From: an uncultured Hyphomicrobium sp.
GTDB lineage: Bacteria; Pseudomonadota; Alphaproteobacteria; Rhizobiales; Hyphomicrobiaceae
Length of the DNA: 64,000 bases
Direction: 5' to 3'
Assembly (NCBI RefSeq): GCF_902826555.1
Contig: NZ_CADEFI010000009.1
Location: 30,146-94,145 of the forward strand
Shown: positions 1 to 64,000 of the stretch, in pieces
Layout: each line of letters opens with the position of its first letter
Numbering within the stretch: position 1 is the stretch's first letter
The notes under the pieces: generated by a model
The model's database searches: none
What the model saw: the letters and a program-made list of their open reading frames with translations, nothing else
Told to the model about the DNA's origin: nothing
Translations under genes and position numbers: made by a program

Positions 1-315
1 GTGCGCAAGGATGTGCCGGCGAGCTACCATCTTGCCGTCACCGTTGACGACGGGCGCCAGGGCGTGACGCACGTGACGCGCGGTCGCGACCTCTATGCGG
101 CGACGAGCCTGCACCGCCTCCTGCAAGTGATCCTCGGCCTCCCCGAGCCCATCTATCACCACCACCGCCTGTTGACGGATGCCGATGGCCATAAGCTCTC
201 GAAAAGCGCCGGCGACACGTCCCTTCGCCAGCTTCGCGAAAAAGGCATGAGCAAGTTGCAGATCCGACAGCGCGTGGGATTGCCGCCACAGAACGTCGAA
301 GGGAATCTTTCGTAA
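1..315 (+). CDS. gluQ: Glutamyl-Q tRNA(Asp) synthetase, C-terminal part
   Basis: This is the 3' end of a gene that begins before the window. The 104 visible residues carry the class I synthetase signature HKLSKS near residue 64 and the preceding HHHRLLTDADG stretch, typical of the GluRS-like catalytic core. The frame ends soon after this core with no anticodon-binding domain, which fits GluQ (about 290-300 aa) rather than full GltX. GluQ attaches glutamate to the queuosine base of tRNA-Asp. The first codon shown is not a start; it is internal. A truncated GltX is the alternative but the short C-terminus argues against it. Confidence 0.85.
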   Translation: MRKDVPASYHLAVTVDDGRQGVTHVTRGRDLYAATSLHRLLQVILGLPEPIYHHHRLLTDADGHKLSKSAGDTSLRQLREKGMSKLQIRQRVGLPPQNVEGNLS

Positions 316-395
316 ACCAATTTTTACGATGGTAGACCATCGGGTTGTCACCTAGACTTTAGAAACTGTTTACTTTCTCGTTTCAGGCCTCTCAG

Positions 396-1907
396 GTGAA
401 GAAGCAGCCGCGCAAGCCACGGCAGAAAGCTAATCAGCACCGCACGAGAAGCGATGTGGCTGCGCCGAGGCGCGCATGGACGCCACCCAGAAAACCCCAT
501 TTCGAGGACGTTCTCGCCACCGCCGGGCACGCGGCGGTCTCCGCGAGGCGTGCGCTCGCCCGCTTCGCTAATGCGGGGCGAGCAGACTTTAGACGCCTCG
601 CCCGTCGCGTCGCGCCGACCGAGCTCGGTCTCAGTTTGCACCGTCTCCGTGCCGAGGCGCGCGCTTTCTCCCTCCCCTATTCGCACGACGAGCGCCAAGC
701 CCTGCTGCTTCTGTTTCTGCCGTTTCTGCTCGTCGCGTCCGCCATCGTCGTCCATCAATCCGTGCGCACGCTGCAGAGCTACCTGACGGCCGTCGCCATT
801 CCCGACGTCGAAATCGCACCTGTCCGCCCGAGCCTCACAGCCGAGATGCCGCCCGCGCCACGACTTGTCGCCCGCGAAGCAGCCCCCATCCGCACCGCCC
901 TGGCTCCCGTTCGCTCCGAGAGCGAAGCCCGCTCATTGCCAGGCCCGTCGCTCACACTCACACCATCGCCGATGACCGCCATGACGAAATCGGCTTTGGC
1001 CCCCGAGATCGTGCTGGAACCGAGCGCAGACAACACCGCACTCCCGCAAGCCGTCGCTGCGAGCCCTGCCGTAGCGCCCGCCGAAACCCGTCTTGCACTG
1101 CTCGCGCCCGCCGGCGACCTCCACCGGAGCATCCGGCCGCTCACACCCGACCCCATCGACTCCTTCGAGGCCGATGAGGGCGGAAAGCCCATTCGCGCCG
1201 GAATTTGCTCGATCGACGACGCCAAAAGGACGGCAACGCCGGTATCGTTCGTGGCCCGCGATGACGCCCCCCAGAGCCTCGGCGCCGAGACCTTCGGGCT
1301 GCGTCTCGCGCAAGCCGCCGAAGCCCAAGCCGGCGCCTTCGTCATCTACAACGACGCCTATCGCAGCATCTCCTATCCCATGGGCGACGTGAACACGCTG
1401 TTCGGCGTCTGCACCGACGTCATTGTGCGCGCCTATCGCGCGTTGGGCCTCGACTTGCAGGCACTCGTGCACCAAGCCCGCGCCGGCAGCGGCGACACCA
1501 ACATCGACCAGCGCCGTACCGAGGTCCTTCGCCGCTTCTTCGCGAAGGAAGGCGAGAGCCTGCCCGTCACCACATTCCCCGAGGACTACCGCCCCGGCGA
1601 TATCGTCACCTACTACCGCCCGCAGAACCAGCGCACGCGCGCCCACATTGCCATCGTGTCGTCTGTCACGGCACCGTCGGGACGGCTGATGATCGTGCAC
1701 AATCGCGGTTGGGGCCCGCAGCTCGAGGATGCGTTGTTCGTGGACGAGATCACGGGCCACTTCCGCTATCGCGGCCCCGCCACGACGCGGAACGCCGCTC
1801 GCGCGGACAACAGCGGCGTGAGCCCGGTCATCGGCTCGGCTGCACCGGTCCTGCCGGCCTCGTACCCCGCCTCTCGCAGCCCGCCCCGCGACGCGCGCAA
1901 CCCATAG
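396..1907 (+). CDS. DUF1287 domain protein with long membrane-anchored N-terminus
   Basis: The protein has 503 residues and a GTG start. Residues 1-100 are Arg/Lys-rich, followed by one hydrophobic segment near residues 106-127 and a long Pro/Ala-rich linker to about residue 290. The C-terminal 200 residues are a DUF1287 domain. The motif GDVNTLFGVCTDVIVRAYR contains a candidate catalytic Cys at residue 339, and RAHIAIVSS supplies a candidate His. DUF1287 resembles NlpC/P60-type cysteine hydrolases, so a cell-wall role is possible but not shown. Most DUF1287 proteins are near 200 residues and secreted, so the 290-residue anchor is unusual. Confidence 0.8.
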   Translation: MKKQPRKPRQKANQHRTRSDVAAPRRAWTPPRKPHFEDVLATAGHAAVSARRALARFANAGRADFRRLARRVAPTELGLSLHRLRAEARAFSLPYSHDERQALLLLFLPFLLVASAIVVHQSVRTLQSYLTAVAIPDVEIAPVRPSLTAEMPPAPRLVAREAAPIRTALAPVRSESEARSLPGPSLTLTPSPMTAMTKSALAPEIVLEPSADNTALPQAVAASPAVAPAETRLALLAPAGDLHRSIRPLTPDPIDSFEADEGGKPIRAGICSIDDAKRTATPVSFVARDDAPQSLGAETFGLRLAQAAEAQAGAFVIYNDAYRSISYPMGDVNTLFGVCTDVIVRAYRALGLDLQALVHQARAGSGDTNIDQRRTEVLRRFFAKEGESLPVTTFPEDYRPGDIVTYYRPQNQRTRAHIAIVSSVTAPSGRLMIVHNRGWGPQLEDALFVDEITGHFRYRGPATTRNAARADNSGVSPVIGSAAPVLPASYPASRSPPRDARNP

Positions 1908-2152
1908 CGGCACGACGCCTCCGAATTGTATCGGCCAGCCTTTCCGTTAATCGATCATTAGCCATACCATTTCAGGATTGTTTCGTTTTCGCGGGCGCCG
2001 AGAAAACGAGACGGCATGAAAACGCGCTTGCCTAAAGGTGCGAATAAGCTCAGCTTTCGACCGCCCACCGAAATGCCGCGAAACCACGCCGCGCCGCAAA
2101 TGCGCACCGCGTTCCGGATTCGCGTCGCCTCGAGCAGGAATGGGATTTCCGA

Positions 2153-2686
2153 ATGCTTGGCTTCCGCATCAATCCGCCCGGGCCGTTCTGGTTCGAGGAT
2201 CTGATGTTTTTCGTCGTCGACGAGGCTCGGCGACTGCCGAAGCGCGCCAACGCGGTCGCCCGTGGCATTCACCGGCTCGCCGGCAAAGCCGCCGCCTTGG
2301 ATCTTCGGACGCTCCTGCAACGTGGCAAGGCGGCAGAGCCGGTCGCCCCGGCCCCCGCAATCGCGCTGCACCGCGAGGTCCCGCCGCTCGACGAGCCCGA
2401 GGCCTGGGCCCTCGCCACCGAGCCGCTGACGGCCGCCGGAGCCGGGGCGCAGACGGCAGTTGCCATGCACAAAGCCGCCGCAGAGCAGCTGGATGCCCTG
2501 ACCTATGTCCTGGATCGCATGCGCGAGGAGCTGCGGCCGATGATGACGTACGCGCCCTTCAAGGACGACAACATCCAAGTTCTTCACGATCCGGCAGCGC
2601 TTGAGACCTCGATCGAGGCGCTCCTCGAGTTGTCGCGGCAGAACGAAGCCACGCGTCCTAAGAGCCGCGTCAGAACCGCCGCTTAG
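2153..2686 (+). CDS. Hypothetical protein, 177 aa
   Basis: I do not recognise this protein. It has no signal peptide or clear membrane segment. The middle is Ala/Pro/Glu-rich and residues 105-130 (AEQLDALTYVLDRMREELRPMM) look helical and amphipathic. It lies alone between the DUF1287 gene and the convergent lipoprotein gene, 18 bp before the latter's end. The start is uncertain because no good ribosome binding site precedes the ATG at 2153. Length and GC-biased third positions support real coding. Confidence 0.55.
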   Translation: MLGFRINPPGPFWFEDLMFFVVDEARRLPKRANAVARGIHRLAGKAAALDLRTLLQRGKAAEPVAPAPAIALHREVPPLDEPEAWALATEPLTAAGAGAQTAVAMHKAAAEQLDALTYVLDRMREELRPMMTYAPFKDDNIQVLHDPAALETSIEALLELSRQNEATRPKSRVRTAA

Positions 2687-2704
2687 ACGGTCTGGATCCC
2701 CTCT

Positions 2705-3925
2705 CTACCGCGCTGCCGTAGCCCTGCCGTCGGGCGCCACCATCGGCGCCGGTTCGAGCACGTTGCCTCCGAACGTCTGCAGCTCGAGCACCGCCAGTCC
2801 GCGTTCCGGCGTCCCGTCCGACCGCAGGCGGATACTCCCTTCGACACCCGTAAATCCAGCCGGACGCGTCAACGCTGCCGGCGTGAACCGTTGCCCGGGT
2901 TCCGCCGACGACAACGTGATGGCGATGCTGACCGCATCATAGGCCAGACTCGCGAGCTTGGGCGGCGACTGCCCGAACGAGCGCGAGAAGCGCTGCGCGA
3001 AGTCCGTCCAACCATGCGGATCCGAACCGGGATACCAGCCACCCACGAAGGCACCGTTGCGCCCGGCACTCGGAAAATCCCAGCCGCCCGTGCCGAGCAA
3101 TTGAATGCGCCCTCCGCCAATTCCGGCGTAGGTCAGAACCGGATCGATCTGCGGCAGCATCTCGGGCCCGGCCGCAATCAGGACGGCGTCGATCGGCGCC
3201 GCCGTATCCGCGCTTTGCTTCACCTCGTCCGCGAGCGCCCGCACCGGGTCCAACATCGCGTTCGCCTCGAGCGGATAGCGGCCAACCGAACCGACCATGC
3301 CGCCGCTGCGTTGCACCGCCTGCCGAAACGCCGGTTCCACCACCTGACCGTAGGCATCGTCGGGCACCAGAGCCGCAAACCGGCGCTTGCCGCGGCTCAC
3401 TGCATAGGCAACGACGCGATCGACCTCCTGTTCGGGCAGCACGCTCATCATGTAGACGCCGTTGCCGGCCACGCGCCTGTCGTTGGACAACGTCAGCACC
3501 GGCACGCTCGATTTGCGTGCAACCGGTGCGACCGCGCTCGTCGCGGCACCCGTAATCGGCCCGACGATGATTTCTGCGCCCTCGCCGATGGCCTCTTGAG
3601 CGGCCTGCGCGGCACCCTCGGGCGTCCCCCGGTCATCCTTGACGATGAGTTGAACGAGCGCGTTGTCGAGCTCGAATAGCGCCAGCTCCCCCGCCTGCTT
3701 CATGCCCTTGGCCGTGACGGCCTGCGGCCCATAGCCCGAAAGCGTGAGCAGCATGCCGATGCGAACCGGCTTTTGCGGTTTACCGTCGGCGAGCGGAGGT
3801 TTCTGCTCACCCAGCGCCGATGTCGAAGAGGACGAGCCGTTGAGATTGGTGGCACAGGCCCCCACGAGGCCGGCCGCAAGGGCGGCCACGCCGGCACACA
3901 CGATCTTCCGCCACAGGCTCGTCAC
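2705..3925 (-). CDS. LpoA-like penicillin-binding protein activator lipoprotein
   Basis: The product has 406 residues with a GTG start. It has a lipoprotein signal with lipobox LVGAC (Cys 24), a Ser-rich tether, then a type 1 periplasmic-binding fold like that of branched-chain amino acid receptors (VRIGMLLTLSGYGPQAVTAKGMKQ, later IIVGPITGAATSAVAPVA). It is divergent from rsmI-yraN. The same three functions are adjacent in E. coli as lpoA-rsmI-yraN, and this synteny is the main reason to call it an outer-membrane activator of peptidoglycan synthases rather than an amino-acid receptor. No ABC permease lies nearby. Confidence 0.8.
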   Translation of the reverse strand: MTSLWRKIVCAGVAALAAGLVGACATNLNGSSSSTSALGEQKPPLADGKPQKPVRIGMLLTLSGYGPQAVTAKGMKQAGELALFELDNALVQLIVKDDRGTPEGAAQAAQEAIGEGAEIIVGPITGAATSAVAPVARKSSVPVLTLSNDRRVAGNGVYMMSVLPEQEVDRVVAYAVSRGKRRFAALVPDDAYGQVVEPAFRQAVQRSGGMVGSVGRYPLEANAMLDPVRALADEVKQSADTAAPIDAVLIAAGPEMLPQIDPVLTYAGIGGGRIQLLGTGGWDFPSAGRNGAFVGGWYPGSDPHGWTDFAQRFSRSFGQSPPKLASLAYDAVSIAITLSSAEPGQRFTPAALTRPAGFTGVEGSIRLRSDGTPERGLAVLELQTFGGNVLEPAPMVAPDGRATAAR

Positions 3926-4117
3926 GCAGGAAGCCCCATGACCACTCGGATACGCTCACGATCTGCTCGTGTGTTGGAGGTTCTGGTTACAGGCTCAGCT
4001 ACCGGCGGTGAAGCGAAATTTGTTGCACGTGTTGAATAAGTCCTGGCTTTTCCCCGGCTGAGGCGGGAAACAGGAAAGCCGCGACACTGTCGCGCACAAC
4101 CCATCCAAGGCGTGCCG

Positions 4118-5044
4118 ATGAGCGATGAGGAACCGGAGAATTCGACCAACGATGCGCCTGCGACAACGGCTAGGGTCGCATTCGAGATCGAGCGCCAGAT
4201 CGGCCTGCCCCTGGCTCCCGGCCTCTATCTCGTCGCGACGCCGATCGGCCACCTGGCCGACATCACGCTACGCGCCGTGGCCACTCTTGCACGCGCCGAC
4301 GTGATCTACTGCGAGGACACGCGCCACAGCCGCACACTGCTCGCACACTACGCCATCCGCGCGCCCCTCCGTCCCTACCATGAGCACAACGCCGACGAGC
4401 AGCGCCCCCGCGTTCTCAAAGATCTCGACGATGGCCGTGTCGTCGCCCTCATCAGCGACGCCGGTACACCGCTGGTATCCGACCCTGGCTTCAAGCTCGT
4501 GCGTGAGGCGACCGCGCGCGGCCACTTGGTCACGGCCATTCCCGGTCCCTCTGCCACCCTTGCGGCGCTGAGCGTTGCGGGGCAGCCGACCGACGCCTTT
4601 TTCTTCGCGGGATTTCTTCCTGCCAAAGGAGGTGCGCGAAAATCTCGGGCCGCGGAGCTCGCGGCCGTCCCCGGCACGCTGGTCTTTTTCGAAGCACCGA
4701 CCCGGCTGGCTCAGACGCTCGCCGATCTTGCTGCTGTACTCGGAAACCGCCCGGCCGCGGTGGCGCGCGAATTGACCAAGCTGCACGAAGAGGTGCGCCG
4801 CGCGCCGCTCGCGGACCTTGCCCAGGACTTCGAGAGCAATCCGCCCAAGGGCGAGGTCGTGATCGTCGTCGCCCCGCCCGGAGACATCGAGGTCAGCGAT
4901 GCCATGATCGAGGCGAAGCTGACCCCCGCTCTCGAAGACCTCAGCCTCCGCGACGCCTCCCGCGTTGTCGCCGACGCGCTGCACATTCCCAAGGCGCGCG
5001 TCTACGATTTGGCCCTTGCCATGAAACGCGGCCCGCGGAGCTGA
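4118..5044 (+). CDS. rsmI: 16S rRNA (cytidine1402-2'-O)-methyltransferase RsmI
   Basis: This SAM-dependent methyltransferase acts on C1402 in the decoding centre of 16S rRNA. The family motifs LYLVATPIGHLADITLRA, the YCEDTRHS block and ISDAGTPLVSDPGFKLV are all present, with AIPGPSATLAALSVAG following. I chose the ATG at 4118, which has AAGG at a workable spacing; a GTG two codons upstream overlaps that site. The length (308 aa) is normal, with a short acidic N-terminal extension. It is followed 3 bp later by yraN, probably as one operon. Confidence 0.95.
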   Translation: MSDEEPENSTNDAPATTARVAFEIERQIGLPLAPGLYLVATPIGHLADITLRAVATLARADVIYCEDTRHSRTLLAHYAIRAPLRPYHEHNADEQRPRVLKDLDDGRVVALISDAGTPLVSDPGFKLVREATARGHLVTAIPGPSATLAALSVAGQPTDAFFFAGFLPAKGGARKSRAAELAAVPGTLVFFEAPTRLAQTLADLAAVLGNRPAAVARELTKLHEEVRRAPLADLAQDFESNPPKGEVVIVVAPPGDIEVSDAMIEAKLTPALEDLSLRDASRVVADALHIPKARVYDLALAMKRGPRS

Positions 5045-5047
5045 TCG

Positions 5048-5437
5048 ATGACCCTCCGCCCCGTGCCGACCGCGAGCGACAGACGGCGGGAGGAGCGGCG
5101 GGTCCGCAACCGGAGGGGTTCGCGGGCGGAATGGATGGCGGCGCTCGCTCTACGCCTGCGCGGCTATCGCATCCTCGGCAGACGGCAAAAAACCCCACTC
5201 GGCGAGATCGACATCATTGCCGTCCGCGGCCGCCGCCTGGCATTTGTCGAGGTCAAGCAGCGGGCCTCGCGGGAGGCCGCCGAAGCGGCCGTGACCGCCA
5301 CCCAGCGCGAGCGCATTCGCCGCGCTGCCGGCCTCTGGCTGGCGCGTCATGAGCGCTACCAGCACCACGACATCGCCTTCGACCTCGTATTCGTGGTCTC
5401 CCGGCGCTGGCCCGAGCACATCGAGAACGGGCTTTAG
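5048..5437 (+). CDS. yraN: YraN family (UPF0102) nuclease-fold protein
   Basis: The product has 129 residues. It belongs to the UPF0102 family, which has a restriction-endonuclease-like fold. The core motif GEIDIIAVRGRRLAFVEVK carries the D and E-x-K residues expected for a PD-(D/E)xK nuclease. It lies immediately after rsmI, a widely conserved pairing. The physiological substrate is unknown. A GGAG sequence inside the end of rsmI serves as ribosome binding site. Confidence 0.93.
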   Translation: MTLRPVPTASDRRREERRVRNRRGSRAEWMAALALRLRGYRILGRRQKTPLGEIDIIAVRGRRLAFVEVKQRASREAAEAAVTATQRERIRRAAGLWLARHERYQHHDIAFDLVFVVSRRWPEHIENGL

Positions 5438-5572
5438 GCGGCCCACCACACTCAAAGAACACGAAGATGTGTGATTGCAGGGTCTTCCCGGTCGCATCCG
5501 TGATGAATTATACGCTACACTATAACATGGGGACCATGCGAAACCCAATCGAGGCATGTGGAGGAAATCACG

Positions 5573-6115
5573 ATGAGAAAGTCGACTGTCGCGCTGATGT
5601 TGGCCACCGGGGCCTTGTTTATTGGAGCCGGGACGGCCTCAGCCGCGAGCCTCGTCTCGGCCAAAAAGCTCGAGATCAACGTCGACGAGACGAAAACCGA
5701 GGCCGAGCGCAAAGCGCTATGGGAGAAGGTCGGCGGATGGTGCGCCATCAAGGACTGGCACCCGGCCGTAGCCGCCTGCGAGGAGCGCAAGGAAGGTGAT
5801 GATACCTTCCGCACGCTGACTTTGAAGGACGGCGGCAAGATCGACGAGAAACTCGTAGACACCGGCGCCACGAGCTACCGTTACATCATTCTCACGAGCC
5901 CGTTCCCGGTAAAGAACTACGAGGCTCAATTCTCGGTGACGCCCGATGACGACGACCTCGACGAGATCAACGTCGTCTGGAGCGCCACCTATGACGCTGC
6001 CGACGGTAAGGACGACAAGGACGCCCGCGCAACCATAGACGGCGTCTTCAAGGCCGGCATCGACAGCATCAAGGAAAAGTACGGCACAAAGGGCGACGAC
6101 GACGACAAGAAATAG
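5573..6115 (+). CDS. Secreted SRPBCC-family protein
   Basis: The product has 180 residues. A signal peptide (MRKSTVALMLATGALFIGAGTASA) is followed by a SRPBCC/polyketide-cyclase-like domain: WEKVGGWCAIKDWHPAV near the start, then RYIILTSPFPVKNYEAQFSV. The C-terminus is Asp/Lys-rich. Periplasmic SRPBCC proteins of this type are common in Hyphomicrobiales; their ligand is not known. The ATG at 5573 follows GAGGAAA at good spacing; an upstream in-frame codon at 5558 has no such support. Confidence 0.85.
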   Translation: MRKSTVALMLATGALFIGAGTASAASLVSAKKLEINVDETKTEAERKALWEKVGGWCAIKDWHPAVAACEERKEGDDTFRTLTLKDGGKIDEKLVDTGATSYRYIILTSPFPVKNYEAQFSVTPDDDDLDEINVVWSATYDAADGKDDKDARATIDGVFKAGIDSIKEKYGTKGDDDDKK

Positions 6116-6148
6116 CGTCGAGACCGCATCACGATTGAGCAATGCAAA

Positions 6149-6174
6149 GGGCGCGATCCTCGCGGATCGCGCCC
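6149..6174. terminator. Hairpin between convergent genes
   Basis: A perfect 11-bp stem (GGGCGCGATCC, loop TCGC, GGATCGCGCCC) sits between the ends of two converging genes, 34 bp after one and 24 bp from the other. There is no long T-run, so it may end transcription weakly in both directions or protect 3' ends. Confidence 0.55.
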
Positions 6175-6197
6175 GAATTCGTTCGCGACATGAAACC

Positions 6198-6515
6198 TTA
6201 CTGCGCGGAAGCCGTCACGGCCTTGCCTGCCTTCGCCGCGCGCCGGCGGTTGACCTCCGCCTGCGAGACCTCGCCCGCGCCGATCAGCGCACTGACGCAG
6301 CGCTTCGACAACTGCGCACCATGGGAGCGCATGCACTGGCGCACAGCCGTACTACCCACCGGGTGCTGGCTGCAGTAGGAGTAGTAATCCGAGGCGCAGG
6401 CGAGCTTGACGCCGAGGCTCACAGCGCCGGCCTGCGAGGTAAGCGCACCCGTCAGCACGACAGCGACGAAGGCGGCGCGGGCAGAGGTGGACTTGATCAG
6501 GGTCGACGGCGTCAT
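6198..6515 (-). CDS. Small secreted cysteine-rich-repeat protein
   Basis: The product has 105 residues with a signal peptide ending near SQAGA. The mature part has the pattern C-SDYYSYC-PVGSTAVRQC-QLSKRC-SAL. This closely follows the cysteine-rich (GLG1/FGFR-like) repeat: Cys, Asp, Tyr-Cys, Pro-x-Gly, Cys, Leu-Ser, Cys. The four Cys residues probably form two disulfides in the periplasm. GGAGATCGCC before the ATG at 6515 decides the start. Function is unknown. Confidence 0.75.
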   Translation of the reverse strand: MTPSTLIKSTSARAAFVAVVLTGALTSQAGAVSLGVKLACASDYYSYCSQHPVGSTAVRQCMRSHGAQLSKRCVSALIGAGEVSQAEVNRRRAAKAGKAVTASAQ

Positions 6516-6684
6516 GGCGATCTCCATTGGCCTTGCATGACGCAGAACGTACTTGGATGTGCAGGCGCTCGCTGTCTCACGGGTGACTGGAATTAAAATG
6601 AACGCCTCAAAGTTAATAAAGCGTTGAGACGTCCTGCCAGAATTCGGAAAGAGCAGGACAAAACGAAACGAGAGGAGGAAGCAC

Positions 6685-7344
6685 ATGAGCCGCCTGTACG
6701 GACCGCAGCACAGGGAGTTGCAGGATCATTTCGCGAGCCGGGCGATGGCCGATCGGATCGAGCTGATCGCCGCCAAGACGGAGATCGATGACCTCGCGCG
6801 CGGCTTCATCGAAAGCCGTGACATGTTCTTCCTCTCGACCGTGGACCACCAGGGCCGCCCGACGGTCTCTTACAAAGGCGGCGCCCCGGGCTTCGTACGG
6901 GTCATCGATCCGCAGACCATCGCCTTCCCCAGCTACGACGGCAACGGCATGTACTTCTCCATGGGCAACATCGCCGCTCACGCGGAGATCGGCTGCCTGT
7001 TCATCGATTTCGAGAAGCCGTTCCGGCTGCGCCTCCAGGGCCGCGCCGAGCTGGTGAAAGACGGCGCCCTGCGTGCCCACTTCAAGGAAGCGGAGCTCGC
7101 GGTAAAGGTCACGGTCTCCGACGTCTGGATGAACTGCCCGCGCTACGTGCACCGCTACAAAAAAGAGACCACGTCCCGCTACGTGCCGCGCGCCGAGACG
7201 GAAACACCGCTCTGCGAATGGAAACGCATCGACGGCCTGCAGGACATCCTGCGGCCCCACGAGCTCGCGGCCGTCGAAAAGGCGGGCCACATCAGCCAGG
7301 ACGAATGGATGGGTCACGTCCTCGCGGGCGACGACAAAGTCTGA
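6685..7344 (+). CDS. Pyridoxamine 5'-phosphate oxidase family flavoprotein
   Basis: The product has 219 residues with an excellent ribosome binding site (GAGGAGGAAGC). It has a split-barrel FMN-binding fold: SRDMFFLSTVDHQGRPTVS, GGAPGFVRVIDPQTIAFPSYDGNGM, and the core RLRLQGRAELV. It lacks the PdxH C-terminal signature, so it is a general PNPOx-like protein and not the vitamin B6 enzyme. A palindromic leader (GTCCTGC at 6631, GCAGGAC at 6653) lies just upstream. Confidence 0.85.
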   Translation: MSRLYGPQHRELQDHFASRAMADRIELIAAKTEIDDLARGFIESRDMFFLSTVDHQGRPTVSYKGGAPGFVRVIDPQTIAFPSYDGNGMYFSMGNIAAHAEIGCLFIDFEKPFRLRLQGRAELVKDGALRAHFKEAELAVKVTVSDVWMNCPRYVHRYKKETTSRYVPRAETETPLCEWKRIDGLQDILRPHELAAVEKAGHISQDEWMGHVLAGDDKV

Positions 7345-7537
7345 GCCCGCCATCACCGGGCAACGTGCTTTTCGTTCCACGCGATCTTGTCACGCACCGT
7401 CAAGATTAACGGCGCGTACGCACTGCTGGGCGTCGTCCCGCACAGACCCGCGCCGGTGACGAGCACGCGACCTTGCACGCATATGGGCATCTCGTGCTAA
7501 GCCTTGGCCGATCTTGAGCCTTCCCGAGAGCACGTCC

Positions 7538-8491
7538 ATGCCCCTTCGCGTTGCCTGCCAGATGGACCCCATCGAGCGGATCGACATCCGCGGCGACAGC
7601 ACGTTCGCCATCCTGCTCGAAGCGGAGCGGCGCGGGCACGAGATCTTCTACTACACGCCGCAGAACCTCGCCCTCAACGGCCGCGACCTGATCGCCGCCG
7701 GTCACGCCTTGAGCGTGGTCGACAAGATTGGCGACCACTATCGGCTTGGCCGCCACAGCCGCGAGAACCTCGCATCCTGGGACGTCGTGCTGCTGCGTCA
7801 GGATCCGCCGTTCGACATGGCCTACATCACCACCACGCACTTGCTCGAGCGCATCCACCCGAAGACGCTTGTCGTCAACGATCCCGCGCACGTACGCAAC
7901 GCGCCAGAGAAGATCTTCGTGCTCGACTTCCTGGACCTGATGCCCGCAACCCTCGTCACGCGCTCGATCGACGACGTTCTGGCCTTCCGCCGCACGCACA
8001 AGGACATCATCCTGAAGCCGCTCTACGGCAACGGCGGCGCCAGCGTGTTTCGCATCCGCCCCGAGGATACCAACCTCGGTTCGCTCGTCGAGCTGTTCCA
8101 GACCGTGTTTCGCGAGCCGTTCATGGTGCAGGAGTATCGCGCCGAAGTCCGCGACGGCGACAAGCGCATTATCCTTGTCGACGGAGAATACGCCGGAGCC
8201 ATCAACCGCGTGCCGGCCGAAGGCGAAACCCGCTCTAACCTGCACGTCGGCGGCACGGCGGCAAAGACGGAGTTGACCGAGCGCGAGCGCGAGATCTGCG
8301 CCCGCCTTGGCCCCGAGCTCAAGCGCCGCGGCTTGATCTTCACCGGCATCGACGTCATCGGCGGCTATCTGACCGAGATCAACGTCACGTCGCCCACCGG
8401 CATTCGCCAAGTGAAGGCGTTCGGCGGTGCCGACATCGCCGCCCTGATCTGGGATGCCATCGAGGACAAGGTCGCGGTCAAGGCGTCTTGA
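7538..8491 (+). CDS. gshB: Glutathione synthetase
   Basis: GshB joins gamma-glutamylcysteine and glycine with ATP. The protein begins [20 protein letters not shown], the conserved N-terminus of prokaryotic GshB. It has the [18 protein letters not shown] block, the ATP-grasp segment [18 protein letters not shown], and the C-terminal [14 protein letters not shown]. Length (317 aa) matches the family. A TTG eight codons upstream is in frame but not needed. Confidence 0.96.
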
Positions 8492-8549
8492 CGGCAGCTG
8501 CAAACGGGTGCCCGGCGCTCCAGCGCGAAGCCGGAGCGCCGAAGCGCGA

Positions 8550-11500
8550 TCAGTAACGCACCGTCAACTGCGCCGACCCGATGTGGGCCAGGAAGTCTTC
8601 GCGAATATTGGCGTCGTAGTTGAGCTGGAACGTCGACTCCGCCCCGACCTGCGCCAGGAGACCCAGGCCAATCGCCGCTGAATCGCGCCCGACGCCAGGC
8701 CCAGCGGCCGAGAACGTCGCGCCGCCGGCGGCGAAGCTCGCGGTCACATCCTGCGCATCGTCCGCGAACTCGTGCAGCCACAAGGCGCGCGCCTCGAGCA
8801 CGGTATCGGCGGCAACCGGCACCAGCGCCTTGACGCCGAGCCCCGACACCAGCGAGTCGTTGTCCTGGTCGTCGACGGCGAGCGCCATGCCGGCGCCGCT
8901 GGTCTCCGTATAACCGTCCTGCCGCAGGTTGGAGTATGTCAGCGACGCGACCGGCGTCAGCACGCTGCCGCCACCGACACGCATCGGCACCCCGACCTCC
9001 AGCGCAGCATTGTATTGCTGGCCGTCGTGATCGCCCTTGGCCACGTCGTCCAGCGGCACGCTCAGAACGCGCGACGTTTCGTAGTCGTGCCAGGTGAAGC
9101 CCGTGCGACCCGTCGCATACCAGCCCGAGCCCTTGTACGAGCCGTAAAGTTCGACCAGATAGCTGTCGATGCTGGTATTGTTCTGACGCGTATCGCCCTC
9201 GCCATCAATCTCCGTGTTGGCATACCCGACGGCCACGCCGACGCGCACGCCCGGAGCCGTCCAGTTGTCGTAGCCAGCGAGAATGCCGTAGAGGCGTGCA
9301 TCGTAGCCATCGACGTGCTCGACCTCGTCCTGATTGAAGCCGACACCGAAGGCACGGCCCCAGAGCGCATTGCCGCCCGCGGACGGACCCGCATCGACGC
9401 TCGCCGTGGGTCCGCCGAGGCTGGACCGGTTGGGATCGCTTTGCTTCATGCCGAGACCCGAAGGCTGCGCGAAACTGCCGGCCGAGCCCGTCGCCCCCAC
9501 CGACGAGAGGCGTGCATCGATATGCTGCCCCGTCGCCTGATTGAGAAGAATCGCAGCCTGCTGCGTGGCGTAGTTGGTCTCGGGCTTCAGCTGCTCGCCC
9601 GCCTTGCGCACGTCGTCGTCTTCCGTGAGGTTCTGCACGGCCGCCGCCAAAGCGTCCACATCGGGATCGCTGCCGTCAGTAGCCATGAGAGCATTGAGAG
9701 TGGTGATGCCGGGGTTCGACAAGCCTTCGACAACCGACGCGTCGGCGACCGTCGACCCGACGACCAGCGACTTGTTCAGGTTCTTGTCGATCGCCCACGT
9801 GACGAGGACGGTGTTGCCTTCGACTCCGGGAAGTTTGTCGCCATAGAGCTCTTTGGCGACGAGGAACCACTCGCCGCTGTGAACGGCATGGTCGATGATC
9901 GGCGTCACGGTTGTCTTCGTCGATCCGCTCGCGCCATCCGCCGAGATCGTGCTGCTGCTGCCGTCGACCGCAAGGCCGGTCACGTTCCAGCCGGCCATGG
10001 CGCCGTCGCCGATAGCGAGCCGGCCCTTGATGTATCCGCTCTGATCGGACGGCGCGTCTTTGCTCGAGTTCGCGCCCGATCCCGTGATATGCGGCTTCAG
10101 GTCGACCGTCTGCGGCGTAATCGTCACATTGGAGCCGGCGGTGCTCAGCAGCGTGGCGTCCAGATATTGATGGTTGACGGTCAGGATGCTGAGGTCCCGT
10201 TCGAACACACCTGCGTTCTCGAACGTGAAGTGGCGGTCGGGATTGTCCTCGACCAGCTTGGCAACGGCGTTTGCAAGCGCCGCTGCATAAGTCAGTCCGG
10301 TGTCCGACGTGAAGATCTCGGGCGCGCCGCCCTCGTCCTCCTCCTCCTCCTCTCCTTCGTCCTCGCCAAAGGCTGCGCTACGCCCCGCGACGTAGACGCT
10401 GTAGGGATTGCCGTTGATTTGCCGTCCGGCAACATCGCCAAAGTTGTTTGCGTCGAGGTAGTTCGTGACGCGCCGCATGTCGACGATGACATTGCCGTCA
10501 ATGGTGGCACCCGCGTTGTTCTTCAGAACGTGGGCGCCATTTCCGTAGTAGAGATTGCCGATGAGCGTGCCGTTGTTCTCGATCTCGCTGTCGCGGCGGT
10601 CGACTATGCCACCAGGGGTATTGGAATTCGGGATCGCCCCATTCGCACCGTTGATGGTGATGGGATCAGCACCAAAACCAATGCGTCCCATGACCGATAG
10701 GCCATTGAGACCCGTTACGATCACGTTGCCGTTGATCGTGCCGTTGTTCTCGATGAATGATTTTCCGAAGCCCGCCTCGCGCCCCGTGCAGACGTTAGGC
10801 GACGTGCAGTTGGCAACTTCCCCATCGGGCATGTGCTTCAGCAAGCGACCGTCCCACGTCACAATGGCGGCGGCCGACCCGGTCGTTCCTGGCGTGTTGG
10901 TGAGCGGATCGGGCGCGACCTCGTAGCCGGAAATCGTGCCGTTGTTCACCAGCTCGAAGGAGTTCGAGCGCGTGAAGATGGCTGCAGTGTATTGGCCGGT
11001 CGCCTTGATTGTCCCGTTGTTCGTGACGTTGTGGTCCCTGATCTCCTCTTCGTTGTTGTACACGCCGGCAGCTGCAGCCAGCGTACCGGGCGTTCCTCCG
11101 GCATGCGCCGTGGCAGTGATGGCGCCGGCACCGTTGACGGAAATGGAATCGAGCTGTCCGCGCTGCACGGAAATCAACCCGTCGTTCACCATCGTCACTT
11201 CGTCGGCATCATTCTGGACGAAGACGCTGGCCGCCTGCCCGAGCCCGTTGTGGATTGCGCTGATCGATCCCGTGTTGAAAAGGGTGAACTCGCTGATGTT
11301 GTCGGAGTCGCTGGCCTTGATTCCGTAGATCGCGAAATTCTTGTTGGTGTTGCTGACCGGATTGACCACCACGCCTGTCATCGGGTTGGTCACCACGCCC
11401 AAGGTCGCGGTGATATTCGCCGTATTGGTCAGGATCGCTGTTCCCTCCTCTCCCGGCGCGGAGGTGGCCTTGACGCGGATCACCTTGTTGCCCGTGGCAC

Positions 11501-11744
11501 CGTTGGCGGCGTTTCCGGTGTCAGGATCCGTATTGGCGGTCGACCCGCCGAAATCCCCGGTGGTATCCGTCGAGAAGGTCGACGTATCGGTGCAAGTGAA
11601 AAGCGATGAGGTGTCCCCGGCACCGCTCGAGACGCAAGCCGCCATCGCCGGATGAGAGACGGTAATGCTTAGCGCGAAGGCAAATGACGCCGTAGCGGCA
11701 GCGAGAGCAAAGCGGCTGGAAGTCGTGAACGCAAAACGAGTCAT
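8550..11744 (-). CDS. Autotransporter with C-terminal beta-barrel
   Basis: The product is about 1,064 residues. A signal peptide ends HPAMA. The passenger contains many NNGTI-like repeats (for example NNGTIKATG, NNGTISGYE, NNGTINGNV), typical of a right-handed beta-helix. A strongly acidic Glu/Asp tract lies about 40% along. The last 280 residues form the autotransporter barrel, starting near NALWGRAFGVGF and ending in an aromatic residue (TVRY). It would be surface-exposed; no protease triad or adhesin motif is obvious. Two ATG codons are possible, at 11756 and 11744. I prefer 11744 because the alternative adds acidic residues to the signal peptide. Confidence 0.88.
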   Translation of the reverse strand: MTRFAFTTSSRFALAAATASFAFALSITVSHPAMAACVSSGAGDTSSLFTCTDTSTFSTDTTGDFGGSTANTDPDTGNAANGATGNKVIRVKATSAPGEEGTAILTNTANITATLGVVTNPMTGVVVNPVSNTNKNFAIYGIKASDSDNISEFTLFNTGSISAIHNGLGQAASVFVQNDADEVTMVNDGLISVQRGQLDSISVNGAGAITATAHAGGTPGTLAAAAGVYNNEEEIRDHNVTNNGTIKATGQYTAAIFTRSNSFELVNNGTISGYEVAPDPLTNTPGTTGSAAAIVTWDGRLLKHMPDGEVANCTSPNVCTGREAGFGKSFIENNGTINGNVIVTGLNGLSVMGRIGFGADPITINGANGAIPNSNTPGGIVDRRDSEIENNGTLIGNLYYGNGAHVLKNNAGATIDGNVIVDMRRVTNYLDANNFGDVAGRQINGNPYSVYVAGRSAAFGEDEGEEEEEDEGGAPEIFTSDTGLTYAAALANAVAKLVEDNPDRHFTFENAGVFERDLSILTVNHQYLDATLLSTAGSNVTITPQTVDLKPHITGSGANSSKDAPSDQSGYIKGRLAIGDGAMAGWNVTGLAVDGSSSTISADGASGSTKTTVTPIIDHAVHSGEWFLVAKELYGDKLPGVEGNTVLVTWAIDKNLNKSLVVGSTVADASVVEGLSNPGITTLNALMATDGSDPDVDALAAAVQNLTEDDDVRKAGEQLKPETNYATQQAAILLNQATGQHIDARLSSVGATGSAGSFAQPSGLGMKQSDPNRSSLGGPTASVDAGPSAGGNALWGRAFGVGFNQDEVEHVDGYDARLYGILAGYDNWTAPGVRVGVAVGYANTEIDGEGDTRQNNTSIDSYLVELYGSYKGSGWYATGRTGFTWHDYETSRVLSVPLDDVAKGDHDGQQYNAALEVGVPMRVGGGSVLTPVASLTYSNLRQDGYTETSGAGMALAVDDQDNDSLVSGLGVKALVPVAADTVLEARALWLHEFADDAQDVTASFAAGGATFSAAGPGVGRDSAAIGLGLLAQVGAESTFQLNYDANIREDFLAHIGSAQLTVRY

Positions 11745-11756
11745 ATCCTCCCCCAT

Positions 11757-12350
11757 CGACAGATGTTGGTGCTTGCATTTTATTGTTTGATGTCTGAGCG
11801 GTTAGGCGCGCAGGGGCGCCCTAGGCCTGGAGCCCGTTAGGGCCACGGCAATCGCAACGGCGGCTCGGGAGATCGTTGCAAAATCGTCGGGGTGACGGTG
11901 ACGTCGACAACGCAATACATAGCCCCTCCCCTTGGGAACCCATGCGCCAAAGCGGAGAGACGCTCCCCATCGGCAACTGACTTCCTCGTTCGTCACGCAT
12001 GGCAGCCGAAGCCCAGGACATGCGGAACACAATAACATTTCACGCTTTGCACACTGATGGTCAGGCTGAGTAATGAGAATAGGATTTGTTCCCGACCTCG
12101 GTATTGCTCCGCTAGGAACTTTCCCGATGTTGCCATACGGTGACATCGCGGATCGCACCCATCCGTTCTCTGAGCACGTGCAACATTGCAACGGCCGACG
12201 AATTGTTTACTGACTACGTAGACAATTCGATGCCCCCATGTATGGTCGTTTATGTCAGCGTGACTATTAGCCAGCGTACCGTGGGATCGGCACCCAGCCA
12301 GCCAACCTCCGTCTGACAAAACGGGATTTGTCGGCTTGGGGGGCTGAATA
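11757..12350. other. Intergenic region between divergent genes
   Basis: The 594 bases between the autotransporter and the TonB receptor have lower GC than their surroundings and no convincing gene. Open frames here lack family likeness and ribosome binding sites. The only clear structure is the palindrome at 12199-12229. Promoters for both flanking genes must lie here. Confidence 0.6.
12199..12229. promoter_or_regulatory. Long inverted repeat, candidate operator
   Basis: Arms CGAATTGTTTAC and GTAGACAATTCG flank a 7-base spacer (TGACTAC). Eleven of 12 pairs match. It lies about 120 bp before the TonB receptor start. It does not fit the Irr, RirA or Fur consensus I know, so the regulator is unknown. 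Confidence 0.55.
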
Positions 12351-14942
12351 ATGAAACTCTTTGTTGGACGTTTGCGCACCGCTGCGCAGATGACGACGTG
12401 CGCCGCTGCACTTTTCGCCAACGCCGCTCACGCTCAGAAGGCCGCTGAGCCTGCCCAGACGCCGGCCGAGCTGCCGCCGTTGGAGGTGACGGCGAAAAAG
12501 GCGCAAAAAACCGCTCCCGCAAAGAAAGCACAGGCAAAGGCTGCACCGAAGGCCGCACCTCAGCCGGTCCAGTCCGCTTCCCAGGATGAGGATCGCTCGG
12601 GTCTTCCGAGCGGCGTCGCTCCGGTCAAAAACTATGTGGCCAAGGACGCAACCACAGGCACCAAGACCGATACGCCGCTTCAGGAAACGCCCCAGTCGAT
12701 CTCCGTCGTCGGTGCCGAGCAGATCCGCGACCAGGGCGCGCGCACGATCCAGGAAGCAATCCGCTATGTGCCGGGCGTGCTTGCGGACGGCTTCGGCTAC
12801 GACAGCCGCGGCGACTACTTCTACATTCGCGGCGTCGAAGGCGCGCATTTCCTCGACGGCATGAGAACACCTCTCGGCTACAACCGCATCCCGCTCGATC
12901 CGTTCACGCTCGAGCGCGTAGAGGTGCTGCGCGGACCCGCTTCCATGCTCTACGGTCAAAGCTCCTCCGGCGGACTCGTCAACGGCATCTCGAAGCGTCC
13001 GCAGGAAGACGCGCACCGGGAGATCACGGTCGAATACGGATCGTTCGATTTCAAGCAGGTCAAGACCGACATGACCGGTCCGCTGACCGAGGACGGCAAG
13101 TGGCTGTACCGCATCGTCGGCGTGGCGCGTGATGCCGAGACGCAGGTGGACTACGTCGACAACAACAACCTGATGCTGGCTCCGTCGATCACCTACAAGC
13201 CGACCAACGACACCAGCATCACGCTGCTGACCAGCTTCCAGGACTACGAATCGGGTTCGACCCAGCAGTTCCTGCCTCACGAAGGAACGCTCTATCCTAA
13301 CGCCACGTACGGGCGCGTACCGCGCAGCCAGTTCCTCGGCGAGCCCGGCGACTACTACGAGACCGAGGCGCAGTCGGCGTCGCTGCTGATCGATCACAAG
13401 TTCAGCAAGGACCTGATCCTGCACCACGGCGTGCGCTATGGGCATACGGAAAACGCCTACGAATCGACCTATCCCGCCATCCTGGGAGCCGGACGGATCG
13501 CGACCATCAACTCCGCGCTTAACGGCGCAATCCTCGATACGATTTTCCCGGGCTTCGGCTTCCCCGCTCCTGCCGACGTTCCGTTCAGCGTCCCCAATGC
13601 ACCCTTCCTCGACGCCGCGCATACGCAAATGGCGCGCGCGCAGACGGTGCGCTACACGACGACGGAGATTGTGACCTCGGATACGAACCTCACCGGCAAA
13701 TTCGATACCGGTCCCGTCTCTCACACGTTGACCGGCGGCTACGATCTCATGTGGTACGACACCCACGGACAGACCACGCCGATCCTGATCAACAACCTCC
13801 TGCAGTCGGACATCCTGTCCCCCGGGTTCAACACGTTGCTTACGCCGTACGATGCCCTGATTCAGTTCTTCTCTGGTGGCGCGGCAAACGCAGCATCGGT
13901 CGCACAAGGACTGACGCAGGCCTTCGGCGGGCAGAAGCCATTCAACATCTTCAACCCGCAGTATGGACAGAACTCCCCGGTCTTCGAATTCGGAAACGTC
14001 ACTTACGCGAACGGCATCCCGATGACACCGTTCGGGCAGGAGCAGATCCAGAACGGCATCTATCTGCAGGACCAGCTCCGCTTCGGTCCGTGGATCGCCG
14101 TGCTCGGACTGCGGCACGATTGGCTCACGATCAAGAGCCGTGGCCAGCAGGACGAGGAAGAGACGGCGACCACGGGCCGCGCCGCACTGATGTACGCTTT
14201 CGACTTCGGTCTCACGCCGTATGTCAGCTATTCGGAATCGTTCACTCCGATTCCCGGTACCCCCATTGTCGAAGACTATACGGACACGACTTTCAAGGCC
14301 GCGAAGCCGATGGAAGGCGAGCAAGTCGAGATCGGCTTCAAGTTCGCCCCCCGCGGCACTCCGTTCATGCTCAACGTTGCCGCCTACGAGCTCACGGAAT
14401 CGAACCGCATCGTGCAGCCCGACATCCTGTTCGAAGCGCTGCAGGGCGCCTCGGTCCGCGTGCGCGGCGTCGAGGTGGAGGCGGCCGGCAGGGTCACGGA
14501 GAACTTCAAACTGATCGGCACCTACGCCTTTACCGACGCCATCTACGAGAAGTATCACCCGCTCTACGCCTACAACGAGGGCACGGCCGTCGAGGGAATC
14601 CCCCGCCATCAGGCGTCGCTGTGGGGCATCTACAGCTTCAACGACGGGTTCCTCAACGGCCTGTCGCTGGGCCTGGGCGTGCGTTACGTCGGAGAGACGT
14701 CGGACGTCGGACAGCGGCTCGCGGCTCCGACCTATTCGTCGACCGAGCTCTTTGAGGTCACCACGCCGTCCTACACGCTGGTCGACGGCATGATCGCTTA
14801 CGAGACAGACGACTGGCGCTGGCAGCTTTCGGCGCAGAACATCGAGGACAAATATCACGTGGTATCCTGCACGGCCGATCGCGGCGACTGCGCCATCGGA
14901 CAGGCCCGCACCGTCATCACCGGCTTCACTTACAAGTTCTGA
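12351..14942 (+). CDS. TonB-dependent siderophore receptor (FhuA-type)
   Basis: The product has 863 residues. A signal peptide ends NAAHA, followed by a TonB-box-like PPLEVTA and a Lys/Ala/Pro-rich linker. The plug domain has ETPQSISVVGAEQIRDQGARTIQEAIRYVPGV and VEVLRGPASMLYGQSSSGGLVN, diagnostic of the siderophore receptor subfamily. The barrel ends AQNIEDKYHV...GFTYKF with a terminal Phe. It probably imports a ferric siderophore. The next two genes, a small membrane protein and a PepSY protein, are typical partners for reductive iron release. Confidence 0.93.
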   Translation: MKLFVGRLRTAAQMTTCAAALFANAAHAQKAAEPAQTPAELPPLEVTAKKAQKTAPAKKAQAKAAPKAAPQPVQSASQDEDRSGLPSGVAPVKNYVAKDATTGTKTDTPLQETPQSISVVGAEQIRDQGARTIQEAIRYVPGVLADGFGYDSRGDYFYIRGVEGAHFLDGMRTPLGYNRIPLDPFTLERVEVLRGPASMLYGQSSSGGLVNGISKRPQEDAHREITVEYGSFDFKQVKTDMTGPLTEDGKWLYRIVGVARDAETQVDYVDNNNLMLAPSITYKPTNDTSITLLTSFQDYESGSTQQFLPHEGTLYPNATYGRVPRSQFLGEPGDYYETEAQSASLLIDHKFSKDLILHHGVRYGHTENAYESTYPAILGAGRIATINSALNGAILDTIFPGFGFPAPADVPFSVPNAPFLDAAHTQMARAQTVRYTTTEIVTSDTNLTGKFDTGPVSHTLTGGYDLMWYDTHGQTTPILINNLLQSDILSPGFNTLLTPYDALIQFFSGGAANAASVAQGLTQAFGGQKPFNIFNPQYGQNSPVFEFGNVTYANGIPMTPFGQEQIQNGIYLQDQLRFGPWIAVLGLRHDWLTIKSRGQQDEEETATTGRAALMYAFDFGLTPYVSYSESFTPIPGTPIVEDYTDTTFKAAKPMEGEQVEIGFKFAPRGTPFMLNVAAYELTESNRIVQPDILFEALQGASVRVRGVEVEAAGRVTENFKLIGTYAFTDAIYEKYHPLYAYNEGTAVEGIPRHQASLWGIYSFNDGFLNGLSLGLGVRYVGETSDVGQRLAAPTYSSTELFEVTTPSYTLVDGMIAYETDDWRWQLSAQNIEDKYHVVSCTADRGDCAIGQARTVITGFTYKF

Positions 14943-14985
14943 CGTTTGAAGGAACACCCAACGGCACACGAGAGGTCGCCGACCA

Positions 14986-15573
14986 TTGAGCCTTGAAATT
15001 CTCGATCGCGTCGCAGTGCTTGCGATCGCCGGCGGCCTCCTCATGGCTGCCGGCGTCGTCATGCTGCGCGCGCGCTGGCTCGCCCGCGGCACCGGCGGAC
15101 GTGTCTACCTGATCGGCGGTTGGGCAGCAGTTCTCTCCGCGTTCTTTGCCTTCTCCGAGGCCTCCGGCGCAGAGCTCGGCACGACCTACGCCCTCGGCGC
15201 GCTGTCGGTCGCGGCCTATGCCCTGATCGCCATCACCTTCGAGCAACGCGACGCCAAACGCCGCGAGCCGCGCGAGCCTGCTCTCGACCCGGAGGAGCGC
15301 CCGACCAACTGGCGGCGCGGCATCGGCAAGGCTCTGCTCGCCATCGTACTCGCCGGGATCGCCTCCATCGGCATCGGTGTCGCGTTGGCGATCTATCTTC
15401 CGCTGCCGCCGGCAGACCGCGCCGTCATCGGCGGCCTGTTGGTGCCGATCCTGTGGGGCGGCGGCATGGCCTGGACACTCTGCGACCCGCGTCTCGTGCG
15501 CGCCACCGTCATCTTGCTCGTCGTCTCTGCGCTAGGCTACGGCGTCGCCTTCCTTCCCAAGGTGCTGTCATGA
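14986..15573 (+). CDS. Small integral membrane protein of the iron-uptake cluster
   Basis: The product has 195 residues with a TTG start. About six hydrophobic segments are present, the first at residues 8-26, with a charged loop near residues 85-108 (EQRDAKRREPREP). I do not recognise a family. Its stop overlaps the start of the PepSY gene (ATGA), and it begins 44 bp after the TonB receptor, so the three probably form one operon. The start is the least certain part; GAGAGG lies upstream. Confidence 0.7.
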   Translation: MSLEILDRVAVLAIAGGLLMAAGVVMLRARWLARGTGGRVYLIGGWAAVLSAFFAFSEASGAELGTTYALGALSVAAYALIAITFEQRDAKRREPREPALDPEERPTNWRRGIGKALLAIVLAGIASIGIGVALAIYLPLPPADRAVIGGLLVPILWGGGMAWTLCDPRLVRATVILLVVSALGYGVAFLPKVLS

Positions 15574-17087
15574 TGCAGGACGTCGCGTCCCAAAAGCCGC
15601 GCAAGCGACAATTTCTCCCGCCGCAATTCGTGCGCGCCATGCTGGCCGGACATTCCGCGCTCGGCATCGCCTTCGCGGCGCTGATTTACGTCGTCTGCCT
15701 GACCGGAACCCTGGCAGTCTTTCTCCATGAGCTGCAGCGATGGGAGCAGCCGGATGCTCCGGTGATCGATGATCCACTGACGCCTGCAGCCGTGACCAAC
15801 GCCCTCGATGGCGTCTATCAGAAAGCGGTCGCCCTGAATGCAGCCCACGACGTCTTCCTCATGGGCCCCGGACCGGTGCAAAAGCGATTTATTGTCAGCT
15901 TCCATGATCACGATTCCGGCCTCGAAGGCGAATGGATCGCTGATACCGGTGGCAACCTCGCAGTCGAGCACAAGGCCCCCTGGTCGGAATTCGTCGGCGA
16001 ACTCCATATGCACCTGCATCTCCCGCGCACCTGGGGCCTGTTCCTCGTGGGTCTGACGGGCGTGACGCTGCTCTCGTCCCTCGTCTCGGGGCTGCTCTCG
16101 CATCCCCGCCTCTTCAAGGACGCGTTTGCGCTCCGATGGGGCGGCTCACGCCGCTTGCAGGAAGCCGACCTGCATAACCGTCTCGGTGTCTGGGGCCTGC
16201 CGTTCCACGTCGTCGTCTCCACCACCGGCGCGCTCCTCGGCTTGTCCACGCTCATTGTCGGCGTGCTCGCGCTCGCAGCTTATGACGGCGACTCCGAGAA
16301 GGCTTTCGCCACCATCCTCGGGCCCATGGCAACCGAGGACGAGACCGCCGCACCACTCCCAGACCTCGCAGCCATGATCCGCCAGGTCCAGGCCCAGCAT
16401 CCCGGCGCCGAATTCGCGAGCGCCAACATCGGCCACATCGCCAAGAAAGGGCAGGTGGTGCATCTCGGCATGCGCACGTCAGGCCACCTCGCGATGTCGA
16501 ACAGCTATTATTTCGACGGTACCGGAAAACCGCTCGGCGACGGCGGCCTCGAGACAGGAAGCATCGGCCAGCAGATCCTCGGCGCGCTGCAGCCCTTGCA
16601 TTTCGGATGGTTCGGCGGCTTTCCCGTCAAGATCGCTTACGGCATCCTCGGCCTGGCACTGACCGTCGTCACGCACACGGGCATTACCGTCTGGCTGGCG
16701 CGGCGGCGCGAACGGGGGCGCCCTAGCCCGCATTGGGAAAAAATCTGGACGGCCCTGGCCTGGAGCCAGCCGCTGGCCCTTGCCGTTGTCGCAATTGCAA
16801 TCTTTGCCGGCGCCGAGAGCCTCGCCGTCACGGCCTATCTCGTCACGACCCTCGTCAGCATGGTGGGATCTCAGGCAGCAAGCCAAGCCACGACGGCCGG
16901 GCGCATCATCCGCTTGTTGGCTGCGCTCGCGATCCTCGCCGCACTCGCCATGCATGCCCTCGCCTGGGCAGATCGTATGACGGACCCCACCGCGCCCTGG
17001 GTCAGCGCAGCCTTCGCCGCAACAGCGCTCGCCTTGCTCGTCTCGGCCGTTCGGCCCTGGCCCCGGTCTCGCGCCGGAGCCGCGTGA
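15570..17087 (+). CDS. PepSY-associated transmembrane protein (PiuB-like)
   Basis: The product has 505 residues. It has the PepSY-TM architecture: a first helix near residues 23-50 (GIAFAALIYVVCLTGTLAVF), a large periplasmic part, LHMHLHLPRTWGLFLVGLTGV, HNRLGVWGLPFHVVVSTTGALLGL, and further helices to the end. The conserved His residues resemble haem-binding or ferric-reductase membrane proteins. In this position it probably helps release or reduce siderophore iron at the inner membrane. The start overlaps the previous stop. Confidence 0.85.
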   Translation: MMQDVASQKPRKRQFLPPQFVRAMLAGHSALGIAFAALIYVVCLTGTLAVFLHELQRWEQPDAPVIDDPLTPAAVTNALDGVYQKAVALNAAHDVFLMGPGPVQKRFIVSFHDHDSGLEGEWIADTGGNLAVEHKAPWSEFVGELHMHLHLPRTWGLFLVGLTGVTLLSSLVSGLLSHPRLFKDAFALRWGGSRRLQEADLHNRLGVWGLPFHVVVSTTGALLGLSTLIVGVLALAAYDGDSEKAFATILGPMATEDETAAPLPDLAAMIRQVQAQHPGAEFASANIGHIAKKGQVVHLGMRTSGHLAMSNSYYFDGTGKPLGDGGLETGSIGQQILGALQPLHFGWFGGFPVKIAYGILGLALTVVTHTGITVWLARRRERGRPSPHWEKIWTALAWSQPLALAVVAIAIFAGAESLAVTAYLVTTLVSMVGSQAASQATTAGRIIRLLAALAILAALAMHALAWADRMTDPTAPWVSAAFAATALALLVSAVRPWPRSRAGAA

Positions 17088-17090
17088 TCC

Positions 17091-17507
17091 TCACTCGGAC
17101 TTGACGAGGCGGAGAAGCGCGACGCCATCCTCACCGAGAAGCCTGAGGAACGTCCCCTCGATCTCGAAGCTGCTGGTCCTCTCGAGGGCTTGGAGAAACT
17201 TGCGCTCCTGGTCCATGACCGCAGGCGGACACATCTTGCGGCTCGTCGCCAGCGGCCCGAATGCGATCTTGGCGTCCTCGATCTTGGCCATGCCGTTGAA
17301 CCGGTTGCAACCGCCCGACCCGCTCGCGCGCCCCGCGGCGTCGATCACAAGCGTCGAGGCGACATTGTCCACGACACCGGCTCCACCGATATCCTCCGCA
17401 AGCCATGTCACGCCCGCAATCTGGATATCCTCCTCTGCACTCGCGGAGGGGCCGGAAAGCGCCAATGCCATGAGCGTTGTCACCGCCGCATATTCGAATG
17501 CTCTCAT
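17091..17507 (-). CDS. Secreted META domain protein (HslJ-like)
   Basis: The product has 138 residues. A signal peptide ends PSASA, followed by a META domain: GVTWLAEDI, GRASGSGGCNRFNGMAKI and FGPLATSRKMCPPAVMDQERKFLQAL. The GCNRF and MxC motifs are diagnostic. META proteins sit in the envelope and are linked to heat or drug stress in other species. GGGAGAGAG before the ATG at 17507 sets the start. It converges with the PepSY gene, ending 3 bp from it. Confidence 0.9.
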   Translation of the reverse strand: MRAFEYAAVTTLMALALSGPSASAEEDIQIAGVTWLAEDIGGAGVVDNVASTLVIDAAGRASGSGGCNRFNGMAKIEDAKIAFGPLATSRKMCPPAVMDQERKFLQALERTSSFEIEGTFLRLLGEDGVALLRLVKSE

Positions 17508-17765
17508 TGCAACTCTCTCCCTGGACGAGACACCGCCACCCCTGCGACAATTCAATTTAGGAATCGGCTACAATCATGTCGTATCCATTATGAGGGTAAA
17601 TACGAAGCGGCGGCCGCCTTGTGTCGAGCTGCCCGCCGCACCTGCCACGCGACGGAGACCGCCGACGATCCGACCACGATCGCTTTGGGCCGCATCAGCT
17701 CCGACGATCATCGGTCCCATCTAGTGCCGACGATCCCGCCGCTCCTTGAAGGAGGAGACGGAGAA

Positions 17766-19487
17766 ATGGATCTGTCCGCGCAGAGGTCGGCAAAGCCGCC
17801 CTCACCGACCTTCCGTGAGCTGTTCACCCCGAAGCTCGTCACGCTGCTTCGCGAGGGCTACGATGCGAGAACTCTGACCGCGGACGCCATTTCCGGCCTT
17901 ACGGTAGCGATCGTCGCACTGCCGCTCTCCATGGCCATCGCCATCGGCTCTGGACTATCGCCCGAAAAAGGCTTGTTCACAGCCATCGTCGGCGGCTTTT
18001 TGATTTCGGCTCTCGGTGGCAGCCGCTTTCAGATCGGCGGTCCGGCCGGCGCCTTCATCGTACTCATTGCCGCGATCGTCGAGCGCCAGGGCTACAATGG
18101 CCTCGTCCTTGCGACGCTCATGGCTGGCCTCATGATGATCGCAGCCGGATTTCTGAGACTTGGAACCTATATCAAATACATCCCGCTCCCGGTCACGGTG
18201 GGCTTCACCGCTGGCATCGCCGTCATCATCTTTGCCAGCCAGCTGCGAGAGCTTCTCGGCCTCCACATGGCAAGCGAGCCGGCCGCACTGGCTCCGAAGC
18301 TCACCGCCATCTGGTCGGCCCTCGGCTCGATCAACCCGGCCGCAATCGCCATCTCCGCGCTCTCCGTCGCCACCATCGTCGGCCTGCGCCGCTGGCGCCC
18401 CAAATGGCCGGGTATGTTGATTGCAGTCGGCTTGGGTGCGGTTCTGACGGCCATGCTGGGGCTCGAGATCACCACCATCGGCTCCCGCTTCGGCGACATT
18501 CCGCGCATGCTTCCCGCGCCCCACATTCCGGCGTTCGACCTGGCCAAGTTGCGAGCCGTCTTTCCGGATGCGATCGCAATCGCACTCCTGGGCTCCATCG
18601 AAAGCCTGCTCTCCGCCGTCGTCGCGGACGGCATGAGCGGCCGCCGTCATCGCTCGAACTGCGAGCTCGTTGCACAGGGCGTCGCCAACATCGCATCCGT
18701 CACCTTTGGCGGCATGTGCGCCACCGGCACCATCGCGCGCACGGCAACGAATCTCCGCGCCGGCGCCCGCACACCCGTGTCCGGCATGTTGCACGCCGCA
18801 TACCTGTTGCTCTTCCTCCTCATCGCCGCGCCGCTCGCCGCCTACATCCCGCTTGCGGCCCTCGGCGGCGTGCTCGCCGTCGTCGCCTGGAACATGGCCG
18901 AGAAGCAGGAATTCGCGAGCCTGCTTCGCTCCTCCTGGGGCGACGCCACAGTCCTTGTGGCGACCTTCCTGCTCACCATATTCGAGGACCTGACTGTCGC
19001 CATTGCGGTCGGCGTAACGCTCGGTGCGTTTCTGTTCATGCATCGCATGGCCGAAGACGTGGAGGTCGCCACCGGCAGCCCTCTCGTGGCGGAGGATGCG
19101 GCCGACGAAACCGGCGCTTCGCGGGCCAGCTACGATCCCGCCGAGTACGGCAGCGATGTTCTTGTCTACCGGATCTCAGGCGCCTTTTTCTTCGCCGCCA
19201 CGTCGTCGGTGCGTGCCGTGCTCGACCGCATCGGCGAGCATCCGAAGACCTTCGTCCTCGACTTCGACGACGTGCCGCTCGTGGACAGTACCGCCGCGAA
19301 ATCCCTCGAGGGATTCGTGCATACGCTGAGCCGTGCCGGAACGCGTGTCTACTTCACATCTGCGCGCCCTGCCGTCCGCCGGACGTTGCTTCGCGCCGGC
19401 CTGCGCACCCCGCTTGTCGCCTACGCGCCGACCATCGCCGACGCCGTCGAATCCGCACGCAAATCGTCGGCCCCGAAACAGCCGTGA
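17766..19487 (+). CDS. SulP family anion transporter with STAS domain
   Basis: The product has 573 residues. The N-terminal two thirds are membrane segments of the SLC26/SulP fold (ADAISGLTVAIVALPLSMAIAIGSGL, GGPAGAFIVLIAAIV). A STAS domain follows at about residues 455-560 (VLVYRISGAFFFAATSSVRAVL, FVLDFDDVPLVDSTAAKSLEGF). Family members carry sulfate or bicarbonate; no carbonic anhydrase or sulfate gene is nearby to decide. The ATG at 17766 follows GGAGGAGACGG. Confidence 0.93.
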   Translation: MDLSAQRSAKPPSPTFRELFTPKLVTLLREGYDARTLTADAISGLTVAIVALPLSMAIAIGSGLSPEKGLFTAIVGGFLISALGGSRFQIGGPAGAFIVLIAAIVERQGYNGLVLATLMAGLMMIAAGFLRLGTYIKYIPLPVTVGFTAGIAVIIFASQLRELLGLHMASEPAALAPKLTAIWSALGSINPAAIAISALSVATIVGLRRWRPKWPGMLIAVGLGAVLTAMLGLEITTIGSRFGDIPRMLPAPHIPAFDLAKLRAVFPDAIAIALLGSIESLLSAVVADGMSGRRHRSNCELVAQGVANIASVTFGGMCATGTIARTATNLRAGARTPVSGMLHAAYLLLFLLIAAPLAAYIPLAALGGVLAVVAWNMAEKQEFASLLRSSWGDATVLVATFLLTIFEDLTVAIAVGVTLGAFLFMHRMAEDVEVATGSPLVAEDAADETGASRASYDPAEYGSDVLVYRISGAFFFAATSSVRAVLDRIGEHPKTFVLDFDDVPLVDSTAAKSLEGFVHTLSRAGTRVYFTSARPAVRRTLLRAGLRTPLVAYAPTIADAVESARKSSAPKQP

Positions 19488-19581
19488 CGACGGACGGCAC
19501 ACGTCCGACCGATGTCGCGACGGATTAGTGCGTTCCTGACGTTCTCTCTACGGATCACCAGCGTGCTTCCGGAAAAACTTG

Positions 19582-19627
19582 TCCCGGCCAAGGCCGGGAT
19601 GGGAAACAGGGCATGGCGAAGCCATGC
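19582..19627. repeat. Two adjacent perfect hairpins
   Basis: TCCCGGCC-AA-GGCCGGGA (19582-19599) is followed by GCATGGC-GAA-GCCATGC (19611-19627). They lie between sulP and yifB. They may be a REP-like intergenic palindrome or act as a terminator for sulP. Confidence 0.5.
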
Positions 19628-19676
19628 ACCGACCATGTCCGATGAGAAGCACGCCCACATCGTCGGGGGACGTATC

Positions 19677-21233
19677 ATGTACGGCACCATCGCCACACTC
19701 GCGTTTGTCGGCGTCGAGGCGCGCGCCGTCGAGGTGCAGGTTCGCATCACCCCGGGCGCGCAGGCGTTCATGATCGTCGGCCTTCCCGACAAGGCCGTCG
19801 CCGAGAGTCGCGAGCGCGTGCGTAACGCGCTGCATGCCGTCGGCCTCGGCCTCCCCTACAAGCACATCACCGTCAATCTCGCCCCCGCCGATTTACCGAA
19901 GGAAGGCAGCCACTTCGACCTCGCCATCGTGCTGGCCCTCATGGTTGCCATGGAAGCCATCGCGCCGGACGCCATCGAACGCTACGCGGCCGTCGGCGAG
20001 CTGGCCCTCGACGGCTCGATCCGCCCAATTCCCGGCGCGCTGCCGGCCGCCATTGGCGCCAACGCGATGACCAAGGGTCTCATCTGCCCCGCCGAGTGCG
20101 GACCCGAGGCCGCCTGGGCCGGGGAGGACACCGACATTCTGGCCGCGCCGCACCTCCTCTCCCTCGTCAATCACTTCAAGGGCCTGCAGACCCTCTCTCG
20201 TCCAAAGCCGGCCCTTGACCGCGAGCGAACCGCACTCCCCGACCTCCGCGACGTACGCGGCCAGGAAAACGCCAAGCGCGCACTCGAGGTCGCCGCGGCC
20301 GGCGGACACAATCTCCTGATGATCGGCCCGCCGGGATCCGGCAAATCGATGCTCGCAGCCCGCCTGCCGTCGATCCTGCCGCCGCTGTCGCCCGAGGAGA
20401 TGCTCGACGTCTCGATGGTCCACAGCCTCGCGGGCGAGCTGATGGGCGGCAAGCTCTGCACCGAGCGCCCGTTCCGATCGCCGCACCATTCGGCAAGCAT
20501 GGCAGCACTCGTTGGCGGCGGCACGCGTCCGCGCCCCGGCGAAGCGAGCCTCGCACACCTGGGCGTGCTCTTCCTCGACGAGCTGCCCGAGTTCCAGCCC
20601 GCCGTGCTCGACGCATTGCGCCAGCCGCTTGAAACGGGCGAGCTGATCATCGCCCGCGCCAATCATCGCATCGCCTATCCGGCGCGCTTGCAGCTCGTCG
20701 CCGCCATGAACCCGTGCCGCTGCGGCGGCGGACCGGGACAAGCCTGCAAGCGCGGCCCGCGCTGCGCCGCCGACTATCAGGCGCGCATCTCGGGTCCACT
20801 CCTCGATCGCATCGATCTTCAGATCGAGGTGCCCGCCGTCTCCGCCGCCGACCTCACGTTGCCAGCGCCGAACGAAGGCAGCGACGACGTTCGCGCTCGT
20901 GTAGCGCGAGCCCGCGAGATTCAGCGCCAACGCTTCAAGATCCACGGTGCCGCAAAGCTGCGCACCAACGCCGAGTGCGTTGGACACATGCTGGAAAAAT
21001 TCGCCCAGCCCGACGATGCCGGCCTCGCTCTCATCCGCCAGGCGGCCGACACGCTGAGCCTATCGGCCCGCGGCTTTCATCGCACGCTGCGCGTGGCCCG
21101 CACCCTCGCCGATCTCGACGGCACCGAGACCGTCGCCCGCATCCACATCGCCGAGGCACTGTCCTACCGAGGGGAAACGCTGCGCCAGGAGGGGGCAACG
21201 GGCAGCAGGCAACGGGCAGCGGGGGAAAGATGA
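19677..21233 (+). CDS. yifB: YifB family magnesium-chelatase-like AAA ATPase
   Basis: The product has 518 residues: an N-terminal Lon-protease-like domain (MIVGLPDKAVAESRERVRNAL), the ChlI AAA core with Walker A GPPGSGKSMLAARLP, Walker B GVLFLDELPEF, and the RPFRSPHHSAS and MNPCRCGG motifs, then the C-terminal helical domain. It is related to ComM, a branch-migration helicase in natural transformation. I place the start at ATG 19677 (MYGTIATLAFVGVEARAVEV), the conserved N-terminus. The last 15 or so residues (QEGATGSRQRAAGER) are encoded by the repeat that starts the inserted element downstream and are not typical of the family. Confidence 0.93.
   Translation: MYGTIATLAFVGVEARAVEVQVRITPGAQAFMIVGLPDKAVAESRERVRNALHAVGLGLPYKHITVNLAPADLPKEGSHFDLAIVLALMVAMEAIAPDAIERYAAVGELALDGSIRPIPGALPAAIGANAMTKGLICPAECGPEAAWAGEDTDILAAPHLLSLVNHFKGLQTLSRPKPALDRERTALPDLRDVRGQENAKRALEVAAAGGHNLLMIGPPGSGKSMLAARLPSILPPLSPEEMLDVSMVHSLAGELMGGKLCTERPFRSPHHSASMAALVGGGTRPRPGEASLAHLGVLFLDELPEFQPAVLDALRQPLETGELIIARANHRIAYPARLQLVAAMNPCRCGGGPGQACKRGPRCAADYQARISGPLLDRIDLQIEVPAVSAADLTLPAPNEGSDDVRARVARAREIQRQRFKIHGAAKLRTNAECVGHMLEKFAQPDDAGLALIRQAADTLSLSARGFHRTLRVARTLADLDGTETVARIHIAEALSYRGETLRQEGATGSRQRAAGER
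21194..21220 (+). repeat. Left repeat pair of the element
   Basis: Two exact copies of GGCAACGGGCAGC (21194-21206 and 21208-21220), with a 14-base period. They encode the last residues of yifB and lie just before the four-helix-bundle start. Confidence 0.8.
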
Positions 21234-21604
21234 TCCAGTCTTATCGGGACTTGAGAGTCTGGCAGCTCGCGATGGATCTCGCAGAAGAGGCTTACCGAGC
21301 ATCTCGAGCGATGCCCGTTGCGGAAACCTACGGCTTTGTTTTCCCAAATTCGCCGGTCGACCGCTCCGTGCCTGCAAACATTGCCGAGGGCTACGGTCGC
21401 GAAAGCACACGCTCCTATATTCTTTTTCTAAAGACGGCACGCGGCTCACTTCGAGAGTTCGAGACCCACGTGCTCCTCGCGGAAAGAATAGGGCTACTGG
21501 CAAACAACGAAGCGCAAGCACTCGTGAAAAACGCCGAAACACTCGGAAAAATGCTCTACGCGCTGATACGATCCCTCAACAAAATAAAGCCGGCCGCCCC
21601 ATAA
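21230..21604 (+). CDS. Four-helix-bundle protein (23S rRNA IVS family)
   Basis: The product has 124 residues. It starts YRDLRVWQLAMDLAEEAYR and contains PANIAEGYGRESTRSYILFL and the FETHVLLAERIGLL stretch, the hallmarks of the TIGR02436/S23 four-helix-bundle family. Homologues are encoded by intervening sequences in 23S rRNA genes and are structurally akin to the Avd protein of diversity-generating retroelements. The start codon overlaps the yifB stop (ATGA), with GGGGGAAAG acting as ribosome binding site inside the repeat. Its biochemical role is unknown. Confidence 0.88.
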   Translation: MIQSYRDLRVWQLAMDLAEEAYRASRAMPVAETYGFVFPNSPVDRSVPANIAEGYGRESTRSYILFLKTARGSLREFETHVLLAERIGLLANNEAQALVKNAETLGKMLYALIRSLNKIKPAAP

Positions 21605-21634
21605 AGGCGACCGGCCAAACCCAAACTGCTTCCT

Positions 21635-21661
21635 GTTGCCCGTTGCCGGCTGCCTGTTGCC
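21635..21661 (-). repeat. Right repeat pair of the element
   Basis: Two copies of the left unit in inverted orientation, each with one change: GTTGCCCGTTGCC (21635-21647) and GCTGCCTGTTGCC (21649-21661), with the same 14-base period. The pair ends 9 bases before the folD stop codon. Confidence 0.8.
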
Positions 21662-21670
21662 CGCTGCCTA

Positions 21671-22540
21671 CTAGATCCCGTACTGGATCTTCGCTGCCGT
21701 CACCGTGTTTTGCAGCAGGCACGCGATCGTCATCGGGCCGACGCCGCCCGGAACCGGCGTGATGGCACCGGCCACCTCCGCGCACTCGGCATAGGCCACG
21801 TCGCCGACCAGCTTGGTCTTGCCGTTCTCGCCCGGCACGCGATTGATGCCGACATCGATCACCACGGCACCCGGCTTGATCCAGTCGCGCTTCACCATTT
21901 CAGGAATACCAACGGCGGCGACAAGGAGATCCGCGCCACGGCAAACCGCCGGGAGGTCTTTCGTCTTCGAATGCGCAATCGTCACCGTGCAGCTCTCGCG
22001 CAAGAGCAGGGCCGCCATCGGCTTGCCGACGATATTCGAGCGGCCGATGACGACGGCGTTCACGCCCTTGAGATCCGGGATCACCTTTTTGGCGAGGATG
22101 GCGGAGCCCGTCGGTGTGCAAGGCACCAGCGTCCGCTCACCGATCCACAGCCGTCCGACATTGGTCGGATGGAAGCCGTCCACGTCCTTGTCCGGGTCGA
22201 TCGAGTTCAAGACCTTCTCGGCGTTGACATGCTTCGGCAGCGGCAACTGCACCAGGATGCCATTGACGTTCTTGTTGGCGTTGAGGCGCTGCACGAGCGC
22301 CAGGATGTCGTACTCGGAGGTATCCGCCGGCAGCTTGTACTCGAACGACTGCATGCCGCACTCGACGGTCTGCGCCGCCTTGTTCTTGACGTACACCTTG
22401 CTCGCCGGATCCTCGCCGACGAGAACGACGGCCAGGCCGGGCGTCAGGCCATGGCTCGCCTGGAGCGCCTTGACATCGGCCGCCACCTGCGCGCGGACTT
22501 CGGCTGCGATGGCCTTGCCATCGATGATCTGGGCTGCCAT
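21671..22540 (-). CDS. folD: Bifunctional methylenetetrahydrofolate dehydrogenase/cyclohydrolase
   Basis: FolD interconverts methylene-, methenyl- and formyl-tetrahydrofolate. The 289 residues show the family signatures: [18 protein letters not shown] with the catalytic Lys, [39 protein letters not shown] and the C-terminal [20 protein letters not shown]. Length is normal. It shares orientation with the DUF167 and yggT genes upstream. Confidence 0.97.
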
Positions 22541-22581
22541 GGGCTCTCCCTCCTATTTTCTTCGTTGCGTCTTCGTTGTCG

Positions 22582-22929
22582 TCACGTGAGGCCGGCCAGC
22601 CGCTCCGCCAGCCTTGCCTCGATCTCTTCCGTGTTGCCGGTGATTTCGACTGACTTCACCCGCGACTTCCCGCCCTTGGCGAGGCGCAAGCGGCCCTGCC
22701 CGACGCCCAGCCAGCCGGCCAGAAGCTTGAGCAGCGCTGCGTTGGCTTCGCCCTCTGAAGGCACCGCGCGCACCCGCGCCTTGAAGGCGGCCCCCTCTGC
22801 CGTCTCCTCGATACCGTCGATGGCATCTTTGGACGATTTTGGCGTCAGCCGCACGCGCACGATGACGCACGCGCCACCATGCCGCCAGGGCACGGAGACG
22901 GGCGCCGCCGGGGACTTGACCGCCGCCAT
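22582..22929 (-). CDS. DUF167 (YggU) family protein
   Basis: The product has 115 residues. The motif RLTPKSSKDAIDGIEE, then VRAVPSEGEANAALLKLLAGWLGVG and ITGN identify DUF167. It directly follows yggT, with 2 bp between the yggT stop and this ATG. The yggT-yggU pair is conserved across many proteobacteria. The function is unknown. A GTG two codons upstream at 22935 is possible. Confidence 0.9.
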   Translation of the reverse strand: MAAVKSPAAPVSVPWRHGGACVIVRVRLTPKSSKDAIDGIEETAEGAAFKARVRAVPSEGEANAALLKLLAGWLGVGQGRLRLAKGGKSRVKSVEITGNTEEIEARLAERLAGLT

Positions 22930-22931
22930 CG

Positions 22932-23222
22932 TCACACGAACAGCTTGGCGATGTTGGGAAGCACGACGCTCTGCACGAAGAAGCAGCCGAGCAGCAGCAC
23001 CAGCGGCGAGAAATCGATGCCGCCGAAGTCGGGCAGTGCATTGCGGATCGGTCTGAGCAATGGCTCTGTCACCGCGCCGAGGGCCTGCGCCAACGCACCG
23101 ACGAAGCGGTTGTAGGGGTTAACGACGCCGAACGCCATCAGCCACGAGAGAATGACCGAGGCCAGGATGATGTAGACGTAGAGGTCTATGAGATAGCTGA
23201 TAAATCCGAGCAGCTCGATCAT
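22932..23222 (-). CDS. yggT: YggT family membrane protein
   Basis: The product has 96 residues with two membrane segments: residues 3-28 (LIDLYVYIILASVILSWLMAF) and about 68-92 (LVLLLGCFFVQSVVLPNI). The intervening VTEPLLRPIRNALPDFGGIDFSP is the YggT signature. The family has been linked to osmotic shock tolerance and cell division. I take ATG 23222 (MIELLGF); upstream codons in frame encode an Arg-rich non-family sequence. Confidence 0.92.
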   Translation of the reverse strand: MIELLGFISYLIDLYVYIILASVILSWLMAFGVVNPYNRFVGALAQALGAVTEPLLRPIRNALPDFGGIDFSPLVLLLGCFFVQSVVLPNIAKLFV

Positions 23223-23383
23223 GCGCGCCAAATCCTTGGGTGCTTGGGAAATGCCTGTCCGACGTGTAGCCGTTGGGGCGCCGGGCAGCAAGACGCGGCA
23301 CGCGCCGACGCACATGCGGCGCGCGCCAAAACACCGGAACGGCGCCGCCGGGCGGGATCGGCCGGTCTGAAGACCCCGCTTTC

Positions 23384-23412
23384 TTGACAACCCGGAAGCG
23401 CGGACGGTAAAT
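23384..23412 (+). promoter_or_regulatory. Candidate promoter of tRNA-Ala
   Basis: A perfect -35 TTGACA at 23384 is followed 17 bases later by GTAAAT, a poor -10. It is about 70 bp before the tRNA on the same strand. The -35 match is strong, the -10 weak. Confidence 0.4.
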
Positions 23413-23480
23413 GCCGGCACCTTGGGCAGCGGTCTCGCCGGACATCTCGCTGGCACCCGGACGCCCAAGTCCCATGGTTA

Positions 23481-23556
23481 GGGGCCGTAGCTCATCTGGG
23501 AGAGCGCCGCAATCGCACTGCGGAGGTAGTCGGTTCGATCCCGATCGGCTCCACCA
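23481..23556 (+). tRNA. tRNA-Ala (anticodon CGC)
   Basis: A 76-nt tRNA with encoded CCA. The acceptor GGGGCCG pairs with CGGCTCC (one G-T pair). The anticodon stem CCGCA/TGCGG encloses ATCGCAC, giving anticodon CGC, which reads GCG alanine codons. The D-arm (GCTCATCTGGGAGAGC) and T-arm (TTCGATC loop) are normal. Confidence 0.95.
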
Positions 23557-23557
23557 A

Positions 23558-23956
23558 TTAAATCAGCAAGTTAGATATATCCTCGCTAACCGCTTCAGTC
23601 GCTCGCGCCGCGTCGGCGGGCGCGCCGAGGCAGATGCCGAGCGCGAGCAGCGTCATTAGCAGACCCGCCAAGAGCAGCAATCCGGGGAACACGAACATCG
23701 CTCCGGCCGTAGCATCGTAAGCCTGCTCGGGACGAACCGGATCGATCCGCACGGTCATCAGAGATCCCACCGGGTTCCTGACCCATCCTTCGCGTGTGTA
23801 TTGCCTGTCGAGCCTCGCACAGATGCTATGCCCATCGGCGGCGGTGTACCGGACGTACGGAGTGGCGGTAGACGCAACTTTGCTGCCCAGCGCCTGGGCC
23901 AGCCAGAACCTCGCACCCGCCGGCGGCGACGGGCGGGACCGGCCTACTGATCCAGA
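23558..23956 (-). pseudogene. 5'-truncated DUF3592 gene remnant
   Basis: On the minus strand a frame runs from a stop at 23957-23959 down to a TAA at 23558. It reads ...PYVRYTAADGHS, NPVGSLMTVRIDPVRPEQAYD, then a hydrophobic segment FPGLLLLAGLLMTLLALGI. This matches the DUF3592 pattern (extracellular beta domain, V-G-x-x-V-x-V-DP-x-x-P, C-terminal membrane helix). No ATG, GTG or TTG occurs before 23770 in the homologous part, and the usual first membrane helix is missing, so the gene looks decapitated. A short protein from the GTG at 23770 or ATG at 23758 could still be made. Its stop lies one base from the tRNA 3' end. Confidence 0.6.
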
Positions 23957-23960
23957 TCAA
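23947..23960. promoter_or_regulatory. FNR/FixK-type box
   Basis: Read on the minus strand the site is TTGAT-CTGG-ATCAG, nine of ten matches to TTGAT-N4-ATCAA. It lies 128 bp before the CBS gene, whose cluster encodes a cytochrome c, in keeping with oxygen control. It overlaps the upstream limit of the DUF3592 remnant. Confidence 0.55.
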
Positions 23961-24087
23961 CGCCGGCCCATCCCACCGATGTATTTTTCATCATGCACCG
24001 GGACAGCGACTGAGACCACGCGCGGCAACGGAACGAACAAAAGGCACTCCCGGGCAAGAAAAACAACCCGCAGCGGAGAGGAAGCTC

Positions 24088-24507
24088 ATGATCAACCGCA
24101 GGCTCGCCTACATCATCAGGGATCAGGAGCCGATTCTCCTGCGCGGAACCGACACCGTGCAGGAGGCCAGCAAAGCTATGCGCGAGCGGCACATCGGTTC
24201 CGTGCTCGTCATCGACGAGCATGAGCATCTGATCGGAATCTTCACCGGCAGAGATGCGTTGAAGCTGCTCGCCAAGGGACAAGGCGGAGATGTCCCGCTT
24301 GCGCAAGCGATGACGCCGCATCCGGTGACCATATCGCCGGATCAGAAGGCCATCGATGCTCTGCGCGCCATGAGCGACGGCGGCTTCCGTCATATCCCGG
24401 TCGTCGAGCGCGGCCACATCTGGGGCATCGTCTCCCGTGCTGACTTCAAAGGCCAGGAGATCGATCGCCTGGACGAGGAAGAGGGATTGGCGGAGCGCAT
24501 CCGCTGA
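24088..24507 (+). CDS. Two-CBS-domain protein
   Basis: The product has 139 residues with two CBS motifs: DTVQEASKAMRERHIGSVLVIDEHEHLIGIFTGRD and the second around QKAIDALRAMSDGGFRHIPVVERGHIWGIVSRAD. The pair forms a Bateman module that usually binds adenosyl nucleotides. No catalytic domain is attached, so it acts alone or on a partner. GAGAGGAAGC precedes the ATG. It is 16 bp before a cytochrome c gene, suggesting co-transcription and a respiratory role. Confidence 0.9.
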   Translation: MINRRLAYIIRDQEPILLRGTDTVQEASKAMRERHIGSVLVIDEHEHLIGIFTGRDALKLLAKGQGGDVPLAQAMTPHPVTISPDQKAIDALRAMSDGGFRHIPVVERGHIWGIVSRADFKGQEIDRLDEEEGLAERIR

Positions 24508-24523
24508 GCAAGGAGAAGCAGTA

Positions 24524-24874
24524 ATGACGATTCCGCGCGCCATGGCGTTCACGGCAGCGTTGACGCTGGTGTCGACGGCAAGCTTTGCCGGACCCGCGAC
24601 GCCAAAACCAGATCCTGCAAAGGGCCGGACTTTGGCAGAGCGTGTTTGCGTCGCATGTCATGCGATTTCGAAAACCCCCGCTTCGACGGTCGCCAGCGAG
24701 GTGCCGAGCTTTCCCGCAATCGCCAACAAGCCCGGCCAGTCGATGGAAGCAATCGCCGGACGCATCGTCATCCCCCATCCTCCCATGCCCGCCATCGCCC
24801 TGACGCGCGAGGAGATCGTCAATGTCGTCGCTTACATCATGACGTTCAAAGACGCCCCGGAAACGAACCCATAG
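24524..24874 (+). CDS. Small periplasmic c-type cytochrome
   Basis: The product has 116 residues. A signal peptide ends ASFAG. A single haem-binding CVACH follows at about residue 42 in the context LAERVCVACHAIS, and a Met ligand probably lies in HPPMPAIALTREE. The C-terminal EEIVNVVAYIMTF helix is typical of class I cytochrome c. AAGGAGAAGCAGTA precedes the ATG. It is clustered with the CBS and YdcH genes and near the Cyo oxidase, but Cyo takes electrons from quinol, so a direct link is not implied. Confidence 0.9.
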   Translation: MTIPRAMAFTAALTLVSTASFAGPATPKPDPAKGRTLAERVCVACHAISKTPASTVASEVPSFPAIANKPGQSMEAIAGRIVIPHPPMPAIALTREEIVNVVAYIMTFKDAPETNP

Positions 24875-24929
24875 GCCGCGCCGCTTTGCACAGGCGAGGC
24901 CTCTCCCATCAGCAAGACATGGAGCACCG

Positions 24930-25166
24930 ATGTCCAACACGCCGCACACGCTATCTGAAGAATTCCCAGGCCAGGCCGAAACCATTCACAAGCTCAAGGT
25001 GACAGATCCCCATTTCGCACAGCTGCTCAAGGATTACGACGACGTGAACGACCAAGTGCATCTGGCGGAAACCAACGTCCGCCCGATGCATCAGTTCGAG
25101 GAGGAAAAGCTGCGTAAACGTCGGCTTCAGATCAAGGACGCGATCGCCAAGGCACTGTCCGGCTGA
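24930..25166 (+). CDS. YdcH/DUF465 family small protein
   Basis: The product has 78 residues and is mostly helical. The segment HKLKVTDPHFAQLLKDYDDVNDQVHLAE and the later EEEKLRKRRLQIKDAIAKAL are the DUF465 signature. It is soluble and probably coiled-coil. The function is unknown. It converges with the SURF1 gene, 13 bp apart. Confidence 0.88.
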   Translation: MSNTPHTLSEEFPGQAETIHKLKVTDPHFAQLLKDYDDVNDQVHLAETNVRPMHQFEEEKLRKRRLQIKDAIAKALSG

Positions 25167-25179
25167 GGCGGCACCGGCC

Positions 25180-25956
25180 TTACGATGCGGGATCGGAGTG
25201 CTCCGCGCTGGATGTCGCGAGAAACTCCGTGCGCACCACGTAAAATGCGCCGATCGCAGCCATAACGGCCAGCGCAAACCACGTCAGGGCATAAATGAGG
25301 TGGCTGTTCGAGAAGTGGACGCGCGTCAGTCCACCGAGCGGCCAGCCGCCCCTGTTCGGCGTCGCGTCCGCGTCGACAAAAAAAGGAGCGACGGCCGCGA
25401 GACTTCCCGCCGTGCCGATCTCGATCGGATCGCGGCGATACCAGCGATCCGCGACGGGATCGTTCTTGCGCAAAATCCAGCTATCCCGCTCCGAGATCCT
25501 GAGCAGGCCAACGACCGTCGCCGGTCCTTCGATTTGGCCCGCCGCGCGCACCGAGGCATCCCGCATCTCGTTCGGCACGAACCCGCGATTGACGATCACG
25601 GTAGTCCCGTCCTGCCGCACGAGGGGAGTCATCACCCAATAGCCAGGCCCGCGCTCGGTCGAGGCAACGACGCGCACTTCCTTGTCGTGGAGAAAAATCC
25701 CATCGAGCCGTACGCGGATATACTCGTCATGAGATGCATTGATCTCGGACCAGCGTTCCGGCCCCGGCGCCGACACTGGCTCCGCATGGACACGCGCATC
25801 CACGCGCTCGATCAGGTCGAGCTTCCACGCCAGCCGTTGCACCTGCCAGACGCCGAGCCCCGCGAAAGCCGCCGCTACGGAAATGAGGGCAAACAGCAGG
25901 ATCCATCGCCGCACCGGCGAGCGGCGGACGGCTATGTCTCGCCCGGTGCCCGTCAT
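25180..25956 (-). CDS. SURF1 family oxidase assembly protein
   Basis: The product has 258 residues with an N-terminal helix (WILLFALISVAAAFAGLGVWQVQRL) and a C-terminal helix (LIYALTWFALAVMAAIGAFYVV). The family motifs GVWQVQRLAWKLDLIERVDARV, GPGYWVMTPLV and IVNRGFVP are present. SURF1 aids haem insertion into haem-copper oxidases. It is the last gene after cyoD, so it likely serves this bo-type oxidase. Confidence 0.93.
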   Translation of the reverse strand: MTGTGRDIAVRRSPVRRWILLFALISVAAAFAGLGVWQVQRLAWKLDLIERVDARVHAEPVSAPGPERWSEINASHDEYIRVRLDGIFLHDKEVRVVASTERGPGYWVMTPLVRQDGTTVIVNRGFVPNEMRDASVRAAGQIEGPATVVGLLRISERDSWILRKNDPVADRWYRRDPIEIGTAGSLAAVAPFFVDADATPNRGGWPLGGLTRVHFSNSHLIYALTWFALAVMAAIGAFYVVRTEFLATSSAEHSDPAS

Positions 25957-25996
25957 CCAACCGCACTCCTCGGCAGCGCAGGCGACAGGCCGCCCG

Positions 25997-26395
25997 CTAC
26001 GGCATCTGATGCATCATGTGCTCGGGCGACATCGGCATCATGTGCGTATTGAGATGGTGCATGACCCACATCGAGCCGATCAGAGCGATGAGCACGATGA
26101 CAACGGTAAAGATCAGCGCCATCATCGTCCAGCCGCCTTCGGACTTCGTGTTCATGTGCAGGAAATAATACATATGCACGAAGATCTGCACGACGCCGAG
26201 CTCCAGAACGAAAACGGCCGTCACCATGTTGTTCCCGAACACGTCGCCCATGACGAGCCAGAACGGGATGATCGTCAGCACCACCGACAGCAAAAAGCCG
26301 ATCATGTAGCCGCGGAAGCTGCCGTGCGCGGCCCCGCCATGGTGATCGGCGCCATCGCGGGCGGCAGCGTTTGCGGCGTTCGGAGCGGAGCTCAT
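25997..26395 (-). CDS. cyoD: Cytochrome bo ubiquinol oxidase subunit IV
   Basis: The product has 132 residues with three membrane helices, including [20 protein letters not shown] and [17 protein letters not shown], the CyoD signature. The N-terminus is His-rich (DHHGGAAHG) and the C-terminus Met/His-rich ([15 protein letters not shown]). The start at 26395 overlaps the cyoC stop (ATGA), so translation is probably coupled. Confidence 0.95.
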
Positions 26396-27051
26396 TGCAG
26401 GACACCCATCAGGTAGACGAACGAGAACACACCGATCCACACCACGTCGAGGAAGTGCCAGAACATGCTGAGGCACATCAGGCGCCGCTTGTTGTCCGGG
26501 ATGAGCCCACGCTGCCACACCTGCACCCCGAGCACGATCATCCAGATCATGCCGAAGGTGACGTGCAGGCCGTGCGTGCCGACCAGCGTGAAGAACGACG
26601 ACAGGAAGGCGCTCCGCTGCGGCGTCGCACCCTCGTGGAAGAGATGCGAGAATTCATAGAGCTCGAGCCCGAGGAAGCACCCGCCGAAGAAGAACGTGAC
26701 GGCAAGCCAGACGAGCGTCGGCTTCACCCGGTCCTTGTCCATCTCCAGCATCGCGAACCCATACGTGATCGACGACAAAAGCAGCATAAACGTCGATACG
26801 AGGATGAGCTTGAGATCGAAGAGATCCGCGGGCGAAGGGCCGGCCGCGTAATTGCGCCCCAGCACCGCGTGCGTCGCGAACAGGCACGCGAAGATGAGGC
26901 AATCGCTCATCAGATAGATCCAGAAGCCGAGCATCGTGCCCCCGTCGGAGGCGTGCCCATGCTCGCCTTCGCCATGACCGTGCCCGTCGTCCTCGACGTA
27001 GAATTTTACATCCGTGGAATCGACTTCAAGCGTCGAAGCGGTATGGGCCAT
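26392..27051 (-). CDS. cyoC: Cytochrome bo ubiquinol oxidase subunit III
   Basis: The product has 219 residues with five membrane helices. Motifs [24 protein letters not shown] and [20 protein letters not shown] identify subunit III of the haem-copper oxidases. An N-terminal tail is rich in His, Gly and Glu ([11 protein letters not shown]). It starts 1 bp after the cyoB stop. Confidence 0.96.
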
Positions 27052-27052
27052 A

Positions 27053-29059
27053 TCAGACGCTCCCCCCCGCGAGCGAGCGGGTTCGCTCGTCCTCGGCTTG
27101 CGTGACTTCGTCGGCAGGGATGTAGAAGTCGCGGTTGTAGTCGAACGTGTGCCAGATCGCCACCGCAGCCGTCGCCACCGCCGACACGATCACGAGCCAC
27201 CAGATGTGCCAGATAAGCGCGAACGCGAGCACGACGCTCAAGCCGGCGAGAATGATGCCGGTGCCGGTGTTCTTCGGCATATGGATCGGCTGGAAGCCTT
27301 CGAGTGGCCGCTTGTAGCCGCGGGACTTCATATCCCACCACGCATCGAGATCGTGAACCATGGGCGTGAACGCGAAGTTGTAGACCGGCGGCGGAGACGA
27401 CGTTGACCATTCGAGCGTCCGCCCGTCCCACGGATCGCCCGTCGTGTCGCGGAGCCGCTCGCGGTCCCGGATGCTCACATAGACCTGCATGATGAAGGCG
27501 AGGATGCCTCCGAGCACGAACAGCGAGCCGATGCCGGCGACCACGAAATACCAGTAGAGCGACGTGTCCTCGAACTGGCTCAAGCGCCGCGTCACGCCCA
27601 TGAGGCCGAGCGCATAGAGCGGCATGAACGCCAGATAGAAACCGATCAGCCATCCCCAGAAGGACACCTTGCCCCAGAACGGATCGAGCCTGAAGCCGAA
27701 GGCCTTCGGGAACCAGTAGTAGATGCCGGCGAACATCCCGAACACGACGCCGCCGATGATGACGTTGTGGAAGTGCGCCACCAGAAACAGGCTGTTGTGC
27801 AGCACGAAGTCGGCGGGCGGCACCGCCAGCAGCACGCCTGTCATGCCGCCGATGACGAACGTGATCATGAAACCGACCGTCCACAGCATCGGCACGTCGA
27901 AGCGGATGCGTCCGCGGTACATGGTGAACAGCCAATTGAAGAGTTTTGCGCCCGTCGGAATCGATATGATCATCGTCGTGATGCCGAAGAACGAATTGAC
28001 GCTCGCCCCCGCCCCCATCGTGAAGAAGTGATGCAGCCAGACGATGTAGGACAGGATGGTGATGACGAGCGTCGCGTAGACCATCGACGTGTAGCCGAAC
28101 AGCCGCTTGCCGCTGAACGTCGACACCACCTCCGAGAACACGCCGAACGCCGGCAGGATCAGCACGTAAACCTCCGGATGCCCCCAGATCCAGATCAGAT
28201 TCACGTACATCATCGGATTGCCGCCGAGATCGTTCGTGAAGAAGTTCGTGCCGACATAACGATCGAGCGAGAGCAACGCTAGCGTCGCCGTCAAAACCGG
28301 GAATATCGCGACGATCAGGATGTTGGTGCAGAGCGCTGTCCACACGAAAACCGGCATCTTCATGAGCGTCATGCCGGGGCAGCGCATCTTGACGATGGTG
28401 ACGACCAGATTGATGCCGGAGAGCAGCGTTCCCACGCCGGCCACCTGCAACGCCCATATGTAGTAGTCGACCCCGACGCCTGGACTGTAGTCCACCCCCG
28501 AGAGGGGCGGATAGGCAAGCCACCCGGTCTGCGCGAACTCGCCGACGAACAGCGAGATCATGACCAGCACCGCGCCGGCCGCCGTCATCCAGAAACTGAA
28601 ATTGTTGAGAAACGGGAAGGCGACGTCACGAGCGCCGATCTGCAACGGCACGACGAGGTTGATGAGGCCCGTCACCAGCGGCATGGCGACGAAGAAGATC
28701 ATGATGACGCCGTGCGCCGTGAAGATCTGGTCGTAATGGTGTGAGTTGAGATAGCCCTCGCCGCCGCCCGACGCCATCGCTTGTTGCAAGCGCATCATCA
28801 GCGCATCGGCAAAACCGCGCAGCAGCATGATGATCGCCAGCACGATGTACATGACGCCGATTTTCTTGTGGTCGATACTGGTGAACCACTCGCGCCAGAG
28901 GTAGCCCCAGAGCTTGTAATAGGTGACCGCGCCGAGCACCGCGCCGCCGCCCAGAAGCACGACGAGAAACGTCGCGACGAGAATTGGCTCGTGCACGGGG
29001 AAGGCATCGAGCGTCAATCTTCCAAAGATCAGCTGTGTGAAGTCCATGACTTCGGACAT
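27053..29059 (-). CDS. cyoB: Cytochrome bo ubiquinol oxidase subunit I
   Basis: The catalytic subunit, 668 residues. It holds the haem b, haem o and CuB site: [20 protein letters not shown] has the His-Tyr region of the active site, [10 protein letters not shown] the CuB His pair, and [17 protein letters not shown] the haem ligands. It reduces O2 with ubiquinol electrons and pumps protons. Two starts are possible, 29059 and 29047, and neither has a decisive ribosome binding site. It follows cyoA by 76 bp. Confidence 0.97.
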
Positions 29060-29135
29060 TCCTTAAGGCTCGAGTGGCGAAACGTGGAGCCGGGCTCCAT
29101 CGGTTGGTTTTGGCCCGGCTCGCCGGACAGCGGCG

Positions 29136-30242
29136 CTAGTGCGCGCCGTGCGAATGCGCGTCGTCTCCATGCATCTCATGGCCTGCATGCGGATCCTTGG
29201 GGCCCGCTTTCGCTCCTGCGCCGGCTCCATGCAACATGCCCGGCACCGTCAGCGGACCCTGATAGCGGTTGTCGTATTCGAGCCGCTCCTTGTTGCCGTG
29301 GCTTTCGACACCGGCGCCGCCCTTCATGTCGATGTGCATCATCTCACCCATGCACATCTTGGCCGGATCCACGCACATGTTGAGGATAGCGGTGTAGAGC
29401 TGCGCATCGACGGAACCGAAATGCCGGACTGGATCACGCTGCGACGGCCTCTCGATCTCGAGATATTCCCTGCGACCGAGCGTGGCGCCCTCCGCACGCA
29501 CCTTCGCTACCCAGCCGTCGAACTTCTCTTGCGAGAGCCCATGGAAGGCGAAGCGCATATGCGAAAAGCCGTGACCGCTATAGTTCGCCGAGAAGCCTTC
29601 GTACTCGCCCTCGCGGTTGATGACCGCGTGCAGCTTCGTCTCCATTCCGGTCATGGCGTAGACCTGCCCGGCGAGCGCGGGCACGTAGAACGAGTTCATG
29701 ACCGACGAGGCAGTGATCTTGAACGAAATGGGCACGTCGACGGGTGCCGCCAGCTCGTTGATGGTCGCAACCCCATAGTCCGGATAGATGAAGAGCCACT
29801 TCCAATCGAGCGCCACCACCTCGACGGTCAATGGCTTGATACCGGCCGGGATGGACCGCGCAGCGTCGATGCGGTCGAGGGGCCGGTAGGGATCGAGCTT
29901 ATGCGTCGAGATCCAGGTGATGGTGCCGAGCACGATGATGATGGCCAGCGGTGCCGACCAGATGACGATCTCGAGCCGCGCCGAGTGATCCCAGTCCGGC
30001 GCATAGTCGGCGCCCTTGTTCGAGGCGCGATACTTCCACGCGAAGTAGATCGTGAGCGCCATCACCGGGACGATGATGAGCAGCATGAGGATCGTCGAGA
30101 TGAGGATCAGGTTCGCCTGCTGAACCGCAATGTCGCCGGACGGCTGCATGACGACCATGTCGCAGCCGCCCAGGAATGGGATCAGCAAAACGAGAGCCGC
30201 CGTGAGAAGTCGCCTGTGGCCCGTCGCGTCGTATGCCCGCAT
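29136..30242 (-). CDS. cyoA: Cytochrome bo ubiquinol oxidase subunit II
   Basis: The product has 368 residues. It has a lipoprotein signal with lipobox FLGGC, two membrane helices, then a cupredoxin domain that lacks the CuA ligands, as in quinol oxidases (VVALDWKWLFIYPDYGVATINELAAPVDVPI marks CyoA). The C-terminus is extended with a His-rich tail (HAGHEMHGDDAHSHGAH). I chose ATG 30242; upstream codons give a non-signal Ser/Arg-rich stretch. It is first in cyoABCD-surf1. Confidence 0.95.
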   Translation of the reverse strand: MRAYDATGHRRLLTAALVLLIPFLGGCDMVVMQPSGDIAVQQANLILISTILMLLIIVPVMALTIYFAWKYRASNKGADYAPDWDHSARLEIVIWSAPLAIIIVLGTITWISTHKLDPYRPLDRIDAARSIPAGIKPLTVEVVALDWKWLFIYPDYGVATINELAAPVDVPISFKITASSVMNSFYVPALAGQVYAMTGMETKLHAVINREGEYEGFSANYSGHGFSHMRFAFHGLSQEKFDGWVAKVRAEGATLGRREYLEIERPSQRDPVRHFGSVDAQLYTAILNMCVDPAKMCMGEMMHIDMKGGAGVESHGNKERLEYDNRYQGPLTVPGMLHGAGAGAKAGPKDPHAGHEMHGDDAHSHGAH

Positions 30243-30468
30243 GATGCCGCCGATTGATTTGGATTTCGCCGCCTTAGGAACATCAGCCGCGGGTCGCGAA
30301 GAATGTGATTTTTCGTCACTGCGTCGTACGCGCACACGACCACCACCCCCCTCATTCCAATTGCCATCCGGAATGGTGTAGCAATGGCGGACGACGACGC
30401 CTCGATTTGTCGACGTGCTGCGTCAGGGTTATCAGAGGCGGGCAAACCGCCAGAAGGAGACGGGCAGC

Positions 30469-31797
30469 ATGACCGGCAGCGTGAGACAGGCAGGAGCGGC
30501 GGCGGCAGGCGCGCATTCCGACAACCCGGAAGCCGCAGCCAGCAGGATTGCCGGGGCCGTCGTCTTCGCCCGCACGACGGAGTTTTTCGACTTCTTCGTC
30601 TACGGCATCGCCTCGGTGCTGGTCTTTCCGAAGGTCTTCTTCGCGGCGCCCGACCACCTGACGGGCATGCTTTACTCCTTTGCCGTCTTCTCCCTCGCCT
30701 TCGTCGCGCGACCGATTGGCACAGTGCTCTTCACCGCCCTCGACCGCGAGTTCGGCCCGACCGTGAAGCAGACGGCCGCACTGTTTCTGCTCTGCGGCTC
30801 GACGATGGCCATCAGCTTCCTGCCGGGCTACACCGAAATCGGGCTCGCCGCCCCGCTCCTTCTCGCGATTTTCCGCGGCGGCCAGGGCCTCGGACTCGGC
30901 GGCGCATGGGATGGCCTGCCGTCACTCCTGGCACTCAATGCACCTCCGCAACGGCGCGGTTGGTATTCGATGATTCCCCAGCTTGGTGCCGCCTTCGGTT
31001 TCATGCTGGCGAGCGGCCTGTTCATCGTTCTAACAACCATGCTGAACTCCGACGATTTCCTGGCTTGGGGATGGCGCTTCCCGTTCTTCGTCGCCCTCGC
31101 GCTCAACGTCGTGGCGCTGTTCGCACGCCTGCGCCTGATCCTCACGCCCGAGCTATCGACCCAATTCCGGGACAAGGAGTTGCAGCCGCAGCCCGTCTTC
31201 AAGACCTTGCGCGCCCACGGCCGCGAGGTACTGATCGGCGCCTTCATCCCACTTGCCAGCTACGCACTGTTCCACATCGTCACCATCTTCCCGCTGAGCT
31301 GGACCACGCTCTACACCACCGAGGCCGCGTCCGAGTTTCTCACCGTCGAGCTGATTGGCGCGGTCATCGGCGCCGTCTCCATTGTGCTGTCGGGTGTTCT
31401 GGCGGACCGCATCGGCAGACGCCGGCTCCTCGTCATCGGCGCCGTCGCCATCGCACTGTTCAGTTTCTTCACGGCCCCACTCATCAACGCAGGCTCGGGC
31501 GGCCGCTATGCGTTCGTGCTGATCGGCTTCGCTCTTCTCGGCTTGTCTCTCGGACAGGCCAGAGGCGCGATGGCATCACGGTTCAGCAGCACCTATCGCT
31601 ACACGGCGTCGGCTCTGACGTCCGACATCGCCTGGCTGATCGGCGCCGGCTTCGCGCCGATCGTGGCCCTTGGCCTGTCGAGCCGCTTCGACCTCACGTT
31701 TGCCGGCTATTACCTGCTGTCCGGCGCCGCCTGCACGTTGCTGGCACTCGCGATCGTTCAGCGAACCGATCCACCAGAAGAGAAGCCGACCCGCTAA
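30469..31797 (+). CDS. MFS transporter (metabolite:H+ symporter type)
   Basis: The product has 442 residues with 12 predicted membrane helices. The early motif ARTTEFFDFFVYGIAS, then FVARPIGTVLF and FRGGQGLGLGGAW, place it in the metabolite:H+ symporter group of ShiA/ProP-like carriers; ADRIGRRRLL is the MFS loop motif. Substrate cannot be told. It is divergent from cyoA, across 226 bp. AGAAGGAGACGG supports the start. Confidence 0.87.
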   Translation: MTGSVRQAGAAAAGAHSDNPEAAASRIAGAVVFARTTEFFDFFVYGIASVLVFPKVFFAAPDHLTGMLYSFAVFSLAFVARPIGTVLFTALDREFGPTVKQTAALFLLCGSTMAISFLPGYTEIGLAAPLLLAIFRGGQGLGLGGAWDGLPSLLALNAPPQRRGWYSMIPQLGAAFGFMLASGLFIVLTTMLNSDDFLAWGWRFPFFVALALNVVALFARLRLILTPELSTQFRDKELQPQPVFKTLRAHGREVLIGAFIPLASYALFHIVTIFPLSWTTLYTTEAASEFLTVELIGAVIGAVSIVLSGVLADRIGRRRLLVIGAVAIALFSFFTAPLINAGSGGRYAFVLIGFALLGLSLGQARGAMASRFSSTYRYTASALTSDIAWLIGAGFAPIVALGLSSRFDLTFAGYYLLSGAACTLLALAIVQRTDPPEEKPTR

Positions 31798-31866
31798 AAT
31801 TGCATGGCAGATCGCGTCTGGGAGCAGACACGCCAGACAACCAATTGAGTCAGATCACAAAAATGC

Positions 31867-31893
31867 GCAGGCATGCTTTTTTAGCATACCTGC
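31867..31893. promoter_or_regulatory. Inverted repeat upstream of ydeP-like gene
   Basis: Arms GCAGGCATGC and GCATACCTGC (nine of ten paired) flank TTTTTTA. It is 88 bp before the molybdopterin oxidoreductase and 70 bp after the MFS gene, so it may be an operator or a weak terminator. Confidence 0.4.
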
Positions 31894-31980
31894 CATAACG
31901 CCGCCCGCGTTGCCGGAAAAATCGATTTCGCACATGCACAACCTTCGTTTCCCGAGGGGGTTCGTCGGATATGTGGTGCA

Positions 31981-34287
31981 ATGGGCAAACCTGAATTCGT
32001 CGGCAAGAAATCGAAGGCCGCAGGCGGCTGGGGTGCGCTCAAAAGCTGCGGCAAGAAGCTCCTCGCGAGCGGCGCACCACTGACAGGCGCCGCCGCCATG
32101 CTGAAGGCCAATCAACCCGACGGTTTCGACTGTCCGGGCTGCGCCTGGGGCGATCCCGAGCACGGCTCCTCGTTCGAGTTCTGCGAGAACGGCGTCAAGG
32201 CCGTCGCCTGGGAAGCGACCGACAAGCGTGTCCGCCCCGACTTCTTCAACAGTCACACCGTCACCGAGCTGCGCCGCTGGACCGATTACGAGCTCGAGCG
32301 CGAAGGCCGCTTGACGCATCCCATGCGCTACGACGCTACGAGTGACACTTATCTTGAGACCACGTGGGACGCGGCCTTTACCGAGATCGGCGCCGTCCTG
32401 AATAGCCTCGACAGTCCCGATCGCGCCGAGTTCTACACCTCCGGCCGCGCCTCGAACGAGGCCGCCTACGTCTACCAGCTTTTCGTGCGGCTCTACGGCA
32501 CGAACAACTTCCCCGACTGCTCCAACATGTGCCACGAGGCGAGCGGCGTCGCGCTGGAGCAGGCCATCGGCATCGGCAAGGGCACCGTCGTTCTCGAAGA
32601 CTTCGAGAAGGCCGACGCCATCTTCGTCATCGGCCAGAACCCGGGCACCAATCATCCTCGCATGTTGGGTGACCTGCGGCGCGCCGCGCTCCGTGGCGCC
32701 AAGGTCGCTGTCTTCAATCCCGTGCGTGAGAAGGGCCTCGAGCGCTTCGCCGATCCGCAGGACAAGATCGAAATGCTGACCGGCGGCTCGAAGCCGATCG
32801 CCAGCGAGTATTATCAGGTGCACCTCGGCGGAGACATGGCCGCCGTACGCGGCATGGCGAAAGCCGTGTTCGCGCTCGACGAAGCCGCACGTGCCGCCGG
32901 CAATCCCTCGCTCCTCGACCACGGCTTCCTGGAGCAGCACACCTCGGGCCTGGAGCATTATCGCGCTGCCGTCGAAGCCACGAGCTGGGACGACATCGAA
33001 AGCCAGTCCGGCCTGTCGCGCGCCGAGCTCGAGCACCTGGCCGGGATCTACGTTTCGTCGGAGCGCACGATCTGCACCTGGGCCATGGGCGTCACGCAGC
33101 ATCGCCATTCCGTCGCCACCATCCGCGAGATCGCCAACTTCATGTTCCTACGCGGCAACGTCGGCCGTCCCGGCACCGGCCTCTGCCCCGTGCGTGGCCA
33201 TTCGAACGTGCAGGGCGATCGCACGGTCGGCATCAACGAGAAGCCATCCCGCGCCTTCCTCGATTCTCTCGAGAAGGAGTTCGGCGTCTCGATGCCGCGC
33301 CGCGCCGGCCACAACGTCATCGGCGCCATCGGCGCCATGCTTGATGGCTCAGCCCAGGCCTTCATCGGCCTCGGCGGCAACTTCGCGCGCGCCACCCCGG
33401 ACAGCGCGCTCATCGCCAAGGCCCTCCGCAGCCAGAAGCTGACCGTCAACATCGCCACCAAGCTCAACCACTCGCATCTGTTGCCTGGCGAGGTGAGCTA
33501 CATCCTGCCCTGCCTCGGCCGCACCGAGATCGATCGCAACGCCAAAGGCGTGGCCCAGATCGTCACCGTCGAGGATTCGATGAGCATGGTGCACGGCTCC
33601 GGAGGCATCAATCGCCCGGCCTCCCCGCAGCTGCGCTCCGAGATCGCCATCATCGCCGGCATCGCTGCGGCAACTGTCGGCTCGGATGTCGTCGACTGGG
33701 CGGCGCTATCGCAGAACTACGACCTGGTCCGCGACCTCATCGCCCGCACGATCCCAGGATTCCATGGCTACAACGAGCGCGTCCGCAAGCCGCGCGGCTT
33801 CCGCCTCTACAATGCCGTCGAGCACCGCGTGTGGCACACGCGCACGCGCAAGGCCACCTTCTCCTCCGCGCACCTTCCCCGCGAGACAGAGCACCAGCAG
33901 GCTTTGGGCGAGCACGGCCTGTTCGTGCTGCAGACCTTCCGCTCCCACGACCAGTATAATACGACGGTGTACGGCCTCGATGACCGCTATCGCGGCGTCT
34001 ATGGCGAGCGGCGCATTGTGTTCGTCAATCCCGACGACCTCGCCGAGATCGGCGCCGAATCCGGCGACCGCATCGATATCGTCGGACACCATGAGGACGG
34101 CGTCGAGCGCATTGCCGAAAGCTTCCGCGTCGTCTCCTATGACCTCCCGCGCGGGTCTGTCGCCGGCTACTATCCGGAGCTGAATGTCCTTGTGCCGCTC
34201 GCGAGCGCAGGCATCGAGAGCGACACGCCGACCTCGAAATCGGTTCTTGTCACATTTCGGCTTGCAGAACAGCGCAAGGCAGCATGA
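31981..34287 (+). CDS. FdhF/YdeP family molybdopterin oxidoreductase
   Basis: The product has 768 residues. It belongs to the YdeP group of bis-MGD enzymes: CPGCAWGDPEHGSSFEFCENG near residue 51 has Cys residues for an Fe-S cluster, then FYTSGRASNEAAYVYQLFVRLYGTNNFPDCSNMC, GQNPGTNHPRML, and the C-terminal MGD-binding part (QTFRSHDQYNTTVYGLDDRYRGV). Formate dehydrogenase activity is not established for the family; E. coli YdeP has been linked to acid resistance. No selenocysteine or partner Fe-S subunit is seen. The stop overlaps the next gene. Confidence 0.92.
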   Translation: MGKPEFVGKKSKAAGGWGALKSCGKKLLASGAPLTGAAAMLKANQPDGFDCPGCAWGDPEHGSSFEFCENGVKAVAWEATDKRVRPDFFNSHTVTELRRWTDYELEREGRLTHPMRYDATSDTYLETTWDAAFTEIGAVLNSLDSPDRAEFYTSGRASNEAAYVYQLFVRLYGTNNFPDCSNMCHEASGVALEQAIGIGKGTVVLEDFEKADAIFVIGQNPGTNHPRMLGDLRRAALRGAKVAVFNPVREKGLERFADPQDKIEMLTGGSKPIASEYYQVHLGGDMAAVRGMAKAVFALDEAARAAGNPSLLDHGFLEQHTSGLEHYRAAVEATSWDDIESQSGLSRAELEHLAGIYVSSERTICTWAMGVTQHRHSVATIREIANFMFLRGNVGRPGTGLCPVRGHSNVQGDRTVGINEKPSRAFLDSLEKEFGVSMPRRAGHNVIGAIGAMLDGSAQAFIGLGGNFARATPDSALIAKALRSQKLTVNIATKLNHSHLLPGEVSYILPCLGRTEIDRNAKGVAQIVTVEDSMSMVHGSGGINRPASPQLRSEIAIIAGIAAATVGSDVVDWAALSQNYDLVRDLIARTIPGFHGYNERVRKPRGFRLYNAVEHRVWHTRTRKATFSSAHLPRETEHQQALGEHGLFVLQTFRSHDQYNTTVYGLDDRYRGVYGERRIVFVNPDDLAEIGAESGDRIDIVGHHEDGVERIAESFRVVSYDLPRGSVAGYYPELNVLVPLASAGIESDTPTSKSVLVTFRLAEQRKAA

Positions 34288-34601
34288 GCGCGTCCCCGGC
34301 AGCCGACATCTCCGAAGATCGGATTCTCGAGACGATCGCCGCAATACGCGCATCGGCCCCGGAAATCACGCCCATCGGCGGCGGCCTCATGGCCGCTCTG
34401 CACCTCGGCATCGCCAAGGACAGCCGCACATTCTCCCGCCTGCTCGGAATTGCGCATGCGCTCGTGCTGCGCGAGATCGCCGATCTGACTGAGCGCGACC
34501 GCTTGATCAGGGTCGTTTACCGCAACAGCCGCACGCAGCGCACGGAGTTCGCCTTCACCGAGAGCGGCGAGGCGCTTGTCGAGCAGGCCACCGCGGCATA
34601 G
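34284..34601 (+). CDS. Small protein coupled to the YdeP-like oxidoreductase
   Basis: The product has 105 residues. It overlaps the previous gene by 4 bp (ATGA), implying coupled translation. The helical middle and the C-terminal RLIRVVYRNSRTQRTEFAFTESGEALV resemble a winged-helix wing, so it may bind DNA or act as an assembly factor; I cannot assign a family. It converges with atzF, 11 bp apart. Confidence 0.75.
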   Translation: MSASPAADISEDRILETIAAIRASAPEITPIGGGLMAALHLGIAKDSRTFSRLLGIAHALVLREIADLTERDRLIRVVYRNSRTQRTEFAFTESGEALVEQATAA

Positions 34602-34612
34602 CGCAGGGTGGT

Positions 34613-36415
34613 CTAAGTGGCTCGCGCGAGCCACGCCCGCCAGCCGCCATACGACGTGATCTCCGTCGCCCCCTCGAGCGCGTAAGGCTCGCAAAGAAAA
34701 CCCTTCACCCGGCTTCCATCGGCGAGTTCGAGCGTGCCGATCCCGAGCGGCGGCGGAATGAGCGCGACGAACGATCCGAATCCCGCCTCGTCCATCTCCC
34801 AGATCTCGACTTCGATGCCACCCGCACCTTTGCGGTCGAACACCAGGCCCGGCTTGGCCGGAACCGTACCGGCGAGCGCATAGAAGCTGTAGCCCGGCGC
34901 CGTGCGCGTCGTGCGGACGAGCCGCGCTGCCCGCTCCTGAAGCTGCCCGTTGAGCGCCTGCCCCGTGAGGTGCGCCCCGACAACGGCCACCGCCACGCGT
35001 CCGGTCGCGCCCGCCGGCTCAACCGGCTGAGTGCCGTCGAGGCGCGCCTCGGTAGCACCGAGCTTGAGGTCGGACAATGAACGATGCAGCGCATCGCCGA
35101 CGGCCGCGATCCGCCCATCCGCGAACGCGCGCCCGACGATCGTGACGCCGAACGGCAAGCCGTTGGAGCGGAATCCGACAGGCACGGCAAGCGCCGAGAG
35201 ATCCATCAGATTGACGAAGTTGGTGTACGTGCCGAGGTTGGAATTGAGTTGGATCGGATCCGCAAGCATCTCCTCGATCGTGTACGTTGTCCCCGTCGTC
35301 GGCAGCAGCATCGCATCCATCTTGAGCCACTCGGCCTCGGCCGCCCGTGAAAGCTCGGCGAGCCTGTAGAACCCTTCGAACGCGCCCACCGCCGTCAGTC
35401 CTGCCGCGCTACGGATGATCTCGCCCACCACCCTATGCAGCGCCTCGGGCTTCTGTTCCGCAAACGTGCGGATGGCCGCCAGCCGCTCCGCAACCCACGG
35501 ACCCTGATAGAGCAGGCGAGCCGCATCCTGGAACGGCGCGAAATCGATCTCGACGATCGTCGCCCCACCCTGCGCCAGCCGCTCGACGGCGAGGTGAAAC
35601 AGCCGCTCGGCCTCGCTGTCCCCGAAAAACGACAGCGCCGTCGTTGCCGGCACGCCGATGCGAAGCCCCACCGGAGCCGCTTCGACTGCGAACGGCCGCG
35701 CCGGCGCGCGGGAATAGGCGTCCTCGGCGTCGTACGCAGCCGAGCTGGCCATGACCCGCGCCGCATCTGCGACCGTCAGCGCAAAAATCGACACCGTATC
35801 CTGCGTCCGGCACGCAGGCACGACGCCGCGCGCGCTGAGAAAGCCCTTGGTCGGCTTCAGCCCCACGATGTTGTTGAACGCCGCCGGCACGCGCCCGGAG
35901 CCCGCGGTGTCGGTGCCGAGCGCGAACGAGACCAGCCCTCCCGCGACGGCGACCGCCGATCCCGAGCTAGATCCCCCGGAGATATACGCCGGATCGAACA
36001 CGCTCGCCGGAATACCGTAAGGCGACCGCGTGCCGTTGAGCCCCGTCGCGAACTGATCGAGGTTGGTCTTGCCGATGACGATCGCACCCGCCGCCTCGAG
36101 CCGCGCCACGACCGACGCGCTTCGCTGCGGTACATACGCGAAATCCGGACACGCACATGTCGTCGGCACGCCGGCGACGTCGATATTGTCCTTCACCGCA
36201 AACGGGATTCCGTGCAGCGGTCCCTTCGGCGCGCCGGCGGCCTTTGCAAACGCCTGCTCGCGCGGCACGAGCGAAATCCAGACCGGACGCTCACCCGCCG
36301 CTTCGATACGCCGGTAGACCTCGGCCACAATATCAGCAGGCGTAAACCTGCCCGCGGCATAGCCAGCCTTCAGCCCATCGATGTCGAGCGACTGCGACGC
36401 CAGGAGCGACGTCAT
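34613..36415 (-). CDS. atzF: Allophanate hydrolase
   Basis: AtzF splits allophanate into ammonia and CO2. The N-terminal 440 residues are an amidase domain with the Ser-cisSer-Lys triad: KDNIDVAG has the Lys and [20 protein letters not shown] the Ser pair. The C-terminal 130 residues form the second domain typical of fused allophanate hydrolases ([17 protein letters not shown]). Length (600 aa) is normal. The start overlaps the carboxylase stop (ATGA). It is the last step of the guanidine operon. Confidence 0.95.
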
Positions 36416-39400
36416 TGCGCCGCCTCCGCGCCCTCGTCCACGATCACGACCAGAGTCTGACCGAGAGCCACAGGCCGCCCCTCCGCGCAGCGAACCTCGC
36501 TCACGATGCCACCCGAGGGGGCATGCACGCTCATCTCCATCTTCATGGACTCGACGACCACCAGAAGATCACCTTCTTTGACCCGAGCGCCCTTGCTGAT
36601 CTCGACCTTCCACACCGCGCCGGGAACCGGGCTTGCGACCGCGATGGCATTGTCGGCCAGCGCATCTTCGCCACCGTCGTCCAACGGCGCGTCACTCACG
36701 ACTGCCCCGGTTTGATCGCTCGCTTGCCAGCGCGACCGCTCCTCTTCGAAGGCGTTTTGCTTGTGCGCCTTGAAAGCGGCAATCTCCTCCGCATTGTCCG
36801 CCAGGAATTTTCGGTAGTCGGAGAGCCTGAACGTCGCCGGCTCGATCCTGAGCCCGACCTTGCCTTGCAGAAAGCCGTCGCGAAACGTTGCAAGTTCCTC
36901 GGCCGAGACGGGGTAGAAGCGGATCTGATCGAAGAAGCGCAACAGCCACGGCTTGTCGGCATCGAACTCCGGCGTGATCCGATACGTGTTCCACACTTGC
37001 ACCGTGCGCCCGATGAACTGATAGCCGCCCGGCCCTTCCATGCCGTAGATGCAGAGGTAGGCGCCTCCGATGCCGACCGCATTTTCCGGCGTCCAGGTCC
37101 GCGCCGGATTATACTTCGTCGTCACCAGCCGGTGACGCGGATCGATCGGCGTCGCCACCGGCGCGCCGAGATAGACGTCACCGAGCCCCAGCACCAGATA
37201 GCTCGCGCCGAACGCGATACGCTTCACATCCTCGATGCTGTCGAGCCCGTTGATGCGTCGGATGAACTCGATGTTCGACGGGCACCACGGCGCATCTGAA
37301 CGCACGGACTGCATGTACTTCGCGATCGCGAGCTGTGTCGCCGCGTCGTCCCAGGAGAGCGGCATGTGCACGATGCGGCTCGGCACCTCGATGTCGCCGA
37401 CATCTCCCATCGCATCCTCGATGCGGAACAGCTCGCCCAGGAGCGTCGTCAGCGGCAGCGCGCGGCTGTCATAGTGTACCTGCAGCGAGCGGATGCCGGG
37501 CGTGAGATCGATGATGCCGGAAATGCCCTGCCGCTCCAGCTCGGTCATCAGCACGTGCACACGGAAGCGCAGCTCGAAGTCGAGCACGATCGGCCCGTAT
37601 TCGACCAGCAGATACTTGTCGCCTGCGCGCCGGTAGACCACGCGCGGCAACGATCCCCGCTGCGGCCGCGTGCCGACGATGCAGTCGTCGGCACCCAAAC
37701 GTTTGACGTCGACCAGAGGCGCCGTCGCGACCGGCGCTAGAGACGCCACCTCCTGGTCCTGCACCAGCTCGCGCGCCCGCGCCTCGAGCGGCGAGAGCTG
37801 CTGGAACTGCACCTTGTCGCCGGGCCGCAGCTGCCCAAGCTTCCACAGCTCGGCCTGCACGATCGTTACCGGACACACGAAGCCGCCGAGCGATGGACCA
37901 TCCGGACCGAGGATGACCGGCATGTCCCCGGTGAAGTCGACCGCGCCGATGGCATAGGCGTTGTCGTGGATATTGCTCGGATGCAGACCTGCCTCCCCGC
38001 CATCGGCACGCGCCCACGTCGGCTTGGGTCCGATGAGACGCACGCCCGTGCGGTTCGAGTTGTAGTGAACTTCCCACTGCGCCGCGAAAAATGTCGCGAT
38101 GTCATCCTCGGTGAAGAAATCCGGCGCCCCGTGCGGCCCGTAGAGAACCCCGACGTCCCACGTGCGCGTCAATTCGGGTCTGAGCGCCTCCGCCAGCGGC
38201 TCGGCCGCGCTCGCAGCGCTGCCCGGATCCGGATCTGCGACGTGCAGCACGTCGCCCGTGAGCAAGGCGCGCCCGCCGTGCCCGCCAAACTTGCCGAGCG
38301 TGAACGTCGCCATGCTGTCGAGATAGGCCGGCACATCGAAACCGCCGCGCACGGCGAGGTAGGTTCGCGCACCGGCTCCCGTCACGCTACCGAGCTTCAA
38401 GACCTCGCCGGCCATCACGGCAACCGGCTGCCAGAACGGCACCGCGCGATCGCCGATCTTGGCCGCCATCTCGGCGCCCGCGAGACAAACGACGGCATCG
38501 CAATTGAACTGCAGCGTCGGTCCGGAAAGCGTGAGTTCGAGTGCGGGCGCCCCCTCCGGATTGCCGACAAGGCGATTGGCGAGGCGGAACGAAAGATGGT
38601 CCATCGGACCGGACGGCGGGACACCGACGGCCCAGTAGCCGGTGCGGCCCGGCCAATCCTGCACTGTCGTCTGCGTGCCGGGTGAAAGCACCTCGATGGT
38701 TTGCGCGAGATAGGGAAAAGTCGCCAGCGTACGCGTCAGCATCTGCCCGTCAGCCAGAACCTCGGACGCTGCGAGCTGGCGCAGGTAGTCGAGGTTGGTC
38801 TCGAGCCCACCGATCTCCGTCGCATCGAGTGCTTCGCGCAGCCTGGCCAGCGCCTCCGGCCGCGTCTCGGCCCGGACAATGATCTTCGCCAGCATCGGAT
38901 CGTAGAACGGCGACACCTCCGCCCCGCTCTCGACCCAGGTCTCGACGCGCGTATCCCTGGGCCACGCGACATGCGAAAGCAGGCCCGAGCTAGGCCGGAA
39001 GTCGCGTCCCGGATCCTCCGCATAGAGGCGCACCTGGATCGACGCACCTTTCGGCGCGACGCGCTCCTGGTCGAGCGGCAAGGTCTCGCCTGCGGCCTGC
39101 CGCACCATCCATTCGACGAGATCGAGCCCCGTCGCTTCTTCGGTCACCCCGTGCTCGACCTGGAGCCGCGTGTTGACCTCCAGGAAATAGAAGTCGTCGC
39201 TATCGCTGTCGTAGAGAAACTCCACCGTGCCGGCACTTTCGTAGGAGACGGACTTGCCGAGGTTGCGCGCCGTCTCCCAAAGCGCAGCGCGCGTCGTCGC
39301 GGAAAGCCCTGGTGCAGGCGTCTCCTCAATCACCTTCTGGTTGCGCCGCTGCGCCGAGCAGTCGCGCTCGCCGAGGGCGACAACACGGCCCTTTCCGTCG

Positions 39401-40041
39401 CCGAAGATCTGCACCTCGATGTGCCGCCCGCGCGCGACGTACTTTTCGAGGAACAAGCCGGGATCCTTGAAGTTGTTGCGCGCCAGTCGTCCGACGCGCT
39501 CGTAGAGCGGTTTGAGCTCCGCAGCCGACGAGACGAGTTGCAAGCCGATGCCGCCGCCGCCCGCCGTGCTCTTCAGCATCACCGGATAGCCGATGCGCGC
39601 CGCTTCCTTTTCCGCCTCGACGAGATCGCCGACCAATCCCGAGCCGGGCGCGAGAGGCACGCCGGCTGCGAGCGCCAGCTCGCGCGCGCGATGCTTGAGG
39701 CCGAACGCACGCATCTGATCCGGCTTGGGCCCGATGAAGACAATCCCCGCCTTTGCACAGGCCTCCGCAAAATCGGGGTTCTCGGACAGGAACCCGTATC
39801 CCGGGTGAATCGCTTCCGCGCCTGTCGCCCGTGCCGCGTCGAGGATCGCCTCGATCTTGAGGTAGCTCTGCGCCGCCGCAGCGGGACCGATCGCGACCGC
39901 CTCGGTCGCCTGCGCGACGTGCATCGAATGCCGGTCGGCTTCCGAGTAGACGGCGACGCTCGCAACACCCAGGCGATCAAGCGTGCGGATGATCCGGCAG
40001 GCGATGGCGCCGCGATTGGCAATAAGAACTTTCTTGAACAC
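36412..40041 (-). CDS. uca: Guanidine/urea carboxylase, biotin-dependent
   Basis: The product has 1,209 residues with a GTG start: biotin carboxylase domain (residues 1-445, [29 protein letters not shown]), then carboxyltransferase KipA-like and KipI-like domains (about 460-1100), and a biotinyl domain at the end with [14 protein letters not shown] (biotin Lys 1167). The family was named urea carboxylase, but members in guanidine-riboswitch operons with the two DUF1989 proteins are known to prefer guanidine. Given both riboswitches here, I infer guanidine carboxylase, making carboxyguanidine. Sequence alone does not prove substrate choice. Confidence 0.93.
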
Positions 40042-40044
40042 GGG

Positions 40045-40692
40045 TTATGCCCCCTCCGGCCAGATCAACACCTCGATGGGTGTGGGGTTGTAGGCATTGC
40101 AGGGATTGTTGAGCTGTGGACAGTTCGAGATGAGGACGATGACGTTCATCTCAGCGCGCATCTCCACGTACTTGCCCGGGCCCGAGACGCCATCCGCGAA
40201 CGTCAGCCCGCCGTCCGGCGTCACCGGCACGTTCATGAAGAAGTTGATGTTGTGCGCGATGTCCCGCTTGGTGAGCCCGTACTGCTCGTTCTCGACCACC
40301 GCCAGCAGATAGCTGTCGCGGCACGCGTGCATGCTCTTTTTCTCGAGCGCGTAGCGCACCGTGTTGCTTTCCGCCGCGCACGCCCCGCCCAACGTATCGT
40401 GCCGCCCCACCATGTCGGCGGTGATCGTCATCAGCGGCCGGCAGAGATCCGACAACAGCGGCGATCCCGGACCGAGATAGACGTTTCCTTGTTCGCGAAT
40501 GGTGTCGCATGCCGAGTACCTCTCATGAGGATCGTCCGCATTGAAGAACAGCGTATCGGCGGCCTGGTTGCCCTCCAGATCGACAATGCGCAGCGTCTCG
40601 CCGCGCTTCACCACATGCATCCAGTAGTTCCCGGCGAGCACCGTCTTGCGATAGATCGCGGCCGAGGGATCGAGCGCGCTTTCCTTGATCAT
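40045..40692 (-). CDS. DUF1989 protein UAAP2, carboxyguanidine deiminase subunit
   Basis: The product has 215 residues. It is the urea-amidolyase-associated protein 2 type of DUF1989: [47 protein letters not shown], and the [12 protein letters not shown] motif with Cys. Work on guanidine-degrading bacteria showed that UAAP1 and UAAP2 together form a carboxyguanidine deiminase (CgdAB), yielding allophanate. It ends 3 bp before the carboxylase start. GGGAG precedes the ATG at 40692. Confidence 0.92.
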
Positions 40693-40702
40693 GGCCACTC
40701 CC

Positions 40703-41428
40703 TCACGCGCAACCGCAGCCGGCGTGAAACAGCCGGTTGTTCTCGAACCCGCGCCCGTTCTCAGGCGCCGACAAGCGGCAGATATCGTCCGCCGACGCCG
40801 GCGCGCCGGCGAGAATCTCGAAGCGCACCGGCTTACGCGGATAGGCGGGGCTTGGATCGAGCGGATGCGGGCAGGTGTGCAGCAGCACCAGCGTATCCAT
40901 GTCGAAGCGCAGCTCGACCGTGGCGCCGGGTTTCGCCGAGCTCGCATCGAAGGTCATGCGGCCGGCTTCGTCCGTCGTGACTTTGCTGAACCAGTTGACG
41001 TTGGCCGCGAGATCGCGCCGCCCCATGCCATACTTCGCCGCCTCGACGAGAAAGCTGTCGCGGCCGTTCTGCTGCCAGTCGTTGCGATGCGTCTGATAGG
41101 AGGCTTCACCCCAACGTGCCGCCACCATCGCCTTCGTGCTTGCCCCGCAGACGGTGTCGTGCCAGCCCGCCGTATCGGCCACGACCGAGCAGAAGATGCG
41201 CCCCATATCCGAGTAGAGGCAGTGCCCCTGCGTGAGTTTGAACGTGTGCTGGCATTTGAGGGTATCGGGCGCATTATAGCGCTCGAGCAGATTCTGGGGA
41301 TTGTAGAACAGCATGCCGACATTGGCTCCGCCGTCCACGTCGACAAGACGCAAACGACGGTCGCGCCGCAACGTCATTGACCAGTGCTTCCCGCCCGGAA
41401 GAACATCGCTCGTGATCGTTTCCCTCAA
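40703..41428 (-). CDS. DUF1989 protein UAAP1, carboxyguanidine deiminase subunit
   Basis: The product has 241 residues of the UAAP1 type: [47 protein letters not shown], and the WHDTVCGAS motif. It is paralogous to the next gene and ends with a Cys pair (HAGCGCA). The likely start is TTG at 41428, backed by GAGGAG eight bases upstream; a TTG start may keep expression low. The gene follows the guanidine-II riboswitch and is the first catabolic gene of the operon. Confidence 0.92.
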
Positions 41429-41470
41429 AATCGCCGCTCCTCTCTGCGGGCGCAGTTCCCGCTGATCTGT

Positions 41471-41515
41471 CCGGGCCGTCCCGGGTGAGAAAGAAGCCGC
41501 GCGGGGCCGTCCCCG
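41471..41515 (-). ncRNA. Guanidine-II (mini-ykkC) riboswitch
   Basis: In the minus-strand transcript two hairpins each have an ACGG tetraloop: CGGGG-ACGG-CCCCG (41515-41502) and CCGGG-ACGG-CCCGG (41484-41471), with a 17-nt linker. Two short stems with ACGR loops are the complete consensus of the guanidine-II aptamer. It lies in the 103-bp gap before the first catabolic gene. A third hairpin (GCGGG...CCCGC, 41462-41446) lies between it and the ribosome binding site, which could be the expression platform. Confidence 0.85.
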
Positions 41516-41531
41516 GCGGAAAGCCGTCCCA

Positions 41532-42395
41532 TCAACCCGGTGCTTGACTGTCGTTGGCAGGCGCGAGCTTCAAATCGAGCTGCGCACCAGCACCCGCCGC
41601 ACCGTTCGGAAGAGCTGCTGCCACCTTCTTCGGCCACACATCGAAATCGCGCGTCACGCTTGCGCCCGCTTTCGACAGGGCCTCCGCCACCGAAACGTCG
41701 TCGAGCGTCGCGCCATAGCGCTCCAGCTCCTCCGGCCGGTTGCGGGGCCGCTCGAACGCGATCACGCGCGTGCCGAGCCGGAACGCCTCCGAGAGATCGT
41801 GCGTCACCATCACGACCGTGAGATCGTTCTCGTTCCAGATGCGCCGGATCAGCACATGGATGTCGGCGCGGATGCCCGGATCGAGCGCCCCGAACGGTTC
41901 GTCGAGCAGCAGGATCTTGGGCTTGCGATTGAGCGCCTGCGCCAGCGCGAGGCGCTGCTGCATGCCGCCGGAAAGCGCCGCCGGATACTTGTCTTCGTGT
42001 CCCTTGAGACCGACGGCATCGAGCAGCTTGCGCGCTTCGGCTTCGGCCTCCCGCCGCCGGAACCCGAACAGCTTGCCGAGCAGGGGCGACTCCTCGAATT
42101 CGCGGCCGATGATCACGTTCTGGAGCACGGTCAAGTGCGGAAACACCGAGTAACGCTGGAACACCACGCCGCGGTCGGCCCCGGGCTCCGCCTTGAGCGG
42201 CACGCCGCCGACGAGAATTTGCCCGCGCGTCGGCTTCTCCTCGCCGAGCAGCATGCGCAGAAACGTCGTCTTGCCGCAGCCGGAGGGCCCGACCAGAGCC
42301 ACGAACGAGCGCGGTGCGATCGAAAGCTCGATGCGTTCGAGCACGACATGGTCGCCGTACTCCTTCCACACCTTGTCGAAGACGATCGCCGTCAT
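41532..42395 (-). CDS. ABC transporter ATPase, guanidine operon
   Basis: The product has 287 residues of the nitrate/sulfonate/taurine type. Walker A GPSGCGKTTFLRML, signature LSGGMQQRLALAQAL, Walker B ILLLDEPFGALD and the H-loop VTHD are all intact. The 50-residue C-terminal extension is Ala-rich and unusual. It overlaps the permease stop (ATGA). With the neighbouring permease and receptor it likely imports guanidine; direct substrate evidence is lacking. Confidence 0.94.
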   Translation of the reverse strand: MTAIVFDKVWKEYGDHVVLERIELSIAPRSFVALVGPSGCGKTTFLRMLLGEEKPTRGQILVGGVPLKAEPGADRGVVFQRYSVFPHLTVLQNVIIGREFEESPLLGKLFGFRRREAEAEARKLLDAVGLKGHEDKYPAALSGGMQQRLALAQALNRKPKILLLDEPFGALDPGIRADIHVLIRRIWNENDLTVVMVTHDLSEAFRLGTRVIAFERPRNRPEELERYGATLDDVSVAEALSKAGASVTRDFDVWPKKVAAALPNGAAGAGAQLDLKLAPANDSQAPG

Positions 42396-43210
42396 GCCGC
42401 GCGCGCTCCTGCAAACCAGGGAAAGGCCTTTTGCTGCAAAAGACGCAGCGCCAGATCCATGAGGAAGGCGAGCAGCGTGATCCAGATCACGTACGGGATG
42501 ATCACATCCATCGCCAGATAGCGCCGCACGAGAAAGATCCGGTAGCCGAGCCCGGCGTCGGCGGCGATGGCCTCGGCTGCAATAAGGAAGAGCCACGCCG
42601 GACCCAGCTCGAGCCGCACGGCATCGATCAGGCGTGGCAGCATTTGCGGCAGCACGACGCGCGTGCCGATCTGCCACGTGGAAGCCCCGAGCGTCTGCGC
42701 CTTGATGATCTGCTCGCGCGGCAGGTCCTTCACACGCAACGCCACGTCGCGGACGAGCTTAAGCGCCGTGCCGATGACGATCAGCGCGATCTTCGCCGCA
42801 TCTCCCAGCCCCATGATGATGAACAGGATCGGCAGCAACGCCAGCGGCGGCACCATGGAAGCGACGGCAACCACCGGGCCGAACGTCGCCCCCACGAGCG
42901 GCAAGAGCCCGATCAGGATGCCGACCACGAGGGCGATCAAGGTTGAAACGGCGAGTGCCGTCAGCAGAAGCGACAGGCTCGACAGCGTGTCGTTCCACAT
43001 CAGGTAGATGCCGCTGCGCGGATCGGGCTGCAGCGCCATGTGCTTCACGGCTTCCGCCATGGCACCGAAGCCCGGTAGCAACTTGTCGTTGGGATTCTCG
43101 GCGAGACGCATCGCCGAACCCATCAGGTAGGCGACCAGCAGCGCCAAGAACGGTAAGACCGCAAGGGCAAAAGTCCAGGTTCGATCTGGCTTGATGTTGA
43201 TGAGGCGCAT
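42392..43210 (-). CDS. ABC transporter permease, guanidine operon
   Basis: The product has 272 residues and about six membrane helices. The cytoplasmic loop ASTWQIGTRVVLPQMLPRLIDAVRLELGPAW is the EAA-type motif of SsuC/TauC permeases. It sits 44 bp after the receptor gene and overlaps the ATPase gene by 4 bp. Confidence 0.93.
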   Translation of the reverse strand: MRLINIKPDRTWTFALAVLPFLALLVAYLMGSAMRLAENPNDKLLPGFGAMAEAVKHMALQPDPRSGIYLMWNDTLSSLSLLLTALAVSTLIALVVGILIGLLPLVGATFGPVVAVASMVPPLALLPILFIIMGLGDAAKIALIVIGTALKLVRDVALRVKDLPREQIIKAQTLGASTWQIGTRVVLPQMLPRLIDAVRLELGPAWLFLIAAEAIAADAGLGYRIFLVRRYLAMDVIIPYVIWITLLAFLMDLALRLLQQKAFPWFAGARAA

Positions 43211-43254
43211 CAGTCCCTCACGGCCTTCCCGGTAGCGTCAAAGTGACGGTAGGC

Positions 43255-44319
43255 TCAGAGCTTCCCGTCGGCCGCGGCCTGCATGTAGGTCGCATCGAAG
43301 CGCAGCTTCACGTTGCCCTTCTCCCCGAACACGCTCTTGTCGGGAAACTCGATGCCGATGGCACCCGCGGACTTGGCATCCTTGCCGAGAAGCGCCTTGT
43401 CGAACAGGAACGTCGAAACGAGCTCCGACTTGGCCTTGATGTCGGCTCCCGTCGTGAAGGCGATCGCATCCGCGGGCGTGGCGAACAGCTTGGTGGTCTT
43501 GAGCTGATCGTCGAAACCGGCAACATCCGTACCCGACGCCTTGGCCATGTGCTCCTTGGCAGCCTTGTCCTCGGCGAGCGCCTTCATCGTGTCGTACCAG
43601 ATGCCCGCCAGCGCCTTTCCGAACTTCGGATTGTCCTTCAGCACCTCGGTGTTGGCAGCCATCAGATCGATGATCTCGCCCGGGATCGACGAGCTGTCGT
43701 AGACAAGCTTGGCGTCCGGAGACTCGAGAATTGTGGAGACGATCGGCTTCCAGGTAGCGACCGCCGTAACGTCGGGCGTCGCGTAGGCAGAGGCCATGTC
43801 GGCGTCCGACGTGTTCACGACCTTCACGTCCTTCTCGGCGAGCTTGACGCTCTCGAGCGCGCGCGCCAGCAGATAGTGCGAGACCGAGAACTCGACCAGG
43901 TTTACCGTTTGGCCTTTGATATCCTCGAGCTTGTCCTTGCCTTTGAGAATGATGGCGTCGTTGCCGTTCGAATAGTCGCCGACGATGACGGCGGTCGTGT
44001 CGACGCCGCCCGCGGCCGGGATCGACAGCGCATCCATGTTGGTCAAGGTCACCGCATCGAACGCGCCGGCCGTGTATTGATTGATGCTCTCGACATAGTC
44101 GTTGAACTGCTTGACCTCGATTGTGATGCCGTACTTGTCGGCCCACTTCTTCACGATGCCCGTGTCGGTGGCATAGCCCCACGGCATCCACCCGACATAG
44201 ATCGACCAGGCGACCTTGAAGTCTTTCTTCTCGGCGGCATGCGCGGGCGAAAACGCGAGCGTGAGGCTCGCGGCCGCGGCAACGGCACCCGTGAGAAATC
44301 TGGAGACGGACCGGTTCAT
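43255..44319 (-). CDS. ABC transporter periplasmic receptor, guanidine operon
   Basis: The product has 354 residues. A signal peptide ends SPAHA. The mature protein belongs to the SsuA/TauA/NMT1-like receptors (FKVAWSIYVGWMPWGYATDTGIVKKWADKYGI, QFNDYVESINQYTAGAFDAVTLTNMDAL). Similar receptors are named urea-carboxylase-linked transporters. Position directly after a guanidine-I riboswitch makes guanidine the probable ligand. The ATG at 44319 is 240 nt after the predicted transcription start. Confidence 0.93.
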   Translation of the reverse strand: MNRSVSRFLTGAVAAAASLTLAFSPAHAAEKKDFKVAWSIYVGWMPWGYATDTGIVKKWADKYGITIEVKQFNDYVESINQYTAGAFDAVTLTNMDALSIPAAGGVDTTAVIVGDYSNGNDAIILKGKDKLEDIKGQTVNLVEFSVSHYLLARALESVKLAEKDVKVVNTSDADMASAYATPDVTAVATWKPIVSTILESPDAKLVYDSSSIPGEIIDLMAANTEVLKDNPKFGKALAGIWYDTMKALAEDKAAKEHMAKASGTDVAGFDDQLKTTKLFATPADAIAFTTGADIKAKSELVSTFLFDKALLGKDAKSAGAIGIEFPDKSVFGEKGNVKLRFDATYMQAAADGKL

Positions 44320-44435
44320 GAAAACACCCCTGTGCTGACCACAACATGAGTCATTCGCAAGGGGCTTCGAACGAACGGCGGGCGCACGACGCACACGAGG
44401 AGGCCTTCCGTTCGAGAGCCGAAGCTCCCTGCGGT

Positions 44436-44559
44436 ATAGGTCTCCCGGGCTTTTATCCCGCCGTGGCTTCGCTCAAACCGCAAGGCCTGAGCGAGAGGAC
44501 CTCTCTCGGACCAGCATCGCTGCATTCGCGCGGCGACCGGAACCCTAGAGGCATTATGC
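44436..44559 (-). ncRNA. Guanidine-I (ykkC) riboswitch
   Basis: The minus strand reads CTAGGGTTCCGG (44547-44536), CTGGTCCGAGAGAG further on, ACGGCGGGATAAAAGCCCGG and GGAGACC near 44440, in this order. These are the invariant blocks of the ykkC guanidine-I aptamer. It starts at the predicted sigma-54 start point and lies 120 nt before the transporter genes. A GGGAGC-TTCG-GCTCTC hairpin follows (44429-44414) without a T-run, so control may be translational or Rho-based. Confidence 0.93.
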
Positions 44560-44569
44560 AGAGATATGC

Positions 44570-44585
44570 TGCACGAGCCGTGCCA
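44570..44585 (-). promoter_or_regulatory. Sigma-54 (-24/-12) promoter
   Basis: The minus strand reads TGGCACGGCTCGTGCA. GG and GC are exactly ten bases apart, and the box matches TGGCACG-N4-TTGCA but for one T. Counting 12 bases from GC puts the start at G 44559, the first base of the riboswitch. This suggests NtrC-type nitrogen control. Confidence 0.75.
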
Positions 44586-44733
44586 GTCGAGAAACGCTTT
44601 GAAACAAGGGAATTTTCGCGGGGCACCGAGCAGGCTTGCCTGCATTTTCACCCGGATGCCATGTTGACGGGCAGGCACCGGCCGGCGCGCGCAGGCCGTA
44701 AAGGGCACGCCGGGACACCGGCGCAAGGAGGTG

Positions 44734-45198
44734 TCAGCCGGTGTTTTTCAGCATGAACGCCACGCGCGTAAAATTGCGCATGAGATCCGCCCTGACGTCC
44801 TCCGCCAGCCCGACGCGATCGATGGCGATCTCCATGCAGCGCAGCCATGCATCGCGCGCCTCGGCGTCGATCTCCACGTGAGCGTGCATCTCGCGCACGT
44901 TGGAATGACCGAACTTCTCCACGTAGAGCTTCGGCCCGCCCAGGAAACCCGACAGGAAGTTGAATTGCTCGATGCGCGAGTGCGCAACGCCGTGACCGCG
45001 GAGATGAAGGATATGAAGACGCTCGCCCGCGGGCTCGAACTCGACGATGTCGTAAAACGTCTCGACGAGTTGCCGCAGGCCGCTCTCCCCGCCCACGCGC
45101 TCATAGAGCACAGGAGCCTTTGACGCCGAAGCCGAACCGGAGTTCGCAGCCCCGCCATGACATGCCGCACCTGCAGTGTCGGACCTGCGCGTCTCCAT
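44734..45198 (-). CDS. Group II truncated haemoglobin
   Basis: The product has 154 residues; the first 27 are Ser/Ala-rich and not part of the fold. The globin starts at LYERVGGESGLRQLVETFYDIV and contains FLSGFLGGPKLYVEKFGHSNVREMHAHVEI, with the proximal His in the EMHAHVEI block, and RDAWLRCMEIAI. These are group II features. Such globins bind O2 and NO and may detoxify NO. GAGGCGACC before ATG 45198 sets the start. An NsrR-type palindrome lies just upstream. Confidence 0.93.
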   Translation of the reverse strand: METRRSDTAGAACHGGAANSGSASASKAPVLYERVGGESGLRQLVETFYDIVEFEPAGERLHILHLRGHGVAHSRIEQFNFLSGFLGGPKLYVEKFGHSNVREMHAHVEIDAEARDAWLRCMEIAIDRVGLAEDVRADLMRNFTRVAFMLKNTG

Positions 45199-45219
45199 GG
45201 TCGCCTCGGGACAATGCAA

Positions 45220-45246
45220 TAAAGATGTATACTTGATACATCTTTA
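45220..45246. promoter_or_regulatory. NsrR-type operator
   Basis: A perfect 11-bp inverted repeat, TAAAGATGTAT-N5-ATACATCTTTA. Its core AAGATGTAT...ATACATCTT closely matches the NsrR consensus AAGATGCATTT. It begins 22 bp before the globin start, where a bound repressor would block transcription. NsrR senses nitric oxide. Confidence 0.8.
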
Positions 45247-45422
45247 ATCCAGAGTTGCCACATGGTCAATAAATATTCTCCTGGATCAACAGATCCCGCG
45301 CTCCGGTTGGCGAGTCCCCCGTGAAGCGCCTCACGATGGCGCTACGCGCGTTAACGCCGCTTAACCGACAACCGGCTCCGACTCAGCCAGGCTTGGCGCA
45401 TCTCATGTCTCAACGAGGCTCC

Positions 45423-46238
45423 ATGCGCGTCTTCTACCTGAGCGACCTGCACCTCGAATCCCAGGACTTTCCCTGGAAGCTTCAGAAAGGCGACGTTCTC
45501 ATCATCGCCGGCGATCTCTGCCACGCGCGCGTGCTCGATCCATCGCGAACCGACAAATATGGCGTCAACCAGCGCAACCGCGTGATGCGCTTTCTCGACA
45601 AAGCGCGCGCGAGCTTCACGCATATCGTCCTTGTCGCAGGCAATCACGAGCACTACGACGGCGTGCTCGAGGACACGCACACGCTCCTCCGCAAGCACCT
45701 CGAAGGCATCCACGTCCTCGACGACGACTCCATCGCCATCGGCGGCGTTCACATGTTCGGAAGCACGCTGTGGTCGGACTTCGAAGGCCGCAGCGAGACC
45801 GCCATGAATGGCGTACGCAAGCGCCTCGGAGAGTACTTCTTCGTGAAAACGCGCCGCACGGACGACCAGGGCCGCGAGATGCTATCGAAATTCCAGCCCG
45901 AGGACGCGCTTCGCGCCCACGATGCGGCATGGGCCGCCTTGCTGCGCTTCGCTGGCCAGAACACCACAGGCCATAAAATCATTGTCACGCACCACGCGCC
46001 GAGCCGGTGCGGCCTCAACACTGCTCATGTTGGTAACGGGCTGGACGGCGCCTTCGCAAGCGATCTCGATGACCGGATCGCCCAATTCGAAGGCGTCCCC
46101 ATCTGGATTCACGGCCACACGCACGTGCGGCACCGCTATCGCATCGGCGCAACCACCGTGCTCGTCAATTGTCGCGGCTTCGACGGCCGGGAGACGTCAG
46201 CGCGCAGCTTCTCGCCGGACACCAGCTTCGATCTATGA
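45423..46238 (+). CDS. Metallophosphoesterase
   Basis: The product has 271 residues. Calcineurin-like motifs are complete: MRVFYLSDLHLE (D-x-H), IIAGDLC (GD), VAGNHEHYDG (GNHE), VTHHAP and HGHTHVRH. These bind a two-metal centre. The substrate is unknown. The start at ATG 45423 puts the first motif at the N-terminus, as in the family; ATG 45405 is also possible. It is divergent from the globin gene. Confidence 0.92.
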   Translation: MRVFYLSDLHLESQDFPWKLQKGDVLIIAGDLCHARVLDPSRTDKYGVNQRNRVMRFLDKARASFTHIVLVAGNHEHYDGVLEDTHTLLRKHLEGIHVLDDDSIAIGGVHMFGSTLWSDFEGRSETAMNGVRKRLGEYFFVKTRRTDDQGREMLSKFQPEDALRAHDAAWAALLRFAGQNTTGHKIIVTHHAPSRCGLNTAHVGNGLDGAFASDLDDRIAQFEGVPIWIHGHTHVRHRYRIGATTVLVNCRGFDGRETSARSFSPDTSFDL

Positions 46239-46253
46239 CGGCTCCCGGCGGGA

Positions 46254-46733
46254 TCAGACCGCCTTGTCCTCGCGGAAGCGGCCGAAGCTCTGCGGCGCAC
46301 CTTCGCCGAACAGCATGACTTCGTAGATTTCGGGCTCCCCGCCTTCCATGCCTGGCGATCCGACCGGCATCCCCGGCACCGCCAGCCCTCGGCCCGCCGG
46401 CTTCTCTGCCAGCAGCCGCTTGACCGCCGCGGCGGGGACATGCCCCTCCACCACATAGCCGCCGATCTCGCCTGTATGACAAGCCGCGAGCTCCACCGGC
46501 ACGCCCAAGCGCGCCTTGATCGCCTTCAGGCTCGGCGCATCGTTCACGGTCACGCTGAACCCGTTGGCTCTCAGATGCTCCACCCATTTATGGCAGCAAC
46601 CGCAGCTGGGATCCCGGAACACGCTCATCTCGGGTAGCGTTTCGGCGCGCGCATGCGACACGGCGAGCAACGGAGCGGCGACCATGAAACCGACCACGCG
46701 GCGGCGATCGAAAGACATCGGCTTCGGATTCAT
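46254..46733 (-). CDS. DUF411 copper-linked periplasmic protein
   Basis: The product has 159 residues with a Tat-like signal (DRRRVVGFMVAAPLLAV). The DUF411 domain has SVFRDPSCGCCHKWVEHLRANGF with the CGCC metal-binding motif, then AACHTGEIGGYVVEGHVPA and GLAVPGMPVGSPGME. The family is linked to copper resistance. It follows csoR by 39 bp on the same strand, consistent with copper-induced expression. Confidence 0.9.
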   Translation of the reverse strand: MNPKPMSFDRRRVVGFMVAAPLLAVSHARAETLPEMSVFRDPSCGCCHKWVEHLRANGFSVTVNDAPSLKAIKARLGVPVELAACHTGEIGGYVVEGHVPAAAVKRLLAEKPAGRGLAVPGMPVGSPGMEGGEPEIYEVMLFGEGAPQSFGRFREDKAV

Positions 46734-46772
46734 GTCATACCTCGCTCCTCGTTGCCGGCATTATGATCCTGA

Positions 46773-47048
46773 TCAACGCGCACTGCGCGCCAGAACGTCC
46801 ATCAATTCATCGATCTTTTGAGTCTGCTCGGCTTTGTCGCCACTCGCCATCGCATGCGCGACGCAATGGGAGATGTGGTCGCGCAACACGTCTTCCTCGA
46901 CGCGACGGAGCGCCGCTCTGACCGCCGCGATCTGCGTCACGATATCGATGCAATAGCGGCCCTCCTCGACCATGCGGCCGAGGCCGCGCACCTGACCTTC
47001 GATGCGCGAGAGGCGTTTGATGCGGGCGGATTTCGAATCTTTCGTCAT
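46773..47048 (-). CDS. csoR: CsoR-family copper-sensing repressor
   Basis: The product has 91 residues and is all helical. The family core [23 protein letters not shown] is followed by the Cu(I) ligands in order: Cys 33, His 58 and Cys 62 ([11 protein letters not shown]). FrmR/RcnR homologues lack this set, so copper is the likely signal. The gene is divergent from copA, with two matching operators between them. Confidence 0.93.
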
Positions 47049-47058
47049 GACTTGACGG

Positions 47059-47075
47059 ATACCCCACCGGGGTAT
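47059..47075. promoter_or_regulatory. CsoR operator 1
   Basis: ATACCCC-ACC-GGGGTAT, a perfect 7-bp inverted repeat, the usual CsoR type with TACCCC/GGGGTA. It lies 11 bp before csoR, so it should mediate autorepression. Confidence 0.85.
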
Positions 47076-47087
47076 ACATGTCAATAC

Positions 47088-47104
47088 ATACCCCCATGGG
47101 GTAT
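47088..47104. promoter_or_regulatory. CsoR operator 2
   Basis: ATACCCC-CAT-GGGGTAT, identical in its arms to operator 1. The two centres are 29 bp apart, nearly three helical turns, so tetramers may bind on one DNA face. It is 31 bp before copA. Confidence 0.85.
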
Positions 47105-47135
47105 TAACGCGACCAGCACGAGAGGAGCGTCGGCC

Positions 47136-49544
<2,409 letters not shown>

Positions 49545-49576
49545 TCGAAACCCGGAGGTCGCCCGCCGGGTTTCGA
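49545..49576. terminator. Hairpin after copA
   Basis: TCGAAACCCGG and CCGGGTTTCGA form an 11-bp stem with a 10-base loop, starting at the copA stop. No T-run follows. It separates copA from the convergent EF-hand gene and may serve both. Confidence 0.5.
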
Positions 49577-49598
49577 GGACATTGATGGTGTCCTGGAG

Positions 49599-49895
49599 CT
49601 AGTACTGCTTCGGACACCAGGATTCGCCGGAGGACTTGCACGACACGGGGAAGGCCTTCGCCATCTTCTCAGCGGCGGCCCACTCGTCCTCATCGACGCC
49701 GTTGTTCACGTCCGCGTCCATCGCCGTGAAGGTCGGCGCCGGATCGAGCTTAAGCTTCGACACGTTGGCCTCGTACTCGGTACGGCTGATCCGGCCGTTT
49801 CCATCGGTGTCGAGTGTCGAGAAACTCCCCGCCCAATCGGCCATCGCAACCGAGGGAAGCAAGGCAACTGCCGTGGCAATCAAAAGGCGTTTCAT
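49599..49895 (-). CDS. Secreted EF-hand protein
   Basis: The product has 98 residues. A signal peptide ends VAMA. Two EF-hand loops follow: DTDGNGRISRTEY (canonical, residues 29-41) and DADVNNGVDEDEW (near residue 60). Two Cys at the end (SCKSSGESWC) may form a disulfide. It probably binds Ca2+ in the periplasm. It has no evident link to the copper genes. Confidence 0.88.
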   Translation of the reverse strand: MKRLLIATAVALLPSVAMADWAGSFSTLDTDGNGRISRTEYEANVSKLKLDPAPTFTAMDADVNNGVDEDEWAAAEKMAKAFPVSCKSSGESWCPKQY

Positions 49896-50262
49896 CGTGT
49901 CTTCTCCCTAATGAATATCGGTGCCCGTTTTGGGCTTTCACGCCGCAGAACCTCGTCCGCGACCTGCCGATTGAGCGCGAGGACACGGCACTTCGACAAG
50001 GTCAGAGCTGGCAAAGATCCGCCGGACAACTTGCAGGATCGCCAGCGATGAAGCGGCAACGATCGGCGCGCTTTTCGACCATATGCTCCGGGAAGCCGCG
50101 TGGTGATTGGGTAACGGCCCACAAAGAAAAGCGTGAGAGATGAGGCGGGCGAGGCGGCCAATCGCGCCCCTAGGCTTGCGCCCCTCGGCAGCACGGCCTA
50201 AGTCGCAGAAAGCAATAAGCGCAACTGCACCGCAACAGCGGCCGCAGCGAAGGAGCCGGACG
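49896..50262. other. Intergenic region, 367 bp
   Basis: I find no convincing gene here. It separates two divergent small secreted-protein genes and must hold their promoters. Short frames are Arg-rich and lack signal peptides or ribosome binding sites. Confidence 0.5.
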
Positions 50263-50538
50263 ATGATGACGAAACTCGTGCTCGCCTCTGCAATCGGCGC
50301 TGTGGCGCTGCTGTCGGCCCCCCTCGATGCGAACGCCGGCCGGAAGAAGCCGACGAGGCAAGAGGCGCCGGCCGTCGCTCACGACTGCAAATCCTACAAC
50401 GGCCCGTCCGGCTACGAAGGCAACCCGTGGTGCGACGGCGGCTGGAAGTACGCCGAGGATTGGGCACCGGGCACCGGGGGCTATCTCGACGCGTTCGACC
50501 TGCCTCAGGTCCAACGCCTGCGTCGCCGATTCGAATAA
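50263..50538 (+). CDS. Small secreted protein, 91 aa
   Basis: A signal peptide ends DANA, then a short basic stretch (GRKKPTRQE) and a mature domain with DCKSYNGPSGYEGNPWCDGGWKYAEDW, rich in Gly, Trp and Tyr with two Cys. I do not recognise a family. AAGGAG seven bases before ATG 50263 decides the start. A strong terminator follows, supporting a single-gene unit. Confidence 0.75.
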   Translation: MMTKLVLASAIGAVALLSAPLDANAGRKKPTRQEAPAVAHDCKSYNGPSGYEGNPWCDGGWKYAEDWAPGTGGYLDAFDLPQVQRLRRRFE

Positions 50539-50563
50539 CCGCCGCTGTTCCGGTCGAGAGATC

Positions 50564-50596
50564 GCCGCCGCCCGCATGGGCGGCGGCTTTTCTTTT
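50564..50596 (+). terminator. Rho-independent terminator
   Basis: A perfect 10-bp GC stem (GCCGCCGCCC, loop GCAT, GGGCGGCGGC) is followed by TTTTCTTTT. It lies 26 bp after the small secreted-protein gene. Confidence 0.92.
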
Positions 50597-50601
50597 ACGC
50601 C

Positions 50602-50928
50602 TCAGGTTCGGCGGCGACTTTCGCTGGCGAGGCCACGCACACGCCGTCCGGCCTGCCGCAGCTCGTCCTCGAGCACCACGCGGCCTTCGAGCCTCGGATC
50701 GCCGACGTCGAGTTCGATCACCAGTTCGCCGCGTCCGGTGATGCGAGAGGAGAACGCCAGGTGATGCCCGCCGAAGCGGATCTGCTGGTGCGCCACCTCG
50801 AGTTGCCGATGGTCTTGCAGCATGGCCCTGAGCGCCAGCACCGCGGCGCGCTCGGCCTTACGGCCGAGCCGTTCGGCAACCGCATGCGACGTGAGAACGT
50901 GGAAGGGAAGAAAGGCGCGGTAGGTCAT
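50602..50928 (-). CDS. Hypothetical protein, 108 aa
   Basis: The product has no signal peptide. It starts MTYRAFLPFHVLTSHAVAERLGRKAERAAVLALRAML, a long amphipathic helix, then a basic C-terminus. I do not recognise it. The AAGGAGATCCCG before the ATG at 50928 is a near-perfect ribosome binding site, which is the best evidence that it is real. Confidence 0.6.
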   Translation of the reverse strand: MTYRAFLPFHVLTSHAVAERLGRKAERAAVLALRAMLQDHRQLEVAHQQIRFGGHHLAFSSRITGRGELVIELDVGDPRLEGRVVLEDELRQAGRRVRGLASESRRRT

Positions 50929-51185
50929 CGGGATCTCCTTCTGAGACACACCAACGCGCGTGCGTAATTGCACGGGCGGGCGGGGCTCTTTCGAAGGAGA
51001 TGTCGCTATCTGCGCATGGCGGACATGTACGCCCACGGACGACACCCGTCAAGCGACGGAATACGCCCGCGTTCCGCGTTGGCATGACATGCCACAGGCC
51101 GGAGCGCCGGCAAAAACGAAGGAACGCCACATCGCCGTCACGGTTTTGAAGTGACTGCCGTTCACACGCCGAGATTGGAGTGACG

Positions 51186-51797
51186 ATGAAGAAACTGAGA
51201 CTGATAGGTGCGTTTGCCGGTTTGACTCTGATGAGCATAACCGCGGCTCATGCCGCCCCCGGCTTTTCGACCGCCAACGTCAACGTGAGAACAGGTCCCG
51301 ACACGGACTTCCCGAGCGTCGGCGTCATTCCCGAGGGCGACGAGGTGGAGATCACCGGCTGCCTGCGCGATGAATCCTGGTGCGATGTGATCTGGGCCGG
51401 CAATCGCGGCTGGGTCTACAGCGAATATCTCGCCTTCGAGCAGCGCGGCGAGTACGTGCGCCTGCCGGATGTCGGACCTGCTGTTTTCCGCATCCCGTTT
51501 GTGACGTTCACAGCCCGCGATTACTGGGATCGCCACTATGTCGGCCGTCCTTGGTACAGCGATCGCGGACGCTGGTATTCCTACAAGGTCCGCCCTCGTC
51601 CCGGCTGGCGCGCCCCGCCTCCGGGCGCGCGCAGAGCGGGCTGGTGGCGGTCCGGCTATCATGCTCCGCAGGGCATGGCCCTGCCCCCCGATCGCTGGCG
51701 GCGCATGGAACGACGCCACGAGAGACGCGAGGATCGGCGGGACTGGCGTGAGGAACGTCGGGACGACCGCCGCGAATGGCGCCAAGACCGCCGCTGA
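51186..51797 (+). CDS. Secreted bacterial SH3-domain protein
   Basis: The product has 203 residues. A signal peptide ends AAHA. A bacterial SH3 domain follows at about residues 25-85 (ANVNVRTGPDTDFPSVGVIPEGDEVEITGCL, WCDVIWAGNRGWVYSEYLAF), then an aromatic-rich stretch and an Arg-rich tail with ERRDDRRE-like repeats. Such proteins are common in Hyphomicrobiales and may bind peptidoglycan. GGAG precedes ATG 51186. Confidence 0.85.
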   Translation: MKKLRLIGAFAGLTLMSITAAHAAPGFSTANVNVRTGPDTDFPSVGVIPEGDEVEITGCLRDESWCDVIWAGNRGWVYSEYLAFEQRGEYVRLPDVGPAVFRIPFVTFTARDYWDRHYVGRPWYSDRGRWYSYKVRPRPGWRAPPPGARRAGWWRSGYHAPQGMALPPDRWRRMERRHERREDRRDWREERRDDRREWRQDRR

Positions 51798-51816
51798 GGG
51801 AACTCGTTCCTGGAGT

Positions 51817-51848
51817 AAAAAAGCCCCCGGCAATCTGCTGGGGGCTTT
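51817..51848. terminator. Bidirectional terminator
   Basis: A 12-bp stem (AAGCCCCCGGCA, TGCTGGGGGCTT; one G-T pair) has a 3-base loop. The plus strand ends in TTT; the minus strand has six T. It serves the SH3 gene and, more strongly, the PAS gene. Confidence 0.88.
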
Positions 51849-51880
51849 GTCGTTCCGGAAACGCAACGCACGTTACAGCA

Positions 51881-52318
51881 TCACGCCGGTGCGCCTTCGC
51901 TGAACTGCGCATTGAGGCTGGCATAGAGCTGGTTCATATCGAACACCGCTCCTTCGAGATACGCAAGCCCGTTCGCATCGTCCCACACGCCGCCGCCGTC
52001 CTCGTGCACCCACACGTAGTGTCCCGCCGCGTGCCGGATCCGATAATTGATATTCCAGTTCTTTCGCTGCTGGAGACCGACGACGACAGCCGTGTCGACC
52101 GCCTCGGAGTCGTCCGGATGAATGAGGGACGCAAATGAGCGCGCCCGGTTGCCGAGCACCTCGTTGGCGTCGAAGCCGAAGCACCGCTCGAAGCCCGAGG
52201 TCAGCTCGAGCATCGTGAATTCCTTGTCGGCTCTGCACCGGTAGAGAAATCCGTTCATCCGCCCAAGAACGCTATCGAGAAATGGAGCTTCGACGCCCGG
52301 TGATAAGCTCATGCGCAT
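51881..52318 (-). CDS. Stand-alone PAS domain protein
   Basis: The product has 145 residues forming a single PAS fold (PAS_3 type): LDSVLGRMNGFLYRCRADKEFTMLELTSGFERCFGFDANEVLG, ASLIHPDDSEAV, and YRIRHAAGHYVWVHEDGGGVWD. No output domain is attached, so it would act through a partner or is a decayed sensor. The C-terminus (FDMNQLYASLNAQFSEGAPA) ends cleanly. The ATG at 52312 is an alternative start. Confidence 0.85.
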   Translation of the reverse strand: MRMSLSPGVEAPFLDSVLGRMNGFLYRCRADKEFTMLELTSGFERCFGFDANEVLGNRARSFASLIHPDDSEAVDTAVVVGLQQRKNWNINYRIRHAAGHYVWVHEDGGGVWDDANGLAYLEGAVFDMNQLYASLNAQFSEGAPA

Positions 52319-52547
52319 ACTCTCTATGTGATGAGATGGGACAGTCCGAGGCGAACTTAAAACACCAACTCACCGCTCCCCGTCAATGCGACCGAGCATC
52401 TGACGCTGCCGCGCGCGGGCATGGTGCAGCCGCACAAAAAACAGGCGAAGCAACGCACAATGAAGGATTCCCTGGACCTGCGTCGCGAGCCTTCGTACCA
52501 ATTTGGCGAAACCCCACGGGTTCCGCATCGACGCGGGAAAAAATCCG

Positions 52548-53051
52548 ATGAAGCACACGCTCGCAGTGATTGCAGCACTCCTTTTCACTCCGCCTGCAGC
52601 GGCGCAGGAAACGATCGCGTTGGCCATCGAAGGCTGGCAGCAGGAGTCCCGCTCGGATGGCATCGTCTATTATCGCTGCGCCAGCGACATTTGCGCTGCC
52701 GGCTCGGTCGTGAGCTACAAGGAACAGCCGCACCGCACCACGATCACGCTCAAGGACTTCGAGAACCACCATCGCGGACTGGCCGAGCACAACAAAGGCT
52801 CGGGCCACGTCCGCGACGCGCGCATAACCGCACCCGCCGAGCGCACGGTCGACGGCGTTCACGTGTTTCAGGTCAACCGCGAGGTGGATTGGGACGACGG
52901 CACGACCACCTTCACCATCGAGGCCCGCTTGATCGGAAGCGACAGGAGTTTTTCCCTGGTAAGCGACTCCCCCAAGCGCGAATGGACCGCCAACAACTTC
53001 GAAGGCTTCCTCCGTTCCCTGGTTGTCGTCGCAAGCCTCAAGCGTCCTTAG
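52548..53051 (+). CDS. Secreted hypothetical protein, 167 aa
   Basis: A signal peptide ends PPAAAQ. The mature part begins with EGWQQESRSDGIVYYRCASDICAAGSVVSYK, with two Cys seven residues apart, and continues as a mixed alpha/beta domain ending FEGFLRSLVVVASL. I do not recognise the family. The start at 52548 is chosen for the signal peptide; its ribosome binding site is weak (GGGA). Confidence 0.75.
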   Translation: MKHTLAVIAALLFTPPAAAQETIALAIEGWQQESRSDGIVYYRCASDICAAGSVVSYKEQPHRTTITLKDFENHHRGLAEHNKGSGHVRDARITAPAERTVDGVHVFQVNREVDWDDGTTTFTIEARLIGSDRSFSLVSDSPKREWTANNFEGFLRSLVVVASLKRP

Positions 53052-53072
53052 TCCGTCTGTGAAGACTGATAC

Positions 53073-53546
53073 TCAGGAGCGAGGCGGCTTCCCGCCCGGG
53101 CGCTCCGCATCCCACACCGCCAGCTTCGGCTGCGCATCACCCGATGTGAGTTGCCAGAACGCCGTAAGCCGGCCGGCGTCGTGATACTCTTCCAGACGCG
53201 AGATGAGACCAGCCTTGTAGGAGATGACCTGCCGGTACTTGCCCTCGAGCACCACCGGAGTCCCGCGCCGCTCGAGGCGGTAGTGAGCTTTGGTTCTCCC
53301 GCGCACGCCGTCGAAGTCGAACGAAAGAATGTGGGAAATGCAGTGCGTCGTCCGCAGAACCGCGGCCAGCGTCTCCCCAAACGCGGCCTTGCCCTTGATC
53401 TCGACCGGCCCTCCGGACGGGTCGCCGGCATTGCACCAATACTCCATGTCGTCGGCGTACTGGGCGAGCAGCCATTCGAGATCGCCCCGCCTCCATGCCT
53501 CATGCGAGCCCTCGATAAGCTCGCGTGCTCGCGTACGGGTCAGCAT
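53073..53546 (-). CDS. NTF2-like (SnoaL) protein
   Basis: The product has 157 residues. ELIEGSHEAWRRGDLEWLLAQYADDMEYWCN and the GRTKAHYRLERRGTPVVLEGKYRQVISYKAGLISRLEEYHD core are typical of the NTF2/SnoaL cone fold, which binds small hydrophobic molecules or acts as an isomerase-like enzyme. No catalytic residues are certain. The next gene upstream encodes a second NTF2-like protein in the same orientation. Confidence 0.85.
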   Translation of the reverse strand: MLTRTRARELIEGSHEAWRRGDLEWLLAQYADDMEYWCNAGDPSGGPVEIKGKAAFGETLAAVLRTTHCISHILSFDFDGVRGRTKAHYRLERRGTPVVLEGKYRQVISYKAGLISRLEEYHDAGRLTAFWQLTSGDAQPKLAVWDAERPGGKPPRS

Positions 53547-53639
53547 TTGCTTCCGTGAATAACCAACAATACACGACAGGAGTATCGAGCGATCTCCGCA
53601 GGCACAAGAAAAACTGAACCTGCCCGCCTCCGTCCATCC

Positions 53640-54092
53640 TCAGATTTGAGGCGCTCCCGCCTCGATCGCGGCCTCCTCGAGATAGGTAACAAAGCGCTGA
53701 AAGGCGTCGATGTAGGCTTCGTCGAGAAACTCGTCGATACGGGAGAGCAGCCCGTCCCTCACGCGCACGCGGAACCTCACGCGCACGTCCAGTCTCTCGC
53801 CGGTCTTTCGATGCCTGTGATATCCAAGAACGGTCGCGCGGATTTCCTCGCCGTCGCAGACGAGGTTTTCAATGATGAAAGCGTTGACGACGAACGTTCG
53901 ATCGATCAGCGCCAGCCGTGCGGTGACATCGGCCTTTCCGGCGGCACTCGACACCCAAGGGATTTCGAGCTTGTCGACATTGACGTTGTGAACGATGTCA
54001 TCGGCCAGTAGCGCGATGACGCCGTCGAAATTCCCCTCGCTCCAGTAGCGCACGGCGAGGCGGAACACCGCGATGTCGTCATCCTTCGACAC
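53640..54092 (-). CDS. NTF2-like protein, second copy
   Basis: The product has 150 residues. FRLAVRYWSEGNFDGVIALLADDIVHNVN and the VRFRVRVRDGLLSRIDEFLDEAYIDAFQRFV ending mark the NTF2/SnoaL fold. It is distantly similar to its neighbour, 93 bp away, perhaps an old duplication. I chose GTG 54092 because GGAGAG lies five bases before it; a TTG at 54116 would add eight residues. Confidence 0.8.
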   Translation of the reverse strand: MSKDDDIAVFRLAVRYWSEGNFDGVIALLADDIVHNVNVDKLEIPWVSSAAGKADVTARLALIDRTFVVNAFIIENLVCDGEEIRATVLGYHRHRKTGERLDVRVRFRVRVRDGLLSRIDEFLDEAYIDAFQRFVTYLEEAAIEAGAPQI

Positions 54093-54190
54093 TGGCTCTC
54101 TCCAACACCCGACCAATACCTGGTCAACGGATGGCGCGGAGATTTCACCCCGCAGATTGCGCCAATGCTCGAGACGGAGACGGCCCGCCC

Positions 54191-55993
54191 TCAGTTCTCG
54201 TCCATCTTGAGCGCGGCGATGAAGGCTTCCTGCGGGATCTCGACCTTGCCGAACTCGCGCATCTTCTTCTTACCCGCTTTCTGCTTGTCGAGAAGCTTGC
54301 GCTTGCGCGTGATATCGCCGCCGTAGCATTTGGCAATCACGTCCTTGCGGAGCGCGCTGATGGTTTCGCGTGCGATCACCTTGCCGCCGATGGCCGCCTG
54401 GATTGGAATTTTGAACAGGTGCGGGCGGATCAGCTCCTTGAGCTTCTCGCACATGGCGCGGCCTCGGCTCTCGGCTCGCGTCCGGTGCACGATCATGGAC
54501 AGCGCATCGACAGGCTCGTCGTTCACGAGGATAGAGAGCTTCACGAGCTCGTTCTCCTCGTAGCCCTTGATGTGATAATCGAACGACGCATAGCCGCGCG
54601 AGACCGACTTCAGCCGGTCGTAGAAGTCGAACACCACCTCGTTGAGGGGCAGCTCGTAGATCAGCATGGCGCGCGTGCCCACGTAGGTGAGCTGCTTCTG
54701 GCGGCCCCGGCGATCCTGGCAAAGCTTCAGCACGGCCCCGAGATATTCGTCCGGCACCAGGATCGTCGCCTCGATCCAAGGCTCCTCGATGTGATCGATC
54801 CGCACCGTATCCGGCATATCGGCCGGGTTGTGCAGCTCGATCGTCGATCCGTCGGTCATGTGCAGGTGATAGATGACCGACGGCGCCGTCGTGATGAGGT
54901 CGAGATTGAACTCGCGCTCGAGCCGCTCGGTGATGATTTCGAGATGCAAGAGGCCGAGGAAACCGCAACGGAAACCGAAGCCCAGCGCGGCCGACGTCTC
55001 GGTCTCGAACGAGAAGCTCGCGTCGTTCAGGCGCAAGCGCCCCATGGCATCGCGGAGATCCTCGAAGTCCGCCGCGTCGACCGGGAACAATCCGCAGAAA
55101 ACAACCGGCTGCGCCGGTTTGAAGCCCGGAAGCGGATCCGGTGTCGGATTTTTCTCGTCGGTCACGGTATCGCCGACGCGCGTATCGGCCACTTCCTTGA
55201 TCGCCGCCGTGAAGAAGCCAACCTCGCCCGGCCCCAATTCCGGGAGCATTTCCTGCTTGGGCCGGAAAATACCGATGCGCTCCACCTGATAATGGCCGCC
55301 CGTCGCCATCATCTGCACCTTCTGGCCGCGCTTCAACGTGCCGTCGATGACACGCACCAGCACCACGACCCCCAGATAGGCATCGTACCAGCTGTCGACG
55401 AGCATGGCCTTGAGCGGCTTGTCCGGATCGCCCTTGGGCGCCGGCAACCGCTCCACGATCGCCGCCAGAACGGCTTCCACGTTGAGACCCGTCTTCGCCG
55501 AGACGCCGATCGCCTCAGAAGCGTCGATGCCGATCACGTCCTCGATCTGCTGCTTCACCCGGTCTTCGTCAGCCGAGGGCAGATCGACCTTGTTCAGCAC
55601 CGGAAGGATCTCGAGATTGTTGTCGAGCGCCTGATACACGTTGGCCAGCGTCTGCGCCTCGACACCTTGGCTGGCGTCGACGACCAGGATGGCCCCCTCG
55701 CACGCCGCCAGCGAGCGCGACACCTCGTAGGCGAAATCCACGTGCCCCGGCGTGTCCATCAGATTGAGCTGATAGGTTTTTCCGTCGCTATGCTTGTAGT
55801 CGAGGCGCACCGTCTGCGCCTTGATGGTAATGCCCCGCTCGCGCTCGATGTCCATCGAATCGAGGATCTGCTCCTTCATCTCGCGGTTCGAGACGTTGCC
55901 GCAGATCTGGATCAGCCGGTCCGACAGCGTGGACTTGCCGTGATCGATGTGCGCGATGATGGAGAAATTGCGGATCAATGAGGGTTCGGTCAT
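54191..55993 (-). CDS. lepA: Elongation factor 4 (LepA)
   Basis: This translational GTPase, 600 residues, helps ribosome assembly or back-translocation. The G1 motif [14 protein letters not shown], the G2 region [14 protein letters not shown]3 DTPGHVDF and G4 NKVDLP are intact. The LepA-specific C-terminal domain is present, with [27 protein letters not shown]. Length matches E. coli LepA (599). Confidence 0.98.
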
Positions 55994-56081
55994 GCGCGCG
56001 TGCTTATCACCTCGCTCGGCAGGGCAAAAGAGCGTTCGGAGCGGCCATCGACCGCGCTGAAAACAGTCCCAGGCTATATAG

Positions 56082-56098
56082 TCTAGAATAATTCTAAT
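56082..56098. promoter_or_regulatory. Irr/ICE-like palindrome
   Basis: TCTAGAATAATTCTAAT matches the rhizobial iron control element TTTAGAA-N3-TTCTAAA at 12 of 14 positions. It lies between lepA and the transglycosylase gene, 122 bp before the latter. It may equally be AT-rich promoter sequence. Confidence 0.35.
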
Positions 56099-56219
56099 AA
56101 AAGCGGATTTGCCGAGGTAGCAATCGGTAAGGGCCGGAAATCAGGCGCATGCGGCGCCGACAGCAGTCTTGACGGCGCCATACGGCTCAGCATGAGTGGC
56201 GGCGAAAAATTGATATCGG

Positions 56220-57701
56220 ATGGACCGAATAATGCGCTTCCCTCGTCTTGCCGTTGCCGCCGCCGTGACGGCTTTGACTTTTTTCGCGCAGCAGGCCTCG
56301 GTGACGGCCGGTGGCATCGAGTTCGGCCCCACCAGCGACAAGTCCAAACCACGGAAAAAGCAGGCGCCTCCGGCCGCCGCACCGGCGCCATCCCCCCAGA
56401 CACCACCCGGCGGGCAGGCCGCTCCTGCGGCCGAGGCGGCGACCCCGCCCGCGGCCGCGACGCCCGCTGTTGTTCAGGCCGCCCCCGCGGCTCAAGCCCC
56501 CGCGCCCCAAGCCACTGCCCCGGGCCGCGTCTCGACAAAAGGTCTTCCGCCGCCGCCGGCGCCACGCAATTGCAAGACGACATGGGCCTTCGACACCTGG
56601 ATGCGTGATTTCCGCCGCGAGGCCGCAGCCGAAGGCATCAGCCAGCGCACCATCTCGCTCGCGCTCGACGGCATGACGCCCGACCAGGGCGTGATCTCCC
56701 GCGATCGCCGCCAGGGCTTCTTCGCCCAGAGCTTCCTGGATTTCTCGGCCAAGCTCGCCACCCCCAACCGCGTCACCAACGGCCGCGCCCAGATCGAGAA
56801 AAACCGCGAGGCTTTTGACCGCGCGATCAAGCAGTTCGGCGTCCATCCCGCTGTCATCACGGGCTTTTGGGCGCTCGAAAGCGATTTCGGCGCCGGCATG
56901 GGCAAGCTCCCGATCATGCGCTCCCTGGTCACCCTCGCCTATGACTGCCGTCGCGGTCCCATGTTCCGCGACGAGCTGAAGGCGGCGCTGCAGATCATCG
57001 ATCGCGGCGACATGACCCCCGACACCATGATTGGCTCTTGGGCCGGCGAAATTGGCCAGACACAGTTCCTGCCGACCCGCTACCTCGAGCACGCCATCGA
57101 CTACGACGGCGACGGCCGGCCCAACCTCTTCTCGAATGCCACCGACATCATTGGCACCACCGCCAACTATATGTCTCATCTCGGCTGGCGCCCCAACGAG
57201 CCGTGGCTCCAGGAGGTTCGCGTTCCTGCCGAGATGCCCTGGGACCAGTCGGATCTCACCATCAAGCATCCCCGCTCGCAATGGTCCGCCTGGGGCGTGA
57301 CGCAGGCGGATGGCTCACCGCTCGAAAACGACGCGCTTCCAGCCTCCCTGCTTCTACCGATGGGCCGCTTCGGGCCGGCATTCCTGGCCCTTCCCAATTT
57401 CGACGTCTATCTGCAGTGGAACCAGTCGCTGAACTACGCCACCACCGCAGCCTACCTCGCGACTCGCATCGACGGGGCCCCGTCCATGCGCCGCGGCCGG
57501 GAAGGCATTCCTGTGTTGACCATCGACGAAGCCAAGGAGCTGCAGCGCCAGCTTACGGCGCGGGGATTCGATGTCGGCGAGATCGACGGCCTGATCGGTC
57601 TCAAGAGCCGCCAGGCCATCAAAGCCATGCAGATCAAGTACAAACTGCCGGCCGACTCCTATCCGACACCGGAACTGCTGGCAGCGCTGCGCGGCAGCTG
57701 A
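56220..57701 (+). CDS. Lytic murein transglycosylase, MltB type
   Basis: The product has 493 residues. A signal peptide ends SVTA, then a Pro/Ala-rich linker to about residue 110. The SLT_2 catalytic domain has GFWALESDFGAGMGKL with the catalytic Glu, and GSWAGEIGQTQFLPTRYLEHAIDYDGDGRPNL. A peptidoglycan-binding domain closes the protein (LQRQLTARGFDVGEIDGLIGLKSRQAIKAMQ). It cleaves peptidoglycan glycan strands. The start may be 56220 or the ATG at 56232. Confidence 0.94.
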   Translation: MDRIMRFPRLAVAAAVTALTFFAQQASVTAGGIEFGPTSDKSKPRKKQAPPAAAPAPSPQTPPGGQAAPAAEAATPPAAATPAVVQAAPAAQAPAPQATAPGRVSTKGLPPPPAPRNCKTTWAFDTWMRDFRREAAAEGISQRTISLALDGMTPDQGVISRDRRQGFFAQSFLDFSAKLATPNRVTNGRAQIEKNREAFDRAIKQFGVHPAVITGFWALESDFGAGMGKLPIMRSLVTLAYDCRRGPMFRDELKAALQIIDRGDMTPDTMIGSWAGEIGQTQFLPTRYLEHAIDYDGDGRPNLFSNATDIIGTTANYMSHLGWRPNEPWLQEVRVPAEMPWDQSDLTIKHPRSQWSAWGVTQADGSPLENDALPASLLLPMGRFGPAFLALPNFDVYLQWNQSLNYATTAAYLATRIDGAPSMRRGREGIPVLTIDEAKELQRQLTARGFDVGEIDGLIGLKSRQAIKAMQIKYKLPADSYPTPELLAALRGS

Positions 57702-57908
57702 ATCCGCCTCTCCCGCTTTACCAATCGCCCGCCAAACCCTATCAATCAGGGGCGAAGTGTTCATCATGGCCTTCGTTGGTTGCAGCGCGGGGGCGCCAGC
57801 CGACGGCCGTGTGACCATCGAGTCCGCGCGGATGCTTGCGCGGCTATAAGCATTTTCCGGCCGTGGGGACCGTCGTAGACTGCGACGGAGCGAGAAGGGG
57901 GAAGTGCC

Positions 57909-59291
57909 GTGCAACGTTCGATCGTGACGGGCATCGAAGAGCGCTTGGCCGAGGTTGACGCCGTCGCCGACCGCCATATGCGCTCGGCGGGCGAGCTGGA
58001 AGCGATGCTGCGCTCTCTGTATCAGCTCCTCTACGACACGGACCTCGGAAGCGCCGATCGCCGCGAGGTCGCCGCCGCGGCACCTCAACTGCTGCAACGC
58101 CTTTTCATATCCCGCCTGCGGCTGCGCGATCGCATCGCCGGTTGGCAGGCGCAACATGTGTTCTCACGCCCCGCACAGAGCGCCTTGCGGGACGTGTTCC
58201 GCATCGCCCGCTACGGCACCGACATGCTCGGCGAAATCGCAAACGGAAATGCGCGCTTTGCACCCGGCGAAAAAAGTAAGCGGGGCTTCACCGGCAAAGA
58301 CTGGAACACGCTCGTTCACCCGGCCTTCGACACCAGCAAGGACATCCCATTTCGCTCCGGCGACGTCCTCTTGATGCGCGGCAGCGCCCACAACAGCGCC
58401 GCCATCGCGCGTATCGGCGATGTGGATACCCAGTTCAGCCACATCGCCATCATCTACGTGGACCCGGAAGGCAAGCATTGGGTCGTCGAGGCGCTGATCG
58501 AGGACGGCTCCGTCATCAACTCGCTCGACCACGTGCTCGATCACGGACTGGGACGCGCGGTCCTCTACCGTTTTCGGGACAACGAGATCGCAGCGCGCGC
58601 CGCGAAGCTCGCCTACGATCGCGTTCTCGCGACCAGGACGGGGACTGCACCACACATTCCCTACGATTTTTCGATGCGGCTCAAGGGACGGCGCAAGCTC
58701 TTCTGCGCCAAGCTCGTCGCCCAGGCCTATGCCGACGCAAGCAACGGCGAAATCCAGCTGCCCGCCTACAAGACGCATCTCGACCAGCGCAACAACAAGG
58801 CGTTCCTGAAAGCCATCGGCGTGCGCGCCAAAGAAACCTTTGCCCCCGGCGACATCGATCTCGACCCGCGCTTCGATCTCGTTGCCGAGTGGCAGGACTA
58901 CCGGGCGACGCCGCTGCTGCGTCGCCAGGATATGATCATGACCAAGTTCTTCGAATGGATGGAGACCAAGGGCTACGTCTTCCACGAGGACTTCATCATC
59001 AAGCTGATCTCCGTCTTTGGGCGGCTGTCGAGCCACCTGTCGGACCGGGCCAAGAACCTGCTGTCGAGCGTTGTGCCGAAGGTCCCGAGCAACATGAAGC
59101 GCTCGTGCATCGCCACCATCGCCATGCTGCACAAATCTGCCGAGGAGGTCATGCCGTCGCTTTCAGCACTCGACGACGATCACGTGCGCATGACCGGCTT
59201 CCCGCTGCACCCCCGCGAAATGTTCGTTCACCTGGAGCGCTTGCGCGAAGTATCTGACGGACGCATCGGCTATCTGCGCGGCAAAGCCTGA
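57909..59291 (+). CDS. YiiX/YebB-like permuted NlpC/P60 cysteine hydrolase
   Basis: The product has 460 residues with a GTG start backed by GAAGGGGGAAG. After a helical N-terminal 130 residues comes a permuted NlpC/P60 domain: FRSGDVLLMRGSAHNSAAIARIGDVDTQFSHIAIIYVD supplies the catalytic His, WVVEALIEDG the acid, and KLFCAKLVAQAY the Cys. A long helical C-terminus follows. No signal peptide is seen, so it may act inside the cell on lipids or peptides. The substrate is unknown. Confidence 0.85.
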   Translation: MQRSIVTGIEERLAEVDAVADRHMRSAGELEAMLRSLYQLLYDTDLGSADRREVAAAAPQLLQRLFISRLRLRDRIAGWQAQHVFSRPAQSALRDVFRIARYGTDMLGEIANGNARFAPGEKSKRGFTGKDWNTLVHPAFDTSKDIPFRSGDVLLMRGSAHNSAAIARIGDVDTQFSHIAIIYVDPEGKHWVVEALIEDGSVINSLDHVLDHGLGRAVLYRFRDNEIAARAAKLAYDRVLATRTGTAPHIPYDFSMRLKGRRKLFCAKLVAQAYADASNGEIQLPAYKTHLDQRNNKAFLKAIGVRAKETFAPGDIDLDPRFDLVAEWQDYRATPLLRRQDMIMTKFFEWMETKGYVFHEDFIIKLISVFGRLSSHLSDRAKNLLSSVVPKVPSNMKRSCIATIAMLHKSAEEVMPSLSALDDDHVRMTGFPLHPREMFVHLERLREVSDGRIGYLRGKA

Positions 59292-59551
59292 GCGTTGGAG
59301 AACGGCCGCATCGCCACCCTCAGGCAAACGTAGAGGAAGAAGTAGAGCAACTCCCAGCTCGCCAGTACCGCAAGCTTTGCGCCGAGGTTGCCGTAGGAAT
59401 CGTTCCAGACCGCATCGAGCAGAAGCAGAGCGAGCGCAGGGAAGAAGACGGCGAATGGCGCACGCCCGGCACCGCGCCAGCCGCCACCGAGTGCGGACCA
59501 GGCCACGATGTGCGCCAGCACGAACGTGAAAACGACACTCAGCGAGCACAT
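59270..59551 (-). CDS. Small membrane protein, 93 aa
   Basis: It has three hydrophobic segments: residues 1-19 (SLSVVFTFVLAHIVAWSAL), about 31-46 (FAVFFPALALLLLDAVW) and 58-78 (LAVLASWELLYFFLYVCL). I do not recognise a family. GGAGGAAGCGTGCC precedes ATG 59551, a strong ribosome binding site. Its end overlaps the convergent hydrolase gene by 22 bp. Confidence 0.75.
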   Translation of the reverse strand: MCSLSVVFTFVLAHIVAWSALGGGWRGAGRAPFAVFFPALALLLLDAVWNDSYGNLGAKLAVLASWELLYFFLYVCLRVAMRPFSNAQALPRR

Positions 59552-59709
59552 GGCACGCTTCCTCCGCCGGACCCGATGTCCGCGGGCAGACGGTAGCAAA
59601 CCCCGGTCAACCCGGATTTTAAGGCTTGCGTAAAATTCGATCGATCGCCCGCCCTGGCGCACTTTTTCAGCCAACACCCGCTTGGGCTGCGCCGAGCGGC
59701 ACGCGCTGT

Positions 59710-60144
59710 TCAGCTTTTGTTAGGTTTTGGCGGCGGCATGGCGTCGAAGTGCGGCACGCTTTCGGTGGTGATATCCCAACGCGGCCGGCGCTTGGTGTAG
59801 AACACGAACTGCGGCTCGTACCAGTTGCTGTCGTCGAACGCGCCAACCGCGAACGTGATCATCCCCGGCCGCGCCTTGCTCGTAAGAAACAACCGCGCGC
59901 CGCATGTCGGACAGAAATGCCGCGTCAGGACGTTGCCGCTGTCGGACGGGCTGGCGAAGCTCGTCGTGACCCCGGAGACCTCGACGTCCTGCTCGAGAAA
60001 CGTCGCATTCGAAGCGTGCCCCGTACCGGTGGCCCGCTGGCAGTCCACGCAATGGCATTGCGCCATGCGCAGCGGCTTGCCCGAAACTTTGAAACGCACG
60101 GCACCACACAGACAGCCACCGCTCGCGTTCACCTCGCCTGCCAT
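59710..60144 (-). CDS. GFA/CENP-V family zinc protein
   Basis: The product has 144 residues. The zinc motifs are CLCGAVRFKVSG, CHCVDCQRATG and HFCPTCGARLFL, as in glutathione-dependent formaldehyde-activating (GFA) proteins. The name is historical; the activity of most members is unproven. It ends 26 bp before the start side of its neighbour and shares the strand with ndh. Confidence 0.93.
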   Translation of the reverse strand: MAGEVNASGGCLCGAVRFKVSGKPLRMAQCHCVDCQRATGTGHASNATFLEQDVEVSGVTTSFASPSDSGNVLTRHFCPTCGARLFLTSKARPGMITFAVGAFDDSNWYEPQFVFYTKRRPRWDITTESVPHFDAMPPPKPNKS

Positions 60145-60169
60145 CCACGACTTCCTTGCTGCGTAAGCC

Positions 60170-61552
60170 TCAGTGCAGTTTGACGTGCGGCTCCGTGCGG
60201 CGCGTCAGAAGCCGCGAGATCGTATCCAACGTCACCTTCCAATACCCGTGCAGCGCCGTCTCGTGCATCTTGTAGAGCGAGCGGTACATGAGCTTGGCGA
60301 CGAAACCTTCGATGATCATCTTGCGACCGGTCACGAAGCCCATCAGGCTACCGACGGTGGAGTAATGGCCGAGCGACACCAGCGATCCGAAATCGCGGTA
60401 CTTGAACGGCTTGAGCGGTTCGCCCCGCAGCCGGGCTCGGAACTGCTTCACGAGATGTGAGGCTTCCTGGTGCGCGGCCTGCGCACGCGGAGGAATGGCC
60501 TGCGTTTCCCCAGGCGGCACAAGGTAGGCGCAATCGCCGAACGCGAACACGTCGGGATCGCGCGTCGTCTCCAGCGTCGGCTTGACGACCAGCTGATTGG
60601 ACCGGCTGACCTCGAGGCCATCGAGCTTCGCCAGCACGTCCGGCCCCTTGACGCCGGCCGCCCACACCACGAGTTCGGAGCCGATGAAGTCGCCGCTTGC
60701 GAGCTTCACGCCACCCGCCGTCACCTCGGTCACGCGCGCGCTGGTCCGGATATCGACGTTGAGTTTGCGCAGGATCTCCGTCGTCGCCTCCGAGATGCGG
60801 GGAGGCAACGCCGGCACGATGCGATCCGCCGCCTCGATCAGCGTGATCTTGATGTCCTTCTCCGGGTCGATCTTGTCGAGCCCGAACGCAACCACGCCAC
60901 GCGCCGTCCCGTGCAGCTCCGCGGAAAGCTCCGTCCCCGTCGCGCCCGCGCCGATGATGGCCACGTGCAACTGCTCCGACCGGATCGGGCCGGATTGAGT
61001 GTTCGCCCGCACGCACGCGTTGAGAAGCCGCCGGTTGAAGCGCTCGGCCTGCTCGGGCGTATCGAGCATCAGCGCGTGCTCTTTGACGCCGGGCACGCCG
61101 AAATCGTTGGATACGCTGCCGATGGCGACGACGAGCGTGTCGTAGGGAAGCCAGCGGTCCGGCGTAATCTCGCGACCGTCTTCATCGACGGTGTGCGCCA
61201 GGTGCACGAGTTTCTTGGCGCGATCCAGGCCGATCATCTCGCCGTAGCGAAACTTCACGCCATGCCAGTGAGCATGCGCCTGATACTCGACCTCATGGCG
61301 GTCGGCCTCCATGCTGCCGGCAGCGATCTCATGCAGCAGCGGCTTCCAGATGTGGGTGCGCGACCGGTCGACGAGCGTGATGGCAGCCTGCCGCTTTCGA
61401 AACCAGGTGTCCCGCCCGAGCTTGTCGCCGAGCCGCGTCGCAAGCTCGAGACCGCCCGCGCCGCCCCCAACCACGACGATGTGGTGCAGGTCTGGCTTTG
61501 GCAGAATAAGGGGCTCCGCACCTTCGGCAGTCGATGTCACGTCCGCACCCAT
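60170..61552 (-). CDS. ndh: Type II NADH dehydrogenase
   Basis: The product has 460 residues. It has two dinucleotide folds: HHIVVVGGGAGGLELATRLGD (FAD) and HVAIIGAGATGTELSAELHG (NADH), and the FAD-ribose motif PDVFAFGDCAYL. The C-terminus has a helix that may anchor it to the membrane. NDH-2 passes NADH electrons to quinone without proton pumping, fitting the quinol oxidase in this window. Related sulfide:quinone reductases need Cys residues not seen here. Confidence 0.92.
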   Translation of the reverse strand: MGADVTSTAEGAEPLILPKPDLHHIVVVGGGAGGLELATRLGDKLGRDTWFRKRQAAITLVDRSRTHIWKPLLHEIAAGSMEADRHEVEYQAHAHWHGVKFRYGEMIGLDRAKKLVHLAHTVDEDGREITPDRWLPYDTLVVAIGSVSNDFGVPGVKEHALMLDTPEQAERFNRRLLNACVRANTQSGPIRSEQLHVAIIGAGATGTELSAELHGTARGVVAFGLDKIDPEKDIKITLIEAADRIVPALPPRISEATTEILRKLNVDIRTSARVTEVTAGGVKLASGDFIGSELVVWAAGVKGPDVLAKLDGLEVSRSNQLVVKPTLETTRDPDVFAFGDCAYLVPPGETQAIPPRAQAAHQEASHLVKQFRARLRGEPLKPFKYRDFGSLVSLGHYSTVGSLMGFVTGRKMIIEGFVAKLMYRSLYKMHETALHGYWKVTLDTISRLLTRRTEPHVKLH

Positions 61553-61738
61553 CTCGTTTCTCCCGCACGTTGGGTCAGTGCGCAGTCTCTTACCAAATAT
61601 TCCTCGAGCGCGGCGACAGAATATCGATAGCTGCGATGCATCGCGCGCCGGTCTCCCAAAGCACCCCGGACACGTTCCAGGGCCCCGGGCGGCACGGCAA
61701 CGCCACCCAAGGCAAAAACACCGATAGACGCCTTTGCA

Positions 61739-64000
61739 TTAGCTGCGGATTTCGCCGCCGGTTGCTTTTTTCACGTCGGCGACGATCTTCTGCGAGATCG
61801 CTTCGATGTCCTTGTCGGTCAGCGTCTCGGAGGCGGGTTGCAGCGTAACCTCGATACCGACCGACTTCTTGCCCTCGGCCGCCAACGCCCCACCCTCGAA
61901 CACGTCGAACACCGACACCGCCGAGATGAGAGCCTTGTCGGCACCGAGTGCCGCCCGCACCACATCACCCGCGGCAACGCCCCGGTCCAGAACGAACGCA
62001 AAATCGCGTCTGACGGGAAGCAGGTCGGACTGGGCGAGCGCCGCCTTGGCGCGGCTCTTCCGCTTCTCGGGCGGCAGTGCATCGAGGAACACCTCGAAAC
62101 CGACCACCGGACCCGCCACATCGAGCGCCACCAGAGTCCTCGGGTGCAGCTCGCCGAAATAAGCGAGCACGGTTTTCGGCCCGAGCCTGAGGGTGCCCGA
62201 GCGGCCGGGGTGGTACCACGCCGGCGCATCGCGCGTGATCTGCGCCTTGGACGCATCGATGCCAAGCGCGGCGAGCACGGCCACCGCATCCGCCTTGGCG
62301 TCGAACACCGTGACCTCTTGCGCCTTGCCGTCCCAATGACGGCCGCCGCCCGAAGCGCCCGCCGTCCCGGCGCGAACACCGGCAGCCGAAAGATACTGGT
62401 CCTGAGGACGCTCGCCGCGATAGGCCTGCCCCAGCTCGAACAGTGCCACATCGGCAAAGCCGCGGTTCCGGTTTCGCTCGATCGCCGTCACGAGCCCGGG
62501 CAGGAGGCTCGGCCGCATGACGGCGAGATCCACCGAGATCGGGTTCTGAAGCTCGACCAATGCGCCGGTACCGAACAGCTCCGCCTGCGGCTTCGGCAGA
62601 AACGACCACGTCACCGCTTCGACGAGACCGCGCGCAGCAAGCAGATGCCGCGCTTTACGCGCGCGCTTCTGCGTCTCGGTCAGCACCGGGCGCGAGACTC
62701 CGCTCGTTCGCGGCAGGGCTGTCGCAGGAATACGGTCGATGCCCGCGATCCGCACCACCTCCTCGACCAGATCCGCCGGTCCATGGATATCGGGTCGCCA
62801 TGAGGGGGGCGTCACCTCGACGACATCGCCCTCGCCCACCAGCACGCAACCCAGCGCTTCCAGGATGGTCTTGATCTCCTGCGCGGGCAGCGCCAGTCCG
62901 GAAAGCTTCTCCACGCGCCCGAGTTCGAGCACGATCGCGTTGCGCGTGTCCGGCACTTGACCGGCCACGGTCGCTTTCGAAGGTTTGCCGCCGCAGATCT
63001 TGAGGATCATCTGCGTCGCGAGATCGAGCCCCGGCATGACGCTCTCGGGATCGACGCCGCGCTCGAAACGGTAGCGCGCTTCCGTGACAAGACCTGCTTT
63101 GCGTCCCGTTGCTGCCGTGCGCAAGGGATCGAAATAGGCACTCTCGACGAGCACGTTGGTCGTCGCCTCGGTGGAGCCCGAGGCTTCGCCGCCGATGATG
63201 CCGCCGAGGCCCAGCGGGCCGCTGTCGTCGGCGATCACGCACATCGTCTCGTCGACGGAATACTCCTTGCCGTCGAGCGCCAGAAATTTCTCGCCCGACT
63301 TGCCGAGGCGCACCGTGACCGCGCCCTTGAGCTTGTCGGCGTCGTAGACGTGCAACGGACGGCCGCGATCCTGGCTGATGTAGTTCGTGACATCGACCAG
63401 CGCATTGATCGGCCGCAGCCCGACAGCCTTGAGCCGCGTCTGCAGCCACTCCGGTGACGGCCCGTTCGCAACGCCTTTGATCAGCCGCCCCGCGAACGCT
63501 GGGCACGCGTCCTCCGTCCCCTTGGCGAACGCAAGCTTGATGGCGATCGGATTGTCATAGCCGCCCTCGACGCCGGCGATGGCCTTCTCGGGCTTGAGCG
63601 TGCCGAGCCCTGCTGCGGCGAGATCGCGTGCGATGCCCCGCACGCCCGTGCAATCCGGCCGGTTCGGCGTCAGCTTCACCTCGAACACGGGATCATTGAG
63701 CCCCGCGATATCGATGTAGCGTGCCCCCACCTGCTCGGCCATTTCGGGCGCAAGCTCGATGATGCCTTGGCTCTCGTCGGAGAGCTCCAGCTCCGCCGCC
63801 GAGCACATCATGCCGTTCGAGACCACGCCGCGCACGGGCTTCTTCTCGAGCGTAATCTTCGAGCCCGGAATGTAGGTGCCGAGCGGCGCGAACACGCTGA
63901 CGAGGCCTACGCGCGCATTGGGGGCTCCGCACACGACCTCGAGCAAGGGTTTCCCCTTCTCGACCTCGACCATCACCACTTGCAGCTTGTCGGCATTCGG
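61739..64000 (-). CDS. pheT: Phenylalanyl-tRNA synthetase beta subunit, N-terminus cut
   Basis: The gene runs off the window end; the visible part is about 754 residues of an expected 800. At the edge PNADKLQVVMVEVEKG belongs to the tRNA-binding (EMAP-like) domain. Then come the B3/4 domain (IALLVDVTNYISQD-like region, RPLHVYDADKL), B5 (the VEVTPPSWRPDIHGPADLVEEVVRI block), the core, and the C-terminal anticodon-binding FDX-ACB domain (PVRRDFAFVLDRGVAAGDVV). It would pair with PheS, which should lie just outside the window. Confidence 0.97.
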   Translation of the reverse strand, partial: PNADKLQVVMVEVEKGKPLLEVVCGAPNARVGLVSVFAPLGTYIPGSKITLEKKPVRGVVSNGMMCSAAELELSDESQGIIELAPEMAEQVGARYIDIAGLNDPVFEVKLTPNRPDCTGVRGIARDLAAAGLGTLKPEKAIAGVEGGYDNPIAIKLAFAKGTEDACPAFAGRLIKGVANGPSPEWLQTRLKAVGLRPINALVDVTNYISQDRGRPLHVYDADKLKGAVTVRLGKSGEKFLALDGKEYSVDETMCVIADDSGPLGLGGIIGGEASGSTEATTNVLVESAYFDPLRTAATGRKAGLVTEARYRFERGVDPESVMPGLDLATQMILKICGGKPSKATVAGQVPDTRNAIVLELGRVEKLSGLALPAQEIKTILEALGCVLVGEGDVVEVTPPSWRPDIHGPADLVEEVVRIAGIDRIPATALPRTSGVSRPVLTETQKRARKARHLLAARGLVEAVTWSFLPKPQAELFGTGALVELQNPISVDLAVMRPSLLPGLVTAIERNRNRGFADVALFELGQAYRGERPQDQYLSAAGVRAGTAGASGGGRHWDGKAQEVTVFDAKADAVAVLAALGIDASKAQITRDAPAWYHPGRSGTLRLGPKTVLAYFGELHPRTLVALDVAGPVVGFEVFLDALPPEKRKSRAKAALAQSDLLPVRRDFAFVLDRGVAAGDVVRAALGADKALISAVSVFDVFEGGALAAEGKKSVGIEVTLQPASETLTDKDIEAISQKIVADVKKATGGEIRS

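Follow-up and report, generated by a model that had tools for sequence, protein, structure and literature searches.

Two guanidine aptamers in one operon

The window analysed here is a stretch of 64,000 nucleotides from an uncultured Hyphomicrobium sp. Open reading frame and profile searches of the window revealed a run of minus-strand genes in the order Guanidine-I (Gd-I) aptamer, SBP, permease, ATPase, Guanidine-II (Gd-II) aptamer, cgdA, cgdB, carboxylase and allophanate hydrolase; all coordinates below refer to that strand. The first three genes encode an ABC transporter, a putative guanidine importer, with its substrate-binding protein (SBP; 43255..44319; TIGR03427, 535 bits), permease (42392..43210; TauC/SsuC-like matches, below equivalog cut-offs) and ATPase (41532..42395; open reading frame and profile matches). 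The catabolic half consists of cgdA (UAAP1; 40703..41428, TTG start; TIGR03425, 341 bits) and cgdB (UAAP2; 40045..40692; TIGR03424, 332 bits), encoding the carboxyguanidine deiminase subunits, the guanidine carboxylase gene gca (36412..40041; TIGR02712, 1872 bits, a model named urea carboxylase), and the allophanate hydrolase gene atzF (34613..36415; TIGR02713, 805 bits), which overlaps gca. Start codons of SBP, ATPase and cgdB were picked by us inside longer open reading frames. Both deiminase subunits scored above the cut-offs of TIGR03425 and TIGR03424, which marks the run as a guanidine carboxylase operon. At the specificity position, where K. lactis urea amidolyase (5i8i) has N1330, the carboxylase aligns with Asp702, and Asp rather than Asn at this position is the mark of a guanidine carboxylase.

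Rfam gathering thresholds were applied to the whole window. The Gd-I (ykkC) model RF00442 matched the operon leader (44440..44559) from 44559 to 44440 with 70.8 bits against a cut-off of 63 (E 1.4e-10), its sole match at E<=0.001 across the 3.72-Mb genome. The Gd-II (mini-ykkC) model RF01068 matched the region between transporter and catabolic genes (41471..41518) from 41518 to 41471 with 37.6 bits against a cut-off of 32 (E 6.4e-4). This was likewise its sole genomic match at E<=0.001, among the 150 of 887 first-look candidates that were scored. An earlier note, made from the sequence, had described aptamers of these two classes one after the other within a single apparent operon, with the second located between the transporter and the first catabolic gene; the Rfam matches and the gene order bear this out, and its coordinates agree with ours to within a few bases.

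The Gd-II aptamer comprises P1 (41515-41502), a linker (41501-41485) and P2 (41484-41471), and its two hairpin loops both read ACGG, in keeping with the ACGR consensus. A purpose-built Gd-II model of 31 sequences, the window's own included, gave 46.6 bits (E 4.5e-9) at this site and no second Gd-II in the window up to E 1. Across the 31 sequences the loop letters were invariant, and stem covariation was 0.492 compared with 0.143 in shuffled alignments, a value that none of 500 shuffles attained. The aptamer starts 13 nt downstream of the ATPase stop codon and lies directly before the deiminase genes, not directly before the carboxylase gene. It is 2.9 kb downstream of Gd-I; since the three ABC genes intervene, the two do not form a tandem in the sense of aptamers with no gene between them.

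An intrinsic terminator is the usual expression platform of the Guanidine-I class and lies outside the definition of the aptamer. A simple, ligand-free scan for hairpins with U-runs found no terminator-like hairpin adjoining the window's Gd-I aptamer, and relatives vary in this respect. The single match of the scan at this leader overlaps the SBP Shine-Dalgarno (SD) sequence (44325..44332), which lies within a predicted hairpin.

Position and presence of Gd-II among carboxylase loci

The double arrangement recurs in related genomes, as the earlier note had proposed to check. Of the operon-strand Gd-II aptamers counted in 73 carboxylase loci, all 21 from the window's class stand before cgdA, and all 22 from outside that class stand before gca. 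The aptamer lies 15-51 nt upstream of the cgdA start (20 loci, including G095, G117 and G203, the last with a class label set by hand and later confirmed) or 12-45 nt upstream of the gca start (21 loci). The counts leave out G389 (E 0.059) and G626 (E 0.26), two weak matches before gca. A separate tabulation of the purpose-built model's matches omitted 8 of 64 with E >0.01, several of which stand directly before gca and are possibly real.

Where ABC genes lie between Gd-I and cgdA, 41 of 42 operons have Gd-II; where they do not, 1 of 11 has it. The sole ABC-gene operon scored as lacking it is G626, despite its weak match. On a tree from which a contig fragment (L084) was omitted, this association was represented by 6 independent pairs, of which on average 4.9 pointed in the same direction and 0 in the opposite one (median sign-test p 0.0625); L109, with unidentified genes between Gd-I and cgdA, was left out of the test.

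Aptamers within the ATPase reading frame

In 11 of 19 relatives of the window's class the whole Gd-II aptamer lies inside the ATPase reading frame. For L161 the recorded distance from the ATPase stop is -415. The open frame by itself is little proof of embedding, because in 8 of the 11 loci the two other frames also run through the aptamer without a stop. Better evidence comes from the shared frame together with the 4-nt stop/start overlap (ATGA or GTGA) of ATPase and cgdA found in 8 loci. The phase of the aptamer in the ATPase frame is identical in 10 of the 11 embedded loci; the other value, in G293, results from a shorter aptamer call, and the same GRDDP peptide is encoded there. Judged from these reading frames, the ATPase-embedded Gd-II may be a new finding.

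Predicted pairing of the Gd-II linker with the cgdA SD

In the predicted fold of the window, the Gd-II linker pairs across the cgdA SD region (41434..41443) and thus contains a putative anti-SD. The predicted linker-SD duplex, at -21.3 kcal/mol, was more stable than the duplexes of shuffled linkers, at -13.4 kcal/mol (p 0.013, and 0.022 on repetition). Counted by eye, the pairing appeared in the predicted folds of 9 of 12 Hyphomicrobium-group leaders (11 Hyphomicrobium-type, the window included, and Methyloceanibacter). An extra hairpin (41446..41462) is predicted between P2 and the SD, and folds of several relatives have hairpins in the same place; the MAFFT alignment of the Hyphomicrobium-group platforms was too poor for a covariation count, and we claim no covariation for it.

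The complementarity of linker and SD was significant at p<=0.05 in only 3 of the 41 loci (G325 left out), none of them among the 21 where Gd-II precedes gca. In a second set of 20 leaders, some new and some retested (L155 left out), 5 attained this level, 4 of these being among the 12 Hyphomicrobium-group leaders. Since so few loci reached this level, the detailed linker-SD switch is not general; we dropped a general anti-SD rule and retained the pairing for the window and some near relatives. The stability of the window's Gd-II leader was ordinary (z -0.40). When P1 and P2 were forced in folds that do not include loop kissing, the unpaired probability of the window SD went from 0.10 to 0.11, and mean SD exposure from 0.397 to 0.393 before cgdA and from 0.350 to 0.349 before gca. 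Constrained folding thus lends no support to release of the SD without kissing.

Adjoining Gd-I and Gd-II-type hairpins

In five Azospirillum leaders Gd-I adjoins Gd-II-type hairpins. Each of the five has a pair of ACGR hairpins with perfect stems of 6-7 pairs, 32-33 nt apart; in mononucleotide shuffles of one such leader, 1 of 2000 had two hairpins with a stem of at least 5 pairs. With the limit relaxed to E 0.5, the Rfam Gd-II model still gave no match in the four loci to which it was applied, and the purpose-built model gave 27-33 bits. Because the best placement of the latter skips the first ACGR hairpin in L155 and B510, the Azospirillum claim rests mainly on the hairpin pairs. The five leaders are close kin and were counted as one origin. 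The adjacent form was found in Azospirillum and in G095, only among relatives of the window. A 2022 review of tandem riboswitches reported the Gd-I/Gd-II tandem as not observed (PMC9481103), and the adjoining elements in Azospirillum may be a new finding.

A two-step model and its alternatives

We consider it probable that the locus is an operon for the import and carboxylation of guanidine in which two sensors of the same ligand stand in series, Gd-I gating the message and Gd-II acting as a translation-ON switch for cgdA. The leader Gd-I would gate the transporter genes and probably the whole message, since the stretch from Gd-I to atzF is likely to be one transcript. The predicted folds make a translation-ON switch the most likely mode of action of the window's Gd-II, which would control cgdA and hence the catabolic half. 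In the absence of guanidine, the P1-P2 linker would pair with the cgdA SD; in its presence, we infer that the P1 and P2 loops kiss, stretching the linker and freeing the ribosome site. Provided that both aptamers bind guanidine, the net result would be a two-step, AND-like control by one ligand, through which the catabolic genes would regain direct guanidine control where transporter genes part them from the leader.

It is possible, though unlikely, that the series was merely inherited from the fusion of two once separate units, Gd-I with the transporter and Gd-II with the catabolic genes, and that two transcripts are made. Separate units do occur: G117 has Gd-II before cgdAB-gca-atzF in a genome without a Gd-I match, in G285 the transporter and catabolic genes form two convergent units with a Gd-I each, and in L158 (Mycobacterium sp. 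KBS0706) Gd-I precedes a transporter located downstream of a catabolic block with no switch in view. Against two transcripts in the window stand the 4-nt overlap of permease and ATPase genes, given the picked ATPase start, the mere 13 nt between the ATPase stop and Gd-II, and the placement of Gd-II inside the ATPase frame in relatives; a consensus scan of 41300-44800, a weak test, also turned up no minus-strand site resembling a sigma-70 promoter.

Less probable still is that the two classes serve specificity rather than timing, Gd-I answering to guanidine only and Gd-II also to methylguanidine, which would broaden the inputs of the catabolic half. A report on Vreelandella boliviensis favours this, as Gd-I there did not bind methylguanidine in the tested range and Gd-II did not discriminate (PMC12508155). 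In the window the overlap of gca and atzF leaves no space between them for methylguanidine hydroxylase/lyase genes, and Gd-II alone could not start expression if transcription depends on Gd-I. It is very improbable that the internal Gd-II is a leftover that has decayed or lost its function, as its modest Rfam score might suggest, given the covariation of both stems, the invariant loops and its near-constant presence in operons of this layout.

We are evenly divided on whether the guanidine operons of the window's class are a regulatory variant of their own, with Gd-II guarding the junction of transporter and deiminase genes. On this view the whole aptamer would, in many relatives, sit within the translated 3' part of the ATPase gene, commonly with the ATGA/GTGA overlap with cgdA, and ribosomes completing the ATPase would remodel it; where the transporter lies elsewhere, as in Azospirillum and in one relative belonging to the window's order, true side-by-side Gd-I/Gd-II tandems would result. 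These operons offer a natural test of why one message has two sensor classes for one ligand. The place of Gd-II, before cgdA or gca, tracks lineage, and its presence tracks transporter genes that part the catabolic genes from the leader. Azospirillum offers the same pair of sensors next to each other, and the ATPase-embedded copies would be riboswitches that translating ribosomes need to unfold.

Comparison with known systems

The earlier note had taken the arrangement to be undescribed. The pairing of Gd-I and Gd-II in one operon is already published, for V. boliviensis (PMC12508155) and for enterobacteria (PMC12186494), and is not new. According to the former report, the V. boliviensis operon has Gd-I at its start and Gd-II inside, an arrangement also present in "several other bacteria", and all operon proteins were strongly raised on guanidine. 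The apparent KDs given there, 44 uM for Gd-I and 93 uM for Gd-II, are only about twofold apart with Gd-I the tighter, which is the direction of the earlier note's suggestion that import could come on first and the carboxylase later. That operon and the window share the ABC importer genes, cgdAB, gca and atzF as well as a leader Gd-I and an internal Gd-II; the V. boliviensis operon has mgdH and mgdL in addition, and its Gd-II lies between cgdB and gca. The operons of Raoultella terrigena, Erwinia rhapontici and Klebsiella michiganensis resemble the window in having the importer under Gd-I and later catabolic genes under Gd-II (PMC12186494). There too Gd-II lies between cgdB and gca; the deiminase genes belong to the Gd-I half, whereas in the window they belong to the Gd-II half. 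Compared with those published operons whose layout could be read, the window has its Gd-II one position further upstream, before cgdA. Tandem riboswitches such as SAM-II/SAM-V similarly use aptamers of two classes to sense a single ligand within one message (PMC9481103); unlike those, the aptamers of the window are separated by 2.9 kb and three genes.

Two guanidine riboswitches in one operon

We scanned the whole window with Rfam models, and both a guanidine-I aptamer (RF00442, ykkC; minus strand, 44559-44440) and a guanidine-II aptamer (RF01068, mini-ykkC; minus strand, 41518-41471) scored above their curated cut-offs, which upholds the claim of the earlier note that two guanidine riboswitches lie in series in this operon. 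Each is the sole match of its family reported in the genome. They are separated by three genes, encoding an ABC substrate-binding protein (SBP), a permease and an ATPase, and 3' of guanidine-II follow cgdA, cgdB (carboxyguanidine deiminase subunits), the carboxylase gene gca and the allophanate hydrolase gene; the names cgdA, cgdB and gca are those of PMC12508155. Asp702 of the carboxylase aligns with Asn1330 of the Kluyveromyces lactis urea enzyme, and Asp is the guanidine-type residue according to passages of PMC11410670 and PMC12186494. The permease and ATPase genes overlap by 4 nt (with the ATPase start codon chosen by us), the ATPase stop lies 13 nt from guanidine-II, and a consensus promoter scan of 41300-44800 gave a single promoter-like site, on the opposite strand, and none on the operon strand. 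Because of these sequence features, the operon is likely to be expressed as one message. A gene for an FdhF/YdeP-family oxidoreductase (TIGR01701; plus strand, 31981-34287) is convergent with it.

Distribution of the double arrangement

Among 297 sampled genomes of the order Rhizobiales, guanidine-II was present in 75, guanidine-I in 71 and the carboxylase in 27. The carboxylase was also found in 46 of 398 sampled genomes of the phylum (53 matches, including 7 at previously collected loci), giving a mapped set of 73 loci, 27 from the order and 46 new ones from the phylum. The 33 loci that lacked an operon-strand Rfam match to guanidine-II were searched again with a guanidine-II model of our own. 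Eleven of the 73 loci were of the urea type, with Asn and with neither cgdAB nor a riboswitch, and 62 carried cgdAB. The double arrangement described in the earlier note recurs in related genomes, with both switches on the operon strand in 42 of the 62 cgdAB loci: 39 by Rfam at E<=0.001, including one (genome G233) below the gathering cut-off, and three (G203, G095, G524) by our own model. The others had guanidine-I only (12), guanidine-II only (1) or neither (7, including one contig fragment and G389, with a weak match before gca, E 0.059). Two loci, L065 (G053) and L147, have the urea-type Asn at carboxylase position 702 despite cgdAB and both riboswitches.

Position of guanidine-II

In the 73-locus set, guanidine-II stood before cgdA in 21 of 21 counted operon-strand cases of the window's class, Alphaproteobacteria (19 dual operons with transporter genes, plus G095 and G117), and between cgdB and gca in 22 of 22 outside it. 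The two layouts fell on different supported branches of the carboxylase tree; each label requires several changes on it (5 and 6), owing to loss or gain in neighbouring loci. The ATPase reading frame spans the whole of guanidine-II in 11 of the 19 dual operons (G023, G099, G130, G179, G187, G225, G278, G281, G293, G325, G643), ends inside it in 2 and ends before it in 6, the window included. In 8 of the 11 embedded cases, the ATPase stop and the cgdA start overlap by 4 nt.

The split was mostly kept in a second set, the best 80 of 587 confirmed named loci from a CgdA alignment, mapped with own-model guanidine-II matches at E<0.01; four of the 80 were judged duplicates of first-set genomes (G001, G053, G203, G460). 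The closest named relatives of the window among these best 80 of 587 were Hyphomicrobium, which makes an alphaproteobacterium of this group the probable source. Of 23 alphaproteobacterial loci, 18 (including four Azospirillum leaders) had guanidine-I with guanidine-II before cgdA, 4 had guanidine-I only and 1 had neither. The 51 gammaproteobacterial loci comprised 25 with guanidine-I and guanidine-II before gca, 7 with guanidine-II before gca and guanidine-I not in view, 14 with guanidine-I only, 3 with neither, and 2 scored as before cgdA, namely L208, a true exception, and L198, where guanidine-II lies 1.9 kb from cgdA. Of the remaining six, two had guanidine-I with guanidine-II before cgdA (an unclassified Pseudomonadota locus and a locus filed under Ignavibacteria), one, from Desulfuromonadia, had guanidine-II before cgdA, and three lacked guanidine-II.

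Six loci (L105, L122, L131, L134, L136, L140) have a series of three guanidine riboswitches on a single strand: one guanidine-II before gca and two guanidine-I, each of these before transporter genes. L160 (Oryzibacter oryziterrae) likewise has three switches in total, with a second, divergent guanidine-II (6691-6644, 53.6 bits) upstream of guanidine-I.

Association with transporter genes

Among loci with guanidine-I and cgdAB (L109 left out), guanidine-II accompanied ABC genes lying between guanidine-I and cgdA in 41 of 42 cases; of the 11 loci without such genes, 1 had it. After correction for kinship, six independent pairs differed in the ABC trait, guanidine-II changing in the same direction in a mean of 4.9 and in the opposite direction in 0 (median p = 0.0625). 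The raw counts thus show a strong association; in terms of independent events it is no more than suggestive.

Predicted folds of the two leaders

In the predicted window fold around guanidine-II, hairpins P1 and P2 form together with one further hairpin, and the P1-P2 linker makes a long helix with the Shine-Dalgarno (SD) region of cgdA; this duplex beat shuffled linkers (p 0.013; repeat, 0.022). As proposed in a passage of PMC9094411, guanidine-induced loop kissing removes a linker anti-SD, and the pairing predicted here fits that proposal. An alternative, in a passage of PMC5486947, is a stem loop overlapping P2 and the ribosome site. The linker-SD test was passed in only 3 of 41 loci, which counts against a general rule of this kind. 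At guanidine-I of the window, a hairpin/U-run scan found no terminator-like hairpin beside the aptamer, and the SBP SD is paired in the predicted leader fold. Four class relatives (G023, G179, G187, G281) and some loci outside the class have a stable hairpin and then a U-run shortly 3' of guanidine-I.

Adjacent leaders and comparison with known operons

Five Azospirillum leaders (L150, L151, L152, L155, and L221 on B510 plasmid pAB510b) have two perfect ACGR hairpins after guanidine-I, just before cgdA, at 69-73 nt in the four with an Rfam-set guanidine-I end. These leaders precede cgdAB-gca, with ABC genes downstream where in view. Rfam gave no guanidine-II match in the four Azospirillum loci searched, probably on account of the long linker. 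In G095 (L069, 9434-9098), guanidine-I and guanidine-II share one cgdA leader, 182 nt apart; the latter scores 25.8 Rfam bits, under the 32-bit cut-off, and E 4.9e-5 with our own model.

The earlier note took the arrangement to be undescribed, which is contradicted by PMC12186494 and by passages of PMC12508155, where the same two switches occur in one guanidine operon. There, however, guanidine-II precedes gca, whereas in the window it precedes cgdA, a position without description in the titles, abstract openings and passages searched, a scope outside which lie Sherlock 2017, Nelson 2017 and a 2021 enterobacterial study. What may be new is where guanidine-II sits, its link with transporter genes and, in relatives, the forms embedded in the ATPase frame or adjacent to guanidine-I. 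According to a passage of PMC9481103, none of the four guanidine classes had been seen in a tandem arrangement; in contrast, the Azospirillum and G095 leaders put guanidine-I beside a predicted guanidine-II-type element.
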